Shown piece after piece: positions 1 to 64,000 of a stretch of 64,000 nt of DNA. A program made the translations under genes and the position numbers. The stretch comes from Halopelagius inordinatus (GTDB lineage: Archaea; Halobacteriota; Halobacteria; Halobacteriales; Haloferacaceae). The stretch spans positions 1,054,001 to 1,118,000 of the forward strand of contig NZ_FOOQ01000001.1 of assembly GCF_900113245.1 (NCBI RefSeq), given 5' to 3'. Under the pieces are notes generated by a model. That model was not told the origin of the DNA. It did no database searches and saw only the letters and a list, made by a program, of their open reading frames with translations. Position 1 is the stretch's first letter; each line of letters starts with the position of its first letter.

Positions 1-519
1 GCCGACGACGCCCGCAGTCGCCGCCGCCAGGAGGCCGAACGCGTCGTACTCGACGTCGAGTCGTTCGCCGAGTCGCGTCTCGCAGTTCAGCGCGCGCGCA
101 ACCGCCCCGTCGAGAGCGTCCGAGACGACGGCGACCCCGTACGCGAGAGCGGGGAACCACGCGTCGAACTCCGCGGGCCGCACAGCGACGACGGCGAATC
201 CGAGCACCCACGCCGAGAGTACACCGCGGCCGACCGTCACCGCGTTCGCCGGGCCGAGCGTCGAACCGACCGCGTCTCCCGGGGAAGCCCGGTTTTCGGC
301 TCGGTTCGAGACCAGGATCCAACAGACGGCGGCGAGGCCGACGGACGCGCCCGCGAACCACTGACCGGCGACTGCGTCTCCGGCGTCGGTCCGGACGCCC
401 GTCGCGGCGAGGGCCGTGAGACCGAACGCGAGAGCGACCACCGCTCGCGTCCGCCTGACGAGTCTCGGGGGGACCGTCTCCGTTCGCCGGTTCTCCTCGG
501 CGATGTCCGCGTCGCTCAC
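1..519 (-). CDS. CDP-alcohol phosphatidyltransferase family protein (3' end outside window)
   Basis: This is an integral membrane enzyme of the class that joins a CDP-activated alcohol to a second alcohol in polar lipid synthesis. Read on the minus strand from a GTG at 519, the frame stays open to the window edge (173 codons). It shows several hydrophobic helices and, near the edge, the family signature DALDGAVAR followed after eight residues by GERLDVEYD, which is the D-x2-DG-x2-AR-x8-G-x3-D-x3-D metal and substrate site. The GTG is chosen because a TATA-like GATTAAGC (minus strand) lies about 26 nt upstream, fitting a leaderless transcript. The substrate alcohol cannot be told. The missing part is the C-terminal membrane half. 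Confidence 0.8.
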   Translation of the reverse strand, partial: MSDADIAEENRRTETVPPRLVRRTRAVVALAFGLTALAATGVRTDAGDAVAGQWFAGASVGLAAVCWILVSNRAENRASPGDAVGSTLGPANAVTVGRGVLSAWVLGFAVVAVRPAEFDAWFPALAYGVAVVSDALDGAVARALNCETRLGERLDVEYDAFGLLAAATAGVVG

Positions 520-578
520 GGAGGAGAGACGGACGGCGGCCGCTTAATCGTTGGCTGATACGACCGACGGCGGCGCCG

Positions 579-920
579 TCACGCCGCACGCGCCGCGTCT
601 CGGAGCGAGACGGCGGCGAGAACGAGGAGGTAGGTCACGAGAGCCGCTACGAGCACCGTCACGGCGACCGGACCGATCGAAAGAACGCCGAGGGCGGCGA
701 CGACGAACGCGACGACGACGGCCGCTACCTGAACGACGAAGCGGTCCCACACCCGGCGGACGCGCGGGGCATCGAGCGAGAGCAGTCCCTCCAGCGTGAG
801 CGTTCCCGCCGCGCCGACGACTGCCGCGAGGGGGTCCGCGGGAGCGGAGACGACGACCCCCGCAGCGAGGAGGGGACAGAGGACGGCGAGCGTCGAGAGT
901 GCGTCGCGGCGGCGGCCCAT
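579..920 (-). CDS. small hypothetical membrane protein (113 aa)
   Basis: I do not recognise this family. The 113-residue product has about four hydrophobic stretches: residues 8-27, a second amphipathic one near 30-50, and two strong helices at about 62-80 and 82-105. The short basic loop WDRF links the second and third. It starts with ATG at 920, 50 nt from the divergent potassium channel gene, and ends 60 nt before the CDP-alcohol phosphotransferase on the same strand, so it may be transcribed with that lipid gene. Codon use is like its neighbours, with strong GC third positions, which supports real coding. Confidence 0.6.
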   Translation of the reverse strand: MGRRRDALSTLAVLCPLLAAGVVVSAPADPLAAVVGAAGTLTLEGLLSLDAPRVRRVWDRFVVQVAAVVVAFVVAALGVLSIGPVAVTVLVAALVTYLLVLAAVSLRDAARAA

Positions 921-940
921 ACTGTAGCTACTCTCGGGGA

Positions 941-950
941 ACTTTTAGCC
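941..950 (+). promoter_or_regulatory. TATA-like box of the potassium channel gene
   Basis: ACTTTTAGCC is centred 26 nt before the ATG at 971. That is the archaeal TATA-to-start distance for a leaderless mRNA and supports this internal start over longer in-frame starts. Confidence 0.6.
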
Positions 951-970
951 ACGGAGGGTCCACGGCGAGT

Positions 971-2623
971 ATGCCAAACGGGTTGGAGTCGCGGGTTCCG
1001 GACGCGCGCCGTCGGTTTCTCCTGTTTGCCGCCGGATCAGCGGTGCTCATGCTGGCCTACGCGGCGGTGTACCAGTGGGCGCTCGGAACCTTCGAGGGCG
1101 TCTCGACCAGCTACATCCAGTCGCTTCAGGTCGTCGTCGAGACGTTCTCGACCACCGGGTACGGCGAGCAGGCGGGGCTGTGGTCTACGACCCCGATGTT
1201 CGTGCTCATGATTCTCATGCAGATAACCGGCGTGGCGATCATCTTCCTCACGCTTCCGCTGTTTCTCGTTCCGCTCGTCGAAGACGCGCTTCGGTCCTCT
1301 CCGCCGCCGAAGACCGACCTGACGGACCACGTCGTCGTCTGTACGTTCACCTCCAGGGGCGACGTGCTCGTGAACGAACTCGACTCGATGGGCGTCCCGT
1401 ACATCGTCGTAGAGAAGGACCGCGAGCGCGCAGAAGAGCTGCACAAAGAGGGCTACAGCGTCATCTACGGCGACCCCGAGGACGTCGAGACGCTGGCGAA
1501 GGCCAACGCCGAGGACGCGCTCGCACTCGTCGCCGACGACGACGACGAGACGAACGCGAGCATCATCCTCTCGGCGAGACAGGCCGCACCGGACCTCCGT
1601 ATCGTCAGTATCGTCGAAGACGGAAACGCGGTCGAGTACCACGAGTACGCCGGCGCCGACCGCGTCGTCTTACCGCGCCGACTCCTCGGCGAGAGCCTCT
1701 CTCGGAAGGCGGCGACTGCCCTCTCTACGTCGGTGAGCGACGCCGTCGAAATCGGCGACGACTTCGAGATAGCGGAGGTGTTGGTAAAGCGCGGGAGCGA
1801 ACTCGAAGGCGAGACCATCGCCGAAAGCGCGATCGGCCGCCGCACCGGCGTGAACATCATCGGCGCGTGGTTCAGCGGCGAGTTCGTCACGCCGCCCGCG
1901 CCGACGGCCGTCATCGACGAGCACACGATTCTGCTCGTCACCGGCCGGGAGTCGGAACTCGAGCGAGTCAAAGAGCTCACCCAGTCTCAGACGCGCAGAC
2001 ACCGCCGCGGGAAAGTCGTCGTCGCGGGGTACGGCGAAGTGGGAACGACGGTGGCCGACGCACTCGGCAGTGCGGGCGTTTCGAGCGTCGTCCTCGACGT
2101 CGCGGAGATGCCCGGCGTCGACGTCGTCGGCGACGTGCGGAACGAGCGGAGCCTTCGCTCGGCCGGGATAGAAGACGCCCAGAGCATCGTCCTCGCACTC
2201 GACAGCGACACGAAAGCTATCTTCGCGACGCTCGTGATAAAACATCTCTCGCCGGAGACGGAGGTCATCGCCCGCGCCAACGACAGCGAGAACGTGGCCA
2301 AACTCTACCGGGCGGGCGCGGAGTACGTCCTCGCGCTCTCGACGGTCAGCGGCCGCATCCTCGCGTCGAGCCTCACCGACGAAATCGTCATCGCGCCCGA
2401 GTCACAGATCGAACTCGTCCGGACGAGAGCGCCCGAACTCGTCGGAACGTCGCTCGCGGAGGCGGACGTGCGCGCCCGGACGAACTGCACCGTCGTCGCC
2501 GTCGAACGAGACGGCGAACTCGTCACCGACGTGGGCCCCGACTTCGTCGTTCAGACGACGGACACGCTCGTCGTCGCGGGCACCGACCCGGACATAAACG
2601 CGTTCTACGAGCGCTACACCTGA
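971..2623 (+). CDS. potassium channel / TrkA-N protein with two RCK modules
   Basis: This is a predicted ligand-gated K+ channel of the cytoplasmic membrane (550 aa). Residues about 17-40 and 76-108 form two membrane helices that flank a pore loop with selectivity filter TTGYGEQ. The rest is cytoplasmic and contains two regulator-of-K+-conductance units, each a Rossmann TrkA-N domain (first near VVVCTFTSRGDV, second near VVVAGYGEVGTTV) followed by a TrkA-C domain. The second Rossmann unit keeps the G-x-G-x-x-G NAD-binding loop; the first is degenerate. Two RCK units in one chain resemble GsuK- or BK-like channels. The start at 971 is set by the TATA box. The 3' end overlaps the convergent DUF998 gene by 10 nt. 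Confidence 0.85.
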   Translation: MPNGLESRVPDARRRFLLFAAGSAVLMLAYAAVYQWALGTFEGVSTSYIQSLQVVVETFSTTGYGEQAGLWSTTPMFVLMILMQITGVAIIFLTLPLFLVPLVEDALRSSPPPKTDLTDHVVVCTFTSRGDVLVNELDSMGVPYIVVEKDRERAEELHKEGYSVIYGDPEDVETLAKANAEDALALVADDDDETNASIILSARQAAPDLRIVSIVEDGNAVEYHEYAGADRVVLPRRLLGESLSRKAATALSTSVSDAVEIGDDFEIAEVLVKRGSELEGETIAESAIGRRTGVNIIGAWFSGEFVTPPAPTAVIDEHTILLVTGRESELERVKELTQSQTRRHRRGKVVVAGYGEVGTTVADALGSAGVSSVVLDVAEMPGVDVVGDVRNERSLRSAGIEDAQSIVLALDSDTKAIFATLVIKHLSPETEVIARANDSENVAKLYRAGAEYVLALSTVSGRILASSLTDEIVIAPESQIELVRTRAPELVGTSLAEADVRARTNCTVVAVERDGELVTDVGPDFVVQTTDTLVVAGTDPDINAFYERYT

Positions 2624-3207
2624 GCGCTCGCATCGGCGTCGAACGCGGACCGAAGCGGCGCGGGCGAGGAGAGAGCGACCACCCACGCCGCGAACGCAAC
2701 CGCGCCCGCGAACTCCGGCACGGCCAGTCCCGGACCGAGTCGCACGCCGCGGAGCCACAGTCCCCACGAGACCACGTGCCCCGCGGCCAGAAGTAACGCG
2801 AGTCTCCCCGACCGACTGTCCCGCCGTGCGACGCCGTCTGCGGTCATCGTCGCCGTCGACGCGACAAAAAAGGAGACGGCGACCGGAACGTGAAGCGCCG
2901 TCCCCGCGGGGAAGACGCCGACCAGACTCAGCGACGCGACAGCGACCGCGTAGCAGGCGGCGACGAGACGCGACTGTCGCCCGAGAGGGAGAGCGTATCC
3001 GACCGCGACCGCGCCGCCGACGGCGAGACTGCCGTTGAAAACCGGCGCGGTCGGCGGTCGGACGCCGAGGTCCGAGAGGGCGCTCGCGGCCCACGAGAAC
3101 GTCGGTGAGAGGGCCGTCGCGAGGACGACGCCGCCGAGTGCGACGAGCGAACCGACCGCTCCGAGTGCACGCGCGGTTCGCCGAGAGACCGGAGCGAGGC
3201 GTATCAC
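2614..3207 (-). CDS. DUF998 family membrane protein
   Basis: This polytopic membrane protein has about 197 residues and roughly six hydrophobic helices. The periplasm-side motif SWAASALSDLG after the first helix is the hallmark of the DUF998 family, whose function is unknown. The GTG at 3207 starts VIRLAPVSRRTARAL. Upstream in-frame residues are low-complexity Arg-rich text that is an antisense shadow of the oxidase gene. It lies 47 nt downstream of the cytochrome oxidase subunit III gene on the same strand and may be its operon partner. A role in the respiratory chain is not implied by the family. Confidence 0.75.
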   Translation of the reverse strand: MIRLAPVSRRTARALGAVGSLVALGGVVLATALSPTFSWAASALSDLGVRPPTAPVFNGSLAVGGAVAVGYALPLGRQSRLVAACYAVAVASLSLVGVFPAGTALHVPVAVSFFVASTATMTADGVARRDSRSGRLALLLAAGHVVSWGLWLRGVRLGPGLAVPEFAGAVAFAAWVVALSSPAPLRSAFDADASAQV

Positions 3208-3254
3208 GGATGGCGATTCGAGAAGAGCGAAACGGTCGGAGACGCGTCCGAGCG

Positions 3255-4109
3255 TCAGGCTCCGATTTCCGCGCCGGCGTACAGGACGACGACGAGGAAT
3301 ATCCAGACGACGTCCACGAAGTGCCAGTACATCGACGCCGTGCTGACGGAGACGTGTCGTTCCGCGGAGTACTGTCCCATCAGAGCGCGGACGAAGACGA
3401 TGCCGAGGATGACCGCGCCCAGACTCACGTGCAGTCCGTGGAGTCCGGTGAGCCCGTAGAACGCCGTCCCGAAGATGCCGTCCGTGAGCGAGAAGTTCGA
3501 GTGGACGATGAACTCGTAGTACTCGTACACCTGTCCGCCGATGAAGATGAGGCCCAAGAGGAGCGTGACGGCGAGTCCGCCGACGAACTTCTTGCGGTCG
3601 TCCTGGCGGATGCCGACGTGCGCCCAGTGGAGCGTGAACGACGAGAGCACGAGTATCGCCGTGTTCACGAGGACGAGCGACCCGAGGAGGTGCGGCAGTT
3701 CCTGCGGCGGCCACGTCCCCGCCCGGATGTAGAAGTAGTATCCGAACAGCGCACCGAACGTGCCGAGTTCGGACCCGAGGAAGGCGATCATACCCCACCT
3801 CAGTTTGCTTTCGCCTTTCTCGCTCGCACTCCGCGACCAGAAGTGGCTCACGAACGCGTGGTAGAGCCACCCGTATATTCCGACGAGGAACAGCGCGATG
3901 CTCCCGACGAACGCCGCCGGACCCACAACGGGGCCGACGATAGCGTCCTCGCCGCGCCCGAGGATGTAGAGTGCGGCGGCCACGTACACGCCTGCGCCGC
4001 CGACCGCGGTGACGAACGGCCACCAACTGGCCTCACCGAACCCGCGAGGCCAGTCCTCGACGGCCGGTAAGTGGTGGCCGTGGTCGTCGTGTGTTTCTTC
4101 GGTACCCAT
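3255..4109 (-). CDS. cytochrome c oxidase subunit III
   Basis: This is subunit III of a haem-copper terminal oxidase in the cytoplasmic membrane (284 aa). It has a His-rich N-terminus (THDDHGHH), then seven hydrophobic helices. Subunit III signatures are visible: WGMIAFLGSELGTFGALFGYYFY in helix III and the LTGLHGLHVSLGA region near helix V, followed by YWHFVDVVWIFLVVVLY at the C-terminus. The ATG at 4109 is preferred to the upstream one because a TATA-like ATTTTTAGTAG (minus strand) lies about 26 nt before it. No subunit I or II gene is in the window, so the oxidase genes are split. Confidence 0.92.
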   Translation of the reverse strand: MGTEETHDDHGHHLPAVEDWPRGFGEASWWPFVTAVGGAGVYVAAALYILGRGEDAIVGPVVGPAAFVGSIALFLVGIYGWLYHAFVSHFWSRSASEKGESKLRWGMIAFLGSELGTFGALFGYYFYIRAGTWPPQELPHLLGSLVLVNTAILVLSSFTLHWAHVGIRQDDRKKFVGGLAVTLLLGLIFIGGQVYEYYEFIVHSNFSLTDGIFGTAFYGLTGLHGLHVSLGAVILGIVFVRALMGQYSAERHVSVSTASMYWHFVDVVWIFLVVVLYAGAEIGA

Positions 4110-4233
4110 AGACGCTGGTTGCTTTTCGACTACTAAAAATCCTCCCAAGTTTCCCCCGCGAATCGGCGCGATGGCGAACCGACGCGACGCTCACGATAGC
4201 GGCGAGTGGGTCGTCTTCGGTCGCCGGGAGTCG

Positions 4234-5313
4234 TCAGTCGGCGGTCGACGGCGCGCGGTGGTACGGTCGGGCGAAGATTTCCGTCCGCAGGTCCGCGAGC
4301 GCCTCGCGTTCGACCTGCCCGCTACTCATCGCGGAGACGACGGCGAACACCTCCTTTCGAGACACCTTCACGCCTTTGTCCGTGACGGCGTCCTCGGGGT
4401 TCGAGAGCAGTTCTCTGAGCGTCCCGACCGACAGGAGAAACGGAATCGCCCACGCGGCGAGGGTGTTGCCGTTTCGGAGCGGAACCGTCTCCAAGTACGT
4501 CTGGGCGTCGTCTAAGAACGACGTGGCGTGTTCTGCGGTCCGGCGGACGACGGACGACACCGCACTCTCGTTTTCCGGGGCGAGTATCTCCTCTTGGGAG
4601 ACGCCCTCCTCTGCCAACCACTCCTCCGGGAGGTAGACGTTGTTCTCTGAGGAGTAGTCGTCGTGGACGTCTTTCGAGATGTTCACGAGTTGGAGGAGGA
4701 GGCCGAACTCCTCTGCGGTGTCGTACAGACGCGACCGGCGTTCCGCGGTCAGGTCGTGGCGCGTGACGAGGTTGGTGATGAGGTTGCCGACGGTGCCCGC
4801 GGCGTAGTAACAGTACTCCTCTAGCTCCTCGGGCGATTGGATTCTGAGGCCGCCCTCGTCGGCGTAGCGTTCGACGAACATCACCATCCCCTGGACGAGT
4901 TCGCGAACCGGCGGCGTCACCGCCTCGCGGACGTCCGCCGGAAGCGCCTCGAACGTGCGGACGACGCGGGGCGCGTCTCGGACGACGCGCCAGTCGTCGT
5001 TCATCTCGGCTTCGGACGGGAGGTACGGGGAGACGGCGTCGCTGAACGCCTCGACGTCCGTCTCGTCGTCGGGGTCCAGCGCCGCGTCGTACGTCCGCAG
5101 GATATCCGCCTGCGCCTCCGGCGGAACGTTCGATGCGTCCTCTACGGTGTCGGCGACGCGACAGAGGAGGTATCCGATACAGATGTGCGAAGCCATCGGC
5201 TCGTCGAGAACGTCCACCGTCAGCGCGAAGGTACGAGAGACCCCTTGAACCGACTTGTGGCACCACTCGAGGTCGGCCCGGTCGACCTGGGGGCGGTCAT
5301 CCTGCTGAGACAT
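4234..5313 (-). CDS. squalene/phytoene synthase family protein
   Basis: This is a head-to-head prenyl transferase of 359 residues that condenses two prenyl diphosphates on the way to squalene or carotenoids. Two Asp-rich diphosphate-binding motifs are visible: CRVADTVED near residue 50 and LVNISKDVHDD near 215. The second has the N-x-x-K-D form and is followed by NNVYLPEEW, closer to farnesyl-diphosphate farnesyltransferase than to plant-type CrtB, so squalene synthase is the likelier role. Haloarchaeal squalene feeds respiratory-membrane lipids. No other carotenoid genes are adjacent. A TATA-like CTTTTTACG (minus strand) lies about 33 nt upstream of the ATG at 5313. Confidence 0.85.
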   Translation of the reverse strand: MSQQDDRPQVDRADLEWCHKSVQGVSRTFALTVDVLDEPMASHICIGYLLCRVADTVEDASNVPPEAQADILRTYDAALDPDDETDVEAFSDAVSPYLPSEAEMNDDWRVVRDAPRVVRTFEALPADVREAVTPPVRELVQGMVMFVERYADEGGLRIQSPEELEEYCYYAAGTVGNLITNLVTRHDLTAERRSRLYDTAEEFGLLLQLVNISKDVHDDYSSENNVYLPEEWLAEEGVSQEEILAPENESAVSSVVRRTAEHATSFLDDAQTYLETVPLRNGNTLAAWAIPFLLSVGTLRELLSNPEDAVTDKGVKVSRKEVFAVVSAMSSGQVEREALADLRTEIFARPYHRAPSTAD

Positions 5314-5380
5314 TCGAAGTAGGTGAACCTATGGCGTGAGACGTAAAAAGTTCGTGGGCATGGCCGAGGAGAGAGCGAAG

Positions 5381-5395
5381 CGAAACCTCAAGTAT
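5381..5395 (+). promoter_or_regulatory. BRE/TATA element of the acyl-CoA dehydrogenase gene
   Basis: CGAAAC followed by CTCAAGTAT resembles a haloarchaeal BRE plus TATA box. The box centre is about 25 nt before the ATG at 5416, which decides that start over the ATG at 5401. Confidence 0.55.
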
Positions 5396-5415
5396 CGACG
5401 ATGATAGATTCCTGC

Positions 5416-6564
5416 ATGGACTTCGCGCTCTCCCCGGAACAGAGACAGATTCGCGACGTGGTTTCGGAGTTCGTCGACGAGGAGGTGCGGCCGCGGGCCG
5501 CCGAGATAGACGAGACGGACGAGTACCCCGCCGATTTGGTCGCCGAGATGGCCGAACTCGGACTGATGGGGATGCCGTTCCCCGAGGAGTACGGCGGGGC
5601 CGGACTCGACTATCACTCGTACGCCATCGGACTCGAAGAGATAAGCCGCGGAAGCGGCGGACTCGGAACCATCGTCGCCGCGCACACCTCTCTCGCGGGG
5701 AACATGCTGTACGAGTTCGGCGACGACGACCAAAGAGAGCGGTTCCTGACGCCTCTGAGCGAGGGCACGGAGTTGGGCGCGTTCGCTCTCTCCGAGGCCC
5801 AAGCCGGAAGCGACGTACCGGCGATGGGAACGACGGCGACGCGCGAGGGTGACGAGTACGTCCTGAACGGCGGGAAACTCTGGACCTCGAACGGGTCCGA
5901 GGCGGACACCGTCGTCGTGTTCGCAAAGACGGACCCCGACGCCGGGAACAAAGGTATCTCCTCGTTCGTCGTCCGCCCCGAGGACGACGACGGGTTCGTC
6001 GTCGAGGGAACCGAGCACAAACTCGGCGACAAGGGCTGTCCGACCGCCGAACTCCGATTCGACGAGATGCGTCTCCCCGCGGACCGACTGCTCGGCGAGG
6101 AGGGCGAGGGGTTCGTGCAGGCGCTGAAGACGCTCAACGGCGGTCGAATCACCATCGCGGCGCGCGGCGTCGGAATCGCCCGCGCGGCACTCGACGACGC
6201 CGTCGACTACGCCGGGGACAGAGAGCAGTTCGGCGAACCCATCGGCGAGATGCAGGCGATAACGCACAAACTCGCCGACATGGACACGAAAGTGCAGGCG
6301 GCGAAACTCCTCATGCACAAGGCGGCCGACCTGAAGATGCGCGGCGAGTCGTACGTCAAGGAGGCCGCACAGGCGAAGTTGTACGCGAGCGAAGTCAGCA
6401 GAGAAGTCGCGAACGAGGCGATTCAGATCCACGGCGGATACGGCTACACGAAGGACTTCCCGGTCGAACGCTACTACCGCGACGCGAAACTGAACGAGAT
6501 TTACGAGGGGACGAGCGAGGTTCTCCGAAACACCATCGGCGACCGGGTGCAGAGCGAGCGGTGA
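5416..6564 (+). CDS. acyl-CoA dehydrogenase
   Basis: This FAD-dependent acyl-CoA dehydrogenase (382 aa, usual length) introduces the alpha-beta double bond in fatty-acid or branched-chain acyl-CoA breakdown. The N-terminal helical domain starts MDFALSPEQRQIRD. The middle domain has the FAD/substrate motif FALSEAQAGSD near residue 125 and LWTSNGSEAD near 155. The C-terminal domain has IQIHGGYGYTKDFPVERYYRDAK and the EIYEGTSEVLRN segment, whose Glu is the catalytic base in short-chain enzymes. It stands alone between divergent or convergent neighbours, so the chain-length preference is unknown. Haloarchaea carry many paralogues. Confidence 0.92.
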   Translation: MDFALSPEQRQIRDVVSEFVDEEVRPRAAEIDETDEYPADLVAEMAELGLMGMPFPEEYGGAGLDYHSYAIGLEEISRGSGGLGTIVAAHTSLAGNMLYEFGDDDQRERFLTPLSEGTELGAFALSEAQAGSDVPAMGTTATREGDEYVLNGGKLWTSNGSEADTVVVFAKTDPDAGNKGISSFVVRPEDDDGFVVEGTEHKLGDKGCPTAELRFDEMRLPADRLLGEEGEGFVQALKTLNGGRITIAARGVGIARAALDDAVDYAGDREQFGEPIGEMQAITHKLADMDTKVQAAKLLMHKAADLKMRGESYVKEAAQAKLYASEVSREVANEAIQIHGGYGYTKDFPVERYYRDAKLNEIYEGTSEVLRNTIGDRVQSER

Positions 6565-6942
6565 CTACCGCGTCGAACGCTCCGGCGGGGTCGTCCGTTC
6601 GGGTCCGCCCGTCTGCTCCGTCGCGCCCCTCGGTTTCGTTCCGTCCGACGCGACCCGTTCTGTCACCCACTCGTAGTACGACTCGACGCCCGCCTCGCCG
6701 CGTTCGGTGAGAGTGTACACGTCGTGGATGCCTTCGGTCCGGCGCGCGAGGTGGCCCTTCGAGACGAGGGCGTCGAGCGTTCCGTAGAACGATTTCGGGT
6801 CGATGCGCAGGTCGTACTGCGTCTCCAGACGCGTCTTCAGTTTCTGTCCGCGGAGTTCCCCCGCCTCGTAGAGGAGCGCACAGAGGTCGCGGCGGCGACC
6901 GCTCTGAAACCACATACGGAGACGGTCGGCCACCGAGCACAC
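6565..6942 (-). CDS. PadR-like winged-helix transcriptional regulator
   Basis: This small DNA-binding protein has 125 residues from the GTG at 6942, or 116 from an ATG at 6915. The core, RDLCALLYEAGELRGQKLKT through KSFYGTLDALVSKGHLARRTEG and VYTLTERG, is a winged helix of the PadR type: a recognition helix, a GHL turn and a basic wing. The C-terminal tail after about residue 95 is a low-complexity Thr/Pro/Glu segment. It ends immediately at the stop of the acyl-CoA dehydrogenase gene (convergent, no gap) and diverges from the 91-residue gene at 7008. Its target is unknown. The start is uncertain. Confidence 0.7.
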   Translation of the reverse strand: MCSVADRLRMWFQSGRRRDLCALLYEAGELRGQKLKTRLETQYDLRIDPKSFYGTLDALVSKGHLARRTEGIHDVYTLTERGEAGVESYYEWVTERVASDGTKPRGATEQTGGPERTTPPERSTR

Positions 6943-7007
6943 GTCAGTTTCGTTCCCGGTCGGAGCGAACCGGTAGTTTCGATTACCGCGACTCCCTAGG
7001 CCCGACC

Positions 7008-7283
7008 ATGAGCGAACGCGAGGCGACGGACAACGGCATCACCGGCCGGTACTACGAGACGGAGACCGAACGCGTCTTGGAGTTCGTCGGCGAACGCGGG
7101 ACGGCGGCGGTGGCACAGAACATCGAAGGTTACGCCATGCTGAAAGTCCGCCCGACGCCCGACGGCGACGAACTCGAACGCTACTACGGATTCGACATGG
7201 CTCTCGACCACGCCGCGGAACTCCTCGGCGTCTCGCCGACGGACCTGCCGGTTCCGGACCCGGCGGCAGACATGGGGATGTAA
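7008..7283 (+). CDS. conserved haloarchaeal small protein (possibly DUF7111)
   Basis: This 91-residue soluble acidic protein reads as one compact domain: GRYYETETERVLEFVGERG, then VAQNIEGYAMLKVRPTPDGD and ERYYGFDMALDHAAELLGVS, ending PDPAADMGM. I recall this as a haloarchaea-only conserved protein of unknown function, probably the family called DUF7111, but the name is from memory. The ATG at 7008 gives a full domain. The gene diverges from the PadR-like regulator 65 nt away, so the regulator might control it; that is only inference. Confidence 0.7.
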   Translation: MSEREATDNGITGRYYETETERVLEFVGERGTAAVAQNIEGYAMLKVRPTPDGDELERYYGFDMALDHAAELLGVSPTDLPVPDPAADMGM

Positions 7284-7298
7284 GCGACGCCGAGAGCG

Positions 7299-7976
7299 TC
7301 AGTCCCGCCGCCAGTAGAACATCGGCCCCAAGAACAGATACGCGAGCGCCAAAAACAGCAGTCCGAACGCGAACACCTCTCCTAACTCCCCGGTGCAGAC
7401 GATTGCCAACCCCTGTACGACGCCCATGACGAGAGCGTCCTGTGCGTGCAGATCCGGGTAGACGACAGTCGTCACCATCAGGGCCGCAAGGAGGTAGATG
7501 AGGGGGACGAGAACCGGCGGTTGCGCGAATCCGGCGAGGACGCCCGCGGCGAGAATCGTCGCCGCCAGCGTCGTCTGGACGCCTTTCGTCTCGGCCACGT
7601 CGCCGTCGTAGGCGGTGTAGAGACCGAGTCTGACGACGGCCATCGCGACGAACGCCGCCGCCCCCGCGAGGCCGACGGCGAGTCCGGCGTCGCCCGCCCA
7701 CCGCGTCTCCAACACGACGGTGGCCACGAGGAACGCCGGCGCGACGCCGAACGAGGCGACGTCGGCCAACGCGTCCAGATACTCGCCGACCGCGGTTCCC
7801 CCGCGACGGCGCGCGATGACGCCGTCTAAGGCGTCCGCGATGGCCGCAAGCAGGATGAGTCGCGCGGCGAGGGTGACGTCCACGGACGCGGCGACTGCCG
7901 CCAGAAATCCGAGGGCGGCGTTCGAGACGGTTACTGCGTCGGCGAGTCCCATCTTGCCGACGAACCGGGGCATCAT
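7299..7976 (-). CDS. pssA: archaetidylserine synthase PssA-like
   Basis: This CDP-alcohol phosphatidyltransferase has 225 residues and about six to seven membrane helices, and is predicted to make archaetidylserine from CDP-archaeol and serine. The signature DALDGVIARRRGG...GEYLDALAD gives the DG-x2-AR and G-x3-D-x3-D metal ligands near residues 50-75. In Haloferax a protein of this type (PssA) works with PssD to supply the lipid used by archaeosortase for C-terminal anchoring of surface proteins. The start MMPRFVGKMGLADAV matches the family N-terminus; the in-frame extension up to 8114 runs through promoter DNA. A TATA-like AATATAAAAG (minus) lies around 8005-8015. No archaeosortase gene is in the window. 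Confidence 0.85.
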   Translation of the reverse strand: MMPRFVGKMGLADAVTVSNAALGFLAAVAASVDVTLAARLILLAAIADALDGVIARRRGGTAVGEYLDALADVASFGVAPAFLVATVVLETRWAGDAGLAVGLAGAAAFVAMAVVRLGLYTAYDGDVAETKGVQTTLAATILAAGVLAGFAQPPVLVPLIYLLAALMVTTVVYPDLHAQDALVMGVVQGLAIVCTGELGEVFAFGLLFLALAYLFLGPMFYWRRD

Positions 7977-8112
7977 ACTTCGGCGTCGGCGACCGCGGTT
8001 TTTAGCTTTTATATTCTCCCGCCGCGCCGTCGTCGGGTGTCGGCGCGTCGAGAAGATTACGTTCGACGCCCGAACCGGGCCGCATTTACTTCCCGCGTCC
8101 CGAGAGACGTGC

Positions 8113-8565
8113 ATGAACGGTTCTCAGGGTTCTGTCCCGTCCCGCCGGGAGTTCCTCGTCGGAGCCGGTGCGGTCGGAGCGAGCGCTCTGGCCGGTTGCT
8201 CGGGCGTCTCGGGGTCGAACTCTTCGGGGTCGGACGACTACGACGTGGGGATGACCGCGGTGGCGTTCACCACGCCCGAACTCACGGTGTCGGTCGGCGA
8301 CGAAGTGGTCTGGCGGAACACGAGTTCGCGGGGCCACACCGTCACCGCCTACGAGGATTCGATCCCCGAGGAGGCCGAGTTCTTCGCGAGCGGAGGATTC
8401 GACTCCGAAGGGGAAGCGCGCGACGCGTTCGGAAACGGGCTGGGCGGCATCATAGACAGCGGTAGTTCCTACTCGCACACGTTCGAGGTTCCCGGAACCT
8501 ACGAGTACGTCTGCATCCCGCACGAGCAGTCGGGGATGGTCGGCACTGTCGTCGTAGAGGAGTAG
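8113..8565 (+). CDS. halocyanin-like blue copper lipoprotein
   Basis: This plastocyanin/halocyanin-type electron carrier (150 aa) is held on the outer face of the membrane. The N-terminus has a twin-arginine signal SRREFLVGAG ending in the lipobox LAGC, so it is folded before export and lipidated. The cupredoxin domain shows copper ligands His in SSRGHTVTAY and the cluster YVCIPHEQSGM (Cys, His, Met). An insertion of about 40 residues separates the two, as in other halocyanins. The ATG at 8113 follows a TATA-like GCATTTACTT about 27 nt upstream. It diverges from PssA. Confidence 0.9.
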   Translation: MNGSQGSVPSRREFLVGAGAVGASALAGCSGVSGSNSSGSDDYDVGMTAVAFTTPELTVSVGDEVVWRNTSSRGHTVTAYEDSIPEEAEFFASGGFDSEGEARDAFGNGLGGIIDSGSSYSHTFEVPGTYEYVCIPHEQSGMVGTVVVEE

Positions 8566-8617
8566 TCCGGCTCCGAAAAAGTCCGAGTGGTCGAATCGCT
8601 CCGCGGACGCGGCCGAG

Positions 8618-9262
8618 TCAGGCTTCGTCGACCGCGATGTCTTCTTCGTCGACGTCGACTGCGGCTTCCTCCTCGGCGGCGACCTCTTCGGGGCGCGCGC
8701 GCAAGGAGAGCTTCTGGACCTCCACCCGGCGGAGCGGGTAGATGGTCTTTGCTTCGCCGTAGATGGCCGACGAGAGGTGGCCCTCTACGATGCTGTCTAT
8801 GAGTTCCGCGAAGGTGCGCTCCTCTGCGGCCTCTTCGACGAGGTCTATCATGACCCGGCGGATGGCCTTCTCTTGGGAGCGGTCGGCCTTCTTGGTCGTG
8901 AACGCCACGGGCTGAACCTGGACGCGGTAGTCGTCCGTCGTCAGAATCGTGATGTTCGCCGCAACCTTCGACGCGCCGCGGCGGACGAGACTACGGAGGT
9001 AGTCCCGCGTGAGTTCGTGCTTGACGAACTCCGTGTACGCCGCGTCGGTGGACACGTCGTTCACCTTGAAGGTGAGCTTCGTGTTGTTCGCACCCTGGTC
9101 TCCGGTGAGTTCGCCGAGGGTGACCTCGACGGTGCGTCCGTACACCTTCTCCGGCTCGTCGGCCATCGTAGAGCCGATTTCCTGCCGGTCGAACTGCTCC
9201 GGAGCCACGAGGGTGTACCATCGCTTGCCGCGCTTCTGCTTCGAGACTGATCGTTCGCTCAT
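8618..9262 (-). CDS. rps3ae: 30S ribosomal protein S3Ae (eS1)
   Basis: This small-subunit ribosomal protein (214 aa, usual length) is found in archaea and eukaryotes and binds near the mRNA exit. The typical core KRWYTLVAPEQFDRQEIGST begins at about residue 13, with TGDQGANNTKLTFKVNDV and LVRRGASKV following. The C-terminus is an acidic tail rich in Ala, Glu and Asp, a halophile adaptation. It is the last gene of the minus-strand run S15, RecJ-like, Pcc1, S3Ae, and its ATG overlaps the Pcc1 stop in an ATGA junction, indicating translational coupling. A T5 run about 40 nt past the stop (minus strand, 8576-8580) may terminate the operon. Confidence 0.97.
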   Translation of the reverse strand: MSERSVSKQKRGKRWYTLVAPEQFDRQEIGSTMADEPEKVYGRTVEVTLGELTGDQGANNTKLTFKVNDVSTDAAYTEFVKHELTRDYLRSLVRRGASKVAANITILTTDDYRVQVQPVAFTTKKADRSQEKAIRRVMIDLVEEAAEERTFAELIDSIVEGHLSSAIYGEAKTIYPLRRVEVQKLSLRARPEEVAAEEEAAVDVDEEDIAVDEA

Positions 9263-9540
9263 GATTGGTAGTTGCGTACTGTGTCGATGACGGCGTCTGC
9301 CACCGTCAGGTTGACCACGGCGTCGTCCACCGTGGACTGCAGCCCGCCCGTCGTCTCCCGTTCGATGGTCGTCGTGAGCGTCTCACCCTCGACGACCATC
9401 CGGATGGAGTCGGTGTTGTCCGGACGGAGCGACGCGGCCACCGCGTCGGCGGCGTCGTGCGTCGTCCGGAGGCGGGCCGACCGAGACTCGACGGCCCCGG
9501 CCGTTCCGTTCTCGCGTTCGTTCTCGCTTCGGTTCGTCAC
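9259..9540 (-). CDS. pcc1: KEOPS complex subunit Pcc1
   Basis: This small dimerising subunit of the KEOPS complex makes N6-threonylcarbamoyladenosine at position 37 of ANN-reading tRNAs. The 93-residue product from a GTG at 9540 has the Pcc1/LAGLIDADG-like fold signature: an alpha segment TTHDAADAVAASLRPDNTDS, strand RMVVEGETLTTTIERE and a C-terminal helix TVDDAVVNLTVADAVIDTV. The GTG is preferred to longer reads because it forms a GTGA overlap with the stop of the RecJ-like gene upstream; downstream it overlaps S3Ae by four nt. Both overlaps point to a coupled operon. Confidence 0.88.
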   Translation of the reverse strand: MTNRSENERENGTAGAVESRSARLRTTHDAADAVAASLRPDNTDSIRMVVEGETLTTTIERETTGGLQSTVDDAVVNLTVADAVIDTVRNYQS

Positions 9541-10733
9541 GTCGACGCCTCCCTGACTGCCGCGATTACCTCGGCTTCCTCCGCGTCCGCGTCGAACCGC
9601 GCGACGGCCCGTCGAGCGTCGCCGTTCCACGCGCCGCCGTCGTCGCCGAACTCATCGGCGACGGCGGAGGCGGCGTCCGCCGCCCCGCGTTCGACCGCCG
9701 CGACGGCCGCGAGGCCGTTTCCGACGGCGAGGACGACGGGTTCCGGCGACCGGAAGTCCCGGACGAGTCGCGCGACGGTGGCGAGGCGACCGACGCTGTC
9801 GGCCGTCTCCTTCGTTGCGCGAACGACGAAGACGCTCTCGTAGCGACCGGAACGCCCCTCTCTGATGCCCGCGTGGACGGCGGTGGCGTGGTCGCGCCAC
9901 GCGTCGAGCGCCGGGACGCGGGCGTCGTGGCCCAACGCGAGGGCGACGCCGGTTCCGGGTCGTTCCCGCGCCGCGGCGTCGAGGACGTCGGCGAAACCGC
10001 CGAGCGTCGCGAACGTCGCGTCAGGCGTCGCGTACGGGCGAAGCGCGCGTTCGACGCTCTCGGCCGCCCGCGGCGTCGCCGCGTCGTCGCCCGCGACGTC
10101 GAGTGCGAGAAGCGACGCGACGGTCCGGTGGGCTTCCGCGTCGAGTTCGGCGGGCAGGCCGAGTTCCGCGAGCGCCGCGGTGGCCGCCTCTCTGTCGCCC
10201 GAAAAGCTCGCGTGCGCGAGCGTTCCGTGGGCGAGTCCGTCCGCGACGTCTTCGACGGGTGCGGCGATACCGGGCCGTCGCTCCACCGCGCCGGTCTGTT
10301 CGGCGACGGTGAGGAGACTCCCGTCCGCCGCGCCCGGATGGTCGCCGGCGGCGACGACGCCCGCGAGGGCGAGAAGCGGGTCGGGTCCCGTCTCTCCCTC
10401 GGGCGTCAACGCCTCGGCGACGCCGTGGGCGCGGAGACTGGTCGTCCCGTCGCCGGGCGCGATGGTCGCGTCCGCGCCGGGGACGCGCATCCCGACCGAG
10501 ACGAGCGTGTCGTCCTCGGACGAGGACGCGGCGTCGGCCTCCGGGAACGCGACGGCGCGCACGTGGAACGGCACGCCGACGGTTCGGAGCGACCGGGCGA
10601 CGAGTCCGCCCGCGGCGAGCGCGTCGCCGTCGGCGCGACAGACGACCCTGACGAACGGGGCGTCTCTCAGCGCGGCGGCGACGCTCTCTACGGGGGCGTC
10701 CGGAGCGTCGGCCGGGTCGGGGTGTGCGGACAT
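9537..10733 (-). CDS. RecJ-like (DHH superfamily) protein with degenerate catalytic motifs
   Basis: This 398-residue Ala-rich acidic protein has the layout of archaeal RecJ/GAN proteins: an N-terminal DHH-like half starting VRVVCRADGDALAAGGLVAR, a middle LALAGVVAAGDHPGAADG, and a C-terminal DHHA1-like half ending VVLAVGNGLAAVAAVERG and GAWNGDARRAVARF. The first motif, normally H-x-D-A-D-G, reads CRADG without the His and first Asp. No DHH triplet is present, and the DHHA1 GGH motif is GGAWNG. It is therefore probably catalytically dead. In archaea such paralogues sit beside ribosomal and KEOPS genes and may be structural partners in the replisome or KEOPS. It starts 21 nt after S15. Confidence 0.7.
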   Translation of the reverse strand: MSAHPDPADAPDAPVESVAAALRDAPFVRVVCRADGDALAAGGLVARSLRTVGVPFHVRAVAFPEADAASSSEDDTLVSVGMRVPGADATIAPGDGTTSLRAHGVAEALTPEGETGPDPLLALAGVVAAGDHPGAADGSLLTVAEQTGAVERRPGIAAPVEDVADGLAHGTLAHASFSGDREAATAALAELGLPAELDAEAHRTVASLLALDVAGDDAATPRAAESVERALRPYATPDATFATLGGFADVLDAAARERPGTGVALALGHDARVPALDAWRDHATAVHAGIREGRSGRYESVFVVRATKETADSVGRLATVARLVRDFRSPEPVVLAVGNGLAAVAAVERGAADAASAVADEFGDDGGAWNGDARRAVARFDADAEEAEVIAAVREAST

Positions 10734-10754
10734 CGGAGTCGAGGTATCGTGGTG

Positions 10755-11222
10755 TTACTCTTCGAGGAGGCGGACGGCGACGTCGTAGCTGTAGGTGAAG
10801 TCCTCGTCGAGTACGTCGCCTCGGTAGTAGTTGACGAGGCGGCGAATCTTCGACTCGGTGTTCTGGAGCGCTCGCTTGTTCTGCATGTCCTGCGAGTTCT
10901 CCTCCATGTGCCGGCGGAGACCGATTGCGCGCTCCATCAGGTTCCGGAGGTCTTCCGGAAGCTCGGGCGCGGCGTCGTTCTCTTCGAGAATCTCGGTGAC
11001 TTTCTTACCGGTCGCGAGCTTCACGTTCGGAACCGGGGTTCCTTTGACGCCGTCGTCGCGAAGCTTCAGGCCGATCTGGCTGGGCTCGTAGCCCTGCTCC
11101 GCGAGTTCGACGACGCGTGCTTCGATGTCTTCGGCGTCGACGTCGCTCCACTCCGGGGGTTCGTCTGCCACCGGCTTGTCCGAGCTGGACGAGCCACGGC
11201 GGCGGGTATGCATTCGTGCCAT
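10755..11222 (-). CDS. rps15: 30S ribosomal protein S15 (uS15)
   Basis: This small-subunit protein binds the central domain of 16S rRNA (155 aa, the usual archaeal length). An N-terminal archaeal/eukaryotic extension MARMHTRRRGSSSSDKPV is followed by YEPSQIGLKLRDDGVKGTP and the conserved C-terminal helices LRNLMERAIGLRRHMEENSQD and ESKIRRLVNYYR. The ATG at 11222 gives the typical archaeal N-terminus; MHTRRRG at 11213 is an alternative. It is the first gene of the S15, RecJ-like, Pcc1, S3Ae operon. A TATA-like GTATTTCTG on the minus strand lies near 11251-11259. Confidence 0.97.
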   Translation of the reverse strand: MARMHTRRRGSSSSDKPVADEPPEWSDVDAEDIEARVVELAEQGYEPSQIGLKLRDDGVKGTPVPNVKLATGKKVTEILEENDAAPELPEDLRNLMERAIGLRRHMEENSQDMQNKRALQNTESKIRRLVNYYRGDVLDEDFTYSYDVAVRLLEE

Positions 11223-11461
11223 TGTTGTTCGGTTGGAACGGCACAGACCGCAGAAATACGCGACTGGCGACTGACCGCGACCGGTCGAGCGCCACACTTC
11301 CGCAATCCCAAGCCGCGCGAGGCGCGGCGAGTCAGATTTGCGGCCGTGCTGTTCCCGTGTGAGTCCATCCGTGCGCCGCGGAAAAGGGTTGCGACCCGCG
11401 TCTCGTCTCCGAAAGTCGAAGGCCTTAATACCGACACCAGAAAAGCAGAGAGTGCGTCCGA

Positions 11462-11533
11462 GGGCTCGTAGATCAGTGGTAGATCATCCCCCTGGCACGG
11501 GGAAGGCCCCGGGTTCAAATCCCGGCGAGTCCA
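11462..11533 (+). tRNA. tRNA-Ala(GGC)
   Basis: The 72-nt cloverleaf has acceptor GGGCTCG paired with CGAGTCC plus discriminator A, D arm GATC..GATC, anticodon arm TCCCC-CTGGCAC-GGGGA with anticodon GGC, and T arm CCGGG-TTCAAAT-CCCGG. The third acceptor pair is G-U, the alanine identity element. CCA is not encoded. A TATA-like CCTTAATACC lies at 11423-11432. Confidence 0.96.
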
Positions 11534-11839
11534 CTTCCTTTCGCTCACTACGTTCGCTCCAGTCGGCGAGTCCACCACTCACTCTCTCGATACGACCGGC
11601 GAATCCACCCCGAACGTTCCGCGGTGACAGGGTTCACGACCGGAGGCACTCCGATGCGGCCGGAGTCGCCGTCAGTCCGAAAACGACACTCTCTACAGAG
11701 TCACCACCTGCTCGCGCGTTCGCGCAGTCGCACCTTCTCTCGGCGACGTGCCCTCGTCGCGGGCGTCCGGCCATGTATAGAACACCTGTCGCGACATCGG
11801 CGGAAGCGCTTATGCACTGCCCCGAGAGACGTTATCGGA
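11534..11839. other. intergenic region with repeats of the tRNA-Ala 3' end
   Basis: This gene-free stretch of about 306 nt lies between tRNA-Ala and a histidine kinase. The tRNA 3' end CGGCGAGTCCAC (11523-11534) recurs exactly at 11564-11575 and as CCGGCGAATCCACC at 11596-11609. The rest shows only the kinase promoter, GCTTATGC at 11808-11815, 28 nt before the ATG. Confidence 0.6.
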
Positions 11840-14149
11840 ATGACTGGTTCTCCCGGTACGGAGACAGATTCGGAGCCGCACGTCCGCATCCGCCAACAGG
11901 AGACCGTCGCGGAACTCGGCCAGGAGGCGCTCGAAACCGACGATATCGACCGGCTGATGGGCGATGCCGCGGCCGCCGTCGCCGAGACGTTGGCCACCGA
12001 GTACGCGGCGGTGTTCGAACTGCTCTCGGGCGGGGAGGAACTGCTCCTTCGACGCGGCGTGGGGTGGAGAGACGAAGTCGGGGCGGCGACGGTACCGGCG
12101 GACCGAGCGTCGCAGACGGGATACGCGCTGCGCTCCGAGCGTCCGGTCGTCGTCGAGGATATCCGCACCGAAGAGCGGTTCTCCGGCCCCGAACTTCTCA
12201 CCGGCCACGACGCGGTGAGTGGAATCAGCGCCGTCGTGGGACCGGTCGAGGACCCTTGGGGCGTCTTGGGAACGTACGCGACCGACCGCCGGTCGTTCAC
12301 GGAACAGGACGCGGACTTCGTCCGGAGCGTCGCGAACGTCCTCACCGCGGCTATCGAGGACGCGGAGACGAAGCGTCACCTCCGGAGGCGAGAGAGCGAA
12401 CTCGAAGAGATGTTCGACCGAATCACGGACGCGTTCCTCGGGTTAGACGAGAACTGGGAGATAACGTACGTCAACGAACGCGGCGGAGAACTCCTCGACC
12501 CCGACGACGACGGACTGATAGGCGAGAACTTCTGGGACCCGTTCGAACCGGCGCTCGGAACGACGTTCGAAGACGAGTATCGAGAGGCGATGGAGACGCA
12601 GGAGCCGACGTCGTTCGAGGAGTACTACCCGCCGCTCGAGACGTGGTTCGAGGTCCACGCCTATCCGTCGGACTCCGGCCTCTCGATTTACTTTCGGGAC
12701 GTGACCGAGCATCGGGCGCGCGAACGGGAGCGGGAACTCTTCAGAACCCTGCTCGACCGGAGCAACGACAGCATACTGGTCATCGAGTCGCAGACGGGGA
12801 AGATCCTCGACGCGAACGAGACCGCCTGTCGCCACCTCGGATACGAGCGGGACGAACTGCTCGAGTTGACGGTACCCGAGATGGAGCGGCGATTCGACGA
12901 CCTCGAGGAGTGGCGGGCCCACGTCGAGACCGTAGAGAAAGAAGGGCCGATTACGGTCGAGGGAGTCCACGAACGGAAGGACGGGACCACCTACCCCGCG
13001 GAGGTCAACGTCACGCACGCCGAACTCGACCGAGAGTACATGGTCGCCATCGCCCGCGATATCACCGAGCGTCGAGAGCGCGAGCGCCGACTCAGAGAGT
13101 CGAAACAGCAGTACCGAACGCTCGCCGAGAACTTCCCGAACGGCGTCGTCACCATGTTCGACAACGACCTCGAGTACATGCTCGCGGCGGGACGCGGATT
13201 CGACGAACTCCCGCTCTCACCGACCGACGTCGAAGAGGAGTCGGTCCGGACGGTGTGGCCCGAGCACGTCTCCGAGGCGATCGAATCCGCCTTTCGAGCG
13301 AACTCGGACGGCGAACCACAGACGGTCGAAACCGAGTACGCGAACCGCGAGTGGGTCGTCCACGTGGTCCCGATAGACGACCAAGAGGGGAACGTCTTCG
13401 GCGGCATGACCATCGCGCAGGACATCACCGAGCGAAACGAGTACCGAAAGCGACTCGAAGAGTCGAACGAGCGACTCGAAGAGTTCGCGTACGCCGCCTC
13501 TCACGACCTCCAAGAACCGCTTCGGATGGTCACGAGCTACCTGCAACTCCTGGAGAGCCGGTACGCCGACGCGCTCGACGAGGACGGCGAGGAGTTCATC
13601 GAGTACGCCGTCGACGGCGCAGAGCGGATGCGCGACATGATCGACGGCCTCCTCGAGTACTCCCGCGTCGACACCCGAGGCAACCAGTTCGAGTCGGTCG
13701 ACCTGAACGAGATACTGGCGGAGACGCGCGAGAACCTGCGGGTGAAGATCGAAGAGACGGACGCGGAGATAACGGCGGAACGGCTCCCGCGGGTGCGGGC
13801 CGACCCGAGTCAGATCCAGCAGGTGTTCCAGAATCTGCTCTCGAACGCCATCGAGTACACCGACGACGGACCACCGCGGATACGAATCGAGGCGGAGCGA
13901 AACGGGCGAAAACACCGGATTTCGGTCGAAGACGAGGGAATCGGTATCGACCCGGAGGACCGAGACCGCATCTTCGAGGTGTTCCAGCGACTCCACACCC
14001 GCGAGGAGCACTCGGGGACCGGCATCGGACTCGCGCTCTGTCAGCGCATCGTCGAACGCCACGGCGGCGACATCTGGGCCGACTCTACCCTCGGTGGGGG
14101 GACGACGTTCTCGTTTACGCTGCCGTCGGCGCAGACTGCCGACGAGTGA
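11840..14149 (+). CDS. GAF/PAS sensor histidine kinase
   Basis: This soluble sensor kinase (769 aa) has no membrane helix. Domain order: GAF at about 15-165 (ETVAELGQEALETDD...), PAS at 187-295 (MFDRITDAFLGLDENWEITYVNE), PAS at 300-415 (LLDRSNDSILVIES), PAS at 425-540, then HisKA with FAYAASHDLQEP (phospho-acceptor His555) and HATPase at about 640-765 with N box NLLSNAIEYTDDG, G1 DEGIGID and G2 GTGIGLALCQ. Many haloarchaeal kinases of this kind act without a linked response regulator, and none is adjacent here. The GAF and first PAS resemble modules in the Bat regulator at 15717. The kinase core is almost the same as that of the kinase at 34887. A TATA box supports the ATG at 11840. Confidence 0.92.
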   Translation: MTGSPGTETDSEPHVRIRQQETVAELGQEALETDDIDRLMGDAAAAVAETLATEYAAVFELLSGGEELLLRRGVGWRDEVGAATVPADRASQTGYALRSERPVVVEDIRTEERFSGPELLTGHDAVSGISAVVGPVEDPWGVLGTYATDRRSFTEQDADFVRSVANVLTAAIEDAETKRHLRRRESELEEMFDRITDAFLGLDENWEITYVNERGGELLDPDDDGLIGENFWDPFEPALGTTFEDEYREAMETQEPTSFEEYYPPLETWFEVHAYPSDSGLSIYFRDVTEHRARERERELFRTLLDRSNDSILVIESQTGKILDANETACRHLGYERDELLELTVPEMERRFDDLEEWRAHVETVEKEGPITVEGVHERKDGTTYPAEVNVTHAELDREYMVAIARDITERRERERRLRESKQQYRTLAENFPNGVVTMFDNDLEYMLAAGRGFDELPLSPTDVEEESVRTVWPEHVSEAIESAFRANSDGEPQTVETEYANREWVVHVVPIDDQEGNVFGGMTIAQDITERNEYRKRLEESNERLEEFAYAASHDLQEPLRMVTSYLQLLESRYADALDEDGEEFIEYAVDGAERMRDMIDGLLEYSRVDTRGNQFESVDLNEILAETRENLRVKIEETDAEITAERLPRVRADPSQIQQVFQNLLSNAIEYTDDGPPRIRIEAERNGRKHRISVEDEGIGIDPEDRDRIFEVFQRLHTREEHSGTGIGLALCQRIVERHGGDIWADSTLGGGTTFSFTLPSAQTADE

Positions 14150-14252
14150 ACGCGCCGGCCGAGTGGGCCACTCATCCGAAACGGAAACGCTGAGCGACTC
14201 GGACGCGTTCGCCGACGCGGTGTCGCCCCGCCGTGCCTCTCGCTGGAGTACG

Positions 14253-14260
14253 CTTATGTA
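14253..14260 (+). promoter_or_regulatory. TATA-like box deciding the start of the exported phosphatase-family gene
   Basis: CTTATGTA is centred 27 nt before the GTG at 14283 and contains the only nearby upstream ATG (14256). A leaderless mRNA would therefore start at the GTG, not at that ATG. Confidence 0.55.
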
Positions 14261-14282
14261 TCGTAGCTGTCAGTATAGGACC

Positions 14283-15470
14283 GTGCCATACCACACCACG
14301 CGACGGGGCGTTCTGAAAGCTATCGGCGCGGCGGGAACGCTGTCGGGATTCGTCGGCACCGTCAGCGGTCACGACCGGCCGACGACGGCGCGCTACGCCG
14401 CGTTCAACGTAATCGAGTTGGAGACCGAGCAGGTCCAAGAACCGGGCGACCCGCAGGCGGAGGCCGCCGCCCGCATCGTTCAGGAAGTCCGCCCCGACGT
14501 GCTCGTCGTCAACGAACTCACGAACAACCTGCAGGAGGGCGAGGCCACCGACCGAGCCAACATCGACGCGTTCGTCGAGAACTACCTCAGCGTCCCACAG
14601 AGAGACGACTTAAAGGGAATCCGGTACCCGCACACGCTGCAACCCGACAGCAACACCGGCGTCCTTCCCGAGGCGGAGTACGACTTCAACAAAGACGGCG
14701 AGTCCGGCCGACGCCCCGGCGATGCCTACGGGTTCGGTGAGTATCCCGGTCACTACGCGTTCGGCATCGCGAGTCGGTACCCCCTCGATACGAACGCCGT
14801 CCGCTCGTTCCGGACGTTCCTGTGGGCAGACATGCCGGACAACCTCATCCCGGTCGAGGGAGACGAGGGCGTCGAAACGAGCGAAGACAGCATCTACCTC
14901 ACCGAAGAGGAGTTAGACGCGTACCGACTCTCCTCGAAGACGCACATCGACGTACCGTTGAAGATTCGCGGCGAGACGGTCCACGGTCTCTTCTCGCATC
15001 CGACGCCGCCCGCGTTCGACGGGCCGAACAACTTCAACGGCCGGTGGAACCACGACGAGGTTCGTTTCTTCGCGGACTACGTCGCGGGCGAAGAGTACAT
15101 CTACGACGACTCCGGGAAGAGCGGTGGCCTCGACGAGGACGCGTCCTACGTCCTGATGGGCGATATGAACGCGGGTCCGGGGACCGACAGACCGCTCGAC
15201 CCGGCGACGAAGTACTTCATCGAGAACGACGATTTCGACACCCGAACGCTCCCCACGAGTCCTGGCGGCACGGAACTCGGAAACCCCTACGCGACCGCCG
15301 AGTTCGGCGACGGGTCGCACGTCGATTGGGTCCTCCCGTCGCCGGACCTCTCGGTGCGCGCGTCGTCGGTAGTCTGGCCGAGCACGCAGATGACAAGACG
15401 CGGCCTCCTCGACGACGTCCGGGAGGCGTCCGACCACCGCATGGTCTGGGCGGATATCACCGCGGAGTGA
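14283..15470 (+). CDS. Tat-exported endonuclease/exonuclease/phosphatase family protein
   Basis: This protein of about 395 residues begins with a twin-arginine signal, TTRRGVLKAIGAAGTLSG, and is thus exported folded. The mature part matches the metal-dependent EEP superfamily (DNase I, sphingomyelinase, phosphatases): RYAAFNVIELE at the first strand, VRPDVLVVNEL (metal-binding Glu), LMGDMNAGPGTDRPLD (Asp-x-Asn motif) and a C-terminal EASDHRMVWADI (catalytic Asp-His). A large insert at about 120-220 holds GEYPGHYAFGIASRYP, typical of the secreted subfamily. It could be an extracellular nuclease or a phosphodiesterase; the substrate cannot be read from the sequence. It is not obviously in an operon with the kinase upstream. 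Confidence 0.8.
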   Translation: MPYHTTRRGVLKAIGAAGTLSGFVGTVSGHDRPTTARYAAFNVIELETEQVQEPGDPQAEAAARIVQEVRPDVLVVNELTNNLQEGEATDRANIDAFVENYLSVPQRDDLKGIRYPHTLQPDSNTGVLPEAEYDFNKDGESGRRPGDAYGFGEYPGHYAFGIASRYPLDTNAVRSFRTFLWADMPDNLIPVEGDEGVETSEDSIYLTEEELDAYRLSSKTHIDVPLKIRGETVHGLFSHPTPPAFDGPNNFNGRWNHDEVRFFADYVAGEEYIYDDSGKSGGLDEDASYVLMGDMNAGPGTDRPLDPATKYFIENDDFDTRTLPTSPGGTELGNPYATAEFGDGSHVDWVLPSPDLSVRASSVVWPSTQMTRRGLLDDVREASDHRMVWADITAE

Positions 15471-15716
15471 GACGCGACGCGCGGTTCCCGTCGGGCGGTC
15501 GGAGCGTACTCCGGTCGAACGTTCGTCGCCGGCGGGGCGGGGGCGCGACGTCGCGGGCCGGAGGCTCACGCTCTCGGAACACGCGTCACTCATCACCGAC
15601 TCCTGCCCTCTCGGCGGCCCCGGACGGCCGCGCGTTCGACTCTATCCGAGAGTTGAAAATCGCGCCATATGACAGTAGACAGGGAGTTTATAGCCGGGCG
15701 GAACCGGAACTGTCGT

Positions 15717-18700
15717 ATGGCGAACCACTCGGAGACGACGCCGGAGTATTTCCGGCCGGGCGGCGGCAGTTCCGGTGGCGGACAGCGGTTCGAGGCGTTA
15801 GCGGACTCGCTCTCGGACGGCGTCTACGAACTCGACGCCGAGGACCGGTTCGTCGCCGTCAACGACGTCGCGGTCGAACTGTCAGGATATCGACGCGACG
15901 AGATACTGGGCGAACACGTCTCCGTTCTCTTCGACGACGACGGCGTCTCTCGCCACGAAGACGCCGTCGAGACGCTCCGCACCGAGGAGCACCGAATCGC
16001 GACGCTCGAACTGTTCGTCGAGACGGCGCGAGGAGAGACCGTCCCGTGCGAACTGCAGTGCAGTCTCCTCAGAACTGACGGCGCGTTCGATGGTACGGTC
16101 GGGGTCCTTCGGGATGCGACGGAAGATGAAGGCGTACCGACGGACGCTGCGGACCGAACGCGCGTCGAGCGTAGTCTCCGGCAACGCGAGGCCGAACTCC
16201 GGTCGATGGTGGACGCCGCCGAGGAGTACGCCTTCTTCCGCCTCGACGCCGAGGGGTACGTCGAGAGTTGGAACGCGGGCGTCGAGCGAATCGGGGGGTA
16301 CGAGTGCGACGAGATTATCGGCGAACACGTTTCGACGTTTTACACCGACGACGCAGTCGAAGACGGGGCTCCCGAACGGAGTCTCGCCGACGCCGCGAAA
16401 ACCGACACCACGACCGAAGAGGGCTGGCGCGTTCGCAAGGACGGGTCGAGGTTCTGGGCGGAGGTGACGAGAACCGCGATTCGCGACGACGACGGGGAGA
16501 TAGAAGGGTACGCGACGGTCATCCGCGACATGAGCGAACGGCGCGAACGAGAGCGGCAACTCCGCGAGGAGCGCGACTTGCGGAACCGGGTGTTCGAGAC
16601 GAGTCCCGTCGGCATCGTGGTGTTCGACCCCGAGGGGAGTCCGGTCGAAGCCAACGACCGAGTGGCGGAGTTGTTCGACGTACCCCCCGAGGCGTTCGAC
16701 GACTACGTGTTGGGTGACAAACCGCTGTTCGACGAGGAGGGCGACCGAATCGAGTTCGAACTCCGCCCCGCGATACGAGTCATCGAGACGGGAGAGTCCG
16801 TCTCGGACCAGCGAGTGCGACTGGAGACGCGGGCGGGCGGAACGCGGTGGCTGTCGATAAACGCGACTCCGCTCACCGACGACGACGGGACGCTCAGTTA
16901 CGTCGTCGCGACGGTTACGGACGTCACCCAAATCGAAGAGCAGACGCGGCGACTGAGCCGTCGGCGCGACGAACTGGAATCCGAACTCGCGGACGTGTTC
17001 GACCGGGTGACGGACGCGTTCTACGCGCTCGACGGGGAGTGGCGGTTCACCCACGTCAACGAACGGGCAGAAGAGCTACTGGCCCGAGAAGAGCCCGAAC
17101 TGCTCGGAAGCCGCATCTGGGACGAGTTCGAGAACGCCGCGAACTCGAGTTTCAGAGAGGAGTGCGAACGCGCGATGGCGACGCAGGAGCCCTCGACGTT
17201 CGAGCATTACTCTCTCTCGCTCGAGACGTGGTTCGAGGTTCGGGCGTATCCCTCCGAGACGGGGCTGTCGGTGTACTTCCAGGACATCGGCGACCGAAAG
17301 GAGCGTCAACAGGAGCTAGAGGAGTACGAGACCATCGTCGAAACCGTCGAAGACGGCGTCTGCGTTTTCGACGAAGACGGTCGTTTCAGCCGGGTGAACC
17401 GCGCCTACACCGAGATAACCGGGTACGACCGCGAGGAACTCGTGGGCTCGCATTACTCGCTCGTCGTCGATCCGAAGACGGACGAAGAGGACGCGAAGTT
17501 CGAATCGGCCATCGACGCGTCTGCGGGCGGTCGGATGGAGTTCGAACTACTCAGGCGAGACGGGAGCGTCGTCCCCGCCGAGAGCACGTACACCCCCCTC
17601 GGGGCCGACGGGGACGAACACCGCGGCGTCGTCGGCGTCGTCCGCGACGTCTCCGACCGCAGAGAGCGCCAACGGGAACTCGAACGGTACGAGCAACTCG
17701 TAGAGACCGTCTGGGACGGCATATACGCCCTCGACCCCGACGGCCGAATCGTCCTCGCGAACGAGGCGTTCTGCGACCTCACGGGGTACGACCGCGGGGA
17801 ACTGCTGGGTCAGTCTCCGACGCTCATCACAAGCGAATCGGTGAACCGCGCGGCCAACGAGTTGCAAGCCGAGATGATCGAAGACCCCGAACGGCGGGGG
17901 TCTCTCCAGTTCGACATCTTCCGGAAGGGCGGCGAGACGGTGCCGGTCGAGGCTCGGTTCGGTCCGTACGACTACAGCGACGACAGATACGGTCGGTGCG
18001 GCGTCGTCCGCGACGTGACCGACAGAAAGCAGTTCGAGGAGGCGCTGACCGCGCTCCACGAGTCGTCTCGCGCCTTCTTGAACGCCGTCTCGGACGAAGA
18101 CGTCGGCGACATCATCGTCGATGCGGCGACGGACGTTCTTGACCTCTCGGGCGTCGCAGTCTACCGGTACGACGAGACCGACGACCGACTGGTCACCGAC
18201 GCCACCTCGGTGAAGCCCGACATCGGCACCCACGAGTTCCCCGACTCCGCGGCGCGAGACGGAAGTCTCGTCGGTCACATCTTCACCGACGGCGAGGCGC
18301 AGTACTACGAGGACATCCGCGACGCGCCGGTCCTACAGGTGGACCGCCGACGGACGAGCATCCGAAACGCGTTCGGCGTCCCGATGGGCGACTACGGCGT
18401 CCTCGTCGTCGGGTCCACGGAGACCGGCGTTCTCGACGACCGGAGGCGGGAACTCGTCGAAGTGCTCGCGGCGAACGCGGAGGCGGCCTACGCCCGGGTC
18501 GAACACGAAGACGAACTGCACGGACGGGTCCGACAACAGAACGTCGTCGCGGAACTCGGTCAGCGCGCGCTCTCGAACCGCGACACGGACGCTCTGTTGA
18601 ACGACGCCGTCGAAGCCGTCGCGGAGACGCTCGATATGGAGTACTGCGAGGTGTTCGAACGCCACCCCGCCGACGACACGCTCCGTCTCAAAGCGGGCGT

Positions 18701-20738
18701 CGGGTGGGACGAGAGCCTCGTCGGGTCGGCGACGATAGACGCGACGGAGAACTCGCAGGTCAGTCACACGCTCTACTCGCAGAACCCCGTCGCCGTCGAG
18801 GACGCGGACGCCGAGAGCCGGTTCGCCGACTCCGACTTGCTGACGGACCGCGGCGTGACGAGCGGAATAACCGTCTCTATCGGTCCGCGGGACGACCCGT
18901 GGGGAGTGTTGGCCGCTCACGACACGGACCGACGGTCGTTCACAGAGCGGGACGCGCGGTTCCTTCAGAGCGTCGCGTACGTTCTCTCGGCCGCGATAGA
19001 CCGCAGAACCCGCGAGCGAGAACTGGTCAGCCAGCGGACGGAACTGCAGAAACGCGAAGAGGCGTTGCGCAACGCCCACGAAACCATCGCGGACCCCTCG
19101 CTCTCCTTTGCCGAGCGAATCGACGACCTGTTGGTGGGCGTCCGGAAAGCGGTCGGGACGGAGTACGCGACGTTCTCTCGGGTGCAGGACGGCGAACACG
19201 TTTTCGAGGCGATAGAGGGTCCGGACGACTCCGACCTGCGGGTGGGCGACCCCGTCCCGCTCGAACAGCGTCCGAACTGCGAGCACGTCGTCGTGAACGA
19301 ACAGACGCTCGTTTTCGACGACGTGGCGTCGGACGTCCCGGAGTCGGCCGCCGAATCGACGCTGGACGTCTCCTGTTATCTCGGCGCTCCCGTCGTCGTC
19401 GGTGGCGAGGTGTACGGGACGCTCTGTTTCTACGGGACGGACGCGAGAGACCAGTCGTTCTCCGATTGGGAGGTGACGTTCGTCGACATCCTCAGCAACT
19501 GGGTGGGGAACGAACTCGAACGCAAACGCGACACCGACCGCCTCGCCGCGCTCAACAGCCTCAACGAAGTCGTCCGCGAGACGACCGAAGCGGTCATCGA
19601 ACAGTCCACGCGAGAGGAGATAGAACGGACCGTCTGCGAAGCGCTCGCGGAGTCCGAATCGTACGCGTTCGCGTGGCTCGGGTCGGTGGCCCGCGGCACG
19701 GACGAAGTCTACGTGCGCCAGGAGGCGGGCGTCGAAAACTACCTCGACGGGACGACGATATCGGTCGACGAGAACTCCCCGGCGAGTCGCGGGCCGACGG
19801 GGCGCGCGTTCCGGACGCAGGAGATTCAGGTCGTCCGAGACGTGATGAACGACCCGGCGTACGAGAGTTGGCGTCCGAACGCGAGGGCGCACGGCTACCA
19901 GTCGGCGGCGGCGATTCCCGTCGTCCACGACGGCGTGGCCTACGGCGTGCTGAACGTCTACGCCGAACGCCCCGACGCCTTTGCCGACGAGGAACAGGCG
20001 GTCATCGGCCAACTCGGCGAAGTCGTCGGCCACGCCATCGCCGCAGTCGAACGCAAGCGAGCGCTCACGAGCGACCAACTCATCGAAATCGACTTCGAGA
20101 TACGGGACGCGTTCGCGGACTTCGACGTCCCGACGACGGACGACGTGATAACGCTCGACCAAGCGGTGCCGACGGACGACGAGTATCTCGTCTACGGGAC
20201 GGCCACCGAAAGCGGTATCGAGACCATAGAGGCCGTCGTCGAGAGCATCCCCCACTGGGAGTCCGTCCGCGTCGTCGGCGAAGACGTCGGGCGGATCCGA
20301 TTCGAGGTCAGACTGGACGAGCCGCCCGTCTTGACCGCTATCGCCGCGCTCGGCGGGTACGTCGAACACGCCGAGATTCGCGACGGGGACTACGCGATGA
20401 CGATTCACCTCCCCGTCGGGACCGATATCCGAAACGCCATCGAACGCGTCCGAGACATATACCCGTCGGTGACGGTGCGGGCCCAACGGCAGATAGACCG
20501 CACCGAGAACGGCTCGAACCGCATCGTCTCCGCGCTCAACGAGGAGTTGACCGACCGCCAGCGGAGCGTCCTCGAATCGGCGTACTTCTCGGGCTTTTTC
20601 GAGTGGCCGCGCGAGAGCAGCGGTCAGGAGGTGGCGAACTCTCTCGACATCGCCGCGCCGACGTTCTCACAGCACATCCGGAGCGCCGAGAACAAGATAT
20701 TCAAAGCGCTGTTCGAGCAGTCGAGCCTCTCTCGGTGA
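15717..20738 (+). CDS. very large PAS/GAF Bat-type (bacterioopsin-activator-like) transcription regulator
   Basis: This 1673-residue soluble sensor-regulator joins input and DNA binding in one chain. Six PAS domains are seen at about 23-140, 163-285, 288-410, 423-530, 537-650 and 658-770, each ending in a linker such as RDVSDRRERQRE. Four GAF domains follow near 775-925, 942-1100, 1122-1265 and 1280-1440. The Bat GAF/domain (about 1455-1610, SDQLIEIDFEIRDAFADF) precedes the HTH_10 helix-turn-helix, ELTDRQRSVLESAYFSGFFE to SAENKIFKALFEQ. Family members respond to light, oxygen or redox in haloarchaea. The ATG at 15717 is 27 nt after TTTATAG. There is no kinase domain. PAS4 and GAF2 closely resemble modules of the kinase at 11840. 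Confidence 0.9.
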   Translation: MANHSETTPEYFRPGGGSSGGGQRFEALADSLSDGVYELDAEDRFVAVNDVAVELSGYRRDEILGEHVSVLFDDDGVSRHEDAVETLRTEEHRIATLELFVETARGETVPCELQCSLLRTDGAFDGTVGVLRDATEDEGVPTDAADRTRVERSLRQREAELRSMVDAAEEYAFFRLDAEGYVESWNAGVERIGGYECDEIIGEHVSTFYTDDAVEDGAPERSLADAAKTDTTTEEGWRVRKDGSRFWAEVTRTAIRDDDGEIEGYATVIRDMSERRERERQLREERDLRNRVFETSPVGIVVFDPEGSPVEANDRVAELFDVPPEAFDDYVLGDKPLFDEEGDRIEFELRPAIRVIETGESVSDQRVRLETRAGGTRWLSINATPLTDDDGTLSYVVATVTDVTQIEEQTRRLSRRRDELESELADVFDRVTDAFYALDGEWRFTHVNERAEELLAREEPELLGSRIWDEFENAANSSFREECERAMATQEPSTFEHYSLSLETWFEVRAYPSETGLSVYFQDIGDRKERQQELEEYETIVETVEDGVCVFDEDGRFSRVNRAYTEITGYDREELVGSHYSLVVDPKTDEEDAKFESAIDASAGGRMEFELLRRDGSVVPAESTYTPLGADGDEHRGVVGVVRDVSDRRERQRELERYEQLVETVWDGIYALDPDGRIVLANEAFCDLTGYDRGELLGQSPTLITSESVNRAANELQAEMIEDPERRGSLQFDIFRKGGETVPVEARFGPYDYSDDRYGRCGVVRDVTDRKQFEEALTALHESSRAFLNAVSDEDVGDIIVDAATDVLDLSGVAVYRYDETDDRLVTDATSVKPDIGTHEFPDSAARDGSLVGHIFTDGEAQYYEDIRDAPVLQVDRRRTSIRNAFGVPMGDYGVLVVGSTETGVLDDRRRELVEVLAANAEAAYARVEHEDELHGRVRQQNVVAELGQRALSNRDTDALLNDAVEAVAETLDMEYCEVFERHPADDTLRLKAGVGWDESLVGSATIDATENSQVSHTLYSQNPVAVEDADAESRFADSDLLTDRGVTSGITVSIGPRDDPWGVLAAHDTDRRSFTERDARFLQSVAYVLSAAIDRRTRERELVSQRTELQKREEALRNAHETIADPSLSFAERIDDLLVGVRKAVGTEYATFSRVQDGEHVFEAIEGPDDSDLRVGDPVPLEQRPNCEHVVVNEQTLVFDDVASDVPESAAESTLDVSCYLGAPVVVGGEVYGTLCFYGTDARDQSFSDWEVTFVDILSNWVGNELERKRDTDRLAALNSLNEVVRETTEAVIEQSTREEIERTVCEALAESESYAFAWLGSVARGTDEVYVRQEAGVENYLDGTTISVDENSPASRGPTGRAFRTQEIQVVRDVMNDPAYESWRPNARAHGYQSAAAIPVVHDGVAYGVLNVYAERPDAFADEEQAVIGQLGEVVGHAIAAVERKRALTSDQLIEIDFEIRDAFADFDVPTTDDVITLDQAVPTDDEYLVYGTATESGIETIEAVVESIPHWESVRVVGEDVGRIRFEVRLDEPPVLTAIAALGGYVEHAEIRDGDYAMTIHLPVGTDIRNAIERVRDIYPSVTVRAQRQIDRTENGSNRIVSALNEELTDRQRSVLESAYFSGFFEWPRESSGQEVANSLDIAAPTFSQHIRSAENKIFKALFEQSSLSR

Positions 20739-20797
20739 CTCCTCCTAAATACTTTGGTGATAGCGTTAACCAACCGTAGTGACTCTCTGGTGGTACG

Positions 20798-21148
20798 ATG
20801 AGTGGCGCACACAGACTCACCCGGGCGACGCTGGAACCGTTGACGCTGGACCAGAAGTTCACGCTGCTCGCGGACCGACGACGCCGGACGCTCGTCTTCG
20901 TTCTCGGCGAGGTGGCAGACCCCGTCTCCATCGGCGGACTCGGCGAACGACTGGTGGCCCGCGAGGAACCCGAATCGGCGCTCGACCAGTCAGCGCTCGA
21001 CGACGTCGAACTGGAACTACACCACGTTCACGTCCCGAAACTCGCGGCACACGACGTCCTCGAATACGACGCCGAGTCGGGCGTCGTCTCCCGCGGTCCG
21101 CGGTTCGAGCGCGTCCACTCGTGGCTCGAATCGGTCGACGAGCGATAA
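20798..21148 (+). CDS. DUF7344 domain protein (winged-helix-like)
   Basis: This 116-residue protein matches the haloarchaeal DUF7344 pattern: LTLDQKFTLLADRRRRTLVFVLGE at the start, a helix-turn VSIGGLGERLV, then LELHHVHVPKLAAHDVLEYDAESGVV. The last segment is the H-x-HLPKL-to-Y-D signature of an ArsR-like winged helix. Such proteins often sit beside Bat/HTH_10 regulators and are presumed to be DNA-binding; the family has no assigned target. It begins 60 nt after the giant Bat regulator on the same strand and may be co-transcribed, although AT-rich DNA at 20743-20775 could hold its own promoter. Confidence 0.75.
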   Translation: MSGAHRLTRATLEPLTLDQKFTLLADRRRRTLVFVLGEVADPVSIGGLGERLVAREEPESALDQSALDDVELELHHVHVPKLAAHDVLEYDAESGVVSRGPRFERVHSWLESVDER

Positions 21149-21268
21149 TCGCCGTCGTCGGTCGGTGAGACCGTCTGCGGAGGAGCCACTCGCTCCCGTC
21201 TCCCTTCTTTCTGTTCTCGGACGCGTGACACCGGCTCTCGGCGCGTGACGCTTACTGTATCCTCGGCG

Positions 21269-21487
21269 CTACGCTCCGTCCTCGCTCAGTCCGAGGTCCT
21301 CGGCCGCGAGGTCGGTGACGTGGCGGACGACGTCCGGGTCTATCTGGGCGACGTCGTCGCCGTCGTGTAACTGTTCGTTGTGTTTCGCTATCGTCTCCGC
21401 CGCGTCGGAGAGAGGGACGCGAGACGTCGTCTCACAGTCGTCACAGACGATGGGAACCCGCGGTTCCTCGTCGGAGTCACTCGGCAT
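21269..21487 (-). CDS. small hypothetical protein with one CxxC pair
   Basis: This 72-residue acidic protein starts MPSDSDEEPRVPIVCDDCET. One Cys-x2-Cys pair sits near residue 15, then a helical region AAETIAKHNEQLHDGDD and a C-terminal helix PDVVRHVTDLAAEDLGLSE. A single CxxC could bind metal only as a dimer or be redox active. The HNEQLH stretch after the CxxC looks like the His half of a shortened C2H2-type finger (C-x2-C...H-x4-H), known in several haloarchaeal mini proteins. I do not recognise a named family. The longer in-frame read upstream is low-complexity and antisense to the next gene. Confidence 0.6.
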   Translation of the reverse strand: MPSDSDEEPRVPIVCDDCETTSRVPLSDAAETIAKHNEQLHDGDDVAQIDPDVVRHVTDLAAEDLGLSEDGA

Positions 21488-21602
21488 GCTGTCGAGGTTC
21501 TCGGGACGACGGAAAAACGCACCCGGTTCGCGCGTCGCGGTCGTTCTCGCGGCGCGAGAACCATCTTCGCAAGCTATCTCCGCCGAGCGCGTCTCTCGAT
21601 GT

Positions 21603-21842
21603 ATGAAGACTCTCATCCGAATCGCCCTCGCCGTCCTCTCGGGCGCGACGACGTTCCTCGTCGCTCTCGTCGTCCTCACGGAGTGGCTCTCGCAGTACAT
21701 CTGGCCGTCGCTCCTCGTGAGCATCCCCGCCGCAGTCGCCCTCGCGGCGATAGTCGGCGTCGCAGTCGCGGTCATCCTCCGAAACCGAGAGCGACCGAAC
21801 GCAGAGACGGAGGAGTCTCAGCCGTCGGTGCTGACGAGGTAG
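21603..21842 (+). CDS. small membrane protein (79 aa, two helices)
   Basis: This 79-residue product starts MKTLIRIALAVLSG with two hydrophobic helices at about 4-30 and 38-60, a short W-containing loop TEWLSQYIWPS between them, and a charged C-terminal tail. It looks like a real small membrane protein, but the family is unknown to me. The ATG at 21603 gives a clean hydrophobic N-terminus; the in-frame extension upstream is antisense to the CxxC gene. The last 25 nt overlap the 3' end of the convergent EamA transporter gene. Confidence 0.65.
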   Translation: MKTLIRIALAVLSGATTFLVALVVLTEWLSQYIWPSLLVSIPAAVALAAIVGVAVAVILRNRERPNAETEESQPSVLTR

Positions 21843-22750
21843 ACGCCGAACGCCATCACGACGCCCCCGAGAACGAACGCCGGGCCGACGCTCTCGCCGA
21901 GGAGCGTCACCCCGAGCAGAGTGCCGACGACCGGTTGCGCGAAAAAGAAGACGGCGACGGCACCGGCATCGAGCGACGCTAACCCTTTGTACCACGCGTA
22001 CCACGCCGCCGCGGTGCTGAACACGCCGAGATAGACGACAGCGGCGGCGAGCGTCGGCGTCACAGTCGTCGTCAGAGCGGCGTCGAAGACGAGCAGTTCG
22101 ACGGGGACCAAAAGCGCCACCATCGGCACGGCGGCCACAGTCGAGTACGTCGCCGCCTCTATCGCCGAGTACCGGCGGACGAGTGGCGCGCCGTACACCG
22201 TGTACCCGGCCCACCCGAGGCCGCCGAGGAGGAGGGCGACGACGCCGACGACGTTCGACCCGCCGAGCGAACTGAGGTCGTACTGTCCACCGACCACGAC
22301 GAACGTTCCGACGATGGCCAGCGCCATCCCGGCCGCCCGCCGCCGAGTGAGAGATTCGTCCAAGACGGCGACGCCCAAAAGGAGCGTGAACACCGGCGTC
22401 GAGACGGTCAGAAGCGACCCCTGACTCGCGTTCGTGAGGTCGGTGCCGACGAACTGCGCGACGAGCGTCAGACCGACGAGCGCGCCGAGTCCGACGAACT
22501 GACGGCGTTCCGACGCCGAAAACGAGCGACCGGGCCGCCGCAGTCGGACGACGACGAGGAGCGTCACCGCCCCGACGGCCAGGCGCAGGAAGGTGAGCGT
22601 CACGGGCGGGACGGCGGCGAACCCCCACTTGCTGACGACGTACATCCCGCCCCAAAGCGACGCCGCGAGCAACGGCCCCGCGGCGGCGGGTGCGAACTCG
22701 CCGTCGTCCGCGGTGGACGCCGGTCCCGTCTCCGTCTCTCCCGAGCCCAT
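21818..22750 (-). CDS. EamA-type (DMT superfamily) transporter
   Basis: This predicted metabolite exporter of the drug/metabolite transporter superfamily (310 aa) has about ten helices arranged as two EamA repeats of five. The first repeat opens PLLAASLWGGMYVVSKWGFA and contains VPPVTLTFLRL. The second opens VGVVALLLGGLGWAGYTVYG and ends AGAVAVFFFAQPVVGTLLGVTLLGE, the classic helix 8-9 signature. Substrates in this family include amino acids, sugars and nucleotide derivatives, so specificity cannot be given. The ATG at 22750 (MGSGETETG) is chosen; ATGs at 22777 and 22807 are alternatives. It diverges from the alpha/beta hydrolase. Confidence 0.85.
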   Translation of the reverse strand: MGSGETETGPASTADDGEFAPAAAGPLLAASLWGGMYVVSKWGFAAVPPVTLTFLRLAVGAVTLLVVVRLRRPGRSFSASERRQFVGLGALVGLTLVAQFVGTDLTNASQGSLLTVSTPVFTLLLGVAVLDESLTRRRAAGMALAIVGTFVVVGGQYDLSSLGGSNVVGVVALLLGGLGWAGYTVYGAPLVRRYSAIEAATYSTVAAVPMVALLVPVELLVFDAALTTTVTPTLAAAVVYLGVFSTAAAWYAWYKGLASLDAGAVAVFFFAQPVVGTLLGVTLLGESVGPAFVLGGVVMAFGVYLVSTDG

Positions 22751-22843
22751 GCGAACGAAGACCGGTGTGGGCCCCATTACTGTTGCTCTCTGGAACGCTT
22801 GCCCCACGGAGCGTTCATCTCGCTTCGGATGCTATGGAACCCC

Positions 22844-23695
22844 ATGCCGACCGTCCGGACCAACGACGTACAGACGTACTACGAGCGACGCGGGTCCGGC
22901 CCGCCCGTCGTGTTCGTCCACGGCGCTATCCTCGACTCGTCGCAGTGGACACAGCAGATAGACGCCCTGAGCGACGAGTACACCGCAATCGCCTACGACG
23001 TTCGCGGGCACGGCCGGACCGGAGGGTCCGACAGAGAGTCGTACTCGATACCGCTCCTCGCCGACGACTTACACGCGTTCGTCACCGCCTTGGACCTCGA
23101 AAACCCGGTCATCTGCGGCCTTTCGATGGGCGGGTGTATCGCGCAGGTGTACGCGGCCGCCCACCCCGAGGCGGTGTCCGGCCTGATACTCGCGGACACG
23201 TTCACCCCGTACCTGTTCGGCCGCGGCGAGTGGTTCCAGCGGTCGGTGATGCTGAGAGCCGCCGTCCCGCCCGTCCGACTGCTCGGCTACGAACGCATCG
23301 AGAGAGCGATGGTGTGGGTCCACGAACGACTGTCGAAGGGTGCAAGCGGCGACTACGAGAGGGTGGAGAGCCTCAGAGCGGAGGGCCCGACGATGGACAC
23401 CGCGGAGTTCGCCAAGGTGATACGAGCCGTTGCCTCGTTCCACGAGACGCGGGTGGACCACTCGGCCATCTCCGCGCCGACGCTGGTGCTGTACGGCGAA
23501 CAGGAACCGGCGTTCCTCCGTCGACACGTCTCGAAGATGGCCGCCGACATCCCGAACGCCGTCGTCGAGGAGGTGCCCGGCGGCGGACACGCCTCGAACC
23601 TCGACAACCCCGACTTCTTCACCGAGGCGGTGCGGGAGTTCCTCGCGAACGTCCGCCCCGCCGGAGAGAGCGACGGCGCGACGGCGTCGGAGTGA
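22844..23695 (+). CDS. alpha/beta hydrolase
   Basis: This 283-residue alpha/beta-hydrolase-fold enzyme (esterase, lactonase or related) starts MPTVRTNDVQTYYERRGSG. The oxyanion HG motif is VVFVHGAILDSSQW, the nucleophile elbow is GLSMGG near residue 90, and the catalytic His is in GGGHASNLDNPD near 250. The acid position that usually reads G-x-x-D-P reads GEQEPAF here, so Glu may replace Asp. The RGHGRTGG segment is like the 3-oxoadipate enol-lactonase/haloperoxidase group, but no aromatic pathway genes are near. The later ATG at 22844 is used because the upstream 15 residues are not family-like. Confidence 0.85.
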   Translation: MPTVRTNDVQTYYERRGSGPPVVFVHGAILDSSQWTQQIDALSDEYTAIAYDVRGHGRTGGSDRESYSIPLLADDLHAFVTALDLENPVICGLSMGGCIAQVYAAAHPEAVSGLILADTFTPYLFGRGEWFQRSVMLRAAVPPVRLLGYERIERAMVWVHERLSKGASGDYERVESLRAEGPTMDTAEFAKVIRAVASFHETRVDHSAISAPTLVLYGEQEPAFLRRHVSKMAADIPNAVVEEVPGGGHASNLDNPDFFTEAVREFLANVRPAGESDGATASE

Positions 23696-23718
23696 CGACG
23701 ACGCGGGAGACGGCCTGC

Positions 23719-23964
23719 TCACCGGGGCTTTCGGTCGGTCCGCTCTAACTCGTCTGCGATTCGCTCGACCGCGTCCACTAACCGGAGGAACGCGCCGACC
23801 AGCCTGATTCCGAGAGCGAGGACGGTGGCCACCGCGACGAGCCAGACCCAAAGCAGTATCTGACTGGCGACGACGACCGAGTACACGAAGGTGACGACGA
23901 GTCCGGCGGCGATAGCGGCTTTCGCGGCCGAAGAGAGTTCGCTTCCGAGGAGGGCGTCGGACAT
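23719..23964 (-). CDS. small hypothetical membrane protein (81 aa)
   Basis: This 81-residue protein starts MSDALLGSELSSAAKAA. Two adjacent hydrophobic helices span about 15-35 and 38-60, followed by a charged amphipathic tail FLRLVDAVERIADELERTDRKPR that could form a coiled coil. It is not a family I know. It is convergent with the hydrolase (24 nt apart) and diverges from the pilin-like gene at 24063, with an AT-rich gap of about 100 nt between them. Confidence 0.6.
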   Translation of the reverse strand: MSDALLGSELSSAAKAAIAAGLVVTFVYSVVVASQILLWVWLVAVATVLALGIRLVGAFLRLVDAVERIADELERTDRKPR

Positions 23965-24029
23965 GGGTCGACAGACTACTGAGACGTTACTAAATCCTCG
24001 CAATATAATATTTCAGAGAATTAACACTC

Positions 24030-24043
24030 AGACTTAATTATCG
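24030..24043 (+). promoter_or_regulatory. AT-rich promoter element of the pilin-like gene at 24063
   Basis: The segment ACTTAATTATCGG is centred about 26 nt before the GTG at 24063, fitting a TATA box for a leaderless mRNA starting at that GTG. Confidence 0.45.
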
Positions 24044-24062
24044 GAGCGAGAGAGGCGTAGAC

Positions 24063-24851
24063 GTGAGACTCCGGACCGACCGGCGCGGCGTCAGCGAGGT
24101 TATCAGTTTCGTCCTCATCTTCTCGCTCATCGTGACGTCCGTCGGCCTCGTCTACACCGTCGGGGCGCAGGAACTGACGGACGTGCGCGACTACGAGCGC
24201 CTGAACAACGCCGAACGGGCGTTCGACGTCTTCGCAGACAACGTCGAAGACGTGAGCCAACGCGGCGCGCCCAGTCGCGGAACGGAGATAAAACTCGCCG
24301 ACGCGTCGCTCCGAACCGAGGGACGGACGCGAATCAACGTCACGGGCGACTACCGGACGGGGTCGGTGGACGCCTCTCGCGACTTCGCCACCGGGAATCT
24401 GACGCTCTCACCGCTCACCTTCGAAGTCGGCGACACCGGCCGCATCCGGTACGCCGGCGGCGCAGTCGTCCGGGACGACGGCGATGTGGGTTCGGGACGG
24501 ATGGTCCGCCGCCCGGACAACGTGTTCGACGACGACCGGACGATGTTCACGCTCGTGCAACTCGAACCGCGCGGGTCACCGGTCGTCGCGGGTTCTCAGA
24601 CGGTTCGCATCCGGACCGAGACGGCCGCCCGGGAGGTGCTTATCGCGGATTCGGGGACGTACGACGAGGTGACCATAAACGTCACGTCCCGGTACGCACC
24701 GGCGTGGCGGGAGTACTTCGAGTCGGAGGGACTCGACTGCGAGAGCGTCGTCGCACCGAGCGGTGACGACCCGGGACGCGTCTCTTGTACGCAGACTGAC
24801 GTGCGACGGCTACACGTGGTGTACGTGAAACTCGTGACGACGTTCGAGTGA
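24063..24851 (+). CDS. pilin-like surface protein (DUF7289-like)
   Basis: This protein of about 262 residues begins with a basic head RLRTDRRG and then the hydrophobic helix VSEVISFVLIFSLIVTSVGL, which resembles an archaeal type IV pilin signal (Arg-Gly before a hydrophobic stretch). The rest is extracellular-like: beta-rich, with NVT sequons (INVTGDY, INVTSRY) suitable for N-glycosylation. The segment YAPAWREYFESEGLDC matches the YYRGWADYFRERT segment of the DUF7289 protein at 24895, so the two are probably homologues. It is convergent with the large pil operon and is likely part of the same machine. Confidence 0.7.
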   Translation: MRLRTDRRGVSEVISFVLIFSLIVTSVGLVYTVGAQELTDVRDYERLNNAERAFDVFADNVEDVSQRGAPSRGTEIKLADASLRTEGRTRINVTGDYRTGSVDASRDFATGNLTLSPLTFEVGDTGRIRYAGGAVVRDDGDVGSGRMVRRPDNVFDDDRTMFTLVQLEPRGSPVVAGSQTVRIRTETAAREVLIADSGTYDEVTINVTSRYAPAWREYFESEGLDCESVVAPSGDDPGRVSCTQTDVRRLHVVYVKLVTTFE

Positions 24852-24873
24852 ATCGTCGGGCGGTCCGAACGGT

Positions 24874-24880
24874 CGAAAAA
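24874..24880 (-). terminator. possible T-run terminator of the pil-like operon
   Basis: On the minus strand CCTTTTTCG lies about 17 nt after the stop of the last operon gene (24895). Haloarchaeal termination commonly occurs at U-rich tracts. No stem is needed or evident. Confidence 0.35.
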
Positions 24881-24894
24881 GGGTCACCGCGCTC

Positions 24895-26442
24895 TCAGCG
24901 GAACGTCACGTTGACGTTGTTCTCGGTGACGTGGAGATAGGTGATGTACCGCGTTCCGGTCGAGGTGTCGTAGAAGAGCGACCCCGAGGAAGCGCTCCCG
25001 TCCACGTGGGCGGTACCGCTCGACCCGCCGCCGTGGTACACCTTCAGTTCGTAGTCGGACCCCATCTCCGTGAGGTAGTGACGCGAGAGGTTGCCGACCG
25101 TCTCGGTGTCCGGTCCGCCGGTAGTGTGCGTCTTGTTCTCTCCGTCGTACCCGGAGTGGTTGAACGACACCTCGGTCGCGGTGTCGTCGTCCCACGCGAG
25201 GCCCGTCTTCGACGGGAGCGACGGGTCGTCGGTCATCCGGAGCGTAGTCTCGTCGCTCAGGTAGTCGGCGACGATTCGGGTGTCCTTCCCGTCGCACTCC
25301 AACCGAATCGGACCGCTGCCGATGGGGATACTGTCGTTCACCCACGCGTGCTTTCCCTTCCCGTCGTTGGGGTCGTCGTAGAGCACCCACATCGTGAGCG
25401 TGTCGTCCGGCTTGTTCTTCTCGCAGTTCCCTTTGTCGCTGTCGACGCGTATCAGCACCTCGTACATCCGGCCGTCCTGTTCGGCGTAGAAGGAGAACTT
25501 CATGTTGTTGAACGACCCGCCGGACTGTTTGATGTCCACGTCGAACGCGTTGACCGAGTGTCCGGGCGCTTTCCCGCGGAGTTCGACGCCCTCGCCCTTC
25601 GAGGGGAGCGCGAAGTCACCGACCTGACCGACCGTCTCCAAGACGACGGTGGCCGTCTGCGCGGAGTGGTCGACGGTGACGCGACCGGTCGTCCGCTCTC
25701 GGAAGTAGTCGGCCCATCCCCGGTAGTAGGTGCTCTGCACCTCGACTGAGACCGTCCCGTTCTGAACGGGGTTGTGGTAGGGGCGCGACACTTCCTCGTA
25801 TTCGGCGCTCTGGTTCGGATAGACGCGGAGCGTCTCGCTGTCTCGCGTCACGAACGCACGCGACGGCCCGCCGGAGGCGTCGCCCGACGTGACGCGGATG
25901 ACCGGTAGCGTGAGCGTCGCGTCGCGGTAGTGGAACTCCGGCGGCGACACCATCGTGGTTCCGCCGTCCGTGTGTCGCCAGACGCCGCCGCCCTGATAGG
26001 CGATTTCGGTGTCGCCGTTCGTGTACGTCACTTCTCCGAGCGACCGGTTGTACAGTTCTTCTGTGTGCGTTCCCGAGTAGTTCGTGTGGACGATGCGTAT
26101 CCGCCCGGTGTCGGCCGACGCGTCGTACGCCCCGCCGGACGCGCGGCCGAGCGTCACGGACTGGCCGCCGGTCTCTCCGAGGCCGACCATCGCGGTTCGC
26201 GCGTCGAACAGCGTCATCGCGTGTTCAGCCCTGTCGAGTTCGGTCGTCTGAGTCGTCCCGTCGATGGCCGTCGCTCCCAGCGTGACTGTCAACCCGGCGG
26301 CGGTGACGACCATGCCGATGAGGAGGACGACGGCTATCGTGGGCGACTGTGCGCGGTCCGCCTCGAACCGCCCCCGCGGATGCGTCGAGGCCGTCCGGGC
26401 GATTCCGTGCTCCGTTCCGCTCTGTCTGTCGGTCGTGTTCAT
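24895..26442 (-). CDS. DUF7289 pilin-like surface protein (515 aa), last gene of the pil-like operon
   Basis: The N-terminal head of about 34 residues ends DRAQSPTIAVV, followed by a single hydrophobic helix LLIGMVVTAAGLTVTLGA and then about 460 residues of extracellular, beta-rich sequence. This is a type III (pilin) signal layout. Several N-x-S/T sequons occur (NYSGT, NRSLG, NQSAE, NGTVS, NDSIP, NHSGY, NLSRH, NVTFR). An insert at about 290-400 (KGNCEKNKPDDT, WVLYDDPNDGKG) with two Cys sets it apart from the homologue at 24063. The ATG overlaps the DUF7266 stop (ATGA). It may be the major filament or tip subunit; that is inference. Confidence 0.75.
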   Translation of the reverse strand: MNTTDRQSGTEHGIARTASTHPRGRFEADRAQSPTIAVVLLIGMVVTAAGLTVTLGATAIDGTTQTTELDRAEHAMTLFDARTAMVGLGETGGQSVTLGRASGGAYDASADTGRIRIVHTNYSGTHTEELYNRSLGEVTYTNGDTEIAYQGGGVWRHTDGGTTMVSPPEFHYRDATLTLPVIRVTSGDASGGPSRAFVTRDSETLRVYPNQSAEYEEVSRPYHNPVQNGTVSVEVQSTYYRGWADYFRERTTGRVTVDHSAQTATVVLETVGQVGDFALPSKGEGVELRGKAPGHSVNAFDVDIKQSGGSFNNMKFSFYAEQDGRMYEVLIRVDSDKGNCEKNKPDDTLTMWVLYDDPNDGKGKHAWVNDSIPIGSGPIRLECDGKDTRIVADYLSDETTLRMTDDPSLPSKTGLAWDDDTATEVSFNHSGYDGENKTHTTGGPDTETVGNLSRHYLTEMGSDYELKVYHGGGSSGTAHVDGSASSGSLFYDTSTGTRYITYLHVTENNVNVTFR

Positions 26443-27068
26443 ATCGTGTCCCTCGCTCGGTTCGGCTCCGTCCGCGCGTCGCGGTGCGCAGACGCCGTGT
26501 ACCCCCCCTCGAACGTCGCGAACGCCGCCCCGTCGCCGTCGAGCGAAGCGGTCGAGTCCGGGGAGAGAGGCTCGGTCGTCGTCACCAACTCGCCTTTGCC
26601 GTCGCCGTCCGCGTCGCGAACGACGACGACGAGTGGGCCGCCGGACAGTTCTCCGGGGGCCGCATCGCGCGTCGTCGGGAACGTCACCGACGCGGAGACG
26701 TCGAGTCCCGAACTGGTGAGGGTGACGACGGTCCGATTCGGTTGCCCGGACGGCGTCGCCTCGTTCGAAACCGCGACGAGGTAGGTGTTCCCGGCGACGC
26801 GCGTCGGCAGTTCCGCGGCGACGCGAATCGCGTCCGCGTCCCCGGACGCCGCCATGCGGTCGGCGTCGGCGAGACTCGCGGCTAACTGCTCTGCGAGCGT
26901 CGCCAGTTCCCCGCGGGTGACCTGTTCTCGTTCGTCGTCGACGTACTGCCCGCCCGCAAACAGGAGTCCGGAGACGAGCATCGCGGAGATGGTCAGGGTG
27001 AGAACGTACCCGATTGCGGTCGAGACGGCGCGGTCGGCGTCCGCGAACCCGTCGGGAGCCTCACGCAT
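26439..27068 (-). CDS. DUF7266 pilin-like protein
   Basis: This 209-residue protein starts MREAPDGFADADRAVSTAIG with a hydrophobic helix YVLTLTISAMLVSGLLFAGG, giving a short acidic head, a single Arg before the helix and a pilin-like layout. Residues 45-209 are predicted extracytoplasmic: a helical segment (DDEREQVTRGELATLAEQLAASLADADRM, split here only for reading) followed by beta-rich sequence. DUF7266 is a haloarchaea-only family that I know mainly from this gene order. It overlaps DUF7261 upstream by 8 nt and DUF7289 downstream by 4 nt, so all are translationally coupled. Confidence 0.75.
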   Translation of the reverse strand: MREAPDGFADADRAVSTAIGYVLTLTISAMLVSGLLFAGGQYVDDEREQVTRGELATLAEQLAASLADADRMAASGDADAIRVAAELPTRVAGNTYLVAVSNEATPSGQPNRTVVTLTSSGLDVSASVTFPTTRDAAPGELSGGPLVVVVRDADGDGKGELVTTTEPLSPDSTASLDGDGAAFATFEGGYTASAHRDARTEPNRARDTI

Positions 27069-28086
27069 TCGGAACCACAACCGTCGCTTCGTAGTGCGTC
27101 GATGGCGTCCGGTACACCAGTTCGAGTTCGGCCCCGTAGAGCGCGCGCGTCCGGTACGGCGACCCACTGGAATCTGCCTCGAAGTCCTCGGCGTGTTCGC
27201 CGTACGGCGTATCGACGACGAGCGAGTAGGTTCCGGCGACGTCGTCGCCGTCGTCGTACCGTAACGTGAACGAGTCGTCGATGTCGTCTTCGAAGGTGAG
27301 CGCATCGCAGTCCGTCCCGCCGACGGTGCCGTTCGAGAAGTCTATCGTGACGGTTCCGCCCGAGGCGGGCGCGGTACAGGTGGCTGTTCGGGTCGCGTTC
27401 TCGAACACCACGACGCTGACGTTCGACCCCTTGCCCTGTCCGACGAAGGCGGTGTACTCCGTTCCCCCGTCGGCGGCCAGCGTCAGGTGGAACACTTCGG
27501 CCGTCCCGAGGTCGGTCGGGTCGTCCGTAGTGTCGGTTGCGCTGATGTTCGTCAGTTCCGACCGGTCGACGGTCATCGTGAAGTCACGATAGCCGCCGAC
27601 GCCCTCCGCGACGGACCAGTTCTCGCTCGGAGTCTTGTTGCGGAACGACCGACTGGCGTCGTCCTGTCTGAGGCGCGTCCCGTTCGTCTTCGCGGTGACG
27701 TTCAGTTCCGTCACGGTGTTTGCGACGGCGCGGTGTCGACTCGCCGCGGCGTCCCAGTCGCGCATCGCGGCGTCGAACGCCGTCCCCAGTTCGGAGTAGT
27801 TCCGGTTTTCGTGGGCGTTCGCGTCTCTGAGCGAGGTATCGGCGGCGTCTGTCGCGGCGGTCCGGTAGCCCGCGACGGCGTCTGAGTCGCCGCCCACCGA
27901 CCGCGTCGCGAGGTTGCCCGTGTAGATGACCGTGTTCAAAAGCAACGCCAGAGAGACGAACAACACCGCAAGCGCCAACGCGGCGACGAGCATCAGTTGC
28001 GCCCTGTCGTCGCGGCGCGTTCTTCGCGCGGGTTCGACGTCCCTCTCGTCGCCGTCCGGGGGCCGACGCGGCCTCACATCCGCCAC
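27061..28086 (-). CDS. DUF7261 pilin-like protein
   Basis: The product has about 341 residues from a GTG at 28086. A basic, Arg-rich head (PARRTRRDDRAQ) precedes a hydrophobic helix LMLVAALALAVLFVSLALLL, the same RAQ-hydrophobic layout as the other small operon proteins. The remainder is extracellular-like with sequons (NYSELG, NVTAKT, NWSVAE, NISATD, NVSVVV, NATRTA, NGTVGG), a Cys pair (CTAPASG, TDCDALT) and a beta-rich C-terminus ATVVVPNA. It overlaps DUF7288 by 13 nt and DUF7266 by 8 nt. DUF7261 has no assigned function; by position it is a filament or membrane-platform component. Confidence 0.75.
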   Translation of the reverse strand: MADVRPRRPPDGDERDVEPARRTRRDDRAQLMLVAALALAVLFVSLALLLNTVIYTGNLATRSVGGDSDAVAGYRTAATDAADTSLRDANAHENRNYSELGTAFDAAMRDWDAAASRHRAVANTVTELNVTAKTNGTRLRQDDASRSFRNKTPSENWSVAEGVGGYRDFTMTVDRSELTNISATDTTDDPTDLGTAEVFHLTLAADGGTEYTAFVGQGKGSNVSVVVFENATRTATCTAPASGGTVTIDFSNGTVGGTDCDALTFEDDIDDSFTLRYDDGDDVAGTYSLVVDTPYGEHAEDFEADSSGSPYRTRALYGAELELVYRTPSTHYEATVVVPNA

Positions 28087-28664
28087 GCGACCACCTCCAG
28101 TTCGACGACGTTGTACAGAGAGGAGTTCGGCGAGATATCGGGCGCGTAGAAGTCCGACGTCGAAGAGACGTTCGTCCCCGACGGATTCATCTCCGAATCG
28201 AGAATCTCGTCGTCGTCGTGGAGGGTGACGGTGCGTGTCGCCACCGACGCGTGGTCGCTCGGTTGGCCGAGGTACACCATCCGCATCCGTCGCCGTTCGT
28301 CGCTCCGCATGTAGTAGACGTTGACGTTGAAAGCGATGCCTCTGTCCGCGAGCGTCTCGTTCAACACCGCGCCGAACGGCGTCGGCGGCCCGCCGAGGGG
28401 GTAGCCGTCGTTCGTCGCGCCGTGCCAGTTCGAGTCGGACCGGTTCCAGTAGAGCGCCGTCGGTTTCAGGGTCCCGTTCGACGCCTCCGCCGCGAGGATG
28501 CCGTCCGCGATGGCGGCCTGTTGGTTCTCGATGTGTTGGCTGGACGTACTCCCGGTGAGGGGGGTAACCGCCGTCACCTGTAACGCAAAGAGGAGACTCG
28601 AAAGCAGGAGGATGCCCGCGGCGAACGCCTCCAACGTGTGCGCTTGGCCTCGTCTGTCGGTCAT
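28074..28664 (-). CDS. DUF7288 pilin-like protein
   Basis: This 196-residue protein starts MTDRRGQAHTLEAFAAGILL with a hydrophobic helix to about residue 35. RRGQ just before the helix is what an archaeal prepilin peptidase could cut after Gly. The ectodomain carries N-x-S/T sites (NGTLKP, NRSDSN, NETLAD, NVSSTS, NSSLYN) and ends in VVELEVVAWRM. It lies 1 nt from the DUF7287 stop upstream and overlaps DUF7261 downstream. Haloarchaea-only family with no known role outside this cluster. Confidence 0.75.
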   Translation of the reverse strand: MTDRRGQAHTLEAFAAGILLLSSLLFALQVTAVTPLTGSTSSQHIENQQAAIADGILAAEASNGTLKPTALYWNRSDSNWHGATNDGYPLGGPPTPFGAVLNETLADRGIAFNVNVYYMRSDERRRMRMVYLGQPSDHASVATRTVTLHDDDEILDSEMNPSGTNVSSTSDFYAPDISPNSSLYNVVELEVVAWRM

Positions 28665-28665
28665 C

Positions 28666-29151
28666 TCACCACACCCTCACGAACAGTCGGTACGTCGTCT
28701 CGTTCACGTGAACCGCGCGGCGGGCCGTCGTCACCGACCGGCCCTCGGGGACGGCGTCGCCCGCCGCGAGCGTCGTTCCGTCGAGAGCGACGACGCCGCC
28801 GCCGCGTTCGCTGACGGTGACGTTGAGACCGGTCGACGCGTCGAGTGCGAACACCTCGCTCGGGCCGTCCGCATCGGTGTCGAACCGGCAGTCGGTCGAC
28901 CCGTCGGTCCCGTCGAAGAATTCGACGGTGCAGTCGGCGTCGAGGACGTAGGGCTCCGCTGGGTCACCCAACACGTCCGTCGCGAGCGTCGTCGCGATTC
29001 TGTCCGCGACCTGCGTTCCGTCGTCAGTCCGCTCGAACGGTTCGAAGATGCCGGGGACGAACGCGACGACGAACGCCACCACGAGCAGAAAGAGGCCGAC
29101 GCCGATGGCGAAGTCGAGCGTCGTCTGCCCCCTGTCGGCGTTCGTTCCCAT
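28666..29151 (-). CDS. DUF7287 pilin-like protein
   Basis: This 161-residue protein starts MGTNADRGQTTLDFAIGVGL with the hydrophobic helix FLLVVAFVVAFVPGIF. DRGQTTLDFAIG is the most pilin-like signal in the operon, with Gly-Gln-Thr before the helix. The ectodomain has a Cys pair (DADCTVEFF, STDCRFD) and ends in VHVNETTYRLFVRVW. Its ATG overlaps the stop of the PilC/TadC gene in a TGATG junction, tying it directly to the export platform. The function is inferred only from position and signal type. Confidence 0.78.
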   Translation of the reverse strand: MGTNADRGQTTLDFAIGVGLFLLVVAFVVAFVPGIFEPFERTDDGTQVADRIATTLATDVLGDPAEPYVLDADCTVEFFDGTDGSTDCRFDTDADGPSEVFALDASTGLNVTVSERGGGVVALDGTTLAAGDAVPEGRSVTTARRAVHVNETTYRLFVRVW

Positions 29152-31199
29152 CAGCCCACCACCACCCACACCGCCAGCGCGATGGTCTGGAGTATCACGA
29201 CGAACTTGACCCCAGAGACGAGTTGGGCGCTCCGTATGTAGCCGCTTATGAACCCCGAGAGCGCCGCCTGCAGGGTGACGGCGTGGAAGAAGAGCACGGA
29301 GAGAAGGTCGATGTCGACGCTCCCGCCGAAACTCGAACCCTGCTGTGCGGCCGCACCGCCGTCGCCGCCCGCCTGCGACGACAGACCGGCCATCACGTCG
29401 AGGAACTGCGTCTTCAGGATGGCCATCACCGCGAGCAGGGTGAGATACGTCATGAGGATGATAGCCACCTGCATCCGGGTCCGCGAGATGCGCTCTCGCT
29501 CGATGTCGTCTTGGTTCTCGGAGGCTTGCGCCGCCGTCGTCAACACGTCGGTAATCTGGCTGGACGCCTCTTGGGCCTTCGAGATGAGTTTGATCGTTCG
29601 AGCGAGGCGGGGGATGTGGTATTTGTTGTTGAACTCGACCATGGCGCTTCGGAGACTCATCCCGTAGTTCACTTTCGCGTGCATCACTTCGAACTCGTCC
29701 GCGAGTTTGCCGGAGGAGGTGTCGGACACCGTCTTGATGGATTCGAGAAGCGTCTGGCCGGTGTCGTTGGCGCTCGACAGTTTCCGGAGGTTGTCCGAGA
29801 GTTTGCCGGTGACGGCGCTTCGGGACCGGACGTTCCACTCGTAGAAGAACGCGAGCGGAACGCCGACGAGGTAGACGGGGATGTACCACCAGACGAAAGT
29901 GCCCCAGACGGGCTGTTCCAACATCCCGGCCCACGTCGTCGGCGCGCCGCCGCCGGAGACCATGATGGCGACGAACACCGCCGCCGCCGGTCCGGTGATG
30001 ACGAGGCTGTAAATCGGATTCTCGCGGAAGAAGATGTGCGGTTGTCGGAGCAGTTCTCGCGTCTTGTACGTCCCCTCGCGACTGCGGATGCGGTCGAACA
30101 CGCCGAAGTCGCCGACGAAACTCTCGACGAGGCCCATGTGGAGGAGCCCCTCTCGCTGTCTCTGCTGGAGGCGTTCGCTCCCGCCGGACGGCCGGAGGTA
30201 GCCGTCGCCCGGTTCGTCCTGTTTCACCGTCGAGACGAGCACGAGAAAGCCCACTCCTGTGAGCGGAATCAGGCCGTAGACGGTGGCGTACAGCATCTCC
30301 TCTCGGGCCTGATTCAGCATGCTCATGATGACGAGGATGATGATGAGAAGCAGGGGAAACAGAGACAGCGTCATGTACATCTCGCCGAACAGTTCGAGCG
30401 TCTCGAGCACCGTCTCCTGTTCCTGTTTCGCCGTTCGGAGGTGTTTCTCCTTTTTGTCGTCCAAGAACTGCTCCATGTTGCCGCCGGAGTTGACGATAGA
30501 GAGCATGTCGGTCAGAAACTGCGAGAGGTCGTCAGACGGCGTCAGCATCGCTTGCTCGCGAATCGCGTTCCGGTAGTCGGTGCCGAAGTACTCCGTTTCT
30601 TGGACGATGCTTTGGAACTCGCGGGCGACTTCGCCGTACGTGTCCTCCGCGCGGCCCATCGCCTCCAGAATCTCCAGTTGGTTCAGTCCGCCCACGGACA
30701 GCGCGTACATGAACGACACCGCGTCGGGCAGGAGCATGTTTATCTCGCGCTCCCGCGAGGACGCCTTCGAGTAGGGTATCGCGACGAGCGTTCCGAACCC
30801 GAGTCCGAACCCGCCGCTGCCGAAGACGAGTCCGGAGACGAACACTCCCGCGGGCATCGTGAGAGAGCGCAGCAGTTCCGCCGTCGCCTCGTTCGAGACG
30901 GGGATGCCGAGACTCAGCGAGTCGGGCGAGAGGAGGCCGAACGCAAAGAGCGAGTAGCCGAGAAGCGACCCGATGATCCAACACAAGAGGCCGACGAGAG
31001 TGCCGACCGCGAGGGCGTGCGAGAGGTAGAGTTCGACCGTCGCGGGCATCCGCGCCTGCTGGAGTTTCGTCTCCACGTCCGCGACGAAGTCTCCGTCCTC
31101 GTCGAACAGATATCGAAACAGCGGGTAGAACGCGTCGCCGAGGGCGTCGGTACTCCGGTCGAGTCCGTCGGCGTCCGAGGTTCGAGAGTCGAGGCTCAC
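29151..31199 (-). CDS. type II/IV secretion membrane platform protein (PilC/TadC, double GspF domain)
   Basis: This integral membrane core protein (682 aa) has two GspF/TadC (T2SSF) modules instead of the single module of many TadC proteins. Module one (about 140-330) has MYALSVGGLNQLEILEAMG and EMYMTLSLFPLLLIIILVIM. Module two (about 450-640) has DNLRKLSSANDTGQTLLES and AIILMTYLTLLAVMAIL. Extra helices lie at the N-terminus (about 55-125) and C-terminus, near nine in all. It is the partner of the ATPase encoded just upstream (3 nt gap), as in archaeal PilB-PilC pairs. The start is a GTG at 31199. Confidence 0.88.
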   Translation of the reverse strand: MSLDSRTSDADGLDRSTDALGDAFYPLFRYLFDEDGDFVADVETKLQQARMPATVELYLSHALAVGTLVGLLCWIIGSLLGYSLFAFGLLSPDSLSLGIPVSNEATAELLRSLTMPAGVFVSGLVFGSGGFGLGFGTLVAIPYSKASSREREINMLLPDAVSFMYALSVGGLNQLEILEAMGRAEDTYGEVAREFQSIVQETEYFGTDYRNAIREQAMLTPSDDLSQFLTDMLSIVNSGGNMEQFLDDKKEKHLRTAKQEQETVLETLELFGEMYMTLSLFPLLLIIILVIMSMLNQAREEMLYATVYGLIPLTGVGFLVLVSTVKQDEPGDGYLRPSGGSERLQQRQREGLLHMGLVESFVGDFGVFDRIRSREGTYKTRELLRQPHIFFRENPIYSLVITGPAAAVFVAIMVSGGGAPTTWAGMLEQPVWGTFVWWYIPVYLVGVPLAFFYEWNVRSRSAVTGKLSDNLRKLSSANDTGQTLLESIKTVSDTSSGKLADEFEVMHAKVNYGMSLRSAMVEFNNKYHIPRLARTIKLISKAQEASSQITDVLTTAAQASENQDDIERERISRTRMQVAIILMTYLTLLAVMAILKTQFLDVMAGLSSQAGGDGGAAAQQGSSFGGSVDIDLLSVLFFHAVTLQAALSGFISGYIRSAQLVSGVKFVVILQTIALAVWVVVG

Positions 31200-31202
31200 G
31201 GG

Positions 31203-34200
31203 TCAGTCCCCCCCGCCCGTCTCGCCGTCTTCCTCGTCGTCTTCGGGTTCGACGCCCTCGAACTCGCCGAACCCCCACCCGTCCGTGTCGTCGTCTAACT
31301 CGGCCACCTCTTGGCCGAGCACGTCTTCGATGCCGAACTCGTCGTCTTCGGTCCACGCGTGGTCCGATTCGACCGCCTCCTCGGCGTCGCCAGACACGTC
31401 GGCGTCCGCTATCTCCGGGACGTCAGCCTTCACACCCACGTTCACGTCCGCTTCCGCGTCCACGTCTGCGCTCGCCTCGGCGTCGTCACCGGCGTTCAGC
31501 GCGGGCGTCTCCTCGCCGTCGAGTTCGGACTGTTCGTCTCCCTCCTCCAGTTCGGAGGGTTCGTCTCCCTCCCCCAGTTCGGACTGTTCGTCGCCCTCCC
31601 CCAGTTCGGGGTCCGTCGCCCGTTCGGTCAGGGCGTCGAGTTCGCGTCTCTCGCCGCCGGTGTCGGCGCTCACGTCGGGCTGGTCTCTGAGGTGAGTGAG
31701 CGCGTCCGCGACGTCGCCGGGTTCCTGTTCTCGGAAGTCGGGGAACAGGTCTTCCTCGGCGCGTCGGAGGATTCGATCGCAGAGCGCGAGTATCTCGTCG
31801 GTCGGGTCCGGCCGCGGCACCATCTCCTCTTTTTCGGGGTCGACGTCTATCTGGACCGACTCCATCTCTCGGAGGTCTTCGAGGCTCCGTTCGAGTTCGT
31901 CGTTGGCCATCAACGCGAGGATGGTCTCGGGGTCGTTGATGTACGCTTGGAGCGTCGCCGCCACCTGCGTGTACGTGTTCAGCCCGTACTTGATGAGGTA
32001 CGCGAGGACGACCTGTCGCTCGAACAACTGCAGTTCGAGCGTCTCTTGGCTCCACCCGCGGTCGAACTTTATCTCCTCTAAGGTGTTCGAAGAGCCCATC
32101 TTGAGGAACTCGTCGGTCTCGGCCTGCCACTGGAACACGTCTTGGACGTTTATCTCGTCGTTCTCGGGGTCGTAGTGGTTTATCTCGGTGAGCGACTTGT
32201 TCCGCCGGACCTTGTTCCCCTGCACCCGCGTGGAGGTCTGAATCGACACCAAGTCGAGCGCCGTGAACATCGTCTTCGAGACGTTGATGGGGTCCGTGGT
32301 GAAGCGTTTCAGCACCTCGCCGACGCTGTCGGCGTGGAACGTCGTGTACGTCGTGTGCCCGGTGGACATGACCTGAAACAGTGTCCGCCCCTCCTCGCCT
32401 CGAATCTCGCCCATCACGATGTAGTCGGGCCGTTGACGGAGTGCGGCTTCGAGCAAGTCGAACTCGTCTACGTCGCCCTTGTCGTCGTCGCTGAACGACG
32501 GTCTGGTGACTGAGGCGATCCAGTTTCGCTGCGGCAGTTCGACCTCGCGGGTGTCCTCGATGGAGACGATTTTGGAGTTCGAGGGGATGAAAAGCGACAC
32601 CGCGTTCAGCGACGTGGTCTTGCCCGACGCCGTCCCGCCCGCGAAGATGAGGCTCTTGTCGTTCTCGATGCAGAGCCACAGGAACGCCATCTCGTCCAAC
32701 GAGAACGTGTTCCAGTTGACGAGGTCGATGGGGGTGAAGGGGACGTCTTTGAACTGCCGAATCGTGTAGTTCGTCCCGTGGTCCGACACCTCGCGTCCGA
32801 GCGTCAGTTGCGCGCGCGACCCGTCGGGCAGGGTGGCGTCCACCTGCGGCCGTCGCTTCGAGATTCCCTTCCCGGAGCGCTGTGCGAGTTTGACGACGAA
32901 GTCGTCGAGTTCCGTCTCCTCGTGGTAGACGTTCGAGATGATCTGCTCGTAGTCCGAGTGGTAGACGAACACAGGCGAGTTGTAGCCGTCACAGGAGATG
33001 TCCTCGACGTTGATGTCGTGTTTGATGCCGTCGATTCGCTCGTAGCCGATGAAGTCCCGACGGAGGAAGTACAGCAGTTTCTCGACTTGGTACTCCGTCA
33101 GCGTCTCGGCGTCGTCGGCCAGAACGGCCGGTTCGGGCCGGGCCGCGATACCGTCGAGAGACGGCGTCTCGGCGACCGGCGGGGCGGCGAACAGGCCGTC
33201 GAGACGCCCGCCTAACGCGCCTTCGCTCAGTCCGAGGCGGCGGGCGAACGACCCGAGGGAGGTGTCTCTCGGTCCGGCGTCGGGCGCCGAATCCGCGTCG
33301 CCGCCGTCGGTATCGATGCCGAACCGGGACAAAACCGCCTCGAACGTCCCCTCGTCCGTCTCGTCTGAGTCGTCGGAGTCGGTCGGGTCGAACGCCAGCG
33401 AGAGCGCCTTCGAGTAGCCGTCTTCGGGCCGTTGGTAGACGTCGTACCGGTCCAACAGGTCGAGGGCTTGCCGTTCGATGACGCCGCGGCGAGTGTCCTC
33501 GCCGACGCCGACGGTGCTCTCGTCGTCGTACTTGATGGCCGTCCGGAGTTTGCCGGTGAGAAACTCGGTCAGGTCGGCTTCGATGCGGTTCTGGTACGGT
33601 TCTACCTGGTAGTACTTTATCTCGTTTTCCTTTATCGACTGGAAGATGATGATAAACGAGTGCGGCTTGTTCACCCAGTAGCGCTCTATCTCCTGAAAGT
33701 GCGTCTTCTTCTCCATCGGCACGGCCTTCTCCAGGTCGTACCGGTTGACCACCGTGGTCGCGCCGCGTTCGTCCGAGAAGAAGTCGTCTTCGTCGAGTTC
33801 GTCGCTCACGTCGACCGTTCGTTCGTCGAGTATCTCGGCGAGTTCCCCGGCGCGTTGGCCGCCGCGCGCGAGTGCGTTCTCGGTGTAATCGGGGTCGAAC
33901 CCCAGTGCGTCCTCGTCGTCGAAACGGACGATGTCTCCGTCCTCGTCGCGGGGACGACTTCCGTCGTCCTCGTAGTAGTACTCGCGCTTGTAGTGTTCCC
34001 ACATCCAGACGTCCTTGACGACCGGCGTGGTTTCGGGGTCGCAGAACGCCTCGAACTCCGCTTGGATGCGTTTCGCCTCCGAGGCGCACTCGGAGACGTT
34101 CTCTTCGGTGTCGACGGCGTGGAAGTCGAGATACTCCTCGGAGTCGACGCTGACCTCTTCCCAACTCTCGCGAGTCGGCGTCGCCGGTTCGACGGAGTCC

Positions 34201-34535
34201 TCCTCGGAGTCGTCCCACCGCGCACTCGCCGGTTCGTCCGACAGGTCGCGGGGGTCCACCCCCCCGTACAGCGATTCGACGTCGCCCGCCTCGCCGTACT
34301 CGTCGAGGAAGTGCGCCCACGTGTACGCTCCGACCGCGACTCTCGGTCCGTCGCCCGCCTCTCCGGCCGACGCCGGGTCGGTCGCCGCCCCCCGCGACGC
34401 CCCCGGAGAAACTTCCCCTTCGAGTGCCGACTCCTCCGAGTCGGACCCCCCTTTCAACGCGTCTCGGTCGGACCCCCCGTCGTCAGAACCCGACTGACGA
34501 ACGGGGGCCACCTCGACGTCGTCGTCGCTAGCCAT
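31203..34535 (-). CDS. PilB/TadA-type secretion ATPase with long N-terminal and acidic C-terminal extensions
   Basis: This hexameric type II/IV secretion ATPase powers assembly of pilin-like subunits. At 1110 residues it is about twice the usual size. Walker A GGTASGKTTS is near residue 633, the Asp box SIEDTREVELP near 665, Walker B YIVMGEIRGEE near 705 and the His box GHTTYTTFHAD near 725. Residues 1-450 form an unusual acidic N-terminal part with many Trp/Tyr motifs. Residues about 940-1110 form an acidic, partly repetitive tail. The ATG at 34535 (MASDDDVEV) heads the seven-gene operon ending at 24895. A TATA-like TTTTTGATA (minus) is centred about 26 nt upstream. Confidence 0.9.
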   Translation of the reverse strand: MASDDDVEVAPVRQSGSDDGGSDRDALKGGSDSEESALEGEVSPGASRGAATDPASAGEAGDGPRVAVGAYTWAHFLDEYGEAGDVESLYGGVDPRDLSDEPASARWDDSEEDSVEPATPTRESWEEVSVDSEEYLDFHAVDTEENVSECASEAKRIQAEFEAFCDPETTPVVKDVWMWEHYKREYYYEDDGSRPRDEDGDIVRFDDEDALGFDPDYTENALARGGQRAGELAEILDERTVDVSDELDEDDFFSDERGATTVVNRYDLEKAVPMEKKTHFQEIERYWVNKPHSFIIIFQSIKENEIKYYQVEPYQNRIEADLTEFLTGKLRTAIKYDDESTVGVGEDTRRGVIERQALDLLDRYDVYQRPEDGYSKALSLAFDPTDSDDSDETDEGTFEAVLSRFGIDTDGGDADSAPDAGPRDTSLGSFARRLGLSEGALGGRLDGLFAAPPVAETPSLDGIAARPEPAVLADDAETLTEYQVEKLLYFLRRDFIGYERIDGIKHDINVEDISCDGYNSPVFVYHSDYEQIISNVYHEETELDDFVVKLAQRSGKGISKRRPQVDATLPDGSRAQLTLGREVSDHGTNYTIRQFKDVPFTPIDLVNWNTFSLDEMAFLWLCIENDKSLIFAGGTASGKTTSLNAVSLFIPSNSKIVSIEDTREVELPQRNWIASVTRPSFSDDDKGDVDEFDLLEAALRQRPDYIVMGEIRGEEGRTLFQVMSTGHTTYTTFHADSVGEVLKRFTTDPINVSKTMFTALDLVSIQTSTRVQGNKVRRNKSLTEINHYDPENDEINVQDVFQWQAETDEFLKMGSSNTLEEIKFDRGWSQETLELQLFERQVVLAYLIKYGLNTYTQVAATLQAYINDPETILALMANDELERSLEDLREMESVQIDVDPEKEEMVPRPDPTDEILALCDRILRRAEEDLFPDFREQEPGDVADALTHLRDQPDVSADTGGERRELDALTERATDPELGEGDEQSELGEGDEPSELEEGDEQSELDGEETPALNAGDDAEASADVDAEADVNVGVKADVPEIADADVSGDAEEAVESDHAWTEDDEFGIEDVLGQEVAELDDDTDGWGFGEFEGVEPEDDEEDGETGGGD
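31518..31617 (-). repeat. tandem acidic repeat in the tail of the secretion ATPase gene
   Basis: The tail encodes consecutive decapeptides of the type ELGEGDEQS, ELGEGDEPS, ELEEGDEQS and ELDGEE. The DNA shows the same about-30-nt unit (agttcggactgttcgtc with variants) three times and a partial fourth. This is a slippage-prone tract with likely strain-to-strain copy variation. Confidence 0.75.
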
Positions 34536-34886
34536 TGCTCTCCGGTGGATTCCCCCTATCAAAAAGACTTCTGGAGATTTAACAAGTCATTTGGTCTGAA
34601 ATCTAACAGTATACTACACTATTCGATAATATACTATTGGTGAGATGGCGAGAATTAATCCCTCAGACGTACCTACCGGAACTATTACTCCGATATGGTT
34701 CGTAGTTGGCCGCCTCTCAAACCTGTTCCTGAAGTGCCACTTTCGTCCGGGGAACCGGGGGGCGTAATCGGTGATTAACGACGGTGCGCGCGAGTCTGCG
34801 GGCGGCGCCTACCACCCGGTTGCCAGCGTCGTCGCGGCGCCGACGGCGACAGTCGTGTCAGGGCTATTTCGAGTCTCGGAGGTGGT
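34536..34886. other. intergenic region upstream of the pil-like operon
   Basis: These 351 nt are gene-free, between the ATPase start and the stop of the next minus-strand gene. 34555-34700 is distinctly AT-rich for this genome and holds the operon promoter. An inverted repeat AGTATA/TATACT (34608-34613 and 34630-34635, 16-nt spacer) may be an operator. 34740-34886 is GC-rich with no feature I can name. Confidence 0.5.
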
Positions 34887-36794
34887 CTATTCGTCGCGAG
34901 CGTCCGCCACCGGAAGCGTGAAGGAGAACGTCGTCCCCTCGCCGGGGGTAGAGTCGACCCAGATGTCGCCGCCGTGGCGTTCGACGATGCGCTGACAGAG
35001 CGTGAGGCCGAGACCGGTCCCGGGGTGTTCGTCTCGCGTGTGGAGGCGTTCGAACACCCGAAAGATGCGCTCTTGGTCCTCGGAGTCGATGCCGATTCCT
35101 TCGTCTCGGACCGAGAGACGCCACACATCGCCCGCCCGTTCGGCCGAGACGTCGATGTGGGGCGGTTCGTCGCCGCTGTAGTTTATCGCGTTGCTCAGGA
35201 GGTTCTGAAACACCTGCCGCAGTTGCCCCTCGTCCCCGAGGACGCGGGGCAGGTTCTCCCGTTCGACGACGGCGTCCGACTCTTCGACCCGCATCTGCAT
35301 GTCGGTGAGAACGTCGTCGAGAACCGCGTCCAACTCGGTCGGTTCGAAGGGGTCGCCCTGCGTCTCCACTCGCGAGTACTGAAGCAGGCCGTCTATCATC
35401 TCGCGCATCCGCTCTGCGCCGTCGACGGCGTACTCGATGAACTCCTCGCCGTCCTCGTCGAGCGCGTCGGCGTAGCGCTTCTCGACGAGTTGCAGATAGC
35501 TCGTGACCATCCGCAGCGGTTCTTTCAGGTCGTGAGACGCGGCGTAGGCGAACTGCTCTAACCGGTCGTTGGACGCTTCGAGACGCCGCTGAATCTCCTT
35601 TCGCTCGCTGATATCCCGCCCGAGGCCCACCACCACCGGGTTTCCGTCGGGGTCGTCCAACCTCGTCGCGACGAACTCGTAGGGGATGCGTTCGTCGCGT
35701 TTCGTCAGGATGTTCGCCTCCACGCGCACACTTCCCCTCTCGAAGCACTCCGCCATCGCGTCGGCGATGGTCACCCGCGCGTCCTCGTCGAAGAATTCCA
35801 GCGTCTGCATGGACTCGATTTCGTCTCGTTCGTACCCCGTCACCTCGCGCAGGCTCCGGTTCCACCGCTGTAGGTTCCCCCCGGAATCGATGACGTAGAA
35901 CACGTCGTCGATGGCGTTGAGAAGGTTCGAGGTGTACTCTTTGTACTGTCTGAGTCGCTTCTCGCGCTCTTCGAGCGCTCGCTTGGCCTCCTTTCGGGGC
36001 GAGATATCCCGGAACAGTCCGACGAAGTACCGTTCGCCGTTGTACCGGAAGTCGTTGAACGAGATACCGAGGGGCACCTCGTGGCCCTCTTTGTGGTGGG
36101 CGGGGAGTTCGACGTACTCCCAGTCGATGTTTCGCACCCCCGTTTCGAGATACCGGTTCAACGCGCTCAGGTGGGCGTCGCGGAGGCGTTCGGGGATGAT
36201 ACTGAGTTTGCTTCCCCCGACGAGTTCCGACGCCGGATATCCGAGGATTCGTTCGACCGCCGGGTTCGCGTACTGAATCTCGCTGTCGGAGTCGAGGAGG
36301 ATAATCCCGTCGGGGATGGCGTCGGCGAGTGCCACGAACGCCTTCGCCGAGGGGTCCGTCTCGACGGGTTGCAGGTCGTCTCTCTCGGAGAGGTCTGCCT
36401 CTGCGTCTCGGTTCGGCTGACGGTAGCAGACACCGACGAAGGCGTAGTCGTCTCCGTCAACCACCGTCTCGAAGTGGACTTCGCAGGCGACGACGTCGCC
36501 GTCCGCAGTCTCGAACGGGAGCGTCAGCGTCGTCGAACGGCCGTCCGTGGGCGCTTCGGTCAGTAGAGACCGCAGAGACCGAGGGGCGGTGACGAGGACG
36601 TCCGCAAACGAGTTCCCGAGTAGCGTCTCCCGGGACCACCCGGTCAACTCCGTGAACGGTTCGTTGACCGTGGCTATCGCGCCGTCCGGCGCGAGGTGAA
36701 CGACTCCGATACTCGCCCGCGTCAGTAGTGAGGCGATGTGCTGCGTGGCGTCGGAGGCGCCGTCCGACGGCGGCAGGTCGTTTGAATGACCCAT
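34887..36794 (-). CDS. PAS sensor histidine kinase
   Basis: This soluble three-PAS histidine kinase has 635 residues. PAS A is at about 14-125 (ASIGVVHLAPDGAIATVNE), PAS B at 148-265 (DAIPDGIILLDSDSEIQYANP) and PAS C at 285-400 (NAIDDVFYVIDSGGNLQRWN). HisKA has FAYAASHDLKEP with phospho-acceptor His421. The HATPase has NLLSNAINYSGDE, DEGIGIDSED and GTGLGLTLCQ. From the His box to the end it is almost identical to the kinase at 11840. No response regulator is adjacent. The ATG at 36794 is set by a TATA-like GGCTTATTGC (minus) about 27 nt upstream. Confidence 0.92.
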   Translation of the reverse strand: MGHSNDLPPSDGASDATQHIASLLTRASIGVVHLAPDGAIATVNEPFTELTGWSRETLLGNSFADVLVTAPRSLRSLLTEAPTDGRSTTLTLPFETADGDVVACEVHFETVVDGDDYAFVGVCYRQPNRDAEADLSERDDLQPVETDPSAKAFVALADAIPDGIILLDSDSEIQYANPAVERILGYPASELVGGSKLSIIPERLRDAHLSALNRYLETGVRNIDWEYVELPAHHKEGHEVPLGISFNDFRYNGERYFVGLFRDISPRKEAKRALEEREKRLRQYKEYTSNLLNAIDDVFYVIDSGGNLQRWNRSLREVTGYERDEIESMQTLEFFDEDARVTIADAMAECFERGSVRVEANILTKRDERIPYEFVATRLDDPDGNPVVVGLGRDISERKEIQRRLEASNDRLEQFAYAASHDLKEPLRMVTSYLQLVEKRYADALDEDGEEFIEYAVDGAERMREMIDGLLQYSRVETQGDPFEPTELDAVLDDVLTDMQMRVEESDAVVERENLPRVLGDEGQLRQVFQNLLSNAINYSGDEPPHIDVSAERAGDVWRLSVRDEGIGIDSEDQERIFRVFERLHTRDEHPGTGLGLTLCQRIVERHGGDIWVDSTPGEGTTFSFTLPVADARDE

Positions 36795-36900
36795 CGACCG
36801 GTGATAGATGGGTGAGAGCAATAAGCCGTGTCGTTTTCGCGGTGGGAGTCGGGCGGATAATCGAAGAGAGTCGGTCGCACCGCCGTCGGTCCCGTCCGGT

Positions 36901-37743
36901 TCACCGGCGGCCGAGCAGACGCTTCCAGATGGACCGCGACGACGGCCGTTCGGTCAAAAGCACTGGCGTATCGAGGCTGTGGATGGCGTCGAACGTCAGC
37001 GACCCGCGAACGATGCGCGACAGCAGTCCCCGGTCCGTCGCTCCGATTATCACCAAACTGTAGTCGTCGCCGAGACGCCCGAGCACCGAGTCCACGTCTC
37101 CGGTTTCGACGAGTTTCTCTGCGCCCGACAGTCCGTGGTCGCTGGCCCACTCGCGCAGGAAGTCGTGTCCGACTTCCTCGTCCGTCGAGTCGGCGACGTG
37201 AAGCAGCGAGATATCGACGCCCACGCTCTCCTGTAGGGCGCAAGCGACTTCCCCCGAGAGGTCCGAAGAGGGGCTCTCGTCGACGGGGACGAGTACGTCC
37301 GAAATATCGACTTCTTGGCCGTCCAACACCAGAAAGTCACACGGGAGACGGTGCGTCTGTTCGTCTAAGGTGTCCTCGGATCGACCGCCCGCGAACTGCG
37401 TTCCCTCGTAGCCCATCACCACCGTGTCGGCACCGGAGGCCTCTATGGCGTCGAACAGCCCCTCGAACCCGTGGTGCGAGAGGATGGTCTCGGTCTCTAT
37501 CGGAACGTCGAACGCCTCGGCGTCCGCTTTCGCCGCCGCGAGGAGGCTCTTCGAGGAGTCGCCGATTCGGTCTTTGTTCTCGGCGGCGGCGTCGAGTGGC
37601 GTCTCGTCGGGGACGGTGACGATGTGCGTCGCGAGCACTCGGCCGCCCTCGTGTTGGGCGAGTGCCCCGGCGAGCGCTATGAGCGTGCTCTCGGTCCGCG
37701 GATTCGCCAAGACAACCATAATCGTCGGGTCGTCGCCGTTCAT
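36901..37743 (-). CDS. universal stress protein, tandem UspA domains
   Basis: This 280-residue cytoplasmic protein has two Usp folds. The first starts PTIMVVLANPRTESTLIALA and ends TVVMGYEGTQFAGGRSEDTLDEQTHRLPCDFLVLD. The second starts ISDVLVPVDESPSSDLSGE and ends SLVIIGATDRGLLSRIVRGS. The second has a G-A-T-x-R-G-L-x(4)-G-S pattern close to the G-2x-G-9x-G-S/T ATP-binding motif; in the first it is degraded. Fused Usp pairs are common in haloarchaea and may sense nucleotides under stress. It lies 106 nt downstream of the PAS kinase start, on the same strand but not obviously coupled. Confidence 0.85.
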   Translation of the reverse strand: MNGDDPTIMVVLANPRTESTLIALAGALAQHEGGRVLATHIVTVPDETPLDAAAENKDRIGDSSKSLLAAAKADAEAFDVPIETETILSHHGFEGLFDAIEASGADTVVMGYEGTQFAGGRSEDTLDEQTHRLPCDFLVLDGQEVDISDVLVPVDESPSSDLSGEVACALQESVGVDISLLHVADSTDEEVGHDFLREWASDHGLSGAEKLVETGDVDSVLGRLGDDYSLVIIGATDRGLLSRIVRGSLTFDAIHSLDTPVLLTERPSSRSIWKRLLGRR

Positions 37744-38132
37744 CTGTTCGCGTTCGCTCCCGGACGGTTCGCGCTCGGATCTCTCTCGCGTCCGACCGGA
37801 GGGCGGACGTAAGCGAGCAGGTCCCGCGTCTCGCTCGTGACGTCGCTATTCATACAGGACGGTAGGTGTATCCTCGGATAAGAGTGTGTGCATAGTGGAC
37901 CACCCGGAGGCGGGTCCGGTCCCCGTCGGACGGAGCGAGAGGACTGTATTTCGCGAATCGGTACACCCGTAAGCGAACGCAGCGGTCGAGTGGGACTCCG
38001 GAACGCGTGCGAACCGACCGAGACGAGGAGAACGGGCGTGGCGGGATTCGAACCTCGGTCGCTCACTGGGTTCGCTCCCTGATTCGAGTCGCGAACGGTG
38101 TGTTCTCGGTCTCGCTTCGCTCGACACGAGAA
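37744..38132. other. intergenic region with a partial tRNA-Arg copy
   Basis: These 389 nt are gene-free, between the stress protein start and tRNA-Arg. The only recognisable content is a 27-bp exact copy of the tRNA 3' end and flank at 38028-38054, followed by a repetitive TTCGCT-rich stretch (38055-38125) that can fold. Frames crossing it are antisense-like and not credible genes. Confidence 0.55.
38028..38054. repeat. direct repeat of tRNA-Arg 3' end (copy 1)
   Basis: These 27 bases are identical to 38128-38154, exactly 100 bp apart. They contain the T arm and 3' acceptor strand of tRNA-Arg (minus strand) and three flanking bases. This is the shape of an attachment-site pair left by a tRNA-targeting integrase, but no integrase or cargo remains. 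Confidence 0.7.
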
Positions 38133-38205
38133 CGGGCGTGGCGGGATTCGAACCCGCGATCGAGAGGTTAGGAACCTCTCGCCCTGTCCACTAGGCCACA
38201 CGCCC
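38133..38205 (-). tRNA. tRNA-Arg(CCT)
   Basis: The minus-strand cloverleaf of 73 nt has acceptor GGGCGTG paired with CACGCCC and discriminator G, D arm GCC..GGC, anticodon arm AGAGG-TTCCTAA-CCTCT with anticodon CCT, and T arm GCGGG-TTCGAAT-CCCGC. A TATA-like TGTTTTAGCC (minus, 38228-38237) lies about 27 nt upstream. Confidence 0.96.
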
Positions 38206-38278
38206 TCGCCGGTGGCTACGAGAACGTCGGCTAAAACAGGTGTGATTCGAAAAGACCGCGGGCGGAGAAGGGAACTGC

Positions 38279-38545
38279 TCAGTTGGTCTCGGTCGAGGTG
38301 GACGTAGACGTCGACGTCTCGGTTCCGGTCTCCTCGTCCTCCTCGTCGTCGCCTTGCTCCATCTCCTTCAGCTCCTCTTCGATTTCGTTGCGTCCGCGTT
38401 GGAACTCGCCCATCGCCTGCCCCGTCGAACGGGCAAGTTTGGGAATCTTGTTCGCGCCGAACAGCAACACGAGGACGAGCAGGACGATGAGCAGTTCCGG
38501 CCCGCCAGGTATCCCCGGGAACAGGGGGGTAATGATCGATGACAT
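38279..38545 (-). CDS. tatA: Sec-independent (Tat) translocase subunit TatA
   Basis: This 88-residue TatA/E protein forms the pore ring of the twin-arginine pathway, which exports most haloarchaeal secreted proteins. A short N-terminus MSSIITPLFPGIPGG leads to one membrane helix ELLIVLLVLVLLF, then the hinge and amphipathic helix GANKIPKLARSTGQAMGEFQ, the TatA hallmark. The acidic tail ends in a Thr/Ser/Glu repeat TETSTSTSTSTETN. The ATG at 38545 is supported by a TATA-like CCTATAATC (minus) about 28 nt upstream. TatC is not in the window. Several window proteins (halocyanin, phosphatase, glycerophosphodiesterase, FxLYD protein) need this pathway. Confidence 0.95.
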   Translation of the reverse strand: MSSIITPLFPGIPGGPELLIVLLVLVLLFGANKIPKLARSTGQAMGEFQRGRNEIEEELKEMEQGDDEEDEETGTETSTSTSTSTETN

Positions 38546-38878
38546 CACTACCAAATCTTAACCTAGTCGCGATTATAGGCTTTTTGCTCCCTTAGCGACA
38601 CCGTTATCCGAATATTCTCTGCCTATCGACGACGTAACGGGCGTTTCAGCGCGTATAACGACGATGTATCGGTTCACAGCCCGGGCGGGGGGGTTCGGCC
38701 GTCGAAGGGACCGGGTCCGCGAGTAGAACGACCCCGACTCCGGCCGTCTGAGCGACGCGAACCGCGAGGGAATTCGGGCGTCTGGCATCTCGGGGATTTT
38801 CGAGTCGCGGAGTCGCCGCCCGAGGACGCCGCCGACACCCGGGAGGTATTTGCGCCTGGGCGACGAACGCCACGCCGC
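38546..38878. other. divergent intergenic region between tatA and the HD-domain gene
   Basis: In these 333 nt, 38546-38620 is AT-rich and carries the tatA promoter. 38844-38853 (GGTATTTGCG) is a plausible TATA box for the HD gene. The GC-rich middle holds no gene or repeat I can support. Confidence 0.5.
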
Positions 38879-39688
38879 ATGGATGCGACCGATAGTGACG
38901 ACGGTGGGCGCGAGTACGACGCGAGAGACGACCACGCCTACCCCGACGAGAAACTGAACGAGATACTCCCGGAACTTCTCGAAGACCCCGAGGTAATCAC
39001 GTATCTCGAAGCGCAGAACGTCAACGCGGTCACGCGGAAAGGATACAACGACCACGGCCCGAAGCACATCGAAATCGTCCGGAACCGGGCGCTTCGCCTC
39101 TACGACCTGTTGAAGGCGGGAGACGTCGAGTTCAACGGCGCGGCCGACCAAGGCCTCGAAGAGGCGGACGAACCGGTCATCGTCGCCCTCGCGGCGACGC
39201 TTCACGACATCGGACACATCGTCCACCGAGACGAACACGCGTACTACTCTATCCCCCTCGCCGCGGACTTCTTAGACCGATTCCTCCCGCAGTTCTACGA
39301 CACCCAAGACACGGTCCGGATGAAAGCGGAGGTGCTGCACGCCATCCTCTGTCACCACACCGAGGAGGACCCCCTCACGACCGAGGCGGGCGTCATCCGC
39401 ATCGCCGACGCCTTGGACATGGAACGCGGCCGGTCGCGCATCCCCTACGAGAAGGGCGGACGCGGCATCAACACGCTCTCCAGTCAGGCCATCGACAACG
39501 TCGCGCTCAAACCGGGCGACAGCAGGCCCGTCCTCGTCGAGATAGAGATGGTCAACGCCGCTGGCGTCTACCAGGTGGACAACCTCCTGAAGGCGAAACT
39601 CCACAATTCGACGCTCGAAGACTACGTCCGCATCGTCGCGGTCAACACGCGGGCCGAGGACCAACTGGTCGAGCGAATCGAACTGTAG
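38879..39688 (+). CDS. HD-domain phosphohydrolase-like protein
   Basis: This 269-residue soluble protein has an HD metal-dependent phosphohydrolase domain. An N-terminal helical segment NEILPELLEDPEVITYLEAQNV leads to the first ligand His in YNDHGPKHIEIV. The HD doublet is in AATLHDIGHIVHRDEHAYYSI near residue 110. Later His residues occur in VLHAILCHHTEED, with a final Asp in IADALDMERGRSRIPY. The C-terminal part KLHNSTLEDYVRIVAVNT is conserved in archaeal members. Such proteins may hydrolyse nucleotides or cyclic nucleotides, but the substrate is unknown. It is monocistronic, convergent with the MscS gene (30 nt gap). Confidence 0.85.
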   Translation: MDATDSDDGGREYDARDDHAYPDEKLNEILPELLEDPEVITYLEAQNVNAVTRKGYNDHGPKHIEIVRNRALRLYDLLKAGDVEFNGAADQGLEEADEPVIVALAATLHDIGHIVHRDEHAYYSIPLAADFLDRFLPQFYDTQDTVRMKAEVLHAILCHHTEEDPLTTEAGVIRIADALDMERGRSRIPYEKGGRGINTLSSQAIDNVALKPGDSRPVLVEIEMVNAAGVYQVDNLLKAKLHNSTLEDYVRIVAVNTRAEDQLVERIEL

Positions 39689-39718
39689 AACGTCGGTCGA
39701 AAACTTCCCGCTCGCCGT

Positions 39719-40639
39719 TCAGTCGTCCGCGCCGGCGCCGAGCGACTCGGAGTCGGAGATGGTCAGGTTGCCGCCGACCGTCCGGTTCGGATACGGGATG
39801 TCGATGCCCGCGTCGTCGAACCGCTGTTTCACCCGTTGGACGTATTTTCCGCGCGTCTTCACGAAGTCCGAGCGACTCGGACTCGCTATCCAAACGCGCG
39901 ACGTGAGCGTCACGGAGGAGTCGCCGAGTTCGGTCAGTCGCACCGACGGCGCGGGGTCGTCGAGGATGTCGGGGTCGGATTCGGCCTCCTCGACGATTAT
40001 CTCCGTCGCGGCGTCGATGTCGTCGTCGTAGCCGATGCCGAACGGCACCTGCAGGCGGAGTTTGTCCTTCGCGACGGGATTTTTGATGACGCCGTCTGTC
40101 AGTTGCGAGTTCGGCACCGTCAACAGTTCGTTGTCGAACGTCCGAACGCGCGTGACGCGGAAACTGATGTCCTCGACGACGCCGGAGTTTCCGTCCCACT
40201 CTATCCAATCGCCGATGCGGAACGGCTTGTCGGTGAAGATGAACACGCCAGCGACGAAGTTCTGAAGGACGTCTTGCAACGCCAGACCGATTGCGAGGGT
40301 CGCCGCCGCGGCGATGGTCGCGACGGACTGCAGGAAGTTCGGGAATCCTGCGGCGGCCAACGCGACGGTCAAGGCCGCGAAGATGACGACGACGCCGACG
40401 ATTCGCATGAGCGGTTTCTTCGCGTGCGCTTCGATTCCCCGTCGATTCATCACCCGCGAGAGAAGCGGAAGGAGGACGGCTTTCCCCGCGAGGTAGACGA
40501 CGGCGAACGCGACGACGAAGGAGATGGCCGACCCGATGATGTCCGCGAGTCCGACCGGGACGCCGAGGATATCCTGTAGCAACCGAGCGACGAACGTACT
40601 TCCGTCGGGCGTTTGGAGGGCGATTGCCGACGTACTCAT
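39719..40639 (-). CDS. small-conductance mechanosensitive channel (MscS family)
   Basis: This 306-residue MscS-type channel opens under membrane tension to release solutes on osmotic downshock. Three hydrophobic segments precede the pore helix: SAISFVVAFAVVYLAGKAVLL, IVGVVVIFAALTVALAAAG, and the Gly/Ala-rich TM3 AAAATLAIGLALQDVLQNFVAG (split here for length). The beta domain follows with KPFRIGDWIEWDGNSGVVEDISFRVT, typical MscS. Its ATG overlaps the stop of the CRM-domain gene upstream in an ATGA junction, so an RNA-binding protein and a channel are co-translated. Confidence 0.9.
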   Translation of the reverse strand: MSTSAIALQTPDGSTFVARLLQDILGVPVGLADIIGSAISFVVAFAVVYLAGKAVLLPLLSRVMNRRGIEAHAKKPLMRIVGVVVIFAALTVALAAAGFPNFLQSVATIAAAATLAIGLALQDVLQNFVAGVFIFTDKPFRIGDWIEWDGNSGVVEDISFRVTRVRTFDNELLTVPNSQLTDGVIKNPVAKDKLRLQVPFGIGYDDDIDAATEIIVEEAESDPDILDDPAPSVRLTELGDSSVTLTSRVWIASPSRSDFVKTRGKYVQRVKQRFDDAGIDIPYPNRTVGGNLTISDSESLGAGADD

Positions 40640-40884
40640 CGAGTGACCACGGCGGTGTTTCCTCGGGTCTCCACCACGTCTGCGTTCACCCGGTCCGCCA
40701 AGTCGTCCGCGAGTTCCTCGACCGACGTCCCGGCCCGCGCCGCGCGGAGGAACTTCACCTTCACGAGGTCCCTATCGCCCAGTTGATCCGAGAGTTCCTC
40801 TGTCACCGCGCCGATACCGCTCTTGCCGACCCACACCGTCACGTCGACGTCGTGCGCTCGCTTCCGGAGTTCCTGTCTGTCCAT
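40636..40884 (-). CDS. YhbY-type CRM-domain RNA-binding protein
   Basis: This 82-residue single CRM domain, an RNA-binding fold linked to ribosome assembly in bacteria and to intron splicing in plants, starts MDRQELRKRAHDVDVTVWVG. It contains the GxxG loop KSGIGAVTEELSDQL, then LVKVKFLRAARAG and a C-terminal strand VVETRGNTAVVTR. Full length for the family. It lies between Rnp4 upstream (57 nt) and MscS downstream (overlap). Proximity to the RNase P subunit gene fits a role in ribosome or tRNA maturation. Confidence 0.88.
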   Translation of the reverse strand: MDRQELRKRAHDVDVTVWVGKSGIGAVTEELSDQLGDRDLVKVKFLRAARAGTSVEELADDLADRVNADVVETRGNTAVVTR

Positions 40885-40941
40885 GTGCCACTTATCGGCC
40901 GGATACGTTTGAAGGTTAAGGGTGTGTGAACGTCCCGCCGA

Positions 40942-41217
40942 TCAATCGTGTGGGTACCGCTTCGTCGCGCCGCAGTCACACCGGACGACCACCCGTCCGG
41001 AGCGGAGTCGAACCCGAGCGTTGACGCCGGGTCGGAGGTAGACGTCGCAGTCGTCGCAGGTGTAGCGACGGAACGCCCGCGGGAGACCGGTCCGATTCCG
41101 TTCGGCGATGCGCCGCGCCAGACGGACGTACTCGCGGGACCGGTCGAACTCGCGGTTCGCCGTCGCCTCCCGCGCGAGTTCGTGCAGGCGTTCGATGCGT
41201 TCCGCCGCGATGCTCAT
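40942..41217 (-). CDS. rnp4: RNase P protein component 4
   Basis: This 91-residue protein subunit (Rpp21/Rpr2 family) of RNase P, the ribozyme that trims tRNA 5' leaders, starts MSIAAERIERLHELAREATA. Helices with the signature REYVRLARRIAERNRTGLPR are followed by a zinc ribbon made by YTCDDCDVYL and VRCDCGATKRYPH (four Cys). The ATG at 41217 gives the family N-terminus; the extension to 41295 is not conserved-looking. It heads a minus-strand run Rnp4, CRM protein, MscS. Confidence 0.92.
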   Translation of the reverse strand: MSIAAERIERLHELAREATANREFDRSREYVRLARRIAERNRTGLPRAFRRYTCDDCDVYLRPGVNARVRLRSGRVVVRCDCGATKRYPHD

Positions 41218-41324
41218 GGTCCGACGAGAGGGGCGCCCGACAAAGACGTTCCGTTCCGCCGTCTGTCGAACCGGCGTCGAAGTCGGTAGCGTCAAACCGT
41301 CGCCCCGAGAACCTCGGCGGCACC

Positions 41325-42422
41325 GTGAGTCTGCGCGCCCTCAACTATCTGGAACTCGAATCCGAACTGGACCGAAGCGGTATCGGAACGGCGACGGACC
41401 AGCAACGCGCGGCACTCTCTCGGACGGACGTGGACGTGGTCACGTCCCCGTGGCGCGGGGGGCATCCGGCGCGCGCGCCGTTCTCTGCGGCGGTCGGACG
41501 CGGACTGTTCCGCGATTACGACCTGGCCCACTGCAACCTCGTCGGGCCGGGGTCCGTGGCCGTCGCACGCCACGCCAAGCGCAACGACATCCCACTCGTC
41601 CTCCACACGCACGTCACCCGAGAGGACTTCGCCGAGTCGTTCCGCGGGTCCGAGGCCGTCGGTCCCCTCCTCGGCCGGTATCTCAGGTGGTTCTACTCGC
41701 AGGCCGACCTCGTTCTCTGTCCTTCGACGTACACGAAGCGCGTCCTCGAATCGTACCCCGTCGATGCACCCATCCTCCCGATGTCGAACGGCGTGGACGC
41801 GGAGTCGCTTGCGGGGTTCGAAGAGTTGCGCGCGGAGTACCGAAACCGGTACGAACTCGACGGGATGGCCGTCTTCGCCGTCGGAAACGTCTTCGAGCGA
41901 AAGGGCCTCACGACGTTCTGCGAACTCGCCGCAGAAACCGAATACGACTTCGCGTGGTTCGGACCGTACGACACCGGCCCGCACGCCTCGAAGACGGTCA
42001 GGCGGTGGGTGACGGACCCGCCGGAGAACGTCACCTTCACCGGGTGGATAGACGACATCCGCGGCGCGTTCGGCGCGGGCGACGTCTACCTGTTCCCGAC
42101 CAAAAACGAGAATCAGGGTATCGCCGTCCTCGAAGCGATGGCGTGCGGGAAGGCCGTCGTCCTGAGGGACATCCCCGTCTTCGAGGAGTTCTACACGCAC
42201 GGCCACGACTGCCTGAAGTGTTCGACGAGAGCGGAGTTCCGCCGCGCCCTCGAACTGTTGGCGCGAGACGAGGACCTGCGGCGGCGACTCGGAGAGAACG
42301 CCCGCGAGACGGCCGCGGAACACAGTCTCGACCGCGTGGGCGAGCGATTGGCGGCGGCGTACCGCGAGGCGTACGACGCGGAACGGGAGGGTCGGTCGGT
42401 GGACCTGTCGCGCCTGCGCTGA
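41325..42422 (+). CDS. GT4-family glycosyltransferase
   Basis: This 365-residue GT-B-fold retaining glycosyltransferase starts at a GTG: SLRALNYLELESELDRSGIG. The N-terminal acceptor domain has YDLAHCNLVGP and VLHTHVTREDFAES. The C-terminal donor domain has MSNGVDAE, AVGNVFERKGLTTF and the E-x7-E motif in TKNENQGIAVLEAMACGKAV. Nucleotide-sugar donors are usual, and acceptors may be lipids or glycans. It is followed 41 nt later by a second GT4 gene, so the pair probably builds one glycoconjugate, perhaps a glycolipid. It diverges from Rnp4. Confidence 0.85.
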   Translation: MSLRALNYLELESELDRSGIGTATDQQRAALSRTDVDVVTSPWRGGHPARAPFSAAVGRGLFRDYDLAHCNLVGPGSVAVARHAKRNDIPLVLHTHVTREDFAESFRGSEAVGPLLGRYLRWFYSQADLVLCPSTYTKRVLESYPVDAPILPMSNGVDAESLAGFEELRAEYRNRYELDGMAVFAVGNVFERKGLTTFCELAAETEYDFAWFGPYDTGPHASKTVRRWVTDPPENVTFTGWIDDIRGAFGAGDVYLFPTKNENQGIAVLEAMACGKAVVLRDIPVFEEFYTHGHDCLKCSTRAEFRRALELLARDEDLRRRLGENARETAAEHSLDRVGERLAAAYREAYDAEREGRSVDLSRLR

Positions 42423-42463
42423 AAGTCACAAGCGATTAAACGGTCAGTACCGAATCACGACCG

Positions 42464-43597
42464 ATGGAACCGGTCTCGGTCGCGGCCTTCACCGACACGT
42501 ACCTCCCGACCGTAAACGGCGTCACGTACACGATAGAGACGTGGCGCGATCACTGGCGGGAACGCGGCGGTCGTATGGACGTGGCCTACCCCGGAAGCGA
42601 CGGCTACGACCCCGAAGACGGAGAGCATCCCGTCCGGAGCGTCGCCTTTCCCTTCTACGACGGCTTCCGACTGGGCGTGCCGCGGGTCCCCGAGGCCGTT
42701 CGGGACGTCGGCCTCGTCCACGTCCACACGCCGTTCGCACTCGGTCTCAGCGGGATGCGACTCGCGCGGCGGAGAGACCTCCCTCTCGTCGCCTCCTACC
42801 ACACCCCGGTCGGCGAGTACGCGGACTACCTCACGTCGCGCGCTCGGATCGAATCCGGAATCGAGTCGCTCTCGGAACGGTACGAACGCTGGTTCTTCGA
42901 CCGGGCAGACGCCGTCGTCTGTCCGAGCGAAGACGCCTGTGAGCACCTCGTCTCGGAAGTCGGCGTCGAGACGGAGGTGACCGTCCTCTCGAACGGTATC
43001 GACGTAGAGCGGTTCGTCCCGACGGACGCCGCGGACTTTCGCGCGCGCTACGACCTGCCGGACGGACCCCTCCTCGGATACACCGGCCGACACGGCTACG
43101 AGAAGAATCTCGCGGAGTTCGTCCGCGCGGCGGCGGAACTGGACGTGACCCTCGTGTTCGGCGGCGACGGTCCCGCGCGGGACGAACTCGAATCGCTCGC
43201 GAGCGAACTGGGCGTGGACGCCCGCTTTCTCGGCTTTCTCCCGCGCGAGGAACTGCCCGCCTTCTACTCGGCGCTCGACGCGTTCGTCTTCCCGAGTCCC
43301 GTCGAGACGCAGGGGCTGGTCGCGTTGGAGGCCAACGCCTGCGGGACGCCGGTCGTCGGCGCCGACGAGGGTGCGCTCTCGGACACCGTCGTCGACGGCG
43401 TGACGGGCTACCACTACGACTACGGCGACGCGCCGGGCTGTCGCGACGCCATCCGCCGGGTGCTGGACGAACGCGAGGCGCTCTCGGAGGCATGTCTGCT
43501 GCGACGGGACGAACTCAGCGTCGAACGCGCGGTGGACGAACTGGAGACGCTGTACGGACGGGTGTCGTCGACGAAAAACGAGACGAGTCGCCGGTAG
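42464..43597 (+). CDS. GT4-family glycosyltransferase (glycolipid-synthase-like)
   Basis: This 377-residue GT-B glycosyltransferase starts MEPVSVAAFTDTYLPTVNGV. TDTYLP-NGV with VHVHTPFALGLSG and SYHTPVGEYADYL is the N-terminal pattern of diacylglycerol glucosyltransferase and SQD2-like enzymes. The donor side shows LSNGIDVERF, LLGYTGRHGYEKNL and the E-x7-E region VETQGLVALEANACGTPVVG. It may thus glycosylate a membrane lipid such as archaetidylglycerol or diphytanylglycerol; that is inference from family resemblance. It is on the same strand as the preceding GT4 gene and is convergent with the Gly/Met-rich gene (12 nt). Confidence 0.87.
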   Translation: MEPVSVAAFTDTYLPTVNGVTYTIETWRDHWRERGGRMDVAYPGSDGYDPEDGEHPVRSVAFPFYDGFRLGVPRVPEAVRDVGLVHVHTPFALGLSGMRLARRRDLPLVASYHTPVGEYADYLTSRARIESGIESLSERYERWFFDRADAVVCPSEDACEHLVSEVGVETEVTVLSNGIDVERFVPTDAADFRARYDLPDGPLLGYTGRHGYEKNLAEFVRAAAELDVTLVFGGDGPARDELESLASELGVDARFLGFLPREELPAFYSALDAFVFPSPVETQGLVALEANACGTPVVGADEGALSDTVVDGVTGYHYDYGDAPGCRDAIRRVLDEREALSEACLLRRDELSVERAVDELETLYGRVSSTKNETSRR

Positions 43598-43609
43598 GCG
43601 AACGCGGGT

Positions 43610-44029
43610 TCAGTCGTCTTCTATCGCTTGCGCGATGCGCTGAAGCTGTCGCGTCGCGTCGCGGACTTCGTCGCGGAGTTGCCGAACCTCGCGGACGAGT
43701 TCCTCGTTGCCGGCGGAGTCGCTCTCGCCGCGGCCGCCCGCGCCCGGCGGACCGCCGCCCATGCCGGGACCGCCACCCATACCGGGGCCGCCGCCGCCGC
43801 CCATCATCCCGCTCATCATCTGCGCGAACGGGTTGCCGCCCGCACCGCCGGGGCCGCCGCCGCCACCCATCATCTCTTCGGGGGAGGGACGCTCGCCGTC
43901 GCCCTCCTCGCGTTCCTCCTCGCGTCGCTGGCGAATCTCCTCGACTCGCTCTCGGAAGGACTTCTCTTCGTCGTCTCCGTCCCCTGCTTCGTCCGTCGGT
44001 TCCGCCGGTTCGTCGGGTTCTTCGGACAT
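43610..44029 (-). CDS. Gly/Met-rich protein with flanking coiled-coil segments
   Basis: This 139-residue protein of unknown family has three parts. Residues 1-50 are acidic, with a charged helix FRERVEEIRQRREEEREEG. Residues 52-100 are almost only Gly, Met, Pro and Ala (MMGGGGG, FAQMMSGMMGG, GMGGGPGMGGG). Residues 105-139 form a charged helix ELVREVRQLRDEVRDATRQL suited to a coiled coil. The middle part is disordered or phase-separating in character, somewhat like the Gly-Met tails of chaperonins. It lies 84 nt downstream of the DUF2797 gene on the same strand. Confidence 0.7.
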   Translation of the reverse strand: MSEEPDEPAEPTDEAGDGDDEEKSFRERVEEIRQRREEEREEGDGERPSPEEMMGGGGGPGGAGGNPFAQMMSGMMGGGGGPGMGGGPGMGGGPPGAGGRGESDSAGNEELVREVRQLRDEVRDATRQLQRIAQAIEDD

Positions 44030-44113
44030 ACCCACCGGTTCGACCCGTGGCCGCAAAGGATTGTTGGTACGCGAAAGCGGTCGGTGCGCGAAAGAGGTGG
44101 GTCGAGGCCGTCC

Positions 44114-44860
44114 TCACCCGAACGCGCCGAGACTCGACTGCACGTCGCGCGTCGTCGCTTCCGGGACGACGTCGTAGCCCACCAGGTCGCGTAAATCGAC
44201 GGCGTACGTGCCTCCGGCCCGGTCGAGGACGAGCAGTCGTCCCTGCACGCCGCGGACGGTTCCGGTCGCCATCGTCTCGGCCACCGGGCGGTCGGTGAGG
44301 TCCAACCCGTAGTCGAAGGAGAACTCCCCGAGGAGGTCGAACGCCGACAGCAGTCCGGCCCACGAGGCGTCGTCCACGTCGAGGTGGAGACCGTCTCTTT
44401 TCGTCGGCACGCGGACGCGGTCGGCGATTCGCTCTGCGAGTTCGGCCTCCTGTTCCCGCGCGATTCGGCCGTTCGCAACCGTCCGGAGGTGCGCGCCGCG
44501 GTCTGCGCCCTGTTCGCGGAGGCGCGTCTCCAGTCGCCACTCCTTGGTCACGCCGACTTTGAACACGTCGGGCGCGAACGCCGCGAGGTAGATGGCGTGG
44601 GGGTCGTGGCAGTCCATCTCGTCTTTCAGGCAGGTCCCCGTACATTTCGCACAAACCCACGTCGAACGGTGGTCGCGGCAGTACGGCGCGTGGTCGGCGT
44701 CGCAGGGGACGTGTCCGTCGTCGGTGACGACGCCCGCACAGTGTCTCTCTTCGAGCGTGTAGGCCAGTTCCGTCCCCGGGTCCAGAGAGACGTACTCCAC
44801 GGTGTCGTCGTCACTCAAGAGGAGGCCCGGCCCGCCCGTGTCGTAACCGACGAACTGCAC
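44114..44860 (-). CDS. DUF2797 family protein
   Basis: This 248-residue protein has two parts. The N-terminal 85 residues are Cys-rich (HCAGVVTDDGHVPCDADHAPYC, VCAKCTGTCLKDEMDC), probably zinc-binding. The centre, HAIYLAAFAPDVFKVGVTKE then RLREQGADRGAHL, looks like the GIY-YIG nuclease fold, with an IYL-KVGVT core. DUF2797 has no assigned function; a nucleic-acid role is plausible from the fold. A TATA-like CTTTTATCC (minus, 44881-44889) lies 26 nt before the ATG at 44860, giving a leaderless start. Confidence 0.82.
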   Translation of the reverse strand: MQFVGYDTGGPGLLLSDDDTVEYVSLDPGTELAYTLEERHCAGVVTDDGHVPCDADHAPYCRDHRSTWVCAKCTGTCLKDEMDCHDPHAIYLAAFAPDVFKVGVTKEWRLETRLREQGADRGAHLRTVANGRIAREQEAELAERIADRVRVPTKRDGLHLDVDDASWAGLLSAFDLLGEFSFDYGLDLTDRPVAETMATGTVRGVQGRLLVLDRAGGTYAVDLRDLVGYDVVPEATTRDVQSSLGAFG

Positions 44861-45098
44861 GACTCGCGGTAGGGGTGTGCGGGATAAAAGGCGTGCCGTT
44901 CGGGCGCGAATACGATCTCTGCGCCCGTCCCGCCGGAGACGCCGGGGCGTCGGTCACGCGACGAGAGCGCGGTTGCGGACCCGTCTCGGCGACGCGAAAA
45001 TCCGCACGGGTCGTCGAACCGTAGATAGGTAACCGTCTCGTTGGTCCTCGAACAGATTCGACCCGGGTGTTTTTCTCTCTGCGGATACGAGGCATGCT

Positions 45099-45299
45099 AT
45101 GGCATCCCCTGCCAGTGGATCGACTCCGTTCGAACGGTTGAAGAGTCGCTTCGACCGAGATATGGTGTGTCCCGAGTGCGGGTACGACGACGAGGAAGGC
45201 GAGTGGCTCTCGACGACTGACGGCAGTCGCGTCGTCTACCAGCATATCTGTCCCTCGTGCGGGAAGGTCCGACAGCACAATTACACGCTGGGAACGTAG
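45099..45299 (+). CDS. HVO_0649-family mini zinc finger protein
   Basis: This 66-residue protein has two CPxCG-type knuckles, MVCPECGYDDEEG and HICPSCGKVRQHNY, forming one treble-clef or ribbon zinc site. The N-terminal part, STPFERLKSRFDRD, is helical. This family of tiny haloarchaeal zinc fingers is known from proteome work in Haloferax, where several affect growth, motility or biofilm; this member's role is not known to me. A TATA-like GTTTTTCTC lies about 28 nt upstream of the ATG. Confidence 0.85.
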   Translation: MASPASGSTPFERLKSRFDRDMVCPECGYDDEEGEWLSTTDGSRVVYQHICPSCGKVRQHNYTLGT

Positions 45300-45593
45300 T
45301 CGCCGGTCGGTCGGCGCTGTTCACCGCGTACTCGCAGTCCGACTCCTCAGAACGGTCCGACGGGGCCGGAAGCGTCGCCGCGACCAGCATCCGCTTTCTC
45401 CCGGTCTGCTTGCACACGAAGGCAGACCCCTGAATACTCTGACCTCCGAACTCCGTAATCAAGTGACGGCGACACCGCCGGTACGGCGAGCGAGCGGAGG
45501 TTGCAACGTTTCTCGACGGATGTGGCGACGTGCGGTCCCGAGTGAACCGAACGAAGAGAGGCGGTCGAACCCGCCGAAAACGGACCCGAACCA
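45300..45593. other. intergenic region, no feature recognised
   Basis: Between the mini zinc finger and the GshA-like gene, 294 nt show no convincing gene, hairpin or repeat. A minus-strand frame over 45310-45480 has an unusually mixed composition, but it runs antisense through the zinc finger gene, so it is not called. Confidence 0.4.
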
Positions 45594-46667
45594 ATGCAAA
45601 AGAGCATCGAAGTAGAGTACTGGGTCGTCGACGAGGACGGGGAACTCACGGAACCGGAGGAACTGACGGACGTCTCCGAGAACGTCGAAGAGGAGTTCGT
45701 GCCTCCGCTCTTCGAGTTGAAGACGCCGCCCTGTGAGACGTACGGCGACCTGCGGTCGGCGTTCGTCGAGCAACTGGACCGCGTGCTGCGGCGGGCCGAC
45801 GAACTCGACAAACGTCTCGTCCCGTTCGGAACCCCGGTCAACGGCGAGCGTATCGAACGATGGCCGACAGAACGCGGTCGGATACAGAAGCGCGTTCTCG
45901 GGACGAACTTCGACTACGCGAAGTACTGCGCCGGAACGCACCTGCACTTCGAGAAGCGAAACGTCGTCGACCAACTGAACACCCTCATCGGACTCGACCC
46001 CGCGCTCGCGTTGCTGAACTCCTCGCCGTACTTCCGAGGGACCCGCGTCGCGAACGGCGCGCGCGCCTACCTCTACCGGAAGAAATGCTACGAGAAGTTC
46101 CCGAAGCACGGGCAACTGTGGGAGTACGCCGACACCGTCGGCGAGTGGGAACGGCGTCTCGACCGGCGCTACGAGGAGTTCTCGCGGGCGGCCGTCGAGG
46201 CGGGTATCGACGAAGAGACCGTCGAGGCTCACTTCACGCCCGACGACGTGGTGTGGACGCCGGTTCGGTTGCGCGACGAGATGCCCACCGTCGAGTGGCG
46301 CGCGCCCGACGCGGCGCTTCCGAGCCAGATTCTGCGCGCGGCCGAGGAGATAGACGCCGTGATGGAGCAACTTCACCACACCAACGTCCGCGTCGGCGGG
46401 ACGACGGGCGGAGTGACCGAAGACGAAATCGTCCTTCCCGGGTTCGAGACGCTCCGCGAGTACGTCAACGAGGCGATACACGAGGGGTTGGAGTCGCCCG
46501 ACGTCGCGGGGTATCTCGAACGGATGGGGTTCGACGTGCAGGGATACGACCCGATAACGCCGAAGATAGACGGACGCGAGTACGTCACTCGAAGCGAGGC
46601 GTGCGAACTCCGCCTCGAATACGCGGAGATGCTTCGACGAGACGTGAGCCGTCTGCTTCGGAACTGA
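45594..46667 (+). CDS. gshA: glutamate-cysteine ligase-like protein (GCS2 family)
   Basis: This 357-residue ATP-grasp-like GCS2 enzyme is predicted to make gamma-glutamylcysteine, the main haloarchaeal thiol in place of glutathione. IEVEYWVVDEDGELTEPEE opens the active site with the first metal-binding Glu (E-V-E). FVPPLFELKTPPCETYGDLR and CAGTHLHFEKRNVVDQLN (the H-x-H) match the family's substrate and metal positions. LNSSPYFRG and VEWRAPDAALPS complete it. It is usual for the family that length is near 360. The gene is monocistronic and convergent with the epimerase gene (22 nt). Confidence 0.82.
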   Translation: MQKSIEVEYWVVDEDGELTEPEELTDVSENVEEEFVPPLFELKTPPCETYGDLRSAFVEQLDRVLRRADELDKRLVPFGTPVNGERIERWPTERGRIQKRVLGTNFDYAKYCAGTHLHFEKRNVVDQLNTLIGLDPALALLNSSPYFRGTRVANGARAYLYRKKCYEKFPKHGQLWEYADTVGEWERRLDRRYEEFSRAAVEAGIDEETVEAHFTPDDVVWTPVRLRDEMPTVEWRAPDAALPSQILRAAEEIDAVMEQLHHTNVRVGGTTGGVTEDEIVLPGFETLREYVNEAIHEGLESPDVAGYLERMGFDVQGYDPITPKIDGREYVTRSEACELRLEYAEMLRRDVSRLLRN

Positions 46668-46689
46668 AACCGCGCCGCGCGTCCTCTCG

Positions 46690-47646
46690 TTACTCGCTCG
46701 CGGGCGTGGCGTGTTCCGCGCGCAGTTCCTCGGCGAGTTCCCGCGTCGCGCGACGGATGGCGTCGTCGCTCGACCCGTCGGCCTCCCACCCGAGCGCGGA
46801 GAGTTTCTCGACGGAGAGGCGCATCCGCGGCACGTCGCCGGTCCACCCTCTGTCGCCGCCGGTGTACTCGTAGTCGGGGTCAAGCCCCATCTCCTCGCTG
46901 ACGATGTCGGCGATGCGGGTGACCGATGTGGTCGTCCGCGTCCCGAGGTTGTACGTGTTCAGCGAGTCGGCGGCGTTCTCGACGACGTGGGTGATGGCGT
47001 CCACGCAGTCGGTGACGTGGAGGTACGACTTCTCTTGTCTCCCGTCGCCGAGGATGGTGAGCGACTCGGGGTCTTCGAGCAGTTTCTCGATGAAGTCGGG
47101 GACGACGTTGCCGCGTTGGTGCGGGCCGACGATGTTGGCGAATCGGAACAGCCAGACGGTGAAGTCCTTGGCGTGGGCGTACGTCGAGACGAGGCCCTCG
47201 TCCGCGAGTTTCGACGCGCCGTAGACGCTGATGGGTTCGAGCGGTGCGTAGTCTTCGGGCGTCGGCCGCGGCGCCTCGCCGTAGACCGTCGACGAGGAGG
47301 TGAACGCGAGGTTCGTCACGCCCACCTCCTCCATCCGTTCGAGGACGTTGTAGGTCATCTCGGTGTTCTCTTCGAAGAGTTGCCGCGGGTCGGCGTAGTT
47401 CGTGTCCGTGTAAGCCGCAAAGTGAAAGACCACGTCCACGTCTTCGGTAATCGCCTCGGCGACGTCGTCGGGGTCGGTCATGTCCGCCTGCACGAACTCC
47501 GCGCCGTCGGGGACGCGCGCTCTGTCGCCCTTCGAGAGGTCGTCCGCGACGACGACGTCGTTCTCGGAGAGCAGATGCTTTGTGAGGTGCGACCCGACGA
47601 GGCCCGCACCACCGGTGACGACGACGCGCTTATCGGAGAGGTCCAT
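46690..47646 (-). CDS. NAD-dependent epimerase/dehydratase (extended SDR, UDP-sugar type)
   Basis: This extended short-chain dehydrogenase (318 aa) acts on nucleotide sugars. The NAD-binding motif VVVTGGAGLVGSHL is at residues 7-20. The catalytic Ser/Thr is in FTSSSTVYGEAPRPTPEDY, and the Y-x3-K pair in SVYGASKLADEG. The substrate-side segment RFANIVGPHQRGNVVPDFI and GRQEKSYLHVTDCVDA are typical of UDP-glucose 4-epimerase or UDP-glucuronate-type enzymes. It could supply sugars for S-layer or pilin N-glycans, or for the GT4 pair nearby. The ATG at 47646 is the family start. Confidence 0.88.
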   Translation of the reverse strand: MDLSDKRVVVTGGAGLVGSHLTKHLLSENDVVVADDLSKGDRARVPDGAEFVQADMTDPDDVAEAITEDVDVVFHFAAYTDTNYADPRQLFEENTEMTYNVLERMEEVGVTNLAFTSSSTVYGEAPRPTPEDYAPLEPISVYGASKLADEGLVSTYAHAKDFTVWLFRFANIVGPHQRGNVVPDFIEKLLEDPESLTILGDGRQEKSYLHVTDCVDAITHVVENAADSLNTYNLGTRTTTSVTRIADIVSEEMGLDPDYEYTGGDRGWTGDVPRMRLSVEKLSALGWEADGSSDDAIRRATRELAEELRAEHATPASE

Positions 47647-47821
47647 ACGGGTACTGCGCCGCATCCGCCCAAGTGCGTTCTGGTCGCTCTCACCGGCTCC
47701 GAGTCGGTCGCTCGGTTCGGGAGCTAGTTCGGTCTGCCGAGACGACGACGAAACCGGGGGCGGCGCGCGGCGACGCCGGGGAAACGAAGGGTCTTACCGG
47801 TCGGACCGACACCGACCGGGC

Positions 47822-48361
47822 ATGCAGGACGAACCCGAAGTCGTCGTCCTCCGTCTCGGTCACCGACCCGGCCGGGACGACCGGATGACGACTCACATCG
47901 GCTTGACGGCGCGCGCACTCGGCGCGGACCGCGCGCTCTTCGTCGGCGACGCGAGCCAATCGAGAGAGACCGTAGACGACATCACGGCGCGGTTCGGCGG
48001 GCCGTTCGAGGCCGAGGTTATCGAGTCGTACCGCCCGGTCATCCGCGAGTGGGACGGCGTCGTCGTCCACCTGACGATGTACGGCGAACGCGTCCAGGAC
48101 GTCGAGGCTGACCTGCGCGAGGCGCACGCGGAGAAACCGGTTCTCGTCGTCGTCGGCGCGGAGAAGGTGCCGTTCGACGTCTACGAGGAGGCCGACTACA
48201 ACGTCGGCGTGACGAACCAACCCCACTCGGAGGTAGCCGCACTCGCCGTCTTCCTCGACAGACTGTTCGACGGGCGGCAACTGGACCGAGAGTGGGACGG
48301 CGCCGACCGACGCGTCGTCCCCATGGAGACGGGAAAGCGGGTCGTCGACCCCGACGAGTAA
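47822..48361 (+). CDS. trm56: tRNA (cytidine(56)-2'-O)-methyltransferase
   Basis: This SPOUT-class methyltransferase of 179 residues uses S-adenosylmethionine to methylate C56 in the T loop of tRNA, an archaea-specific modification. Family signatures are VVVLRLGHRPGRDDRMTTHIGLTARALGA at the N-terminus (R-L-G-H-R-x-x-R-D-x-R-x-x-T-H), VVHLTMYGERV in the centre, and the knot region VVVGAEKVPFDVYEEADYNVGVTNQPHSEVAALAVFLDRL. No operon partner is evident; the MscS gene follows 101 nt later on the same strand. Confidence 0.95.
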   Translation: MQDEPEVVVLRLGHRPGRDDRMTTHIGLTARALGADRALFVGDASQSRETVDDITARFGGPFEAEVIESYRPVIREWDGVVVHLTMYGERVQDVEADLREAHAEKPVLVVVGAEKVPFDVYEEADYNVGVTNQPHSEVAALAVFLDRLFDGRQLDREWDGADRRVVPMETGKRVVDPDE

Positions 48362-48462
48362 CGTCGCTCCGCCCCCGCCGAACCTCGTCCGCGGTCGTTA
48401 GGCGGCCCGTTTCGAGCGTACGGAGCGGCTACTTTTATCCGCTCGGAACGGACGCCCACAGC

Positions 48463-49656
48463 GTGGTGGTGTCGCCGAACACGTCGTCGAACGTCGGCCG
48501 AACGGTCGTCGCCGAATCGCCGACGGGCGGTCTCTCCGACCGACTCGCGAGCGACTTCGACAGCGTCGCGCAGGTTCCGAACGTCCTCGACGCGTCGAGT
48601 CAACTCGCTCAGACGGTCGCTCTCGTCTTGGGACTCGCGGTCGGCGTCGCACTCGTCCGTCTCGCGGGCAGTCGTCTCGACGACCGGTTCGGGACGACGA
48701 CGGCCGAGTTCGTCGAGACGATAGTGACCTCTGGACTGGTCAGCGTCGCGGTGGTCGCGATCGCGTCCATCTGGAACATGACGTTCATCGTCGAGTTCGC
48801 GCTCGACTCTGTCATCGTCGACCGGTGGACCGCGATGCGGCAGGTCATCACCGTCGCCCTGTTCGTCACCGCCTACCTCCTCGTTCGGTCCGTCAACCGC
48901 TCTATCGACAAACTCGGCGAGACGGAGGCGCTCACAGAGCACCAATCCGAGATAGCCTACCATCTCGCGGATATCGGCATCTTCCTGGTCGCCGGGAGCG
49001 TCGTCCTCTCGATTTGGGGTGTCGACCTGACGAACGTGTTCATAAGCGCGGGGGCGTTCAGCGTCGTCGTGGGGCTGGCCGCCAGAGCGACGCTCTCGGC
49101 CATGGTCGCGGGGTTCGTGCTCCTGTTCTCGCGGCCGTTCGAGGTCGGCGACTGGATTCAGGTCAAAGACCAGTCGGGCATCGTCGTCGACGTCACCCTG
49201 TTCAACACGAAACTCCAGACGTTCAGCGACGAACACGTGCTGATACCGAACGACCAGGTGACGAGCAACGAACTTCTCAACCTGACCGACAACGACCAGC
49301 TTCGAATCGAGGTGGCAGTCGGCGTCGACTACGACACCGACCTCGAACACGCCCTCGCCGTCGTCGAGGAGGCCGCCGTCGAGAGCGGGGCGTTCCGCAC
49401 CTCACCGGACCCGAAGGCCGTACTCCGGGAGTTCGGCGACTCGTCGGTCGTCGTCGAACTCCACGCGTGGATAGACGGGCCGACGAAGCGACGAGTGGAG
49501 AACGCCCGGACGGCGGCCATCCGGGCGATTCGGACGGCGTTCGACCGCGAGGGTATCGTCATCCCGTTCCCGCAGCGAGTCGTCGATTCGCGGAACGACG
49601 CGGCGTTCCGCGTCGAGTCGGACGACTCCCGGCCCTCCGTCGTCGACCAAGACTGA
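48463..49656 (+). CDS. mechanosensitive channel, MscS family
   Basis: This second MscS-type channel (about 397 aa) has four or five hydrophobic segments: TVALVLGLAVGVALV, a long helix at IVTSGLVSVAVVAIASI, VITVALFVTAYLLVRSV, and IGIFLVAGSVVLSIWGVD. The pore helix is ISAGAFSVVVGLAARATLS and the beta domain is RPFEVGDWIQVKDQSGIVVDV then FSDEHVLIPNDQV. Three consecutive GTG codons begin at 48463, 26 nt after a TATA-like CTTTTATCC (48432-48440), so a leaderless GTG start is most likely. The longer ATG at 48292 lies inside trm56 and is rejected. Confidence 0.88.
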   Translation: MVVSPNTSSNVGRTVVAESPTGGLSDRLASDFDSVAQVPNVLDASSQLAQTVALVLGLAVGVALVRLAGSRLDDRFGTTTAEFVETIVTSGLVSVAVVAIASIWNMTFIVEFALDSVIVDRWTAMRQVITVALFVTAYLLVRSVNRSIDKLGETEALTEHQSEIAYHLADIGIFLVAGSVVLSIWGVDLTNVFISAGAFSVVVGLAARATLSAMVAGFVLLFSRPFEVGDWIQVKDQSGIVVDVTLFNTKLQTFSDEHVLIPNDQVTSNELLNLTDNDQLRIEVAVGVDYDTDLEHALAVVEEAAVESGAFRTSPDPKAVLREFGDSSVVVELHAWIDGPTKRRVENARTAAIRAIRTAFDREGIVIPFPQRVVDSRNDAAFRVESDDSRPSVVDQD

Positions 49657-49722
49657 CGCGCCGTCGCGGAGGCGAGCCGACCATCGCAACTTTAAAACGG
49701 ATTCCCGGCGCAAGCTAACGTA

Positions 49723-50256
49723 ATGGCTTTTGAGGAGCTGCTGAACGACCCTGTCATCCAAAAGTACCTCCACGAACTTGTCGGACCGACGGGGATGCCG
49801 GTGGCCGCCGCGCCGCCGGACGGCGAGGTGACGGACGAGGAACTCGCCGAAGAGCTCGGACTCGAGCTCAACGACGTGCGACGGGCGCTGTTCATCCTCT
49901 ACGAGAACGACCTCGCGTCGTACCGCAGAGTTCGCGACGAGGACTCGGGATGGCTCACCTATCTGTGGACGTTCCACTACGAGAACATCCCCGAGAACCT
50001 CGAAGAGGAGATGTACCGCCTCCTCGAAGCGCTCGAAGAGCGACTCGACTACGAACGGACCCACGAGTTCTACCTCTCGGAACCCGCGGGCATCCGGTTC
50101 GAGTTCTCGGAGGCGATGGAACTGGGCTTCCAGTGCCCCGAGACGGGCGCTCCGCTCGAACCCATGGAGAACGACGACATGGTCGACTCGATGGAGCGAC
50201 GTATCGAGGACCTCCGAGACGAACTCAACGTCGACGTAAAGAGACAATCTAACTGA
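49723..50256 (+). CDS. tfe: transcription initiation factor E alpha (TFE), zinc ribbon degenerate
   Basis: Archaeal TFE (177 aa) helps RNA polymerase open promoters. Residues 1-85 are the winged helix (DPVIQKYLHELVGPTGMPV, VTDEELAEELGLELNDVRRA, LASYRRVRDEDSGWLTYLW). A charged linker helix EEEMYRLLEALEERLDYERTH leads to the C-terminal ribbon FYLSEPAGIRFEFSEAMELGFQCPETGAPLE. The usual four zinc ligands, two CxxC pairs, are here SEPA and CPET, so only one Cys remains. A TATA-like CTTTAAAAC (49688-49696) lies about 30 nt upstream. The stop overlaps the DUF2110 ATG (TGATG), so the two are coupled. Confidence 0.92.
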   Translation: MAFEELLNDPVIQKYLHELVGPTGMPVAAAPPDGEVTDEELAEELGLELNDVRRALFILYENDLASYRRVRDEDSGWLTYLWTFHYENIPENLEEEMYRLLEALEERLDYERTHEFYLSEPAGIRFEFSEAMELGFQCPETGAPLEPMENDDMVDSMERRIEDLRDELNVDVKRQSN

Positions 50257-50933
50257 TGGTCGTCATCGCAACGAAGTGCTACGTCTCGGGAGACGCCCAA
50301 GAACGCGCACTCGACAGTCTCGACTCGTTAGTACGAAACGACATCGGCGAACTCGACGTGGAGTGGGATATCGGCGTCCGCGACGACGACTTCGTCTCGG
50401 TGACGGTGACGGGCGACGACGCGACCATCGCCCGGAACCTCCTCGCAGACGAGTGGGGCGAGGTGACGCCGCATCTCTCCGAGGGCGAGACGCACGTCGG
50501 AACCCTCGAATCGTGGGACGACGACGGGTTCGTCCTCGACGCGGGCTACGGTAACGAGGTTCGCGTCTCGACCGACGAACTCGGCCTCGGAACCGGGACG
50601 GCGACGCAGATTCGCGACCGGTTCGGCATCGTCCAACACGTACCGCTTCAGTTCGTCTACGGCGAGACGCCGCGACTCGCGGACGAAGCGCGCAACCGAC
50701 TGTTCAACTGGACCCGCGAGGAGACGGGCGGGCGCGTGAACGTCAACAGTTCGACCCGCGGCGAAGTCCGCGCGACGGTGAACCGCGCGGGCCACGCAGA
50801 GGACATCGTGACGGTCGAACGCCTCGGCCTCCTCGAACAGAGCATCGTCTGTGCGGAGGGGACGGACCCGCCGGGACTTCTCGCGAGCATCGGTTCGTAC
50901 CTCCCCGCGGAACTGAAGTGCGTCATATCCTGA
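50256..50933 (+). CDS. DUF2110 family protein
   Basis: This 225-residue soluble protein of archaeal family DUF2110 starts MVVIATKCYVSGDAQERALDS. A strand-rich N-terminal half (DVEWDIGVRDDDFVSVTVTGDDATIARNL, read in parts) precedes HVGTLESWDDDGFVLDAGYG, then a helical segment and a final domain around NAxxRGEVRATVNRAGHAEDIVTVERLG. No enzyme motif is visible. Its constant position directly after TFE, with a one-base TGATG overlap here, suggests a link to transcription or RNA metabolism; the function itself is unknown. Confidence 0.82.
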   Translation: MVVIATKCYVSGDAQERALDSLDSLVRNDIGELDVEWDIGVRDDDFVSVTVTGDDATIARNLLADEWGEVTPHLSEGETHVGTLESWDDDGFVLDAGYGNEVRVSTDELGLGTGTATQIRDRFGIVQHVPLQFVYGETPRLADEARNRLFNWTREETGGRVNVNSSTRGEVRATVNRAGHAEDIVTVERLGLLEQSIVCAEGTDPPGLLASIGSYLPAELKCVIS

Positions 50934-50940
50934 CCGAGGC

Positions 50941-51732
50941 ATGAACCGACGACTGCTCCTCGCCGTGGTCGCACTCGCGGTTCTCGCGGTTACCTCCGGG
51001 TGTCTCGGTATCGGCACGGGCGACGTGCCCGCGGACCGAATCGACTCGGACCCGCAGTCGGAGTACCAGTGGGACGCGAACGCGACGACGCGCATCACCA
51101 TACAGGAGAGCGCTGACTTCCGCGCCGTCTACGAGATGAATCAAAGCGAGATACAACTGTTCCGCCGCGACGGGTTCGGCGGGCAGAACCCGCTCTCGGT
51201 GGAGGCGGTTCGCTACCGGTATCCGAACGGGACGGTCATCACCGGGAGCGAAATCCGCGAACGCGGCGGCGCGGTGAATCAGACGCGAAGCGTCACCACC
51301 GTCCAACTTCCGGACGACGCCCCCCCGAACGGCGGCGGTAAACTCGCGTTCACGAGCGAGGGGTCGCCGAAGCGGTTCACCCTCCCGACGTACGTCGAGG
51401 GGTCCTACGAGGTTGTGCTCCCGCCGAACCGAGACGTGTCGTTCCCCGTCTTCGGGTCGGTCAACCCCGCGACCGACGAACGGGCGACGGTCGACGGGCA
51501 GGTTCACCTCCGCTGGAACGAGGTGACGGCCGACACCGTCGCAGTGCAGTACTACCTCCAACGGGACCTGTACATCTTCGCCGGCATCCTCGCCGTCCTC
51601 GCCGTCGTCGGGTTCGGCGGCCTCCTCCACTACCGGCGGCAGATAGAGTCGCTGAAAGAGAAACGCGAGGAGATGGGCCTCGGCGTCGAAGGGGACGACG
51701 GCGGTAACGACGGCCCGCCGCCGGGGATGTAG
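50941..51732 (+). CDS. DUF5803 membrane-anchored lipoprotein
   Basis: This 263-residue haloarchaeal lipoprotein has a Sec-type signal with lipobox (LAVTSGCLGIG). The outer part is beta-rich with QSEYQWDANATTRITI, sequons NATTR, NQSEI and NGTVI, and an FPVFGSVNPATDERATVDG core. Near the C-terminus one membrane helix (LYIFAGILAVLAVVGFGGLL) is followed by a cytoplasmic tail HYRRQIESLKEKREEMG. It is thus anchored at both ends. DUF5803 has no known function. It begins 7 nt after DUF2110 and may end the tfe operon. Confidence 0.8.
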   Translation: MNRRLLLAVVALAVLAVTSGCLGIGTGDVPADRIDSDPQSEYQWDANATTRITIQESADFRAVYEMNQSEIQLFRRDGFGGQNPLSVEAVRYRYPNGTVITGSEIRERGGAVNQTRSVTTVQLPDDAPPNGGGKLAFTSEGSPKRFTLPTYVEGSYEVVLPPNRDVSFPVFGSVNPATDERATVDGQVHLRWNEVTADTVAVQYYLQRDLYIFAGILAVLAVVGFGGLLHYRRQIESLKEKREEMGLGVEGDDGGNDGPPPGM

Positions 51733-51774
51733 CGGGGTCGGTTCGCCGACCCGATTCGTCCGGTCGCTCGTTTC

Positions 51775-52767
51775 TCAGTCGTCTGTGCTCTCGTCGTCGC
51801 TCTCGGACCACAGGAGGTTCGGGTAGTCGGCGATGAGGCCGTCGACGCCCGCCGCGGCGAGTTTCTCGGCTTGGTACCACGTTCCGATGGTCCACGTGTT
51901 CACCGTCCGGTCCTCGTCGTGGGCCTCCGCGACGAGGTCTAGGTCCGTCTCGAACGTGTCGGCCTCGACGTAGTACTCGTCGTTGAAGAAGGGCGTTCCC
52001 TTCACCATGTTGTACGGCGGGTGGACCGCCTCGCAGTCGTACTCGCGGGTTATCTCCAGTCCCTCTTCGATCGAATCCCAAAACAGGAACGCGATGGGAA
52101 CGTCCGGGTCCTCCTCGCGGACGGCGGCCAACGCCGCCTCGTAGAACGAGGAGACGAGGATGTCGTTGTCGTAGTCGGAGGCGATTTCCAGAGCGTTCTC
52201 GGTCAACGGCCGCCACGTCTCTTTCTGTTCTTCGAGCGTCTCCTCGGATATCTTCGTCGCGAAGTAGAGGTCCGTCTCCCCCGGATGCTTGAACTCGAGG
52301 TTGACGCCGACGTCGTCTGGGATGGCTTCCAGCGACTGTTCGAGCGTCGGAATCGTCTCACCGCTCTCTAACACCTCGGCGTCTTTCAGTTCCTCCCACG
52401 TGTAGTCCCAGAGGTTGCCCTCCATGTCCGTCAGGCCGCGTTCGCCGCCGTCTCGGCTGCTCAGTTTGTCGTCGTGGAAGACGACCACCCTCTCGTCGGC
52501 GGTCAGCATGATGTCTACCTCTATCATCTCCGCGCCGTCCGCCGCGGCGCGTTCGAAAGCGCCGACGGTGTTCTCGGGATACTGCCCGGCGAACCCGCGG
52601 TGAGCGATTATCGTCGGCGAGTCGTCGTGTCCGTCATCGTGGCTCTTTCCGTCGTCCGCGTCTGACCCGCGTGCGCTCGCGGCACCGCTCAACCCCACGG
52701 TTCCCACGGCGGCACCTGTTCCGGCGACGAACGACCGTCGGTCGAGTGTGAGTCTGTCTCGCGACAT
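51775..52767 (-). CDS. glycerophosphodiester phosphodiesterase (Tat-exported)
   Basis: This secreted GDPD-family TIM-barrel enzyme (330 aa) splits glycerophosphodiesters into glycerol 3-phosphate and an alcohol. A twin-arginine signal LDRRSFVAGTGAAVGTVG ends near residue 34, followed by an acidic His-rich linker. Catalytic motifs are IIAHRGFAGQYPENT (His-Arg), MIEVDIMLTADERVVVFHDD (metal-binding Glu-x-Asp and His) and VNLEFKHPG. A TATA-like stretch (CAATATAAAAACATATG on the minus strand, 52791-52807) precedes the ATG at 52767. It may recycle archaeal phospholipid head groups; that is inference. Confidence 0.9.
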   Translation of the reverse strand: MSRDRLTLDRRSFVAGTGAAVGTVGLSGAASARGSDADDGKSHDDGHDDSPTIIAHRGFAGQYPENTVGAFERAAADGAEMIEVDIMLTADERVVVFHDDKLSSRDGGERGLTDMEGNLWDYTWEELKDAEVLESGETIPTLEQSLEAIPDDVGVNLEFKHPGETDLYFATKISEETLEEQKETWRPLTENALEIASDYDNDILVSSFYEAALAAVREEDPDVPIAFLFWDSIEEGLEITREYDCEAVHPPYNMVKGTPFFNDEYYVEADTFETDLDLVAEAHDEDRTVNTWTIGTWYQAEKLAAAGVDGLIADYPNLLWSESDDESTDD

Positions 52768-52905
52768 ACGAACAGATGGACCAGACGGCAACATATGTTT
52801 TTATATTGTCACTATGTATCTCAAATTTCACTACCTGTTAGATCACAACTAATTCGCGCTCGGAGAGGCCACGGAGTTTTTCCCTGACTCCGCGTAAGTG
52901 GGGAC

Positions 52906-53616
52906 ATGCGAGTCGCAGTCGTGACCGTCGGCGACGAACTACTGGCGGGAGACACGGAGAATACGAACGCGACGTGGTTGTGCGATAAACTCGACGCCCG
53001 CGGCGTCGCCGTCGAACGCGTGACCACGCTTCCGGACCGAATCGCCGACATCGCTCGGGTGGTAAACGAGTACAGAGCCGAGTACGACGCCGTCGTCGTC
53101 ACCGGCGGCCTCGGACCCACTCACGACGACGTGACGATGGAGGGCGTCGCCGCCGCCGTCGGCCGGTCCGTCGAGGAACACCCCGATGCGGTGGCGTGGT
53201 TGACCGAACACGGCGGCTACAGCGGAGACGAGTTAGCCGAGGGGACGACGCATCTCCCCGCCCGCGCGCGAATGCTCCCGAACGAAGAGGGAGTCGCCCC
53301 CGGCGCGGTCGTAGAGCGCATCTACGTCCTGCCGGGCGTCCCCGAGGAGATGAAGGCGATGTTCGAGTCGGTGGCCGAGGAGTTCGACGGCGACGCGACG
53401 TACACGGAGTCCGTCGTCGCCGACGAACCCGAGAGCGAACTCGTCGGGCGGATGCGCGAGTTGCAAGACCGGTTCGACGTGACCGTCGGGAGTTACCCCG
53501 GAGAGACGGTCCGACTGAAACTGACCGCGAGGGACGAAGCCGTTCTCGACGAGGCGACGACGTGGCTACGGGACCGGGTCGTAGAACCGAACGGCGGCGA
53601 GAAGACTCAGCGGTAG
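52906..53616 (+). CDS. CinA/MoCF-domain (molybdopterin-binding-fold) protein
   Basis: This 236-residue protein consists of the MoaB/Mog-like domain alone, as in the N-terminal half of CinA. MRVAVVTVGDELLAGDTENTN opens it, followed by VVVTGGLGPTHDDVTMEGVA (the GG-x-GPT-x-DD motif) and VLPGVPEEMKAMFES near residue 145. The C-terminal 80 residues (SELVGRMRELQDRFDVTVGSYPG) resemble the CinA linker domain. The deamidase half of bacterial CinA is absent. Family roles include molybdopterin binding and ADP-ribose or NMN repair, so the function is left open. The stop overlaps a convergent 36-codon gene by 10 nt. Confidence 0.85.
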   Translation: MRVAVVTVGDELLAGDTENTNATWLCDKLDARGVAVERVTTLPDRIADIARVVNEYRAEYDAVVVTGGLGPTHDDVTMEGVAAAVGRSVEEHPDAVAWLTEHGGYSGDELAEGTTHLPARARMLPNEEGVAPGAVVERIYVLPGVPEEMKAMFESVAEEFDGDATYTESVVADEPESELVGRMRELQDRFDVTVGSYPGETVRLKLTARDEAVLDEATTWLRDRVVEPNGGEKTQR

Positions 53617-53717
53617 AGATGCCAGAGCCAAGCGACGGTTATCAGGATACTCACGACGAGAACGACGGCACCCGTCGCCTCGATGGGGAACGGTTCCTGG
53701 GTAACAAGCGGAATCAT
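53607..53717 (-). CDS. 36-residue single-helix membrane peptide
   Basis: This very small gene is easy to miss. ATG at 53717 reads MIPLVTQEPFPIEATG, then a hydrophobic helix AVVLVVSILITVAWLW ending HLYR before TGA. It is one complete membrane segment with an N-terminal outside-like head and a short His/Arg end. A TATA-like CGTTTAAG (minus, 53747-53754) is 30-37 nt upstream, the right place for a near-leaderless mRNA. The 3' end overlaps the MoCF gene by 10 nt. The promoter, helix and clean length favour a real gene, perhaps an accessory subunit of a membrane complex; the family is unknown. Confidence 0.6.
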   Translation of the reverse strand: MIPLVTQEPFPIEATGAVVLVVSILITVAWLWHLYR

Positions 53718-53814
53718 TGTCGTATCTGACGGTCGCGGGGGCGCTTCTTAAACGTTCGAGTTTCGGACGCGTCGCACCGCGTCGCTTTTGTGCCGTCCGC
53801 CGTTCCATCGAAGC

Positions 53815-54882
53815 ATGCGAATCGGCGTCGTGGTGAACCCTATCGCGGGGATGGGCGGTCGAGTCGGCCTGAAGGGGACCGACGGGAAAGTCGAAGAGGC
53901 GCGCGCCCTCGGTGCCGACCCGCGCGCGCCGGACCGCGCCCGCAGAGCGTTCGAGGCGCTAGCCGACGCCGACGACGCCGAACCGCACGACATCCTCACG
54001 TGGGGCGGGTCGATGGGTGCGGATGACGCCCGCGCCGCGGGTCTCGACCCGACCGTCCTCGGCTATCCGGAGGAGGCGGAGACGAGTTCCGCGGACACCG
54101 CCCGCGCCGCCGAGGCGTTCGTCGAGGCGGGGGTCGACCTCGTCGTCTTCGTCGGCGGCGACGGGACGGCCGCCGACGTCGCGGAGGCGGTGGGTACGGA
54201 CGTTCCCATCCTCGGCGCGCCCGCGGGCGTGAAAGTGTACTCCTCCGTGTTCGCCGTCTCTCCGGAGGACGCCGCCGCCGTGGCGACGACGTTCGAACGG
54301 ACCGAACGGCGAGAGGTGATGGACATAGACGAAGACGACTACCGCGAGGGCGAGGTCCACCCCGAACTCCGCGCCGTCGCCGTCGTCCCCGTCGCCGACG
54401 ACGTGCAGTCGTCGAAGCAACTCGGCGGCGGCACCGTCGACGCACTCGCCGCGGGCGTCGCAGACGACGTCCGCGCGAGTCCGGAGAAGACGTACGTCCT
54501 CGGCCCCGGAAGCACCGTCGGCGCGGTGAAGTCCGAACTCGGCTTCGAGGGGTCGCCCATCGGCGTCGACGTCTGGCGCGACGGGGAGGTGGTCTCCCTC
54601 GACGCCACCGAAGCGGAGATTCTCGACGCACTCGCCGAGGAGAACGTGATACTCGTCTCGCCCATCGGCGGACAAGGATTCGTCTTCGGCCGCGGCAACC
54701 CCCAGTTGTCGCCCGCGGTCGTCCGCCGGTGCGACGTGGAGATAGTCGCCTCGCGGTCGAAACTCGACGACGTGGGCGAACTCCGCGTCGACACCGACGA
54801 CCCGGAACTCGACGAGGAACTTCGGGGGTGGACCCGGGTCCGAGTCGGGCGATTCGAACGGCGTATGATGCGCATCGTCTGA
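53815..54882 (+). CDS. ATP-NAD kinase family protein
   Basis: This 355-residue NAD kinase-superfamily protein starts MRIGVVVNPIAGMGGRVGLKG. The G-G-D-G motif is in LVVFVGGDGTAADVAEAVG near residue 120, and GAPAGVKVYSSVFAVSPEDAA follows. VLGPGSTVGAVKSELG and VSPIGGQGFVFGRGNPQLSP are typical of the long archaeal/AcoX-like subgroup that is separate from the housekeeping NAD kinase. The nucleotide or sphinganine-like substrate cannot be told. A TATA-like GCTTTTGTG lies about 28 nt before the ATG at 53815. Confidence 0.85.
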   Translation: MRIGVVVNPIAGMGGRVGLKGTDGKVEEARALGADPRAPDRARRAFEALADADDAEPHDILTWGGSMGADDARAAGLDPTVLGYPEEAETSSADTARAAEAFVEAGVDLVVFVGGDGTAADVAEAVGTDVPILGAPAGVKVYSSVFAVSPEDAAAVATTFERTERREVMDIDEDDYREGEVHPELRAVAVVPVADDVQSSKQLGGGTVDALAAGVADDVRASPEKTYVLGPGSTVGAVKSELGFEGSPIGVDVWRDGEVVSLDATEAEILDALAEENVILVSPIGGQGFVFGRGNPQLSPAVVRRCDVEIVASRSKLDDVGELRVDTDDPELDEELRGWTRVRVGRFERRMMRIV

Positions 54883-54907
54883 GAGGTTCGTCGCGGGCGA
54901 TCGTTCC

Positions 54908-54915
54908 TTATATTT
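54908..54915 (+). promoter_or_regulatory. TATA box upstream of the PhoU-like gene
   Basis: TTATATTT is centred about 26 nt before the ATG at 54937. A second TATA-like CATATAAG (54923-54930) would place transcription start near 54953, inside a short leader of the ATG at 54976. The two boxes leave the true start open. Confidence 0.55.
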
Positions 54916-54975
54916 CTCTCTGCATATAAGGGTGATATGGTGAAGACTAAGGTGGTCGGTCACCAGGGGTGTGGT

Positions 54976-56007
54976 ATGGAGACACGTAAGGTACAGCGAC
55001 TCGGACCCTCGACGCTGGCGATGACCCTCCCGGCGGAGTGGGCCAAAGAACACGACGTGGAGAAAGGCGACGAGGTGTCGCTTCGGATGGGTGGAAAAGG
55101 AACGCTCACGGTCCTTCCGGAATCTGCGAGTCAGGAAGACTCCTCTGCGACTATCCGGGCCGACGCCCTGAATGCCGACGCCCTCGAACGGGCCATCGTC
55201 GCGCAGTACGTTCTCGGACGCCGTGTCATCCACATCGAGAAGGGAGAGGGCGCACTGGACTCAGAGCACATCAACGCGGTGTACAAAGCCGAAACCCAAC
55301 TGATGGGGCTCGGCGTCATAGAAGAGACGCCGGAACGCATCGCGATTCGGTGTTCCGTGGACCCCGAGGACTTCACCCTCGATAACCTCCTGGAACGACT
55401 TGAGAACACGGGCAGTACGATGCGCGGCGAGGCCATCAAAGCCCTCGCACACGGCAACTCGGACCTCGCACAGAGAGCGCTCAACCGAGAGCGACAGGCG
55501 AACAAGATATTCGTCCTCCTGCTTCGACTCATCTTCACGGCCTACCAGAACCCGAATCTCTGTCGGGCGGTCGGTCTCGAATCCGGCTTTCCGCTCATCG
55601 GCTACCGGTCGGTGGCGAAGAACCTCGAACTCACCGCCGACAACGCCGAAGACATCGCGAACATCGTGATGGACGCCGAGGGCCACACCCTCCAAGTCGA
55701 GGCGGCGACGATGCGGCGCATCCGCGAGTTCACGGACCAAGTGGACGAGATAACCGAGAAGGCCGTCCAAGCGGTGGTCGAACGCGACTACGACCTCACC
55801 GTCGAGTGTCGCGAACTGTTCCGAGAGATAAAGGACCGCGAACGGGACATCCTCCAAGACCTGCCCGAGATGGACAACGAGGAACTCCTCCAGGTCCGCG
55901 AAGTCCTCGTGAGTCTCCAGCAGACGGCGCAGTACGCGATGCGGAACGCCGAAATCGCCGCCAACCTGGCGCTCAACGAGGAGTCCGAACACGTCACCAT
56001 CGGGTGA
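54976..56007 (+). CDS. PhoU-like regulator with N-terminal SpoVT/AbrB domain
   Basis: This 343-residue protein has an AbrB-type DNA-binding swapped hairpin at 1-45 (METRKVQRLGPSTLAMTLPAEWA) followed by two PhoU helical bundles at about 105-330 with E-x3-D metal-binding repeats (NAEDIANIVMDAEGHT, DLTVECRELFREIKDRERDI). Haloarchaeal proteins of this kind regulate phosphate uptake genes. No pst or pho gene is adjacent, so the target may be elsewhere. Homologues begin METRKVQ, so the ATG at 54976 is used; the ATG at 54937 would add 13 residues and fits the first TATA box. Confidence 0.85.
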   Translation: METRKVQRLGPSTLAMTLPAEWAKEHDVEKGDEVSLRMGGKGTLTVLPESASQEDSSATIRADALNADALERAIVAQYVLGRRVIHIEKGEGALDSEHINAVYKAETQLMGLGVIEETPERIAIRCSVDPEDFTLDNLLERLENTGSTMRGEAIKALAHGNSDLAQRALNRERQANKIFVLLLRLIFTAYQNPNLCRAVGLESGFPLIGYRSVAKNLELTADNAEDIANIVMDAEGHTLQVEAATMRRIREFTDQVDEITEKAVQAVVERDYDLTVECRELFREIKDRERDILQDLPEMDNEELLQVREVLVSLQQTAQYAMRNAEIAANLALNEESEHVTIG

Positions 56008-56094
56008 CGCGTCGGCCGCGTCCGGTATTCGTTCGCTATTTCGCCGAACACGGAGAGTGATCGACGCATCCCGGTTCTCCGCGAACCTACCGAC

Positions 56095-57306
56095 TTAGAG
56101 TGCGAACAGTCCGTCGTCCGTCGTCGTACGGTCGTCCGTCTCCGCGGGCGTCGTCGTCGCCGTCGGCGTCGGTGCCGTCGTCTCCGCCGGTGTCGCGGTG
56201 CGTTCTTCCGAGTCGGGCGAGTCACCGCCGAGGAGTCCGCCCGAGTCGGCGGCCGTGGTCGTCTCCGGCGGTTCCGCCGTCTCCTCGTCCGCCGGGGTGG
56301 TCGTCTCCGACTCGCCCGAATCGGTTCCGTTCGTCGGGGCCGTCCCGTTCTTCGTTCCGAAGATGTCCGTCTCGATGGTCTCCTCGTACGTCAGGGGGTC
56401 GAGAGGGACGTCCACGGTTCGTCCGCCGCCGACATCGAACTGTGCGGCGAAGTCGATTCGGAGGTCCGTGACCTGATTTCGTTCGAGGTGGGTCACCCAC
56501 CACTCGTCGAGTCTCTCGTTTCGGACGTACGTCGTCGCCTCGATGGTCTTCGTCGACTTCGGCGCGACGACGTACTCGGACTCCGTCGTCCCGTTTCCGA
56601 CGGCCACGTCGTTCATCGCGATGTCGTAGCCGAGTTTCGAGACGGTGACGGGGTACGGTTTGGGGTTGTAGACGACGAATCGGAGTTCCAACGGCGTGAC
56701 AGACTCGTCGACGTCGCCCCACGACGCGTTCGTTCGGTTGACGTACATCACCGGGTCCGAGACGACGGGAGCGTTCGCGTTCACCTCGCGCGTCTCCGAG
56801 GAGTTGAACGCGGCGAGCATCTCCGTGTCCACGGACCGAGTGACGTTCGGTGCGTCGGCGGCCCGTCCGAGCGTCGAAGACCGGACCGTGGCGTCGACGG
56901 ACACCTCCGAATGTTCGCCGTTTTCGACGTGCGAACGCCACCACGTCGAGATGCGCTCGTTTCGCATCTCCGTCTCCGCGGAGAGCGTCGATTCGCCCGA
57001 CTCGACTGCGACGCCCGCTTTCGACCCTTCGGCCATCTTCACGCCGTTCATCCGCACGTCGTACGAGACGGTGACGCCCCCGAGTGAGACGCCGACGGGG
57101 TTAGGGTTCGAGACGACGAGGTCTGTGTGGATGGTCGTCGTCGAATCGTTCACCGCCCCGAATCTGTTCTCTACGTCCCCGACGGAGGGAGTTCCGAGGA
57201 CTCCGACGGCGACGCCGCCGCCCGCGACGACGCCGAGTGCGAGTACCACGACACCGACGGTTCGGAGTTTGCTCCCGACCAAAAGCGCTGCGATGTGCCC
57301 GGACAT
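56095..57306 (-). CDS. surface protein with two LEA type 2 (WHy) domains
   Basis: This 403-residue protein has an N-terminal membrane helix LRTVGVVVLALGVVAGGGVA near residues 14-37, then two LEA-2/WHy beta-sandwich domains: TTTIHTDLVVSNPNPVGVSL (about 55-160) and LELRFVVYNPKPYPVTVSKL (about 205-325). The repeated N-P-x-P turn marks the fold. Between the domains runs a linker with NVTRS and NRTNA sequons. The last 90 residues are a Thr/Pro/Glu-rich spacer (TTTPADEETAEPPETTTA), like cell-surface stalks. LEA-2 domains bind water or lipids under desiccation in plants. The archaeal role is unknown. Confidence 0.85.
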   Translation of the reverse strand: MSGHIAALLVGSKLRTVGVVVLALGVVAGGGVAVGVLGTPSVGDVENRFGAVNDSTTTIHTDLVVSNPNPVGVSLGGVTVSYDVRMNGVKMAEGSKAGVAVESGESTLSAETEMRNERISTWWRSHVENGEHSEVSVDATVRSSTLGRAADAPNVTRSVDTEMLAAFNSSETREVNANAPVVSDPVMYVNRTNASWGDVDESVTPLELRFVVYNPKPYPVTVSKLGYDIAMNDVAVGNGTTESEYVVAPKSTKTIEATTYVRNERLDEWWVTHLERNQVTDLRIDFAAQFDVGGGRTVDVPLDPLTYEETIETDIFGTKNGTAPTNGTDSGESETTTPADEETAEPPETTTAADSGGLLGGDSPDSEERTATPAETTAPTPTATTTPAETDDRTTTDDGLFAL

Positions 57307-57459
57307 ACTCCCGTCGAGACGCTTCTATCGTATATGACGTTTGGTGAATGGAGACTGTATCTCTACCTGATTTATTTCGGTGTTCTCCGTCGTGACGGCC
57401 TCTCCGGCCGTGTGAACCCGTGTCGAATGAACTAAGTGGGCAGACTCGAAGCCAGAGAT

Positions 57460-57639
57460 ATGGAAACCGGTGTCAGTTCTGACAAGGGAATCGGGTTCGC
57501 CGTCCTCTTTTCGGTGGTAACGCTTTTCGCCGTCGCCGTGATGCTCGCCGTCGACGACCAACTCACGACGGCCATCGGGTTCGCCGCCGCGATGGTCGCC
57601 GCCTGTCTCGCCGTCGCCGGAACGCACATCTACGGGTGA
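57460..57639 (+). CDS. DUF7525-like small membrane protein
   Basis: This 59-residue protein starts METGVSSDKGIGFAVLFSVV and forms two helices (about 11-30 and 38-57) joined by VDDQLTT. The GFAAAMVAACLAVAGTHIYG end resembles haloarchaeal family DUF7525, recalled from memory. The GTG at 57436 would add an eight-residue head (VGRLEARD), but the ATG at 57460 gives the family-like start. AT-rich DNA at 57325-57385 upstream probably carries its promoter together with that of the divergent LEA-2 gene. Confidence 0.7.
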   Translation: METGVSSDKGIGFAVLFSVVTLFAVAVMLAVDDQLTTAIGFAAAMVAACLAVAGTHIYG

Positions 57640-57733
57640 CGGTCGCGCACCGACCCGGTCGCGCATCTCGCGCGGCCGCCGCCGTCGAACGTCGGCCGTC
57701 GGACGAGAAACCGTTAAGACGCGAAATCCCCTA

Positions 57734-57738
57734 GGAGG
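57734..57738 (+). promoter_or_regulatory. Shine-Dalgarno sequence of the DUF7123 gene
   Basis: GGAGG ends 7 nt before the ATG at 57746. It is one of the few clear ribosome binding sites in this mostly leaderless window and decides that ATG over the GTG at 57740. Confidence 0.7.
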
Positions 57739-57745
57739 GGTGAAG

Positions 57746-57970
57746 ATGTCCGAGTACACCGAGGAAGAACAGCGGATCGTCGCCTACCTCCGCGAGAGTG
57801 TCTCCCGCGGGGAGCGATACTTCCGGGCGAAGAACATCGCCGAAGCGATCGGTCTCTCCTCGAAACAGGTCGGCTCTCGCCTCCCGCGTCTCGCAGAGAA
57901 GTCAGACGACGTCGATATCGAAAAGTGGGGACGCGCGCGGTCGACGACGTGGCGCGTCACTCCCAGTTAG
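57746..57970 (+). CDS. DUF7123 winged-helix-like small protein
   Basis: This 74-residue protein starts MSEYTEEEQRIVAYLRESVS. The core GERYFRAKNIAEAIGLSSKQVGSRLPRLAE is a helix-turn-helix, and the end IEKWGRARSTTWRVT is a likely beta wing. The family is haloarchaeal DUF7123, and single wHTH proteins of this size are presumed DNA-binding. The strong GGAGG upstream sets the start. The SRPBCC gene follows 39 nt later on the same strand. Confidence 0.78.
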   Translation: MSEYTEEEQRIVAYLRESVSRGERYFRAKNIAEAIGLSSKQVGSRLPRLAEKSDDVDIEKWGRARSTTWRVTPS

Positions 57971-58009
57971 TCGGGTGTCTTTTTTACTCCCGCCCCGTAC
58001 AGCGATACC

Positions 58010-58441
58010 ATGACGGTCCGCGTTCGCCGGGCGTTCGAGTTCGATGCACCGCCGGAGCGAATCTGGAATTTCATCTCCGACCCGGGAAAGCGGGCCGACG
58101 CCATAAGCGTCGTCGAGAGTTACGAGGTCGCGGAGGGGTCGAACCGGGCGACGTGGGAGGTCAGCCTCCCGATTCCGTTCTTGAACTCCACCGCGTCGGT
58201 CGAAACCGAAGACGTCGAGTTTGACCCGCCGCGGCACGTCAAGTTCGTCGGCAAATCGAAGGTGATGCGGGTCACCGGCGAACACACCGTAGAGGAGATA
58301 GACGGCGGCACGAGACTACTGAACGAGTTCGTCGTCGACGGCCGGGTTCCCGGCGTCGAGCGATTCTTCAAGCGCAACCTCGACCAAGAACTCGACAACC
58401 TCGAAGCCGCACTCCGCCGAGAGACCGAACGCCCGGCGTAA
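58010..58441 (+). CDS. SRPBCC/CoxG-like lipid-binding-fold protein
   Basis: This 143-residue START-like (SRPBCC) protein starts MTVRVRRAFEFDAPPERIWN. The helix-grip layout is clear: a first strand, the E-R-I-W-N helix with FISDPGKRADAI, a beta sheet VESYEVAEGSN to VTGEHTVEEIDGGTRLLNEF, and a C-terminal helix RNLDQELDNLEAALRRE that closes the cavity. Such proteins bind hydrophobic ligands or act in carbon-monoxide dehydrogenase maturation (CoxG); no such genes are near. It follows DUF7123 and ends just before the hairpin-rich gene-free stretch. Confidence 0.85.
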   Translation: MTVRVRRAFEFDAPPERIWNFISDPGKRADAISVVESYEVAEGSNRATWEVSLPIPFLNSTASVETEDVEFDPPRHVKFVGKSKVMRVTGEHTVEEIDGGTRLLNEFVVDGRVPGVERFFKRNLDQELDNLEAALRRETERPA

Positions 58442-58506
58442 ATCGGACGGTTTCGGCGGGCTTAGTGATACGTTATGTCCGTGGTCTGTCGCGAAACGCC
58501 CGGAGG

Positions 58507-58515
58507 GTTTATTGG
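58507..58515 (+). promoter_or_regulatory. TATA-like box preceding the hairpin-rich region
   Basis: GTTTATTGG is centred 26-27 nt before 58538, where the outermost stem of the hairpin array begins. CGAAAC, a BRE-like motif, lies ten nt further up. The position fits transcription of the array from the plus strand. Confidence 0.45.
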
Positions 58516-58537
58516 TACCCGTCGTTTAAGCTGAATT

Positions 58538-58799
58538 GCCGACGCCCGACGCTTTTCTCGTCGAGAGTCGGCACAACCCGCCGCACCACGCCGTAGTGCA
58601 CGGGGTCCACTACGGCACGCGACGACGCCACGGCGTCACCCGCCGTCTCCGACCCGGCGGAGGCGGTTTCCACCTCCCTTCGCCTCTCGCCCGGCAGGGC
58701 TACGCCAGCCTACTGCCGACTCGCGCGCCGCCCCCATCCGGTGGCGGCGCGCGACCCTTTCACACGTCCTTCCTTCGAGCGACGACCGCCAACGTCGGC
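58538..58799. ncRNA. candidate structured non-coding RNA, strand uncertain
   Basis: About 262 nt are closed by a stem GCCGACG (58538-58544) with CGTCGGC (58793-58799). Inside are a 9-bp hairpin (58590-58598 with 58608-58616), an 11-bp hairpin (58722-58732 with 58743-58753), CGACG/CGTCG at 58547-58551/58559-58563, and an 8-bp hairpin at 58659-58677. In that last stem one pair is C-A on the plus strand but G-U on the minus strand, which favours a minus-strand RNA, while the TATA box favours plus. A further stem (58814-58824 with 58842-58855) follows. It lacks the GAAAGUC and ACAGAA cores of RNase P RNA and the SRP helix-8 signature. Confidence 0.45.
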
Positions 58800-58888
58800 T
58801 TAGTCACTCGATTCTCGTACCGCGCCCCCTTCCTCGATTGACGCGGTAACACGAGAGTATTCGGCCGCGAAAAACGAGCGGCGAGCAG

Positions 58889-59353
58889 TTAGAACGGGCT
58901 ATCGCTGGCCGAAATTTCGTAGTGGTCAACCTCGCTTGCATCGCCGGGATACATCGCGTCGAACTTCCACTTCCCGCCGCCTTTCAGGTCTTGGGTATTG
59001 TCGAGACCGTCTTCGAGTTTCACGTCGTCGGCGTCGTAGAACGCTACCTCGACTGCGACGTAGCTAATCGTCTCGTCCGTCGTGTTTTCGACGATTCCGG
59101 TTACGCCAGCGCTGAAATCCTCCTCGTAGAATTCGTCCTCGTTGATTTTCAGTGCAGACTCGGGTTCAGGCGTCGCCGTCTCCGTCGGGGTCGGTTCCGT
59201 CGTCGGTTCGGATGTCGATCCCTCGGTAGGTTCGGGCGTCGATTCGTCGGCGTCGCCCGAACTCGAATCGTCCGGTTCGCTCGAACCGGAACAGCCAGCA
59301 AGACCTGTTACCGACGCAGCACCTACGCATGCAATGAATTTCCGTCTATCCAC
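58889..59353 (-). CDS. FxLYD-domain Tat lipoprotein
   Basis: This 154-residue secreted lipoprotein starts from a GTG: DRRKFIACVGAASVTGLAGC gives a twin-arginine signal and lipobox. Residues 25-65 are a Glu/Pro/Thr/Ser-rich tether. The FxLYD-type beta sandwich follows: INEDEFYEEDFSAGVTGIVENTTDETI, then VAVEVAFYDADDVKLEDGL and KWKFDAMYPGDASEVDHYEI. Such domains are common on haloarchaeal surfaces without known function. Base composition of this gene is slightly more AT-rich than its neighbours, perhaps a mild sign of transfer. Confidence 0.8.
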   Translation of the reverse strand: MDRRKFIACVGAASVTGLAGCSGSSEPDDSSSGDADESTPEPTEGSTSEPTTEPTPTETATPEPESALKINEDEFYEEDFSAGVTGIVENTTDETISYVAVEVAFYDADDVKLEDGLDNTQDLKGGGKWKFDAMYPGDASEVDHYEISASDSPF

Positions 59354-59533
59354 ACAGCGACTGTGTACTCATTGATATATACTCTCTGAGGTAATTTCAG
59401 TCGTTGCGGAGTCGTGAGGGAATCTGCGTCGAATAAGGAGACGTAGAGAGAAAATAAGGACGCCAACTCGCGGCGTCTTCGGAGGTGTTAGTTCGTTTCT
59501 GCTCTCCGTCCGAACGGCACGGCGGCGACCGGT

Positions 59534-61060
59534 TCAGTCGTCCTGCGTCTTGATGTCCGCAGAGAGACCCTGCGCCATCTGGATGTCCTTCGAGTTGTTG
59601 AGCGTCCACGCGGTTCGCTCTGTGACCGCTTCGATGACCTCGCGGGCCGAGGGGTAGCCGTTTCCGGACTTCTTGACGCCGCCGAACGGGAGGTGGACCT
59701 CCGCGCCGATGCACGGGAGGTTCCCGTAGGCGAGTCCGACCTCCGCGTGGTCGCGGAAGTAGTTTATCTGCCGGTAGTCCTCGGAGATGATGGCTCCGGC
59801 GAGTCCGTAGTCGGTGTCGTTGTGAATCTCGACTGCGTCCTCGATGTCGCCGGAGTACTTCAAGAGGGCGACGTGCGGACCGAACACTTCCTCGTGGGTG
59901 CACCGCAGGTCCTCGTGGGGGTCGGCCTCGTAGACGAACGGACCGACCCAGTGGCCGTCTTCGTGCCCCGCCGGAATCTCGTCGTCGTCGAGTTCCGTCC
60001 GGTCGACGAGGACGTTCACGTCCTCGCGTTCGGCGAGTTCGTTGTACTCCGTGACCTTCTCTTTGTGGCCGTCCTCGATGAGGGGCCCCATGAACGTATC
60101 AGAGTCGAGAGGGTCGCCGACGGAGACGTTCCGCGCCGTCTCGACGAACCGCTGTTTGAACTCGTCGTAGACGTCCTCGTGGACGACGAGTCGTTCCGAG
60201 GAGACGCAGCGTTGTCCGGTGGTCTTGAACGACGACATGACGGCCGAGTGGACGGCGACGTCTAAGTCCGCCTTCTCGGTGACGACGATGTTGTTCTTCC
60301 CGCCCATCTCGCAGGCGGCGAGTTTGCCCGGTTCGCCGCCGACTTTCGAGGCGATTTCGTGGCCGACTTCCGCCGACCCGGTGAAAAGAACCGTGTCGAC
60401 GCGGGAGTCCTCGACGACGGCGGACCCGGCGTCGCCGAAGCCCTGCACCATGTTGAACACGCCGTCGGGAATGCCCGACTCCTCGAACATCTCCGCGATG
60501 ATCTGACCGCACCACGGCGTCTGTTCTGCGGGTTTCCAGACGACGACGTTCCCCTCGACGAGGGCGACGGCCATGTGCCAAAACGGGATGGCGACGGGGA
60601 AGTTCCACGGGGTGATGCAGCCGACGACGCCGCGCGGTTTCCGGCGCATGTACGCGTCCTTCGCCGGGATTTCGGAGGGGACCACGTCGCCTTTCGGGTG
60701 GCGGGCGTCGCCCGCGGCCCACTCGACCATGTGCCACGCCTCGGTGACGTCGGCTTTGCCTTCGCTTATCTCCTTGCCGCACTCTTTGGTGACGACTTCG
60801 CCGAGTTCCTCGTGGCGTTCTTTCAGTTCGTGGTAGATATCCCAGAGATACTCCGCGCGGTCGATGTGCGAGAGGTCGCGCCACTCCTCGAAGGCGTCTT
60901 CCGCGGCCGCGAGAGCCTCGTCCACGTCGGATTCTGTGCCGCGGCGGAACTCGCCGAGCGATTCGCCCGTCGCGGGGTTCTCGCTCTCGAACGTCTCGTC
61001 TCCGGACCCGTCCGTCCACTCGCCGTCTATGTAGTGGTTGTAGACTTCGTCACTCACCAT
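59534..61060 (-). CDS. aldehyde dehydrogenase, probable 1-pyrroline-5-carboxylate dehydrogenase
   Basis: This NAD(P)-dependent aldehyde dehydrogenase (508 aa) has PWNFPVAIPFWHMAVALVEGN (cofactor entry), LFTGSAEVGHEIASK, the general base Glu in ACEMGGKNN near residue 252, and catalytic Cys285 in TTGQRCVSSERLVV. KKSGNGYPSAREVIEAVTE is near the C-terminus. The neighbouring proline dehydrogenase gene at 61921 makes glutamate semialdehyde (P5C) the likely substrate, completing proline to glutamate. On sequence alone other aldehydes are possible. The ATG at 61060 (MVSDEVYNHYIDG) is the family start. It diverges from the Bat-type regulator 116 nt away. Confidence 0.85.
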   Translation of the reverse strand: MVSDEVYNHYIDGEWTDGSGDETFESENPATGESLGEFRRGTESDVDEALAAAEDAFEEWRDLSHIDRAEYLWDIYHELKERHEELGEVVTKECGKEISEGKADVTEAWHMVEWAAGDARHPKGDVVPSEIPAKDAYMRRKPRGVVGCITPWNFPVAIPFWHMAVALVEGNVVVWKPAEQTPWCGQIIAEMFEESGIPDGVFNMVQGFGDAGSAVVEDSRVDTVLFTGSAEVGHEIASKVGGEPGKLAACEMGGKNNIVVTEKADLDVAVHSAVMSSFKTTGQRCVSSERLVVHEDVYDEFKQRFVETARNVSVGDPLDSDTFMGPLIEDGHKEKVTEYNELAEREDVNVLVDRTELDDDEIPAGHEDGHWVGPFVYEADPHEDLRCTHEEVFGPHVALLKYSGDIEDAVEIHNDTDYGLAGAIISEDYRQINYFRDHAEVGLAYGNLPCIGAEVHLPFGGVKKSGNGYPSAREVIEAVTERTAWTLNNSKDIQMAQGLSADIKTQDD

Positions 61061-61144
61061 GATGACTGTGTCTAGGAGACGCCGTAATAACCCACATCCC
61101 GTCCATGGACGGGAGGGCCGGTCCGACGTCTTGCTGATAGTCAA

Positions 61145-61153
61145 CCATATACG
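61145..61153 (+). promoter_or_regulatory. TATA-like box of the Bat-type regulator
   Basis: CCATATACG is centred 28 nt before the ATG at 61177 and supports that start over the GTG at 61153, which sits at the edge of the box. Confidence 0.55.
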
Positions 61154-61176
61154 TGATAGAGGTCTACGGAAGGGTA

Positions 61177-61911
61177 ATGAGTGCCCGAACGGCCACCGCG
61201 ACAGGGACTCGGCTGACGCTCGATCTGTGGCATCCGAACTGCTGGGCTATCGAGGCGACGGACCGCCTCCCGGGCGGCATCCTCGCGCACGCCATCTACA
61301 CCGCGCCGGAGACGCTCGGAGAGGGCGAGACGGTGAACGGACTGTTCACGGCCTACGGGGAGTCTGCCGAGGAAGTCGAACGGCTGTTAGACGCCATCGA
61401 GGAATCCGACCGCGCCGGCGAGGTCCGAGAACTGCAAGAGCGGTTCGGTCGAAGCGCCGCCCGCGTCGCTCCCGGCCGAGTCGCCCGCGAGTTCTTCTTG
61501 GAGTACGACCCCGGCGACATGATCTGTCCGGTGTTGCTCAGACACGGATTCGTCCACAGTGCGCCCTCGCGCATCGAGGGGGGACGAGAGTACTGGAAGG
61601 TGTGTTTCGCCGGCGAACGCGGCGAGATAGAGGCCAACCTCGAGGCGGTCCGAGACGAGAGCGGCGCGGAGATATCCGTCGCGCGCATCGCCTCCTCGGA
61701 GACGGTCGAACCCGAACGCGAACGGCGACTCGGGACGCTGACGTCGACGCAGAAAGAGGTGTTCGAACTCGCCCGCGACCGAGGCTACTACCAGTGGCCC
61801 CGCGGCATCTCCACGCGCGACTTGGCCGAGGAGTTCGACATCTCGAAGACGACGCTTTTGGAACATCTCCGAAAGGCGGAGGCGAAACTGCTCGACCCCG
61901 AGTCGAACTGA
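61177..61911 (+). CDS. Bat-type helix-turn-helix regulator, candidate regulator of proline use
   Basis: This 244-residue one-component regulator starts MSARTATATGTRLTLDLWHP. Residues 1-185 form the Bat sensory fold (DLWHPNCWAIEATDRLPGG, ILAHAIYTAPETLGEGE, ICPVLLRHGFVHSAPSRIEGG). Residues 190-244 are HTH_10: TLTSTQKEVFELARDRGYYQ, WPRGISTRDLAEEFDISKTT and LLEHLRKAEAKLL. It lies between the divergent P5C dehydrogenase and convergent proline dehydrogenase genes, so a proline-responsive role, as for PutR-type regulators, is a good guess from position. The ligand is unproven. Confidence 0.82.
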   Translation: MSARTATATGTRLTLDLWHPNCWAIEATDRLPGGILAHAIYTAPETLGEGETVNGLFTAYGESAEEVERLLDAIEESDRAGEVRELQERFGRSAARVAPGRVAREFFLEYDPGDMICPVLLRHGFVHSAPSRIEGGREYWKVCFAGERGEIEANLEAVRDESGAEISVARIASSETVEPERERRLGTLTSTQKEVFELARDRGYYQWPRGISTRDLAEEFDISKTTLLEHLRKAEAKLLDPESN

Positions 61912-61920
61912 GCGCGGTCG

Positions 61921-62754
61921 TCAGGAGAGCACCGCACGGAGCGCGAACAGCGCGTTCTCCTTCCGTTCGCGAACCCGCCGGGAGAAGTACGACATCCACT
62001 TGTCGCCGTACGGGATGTACTGGTAGACCGGTATCTTCCCGACGAGTTCGTCTTGGACGTCCTCGCGGACGCCCATCAGCATCTGCACCTCGAACGGGGT
62101 CCGATGCTCGCGGTAGAGGTCCGCGGCGTGGTTCACCATCGCCAGGTCGTGACTTCCGACGGCGACGCCGTCGTCGAACTCGCGGAACATGAACGCCAGA
62201 TGCTCGCGGTACTTCTCGTCTACGACCGACTTGTCTTTGTAGGCGATGGATTTCGGTTCGTCGTACGCGCCCTTGACGAGTCTGACCTTCCCCGGGACGT
62301 CGGCGAGGCGTTCCAAATCGTCGCCCGTCCGCTTGAGGTTCGCCTGCACGCAGAGGCCGACGTTGCCGTCGGACCGGCGGGCGTTCTCCTCGAACGCGTC
62401 GAGTGTCGCGTCGGTGGTGTCCGCGTCCTCCATGTCGACCCAGACGAACACGTCTCGGTCCGTCGCGTGGTCGACGATGCGCTCTAAGTTCTCCTCGAAC
62501 GCGCGTTCGCCGACGCCGAGTCCGATCTGAGACGGCTTCACCGAGACGGTACAGTCGAGGTTTCGGTCGTCGATTCGGTCGACGAGTTCGACGTACTGTC
62601 GGGCGTCCTCGTCTGCGGGTTCTCGCGCGTCGTAGTGCTCGCCGAGGAGGTTCACTATCCCCCGAATCCCGCGTTCGTTCGTCTCCGAGACGTACGAGAG
62701 CGCGGTCTCGGCGTCCTCGCCCGCCACAAAGTTGTTCGCCACCGGTGGTATCAT
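61921..62754 (-). CDS. proline dehydrogenase
   Basis: This 277-residue FAD-dependent TIM-barrel enzyme oxidises proline to P5C and passes electrons to the respiratory chain. The start MIPPVANNFVAGEDAETAL leads to GIVNLLGEHY, the barrel strands VSVKPSQIGLG and VWVDMEDADTTDATLD, then VRLVKGAYDEPKSIAYKD (FAD and Lys site), FEVQMLMGVR and the substrate-binding PYGDKWMSYFSRRVRERKEN. The two Arg of SRRV bind the proline carboxylate in known enzymes. With the P5C dehydrogenase at 59534 it forms a split PutA pathway, interrupted by the regulator gene. Confidence 0.92.
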   Translation of the reverse strand: MIPPVANNFVAGEDAETALSYVSETNERGIRGIVNLLGEHYDAREPADEDARQYVELVDRIDDRNLDCTVSVKPSQIGLGVGERAFEENLERIVDHATDRDVFVWVDMEDADTTDATLDAFEENARRSDGNVGLCVQANLKRTGDDLERLADVPGKVRLVKGAYDEPKSIAYKDKSVVDEKYREHLAFMFREFDDGVAVGSHDLAMVNHAADLYREHRTPFEVQMLMGVREDVQDELVGKIPVYQYIPYGDKWMSYFSRRVRERKENALFALRAVLS

Positions 62755-62935
62755 CTTTCGCCACTGTCCGCCCTATCGGCTTAGTGTGAGACCCTACCAT
62801 ACAATTCTTGGTGATTCGAGACGAAATTAACTTAATATCGGACGGTTGAAGTCGTTCTACCCCCGGATTCGACTCCCGAACCCGACCATGGTCGGATGTA
62901 CCCTTATTCATCAATACCTGTGAGACTACCCTGTC

Positions 62936-64000
62936 ATGGAATCTAATGGCACGGACGGGAAACTCGACCGTCGTACGCTGTTGAAGCTCTCTGGGGCCGG
63001 TTTGGTGGGGGCCACGGCCGGATGTCTCGAAGACTCCGAAGGGTCCGGAACCGAAGGTGAAGGGACCGACTCCGGCGGGGAGAACACCGACGAGAACACC
63101 GACTCCAGCGGCGGCGGCCAAGAGTCGTACACCATCGGGATGGTGGACGCGCTCACGGGTTCGCTCGCGCCGTACGGCAAGCGGAACCAACGGGGCAAGG
63201 ACCTCGCACTCGCGGCGATAAACGACGTGGGAATCGGCTCCGACGGGGCTTCGCTCGAAATCGCCGTCGAGGACTCCGAGTCGTCGAACCAGTCCGGCGT
63301 CTCCGCCGCGCAGAAACTCGTCGAACAGAACGGCGTCCCGCTTTTCATCGGCGCCGTCGGCTCCGGCGTCTCCATCGCCATGTACGACTCCGTCACGAAG
63401 GGTGCCGGCGTCGTCCAGATTTCACAGAACTCCACCAGCCCCGAACTCACCAACGTTCCGGGACTGCTCCGAACGAGTCCCTCCGGGTCGGCCAAAGGTG
63501 AGGCTCTCGCGAAGTTCATCGCCGAGGACCACGACAAAGTCGCCGTCACGTGGGTCAACAACGACTACGGGACCGGCCTGTCGAACGTCTTCGCGGATAC
63601 GTTCGAGGGGGACGTCGTCTACAACGAACCGCACGACCAAGGGCAGTCGTCGTACAGCGGAACGCTCACCGAGATGGCAAACACCGACGCGTCGGCGTGG
63701 TTGTTCCTCACCTACGCCAACGAGATGACCGTGATGGCCAACGAGTCGTTCGACCAAGGCTACAACACGCAGGTCGACTACTACGGCGCGGAATCGACCG
63801 TCGCCGACGAGATTCTGGAGAACACGCCGGAGGGGAGCTTAGACGGCATGCAGGGCATCACGGAGTCCGCCCCCGGCGACCAGGAGAACTTCAAGAACTT
63901 CGCTTCGACGTTCAAGTCCGAGTACGACGCCGAACCGACCGTCTGGGCGGCGTTCACCTACGACGCGGTCCACATCGCGGCGCTGGCCATCGAGGCGGCC
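62936..64000 (+). CDS. ABC transporter substrate-binding lipoprotein, branched-chain amino-acid (LivK) type, 3' end outside window
   Basis: The frame is open from ATG 62936 to the edge (355 codons). KLDRRTLLKLSGAGLVGATAGC is a twin-arginine signal with lipobox. An acidic Ser/Gly/Glu spacer follows to about residue 60. The periplasmic-binding fold then starts YTIGMVDALTGSLAPYGKRN, with LFIGAVGSGVSIAMYDSVTK, SQNSTSPELTN and VAVTWVNNDYGTGLSNVFAD, all typical of LivK/HAAT-type binding proteins for amino acids or amides. Its location next to proline catabolism hints at amino-acid uptake. A TATA-like CTTATTCA (62903-62910) is about 30 nt upstream. Confidence 0.88.
   Translation, partial: MESNGTDGKLDRRTLLKLSGAGLVGATAGCLEDSEGSGTEGEGTDSGGENTDENTDSSGGGQESYTIGMVDALTGSLAPYGKRNQRGKDLALAAINDVGIGSDGASLEIAVEDSESSNQSGVSAAQKLVEQNGVPLFIGAVGSGVSIAMYDSVTKGAGVVQISQNSTSPELTNVPGLLRTSPSGSAKGEALAKFIAEDHDKVAVTWVNNDYGTGLSNVFADTFEGDVVYNEPHDQGQSSYSGTLTEMANTDASAWLFLTYANEMTVMANESFDQGYNTQVDYYGAESTVADEILENTPEGSLDGMQGITESAPGDQENFKNFASTFKSEYDAEPTVWAAFTYDAVHIAALAIEAA

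Follow-up and report, generated by a model that had tools for sequence, protein, structure and literature searches.

Comparison among haloarchaeal genomes leaves little doubt that a conserved non-coding RNA gene lies in a gene-free gap of the Halopelagius inordinatus chromosomal contig NZ_FOOQ01000001.1. The gap spans positions 58442-58888 (447 nt) of the window, by which we mean the whole 64,000-nucleotide stretch of DNA that was analysed, and it lies 3' of an SRPBCC-family gene. The comparison brought out a predicted promoter and transcript start belonging to the RNA itself, compensatory change in two hairpins (H1 and H2) and an invariant loop in H1; the element is confined to Halobacteriales and keeps a syntenic position. 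A first-pass annotation had proposed a candidate undescribed structured RNA at this place, and the lack of an Rfam family match, the strong covariation and the conservation of the syntenic gap all uphold that proposal. Of the extent it gave, 58507-58855, the conserved core at 58538-58667 (+) stood and the interval as a whole did not.

On each strand the region folds more stably than every one of 100 dinucleotide shuffles (z = -4.6 for plus and -6.2 for minus), in keeping with the dense stems described for the gap. These values exceed those measured in 14 other gene-free stretches of the window (z +1.7 to -2.7, with one exception at -4.3), a comparison set that was drawn from a crude gene map and left out four longer stretches. 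An outer stem (58562-58573 with 58714-58725) had also been thought to close the structure. Its 5' arm takes up the 3' arm of H1, which pairs inside H1 and shows compensatory change there when haloarchaea are compared. Chance is therefore the most likely origin of the outer stem; we rejected it as a closure of the RNA, since it would unpair H1 and is unsupported.

Promoter, hairpins and covariation

H1 is a 5'-terminal hairpin at 58538-58572 on the plus strand (GCCGAC..CGACG-CUUUUCU-CGUCG..GUCGGC), which we characterized by loop counts and stem covariation. Its loop read CUUUUCU in 59 of 67 anchored elements and CUUUUCA in the other 8/67 (CUUUUCW), and the two pairs closing the loop showed no variation in these 67 elements. 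Because MAFFT alignment of H1 alone over all families put the lower stem out of register, we used the loop and the ends as anchors for the stems; as such anchoring selects pairable elements, we placed weight on a structure-blind MAFFT alignment of 24 sequences, which was used for H1 and H2 covariation. In that alignment 96.5% of H1 and H2 cells were paired and 12 of the 20 pairs had changes on both sides (for H2, 99.5% of cells and 8 of 9 pairs). Double-changed cells numbered 42; the mean over shuffles was 10.5, sliding the partners left 0-5, and RNAalifold recovered the same H1 and H2 helices unprompted. Over 58 order-wide sequences we counted 139 double-changed cells, in an alignment that was model-fitted and so biased towards structure. 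Compensation was visible in individual lineages as well, such as the GGCG/CGCC stem of H1 in Haloferax.

We aligned 48 non-redundant loci on H1 to examine the sequence ahead of it. A TTTAT box occupied -30 to -26 with 1.2-1.85 bits per column, beginning at -30 in 40/48 loci, and was preceded by a BRE-like G/C-rich stretch at -36 to -31; in the window these correspond to a GG-rich BRE (CCGGAGGG) and TATA box (TTTAT) at 58500-58512 (+). A TA promoter-proximal element lies at 58527-58528 (+), that is at -11/-10 from the predicted start, with T or A at -11 in 45/48 loci and A at -10 in 42/48. Position -1 was a pyrimidine in 47/48 loci, and the bases between these elements showed little conservation. 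Matched loci share a layout in which some 26 variable bases separate the TTTAT box from H1, and the TATA box noted earlier 26 nt ahead of the first stem is indeed present. Haloarchaeal promoters are established to carry a BRE, a TATA box and a TA element, and by this pattern the predicted promoter is of the canonical, textbook haloarchaeal type. The transcript probably starts with the base that opens H1 (G58538) or within 1-2 bases of it. A start at G58538 fixes the plus strand and means that the RNA begins directly with the hairpin.

The transcribed strand had been called unclear. Promoter direction makes it very probable that the RNA is transcribed from the plus strand, to which the wobbles in H1 and H2 also point, since they read as G-U on that strand (GU:10 at one H2 pair; UG:5 and UG:6 at other pairs; 24 sequences). 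The same wobbles bear on whether the stems, which could equally be DNA inverted repeats, form a cluster of protein-binding or replication-related palindromes with no functional RNA. The covarying stems often have G-U on the plus strand, which palindromes in DNA do not favour, and the distance from the TATA box to H1 is fixed; we regard this explanation as extremely improbable.

Beyond H1, a C-rich linker at 58573-58589 (+) carries a CCGCCGCACC motif that is conserved among loci, and motif enrichment found CCGCCGCA in 11/53 loci compared with 0.9 expected from shuffles. H2 follows at 58590-58616 (+) as a hairpin of GCCGUAGUG with CACUACGGC, its loop ending in GGGGUC; this loop is found in Haloferacaceae, and GGGGUCC was enriched among the 53 loci. 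Sequence and individual folds indicate a small hairpin in the interval between H2 and H3 (58624-58637, +), where other genera have stems of different sequence. H3, at 58642-58667 (+), has the loop ACCCGG. A CCCGG-loop hairpin stands at the matching place in most loci that bear H2 and in most of those from Haloferacaceae, and in some other families it occurs with different stems, while GCCCGG was present in 21/53 loci against 5.9 expected. The H2 and H3 loops are both invariant, and in many of the lineages compared no H2 or H3 of the present definition was seen. Hairpins 3' of about 58690 were common only to one congener and are not family features. Two of them, at 58692-58718 and 58721-58754 (an inverted repeat; both +), perhaps belong to the transcript of this genus as its 3' portion; in the DNA search, congener G001 matched 58444-58797 at 86%.

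At six loci from several families (L044, L046, L110, L114, L117 and L118), CTCGCTGCTCGGCCAC was common within about 120 nt 3' of H1, together with a UCCGGA-loop hairpin such as GGCUGUCCGGACAGCC. These perhaps represent the local counterpart of H2 and H3 in those families.

Distribution and genomic address

A DNA search of 99 relatives returned matches in 38, centred on 58537-58616; one locus from this search, L030, proved a false match. Nearly all loci from the 38 relatives adjoin the same SRPBCC gene (58010-58441, + in the window). The pattern of TATA box plus H1 was found in 300 of 392 Halobacteriales genomes, compared with approximately 37 for the reversed pattern (counted by hand). In a phylum-wide sample, which we divided by our own count into Halobacteriales and others, the H1 core was present in 72/81 and 11/312 genomes, respectively, and the reversed control gave 13 in the others; the matches in other classes, no more numerous than this control, were rejected as chance. 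Seven of the nine Halobacteriales misses belong to genus g13 or family f14, whose inspected members carry a divergent but pairing element, with upper H1 stems that escape the pattern and still pair (GACG/CGUU in g13; AGCG/CGCU in f14). The element was present in 15 of 15 Haloferax species examined, and named records that carry it include Haloferax, Haloplanus and Haloquadratum walsbyi. A covariance model built from the 24-sequence alignment found elements in families absent from its training set. It scored the window locus at 88.3 bits and the next match in the genome at 27.1, so we consider the gene to be single-copy.

Several matches elsewhere were set aside. Plasmid records had no match to the element. 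A 17-base core occurred in 66 viral contigs, of which only two fitted the promoter-plus-hairpin pattern, each apparently by chance, and a Verrucomicrobia MAG (L105) matched the pattern and not the covariance model. Loci L043, L048 and L049 contained the core without the promoter. In genus g44 of family f17 (G075, G121 and others), the element is apparently absent while the SRPBCC-nitrilase neighbourhood is kept, and this apparent absence offers a natural loss open to study.

The SRPBCC gene is the conserved upstream neighbour, in synteny at almost every Haloferacaceae locus and at many further loci. On the other side, locus comparison identified a convergent aldehyde dehydrogenase (ALDH) gene (59534-61144, -), and the usual site of the RNA gene is between these two; the same layout recurs in other Halobacteriales families, beside the SRPBCC gene, the ALDH gene or both. 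Neighbours this stable could suggest a leader or 3' UTR element acting in cis on one of them, a reading we find very improbable and largely refuted by the element's own conserved promoter, the convergent ALDH gene and the lack of any same-strand gene following it in the window. Other genes also often intervene between the RNA gene and the SRPBCC gene, and in family f17 no SRPBCC match was found near it. A cis-regulatory leader was likewise rejected as an RNA class, as the downstream genes are convergent and none in the window lies on the same strand. In genus g89 (L047) the ALDH gene starts approximately 60 nt after H1, so that any shared function must rest on H1 and the pyrimidine-rich tail, which may together be the minimal unit.

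Between the RNA and the ALDH gene of the window lies a small lipoprotein-like gene (58889-59353, -). Neither the congener locus nor the other loci compared matched it, and it is probably a local insertion.

Coding potential, known RNA classes and novelty

The spacing between H1 and H2 took values of 15, 16, 17, 19, 21, 23, 24, 33 nt and above, and the locus has single-base indels between congeners. Because spacer lengths ignore multiples of three and such indels occur, we take the locus to be non-coding; on the same grounds, a 101-codon TTG frame in the gap was dismissed as chance. A search of the gap against Rfam 15 returned no family at the gathering threshold, and permissive settings gave two chance matches (E >2), the better at 19.5 bits compared with a 50-bit cut-off. 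The covariance search proposed in the first-pass annotation thus matched no family, and its companion proposal, inspection of the syntenic gap in other haloarchaea, found the gap conserved with compensatory changes in its stems.

As a multi-hairpin RNA with an ACA after H1 in the window, the element might belong, in divergent form, to one of the known classes (RNase P, SRP RNA, or a box C/D or H/ACA guide). RNase P RNA (RF00373) had no match in the window and has a genome copy at G000:C9:12578-12970, while archaeal SRP RNA (RF01857) had no match in the gap and has its copy at G000:C1:957497-957807, in agreement with the earlier remark that the universal cores of both are missing here. The C box RUGAUGA of box C/D guides was not conserved (TGATGA in 0/53 loci), and the ACA box 3' of the hairpin that would mark an H/ACA guide varied among loci (ACA, ACG, ACU, AAC, AGC). 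With no Rfam family reaching threshold either, membership of one of these classes seems hardly credible. The element instead has the marks of a trans-acting small RNA gene: it has its own predicted promoter, is free-standing and is non-coding.

Small RNAs of Haloferax volcanii were reportedly predicted by Babski in 2011. Catalogues for this species now list hundreds to thousands of sRNAs, among them intergenic ones such as sRNA132, s479 and s194 (PMC3956466, PMC6490895, PMC5892119). Like the RNA described here, these intergenic sRNAs are free-standing, have BRE/TATA promoters and are thought to act in trans. Of 27 sRNA genes tested by deletion, however, 22 had no counterpart outside H. volcanii and just 3 had one in over 10 further haloarchaea (PMC3956466), whereas the present RNA is near universal in haloarchaea; it may be listed anonymously in the Haloferax catalogues. 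HVO_2908s and H3.2, sRNAs of H. volcanii and Halobacterium salinarum found in extracellular vesicles and reported without sequence (PMC10927574), resemble it in being intergenic, conserved between distant haloarchaea and unassigned in function, and one of them may be the RNA described here. A metatranscriptome study also reported 22 intergenic ncRNAs common to several Halobacteria, with function unassigned (PMC7002113).

Clade-wide, single-copy structured RNA genes are otherwise exemplified by SRP RNA (RF01857) and RNase P RNA (RF00373), neither of which the locus matches. The S15-Halobacteria leader (RF03143) is likewise a haloarchaea-specific structured RNA, but it acts in cis before a ribosomal protein gene and differs in structure and context. 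A literature search by motif, gene context and sRNA name found no description of the element as a conserved family, and it appears to be new as a family defined by structure and range. Non-coding RNAs conserved throughout an archaeal class are rare once the classic housekeeping RNAs are set aside, and the haloarchaeal sRNAs known so far are mostly species-specific; the element would add a new family to Rfam. Its predicted start, covarying structure, invariant loop and fixed address in culturable Haloferax make it directly testable.

Proposed role and neighbouring observations

We think it probable on balance that the element is a single-copy, independently transcribed, stable non-coding RNA that acts in trans and whose H1 loop is mainly bound by protein. 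Action in trans is, as a single component, quite likely, since the downstream genes are convergent and no same-strand gene follows. A hairpin flush with the 5' end would shield the RNA from 5' decay, giving it stability and probably high abundance. The core functional site would be the CUUUUCW loop, exposed and closed by two invariant pairs; this loop is predicted to serve as a binding platform, most likely for a conserved RNA-binding protein. The archaeal Sm-like protein binds U, and it is one candidate partner. Contact of the G-rich loop of H2 with the CCCGG loop of H3, or of either with a partner, is conceivable, and kissing between the two loops (GGG with CCC) is possible.

We give the H1 loop about an even chance of being chiefly a protein site and consider an antisense seed a somewhat unlikely use of it. 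Protein binding is favoured on two grounds, both of them weak: the closing pairs vary no more than the loop does, and the loop's complement is unenriched. The perfect complement, CGAGAAAAG, did not exceed its reversed control in most of eight genomes; G084 was the clear exception (12 compared with 2), and a short seed would leave little genome-wide trace, which makes the result a weak one against pairing. As a whole-molecule account, a trans-acting antisense sRNA would pair with mRNAs through its CUUUUCW loop or through the C-rich linker and CCUC-rich tail, and so control their translation or decay. The invariant exposed loop, the enrichment of the unpaired motifs CCGCCGCA and CCACCUCG, and the regulation of mRNAs in trans by Haloferax intergenic sRNAs (PMC6560208, PMC6104027) argue for it; given the complement counts, we hold it to be unlikely. 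More tentatively than the protein-bound, trans-acting RNA that we prefer, we also propose that the element may have a housekeeping role throughout the haloarchaea. It would then be an unrecognised RNA whose breadth resembles that of SRP RNA or bacterial 6S RNA, would scaffold an undescribed ribonucleoprotein and would have arisen with the haloarchaea.

Other RNA features of the window were also recorded. A stretch at 9263-9536 (-) is gene-free, has an unusually stable fold (z -4.3) and gave no Rfam match; it may represent a leader, or a gene that was missed. A member of a known family, the S15-Halobacteria ribosomal protein leader (RF03143, 81 bits), lies at 11294-11358 (-), and tRNA genes are present at 11462-11533 (+) and 38133-38205 (-).
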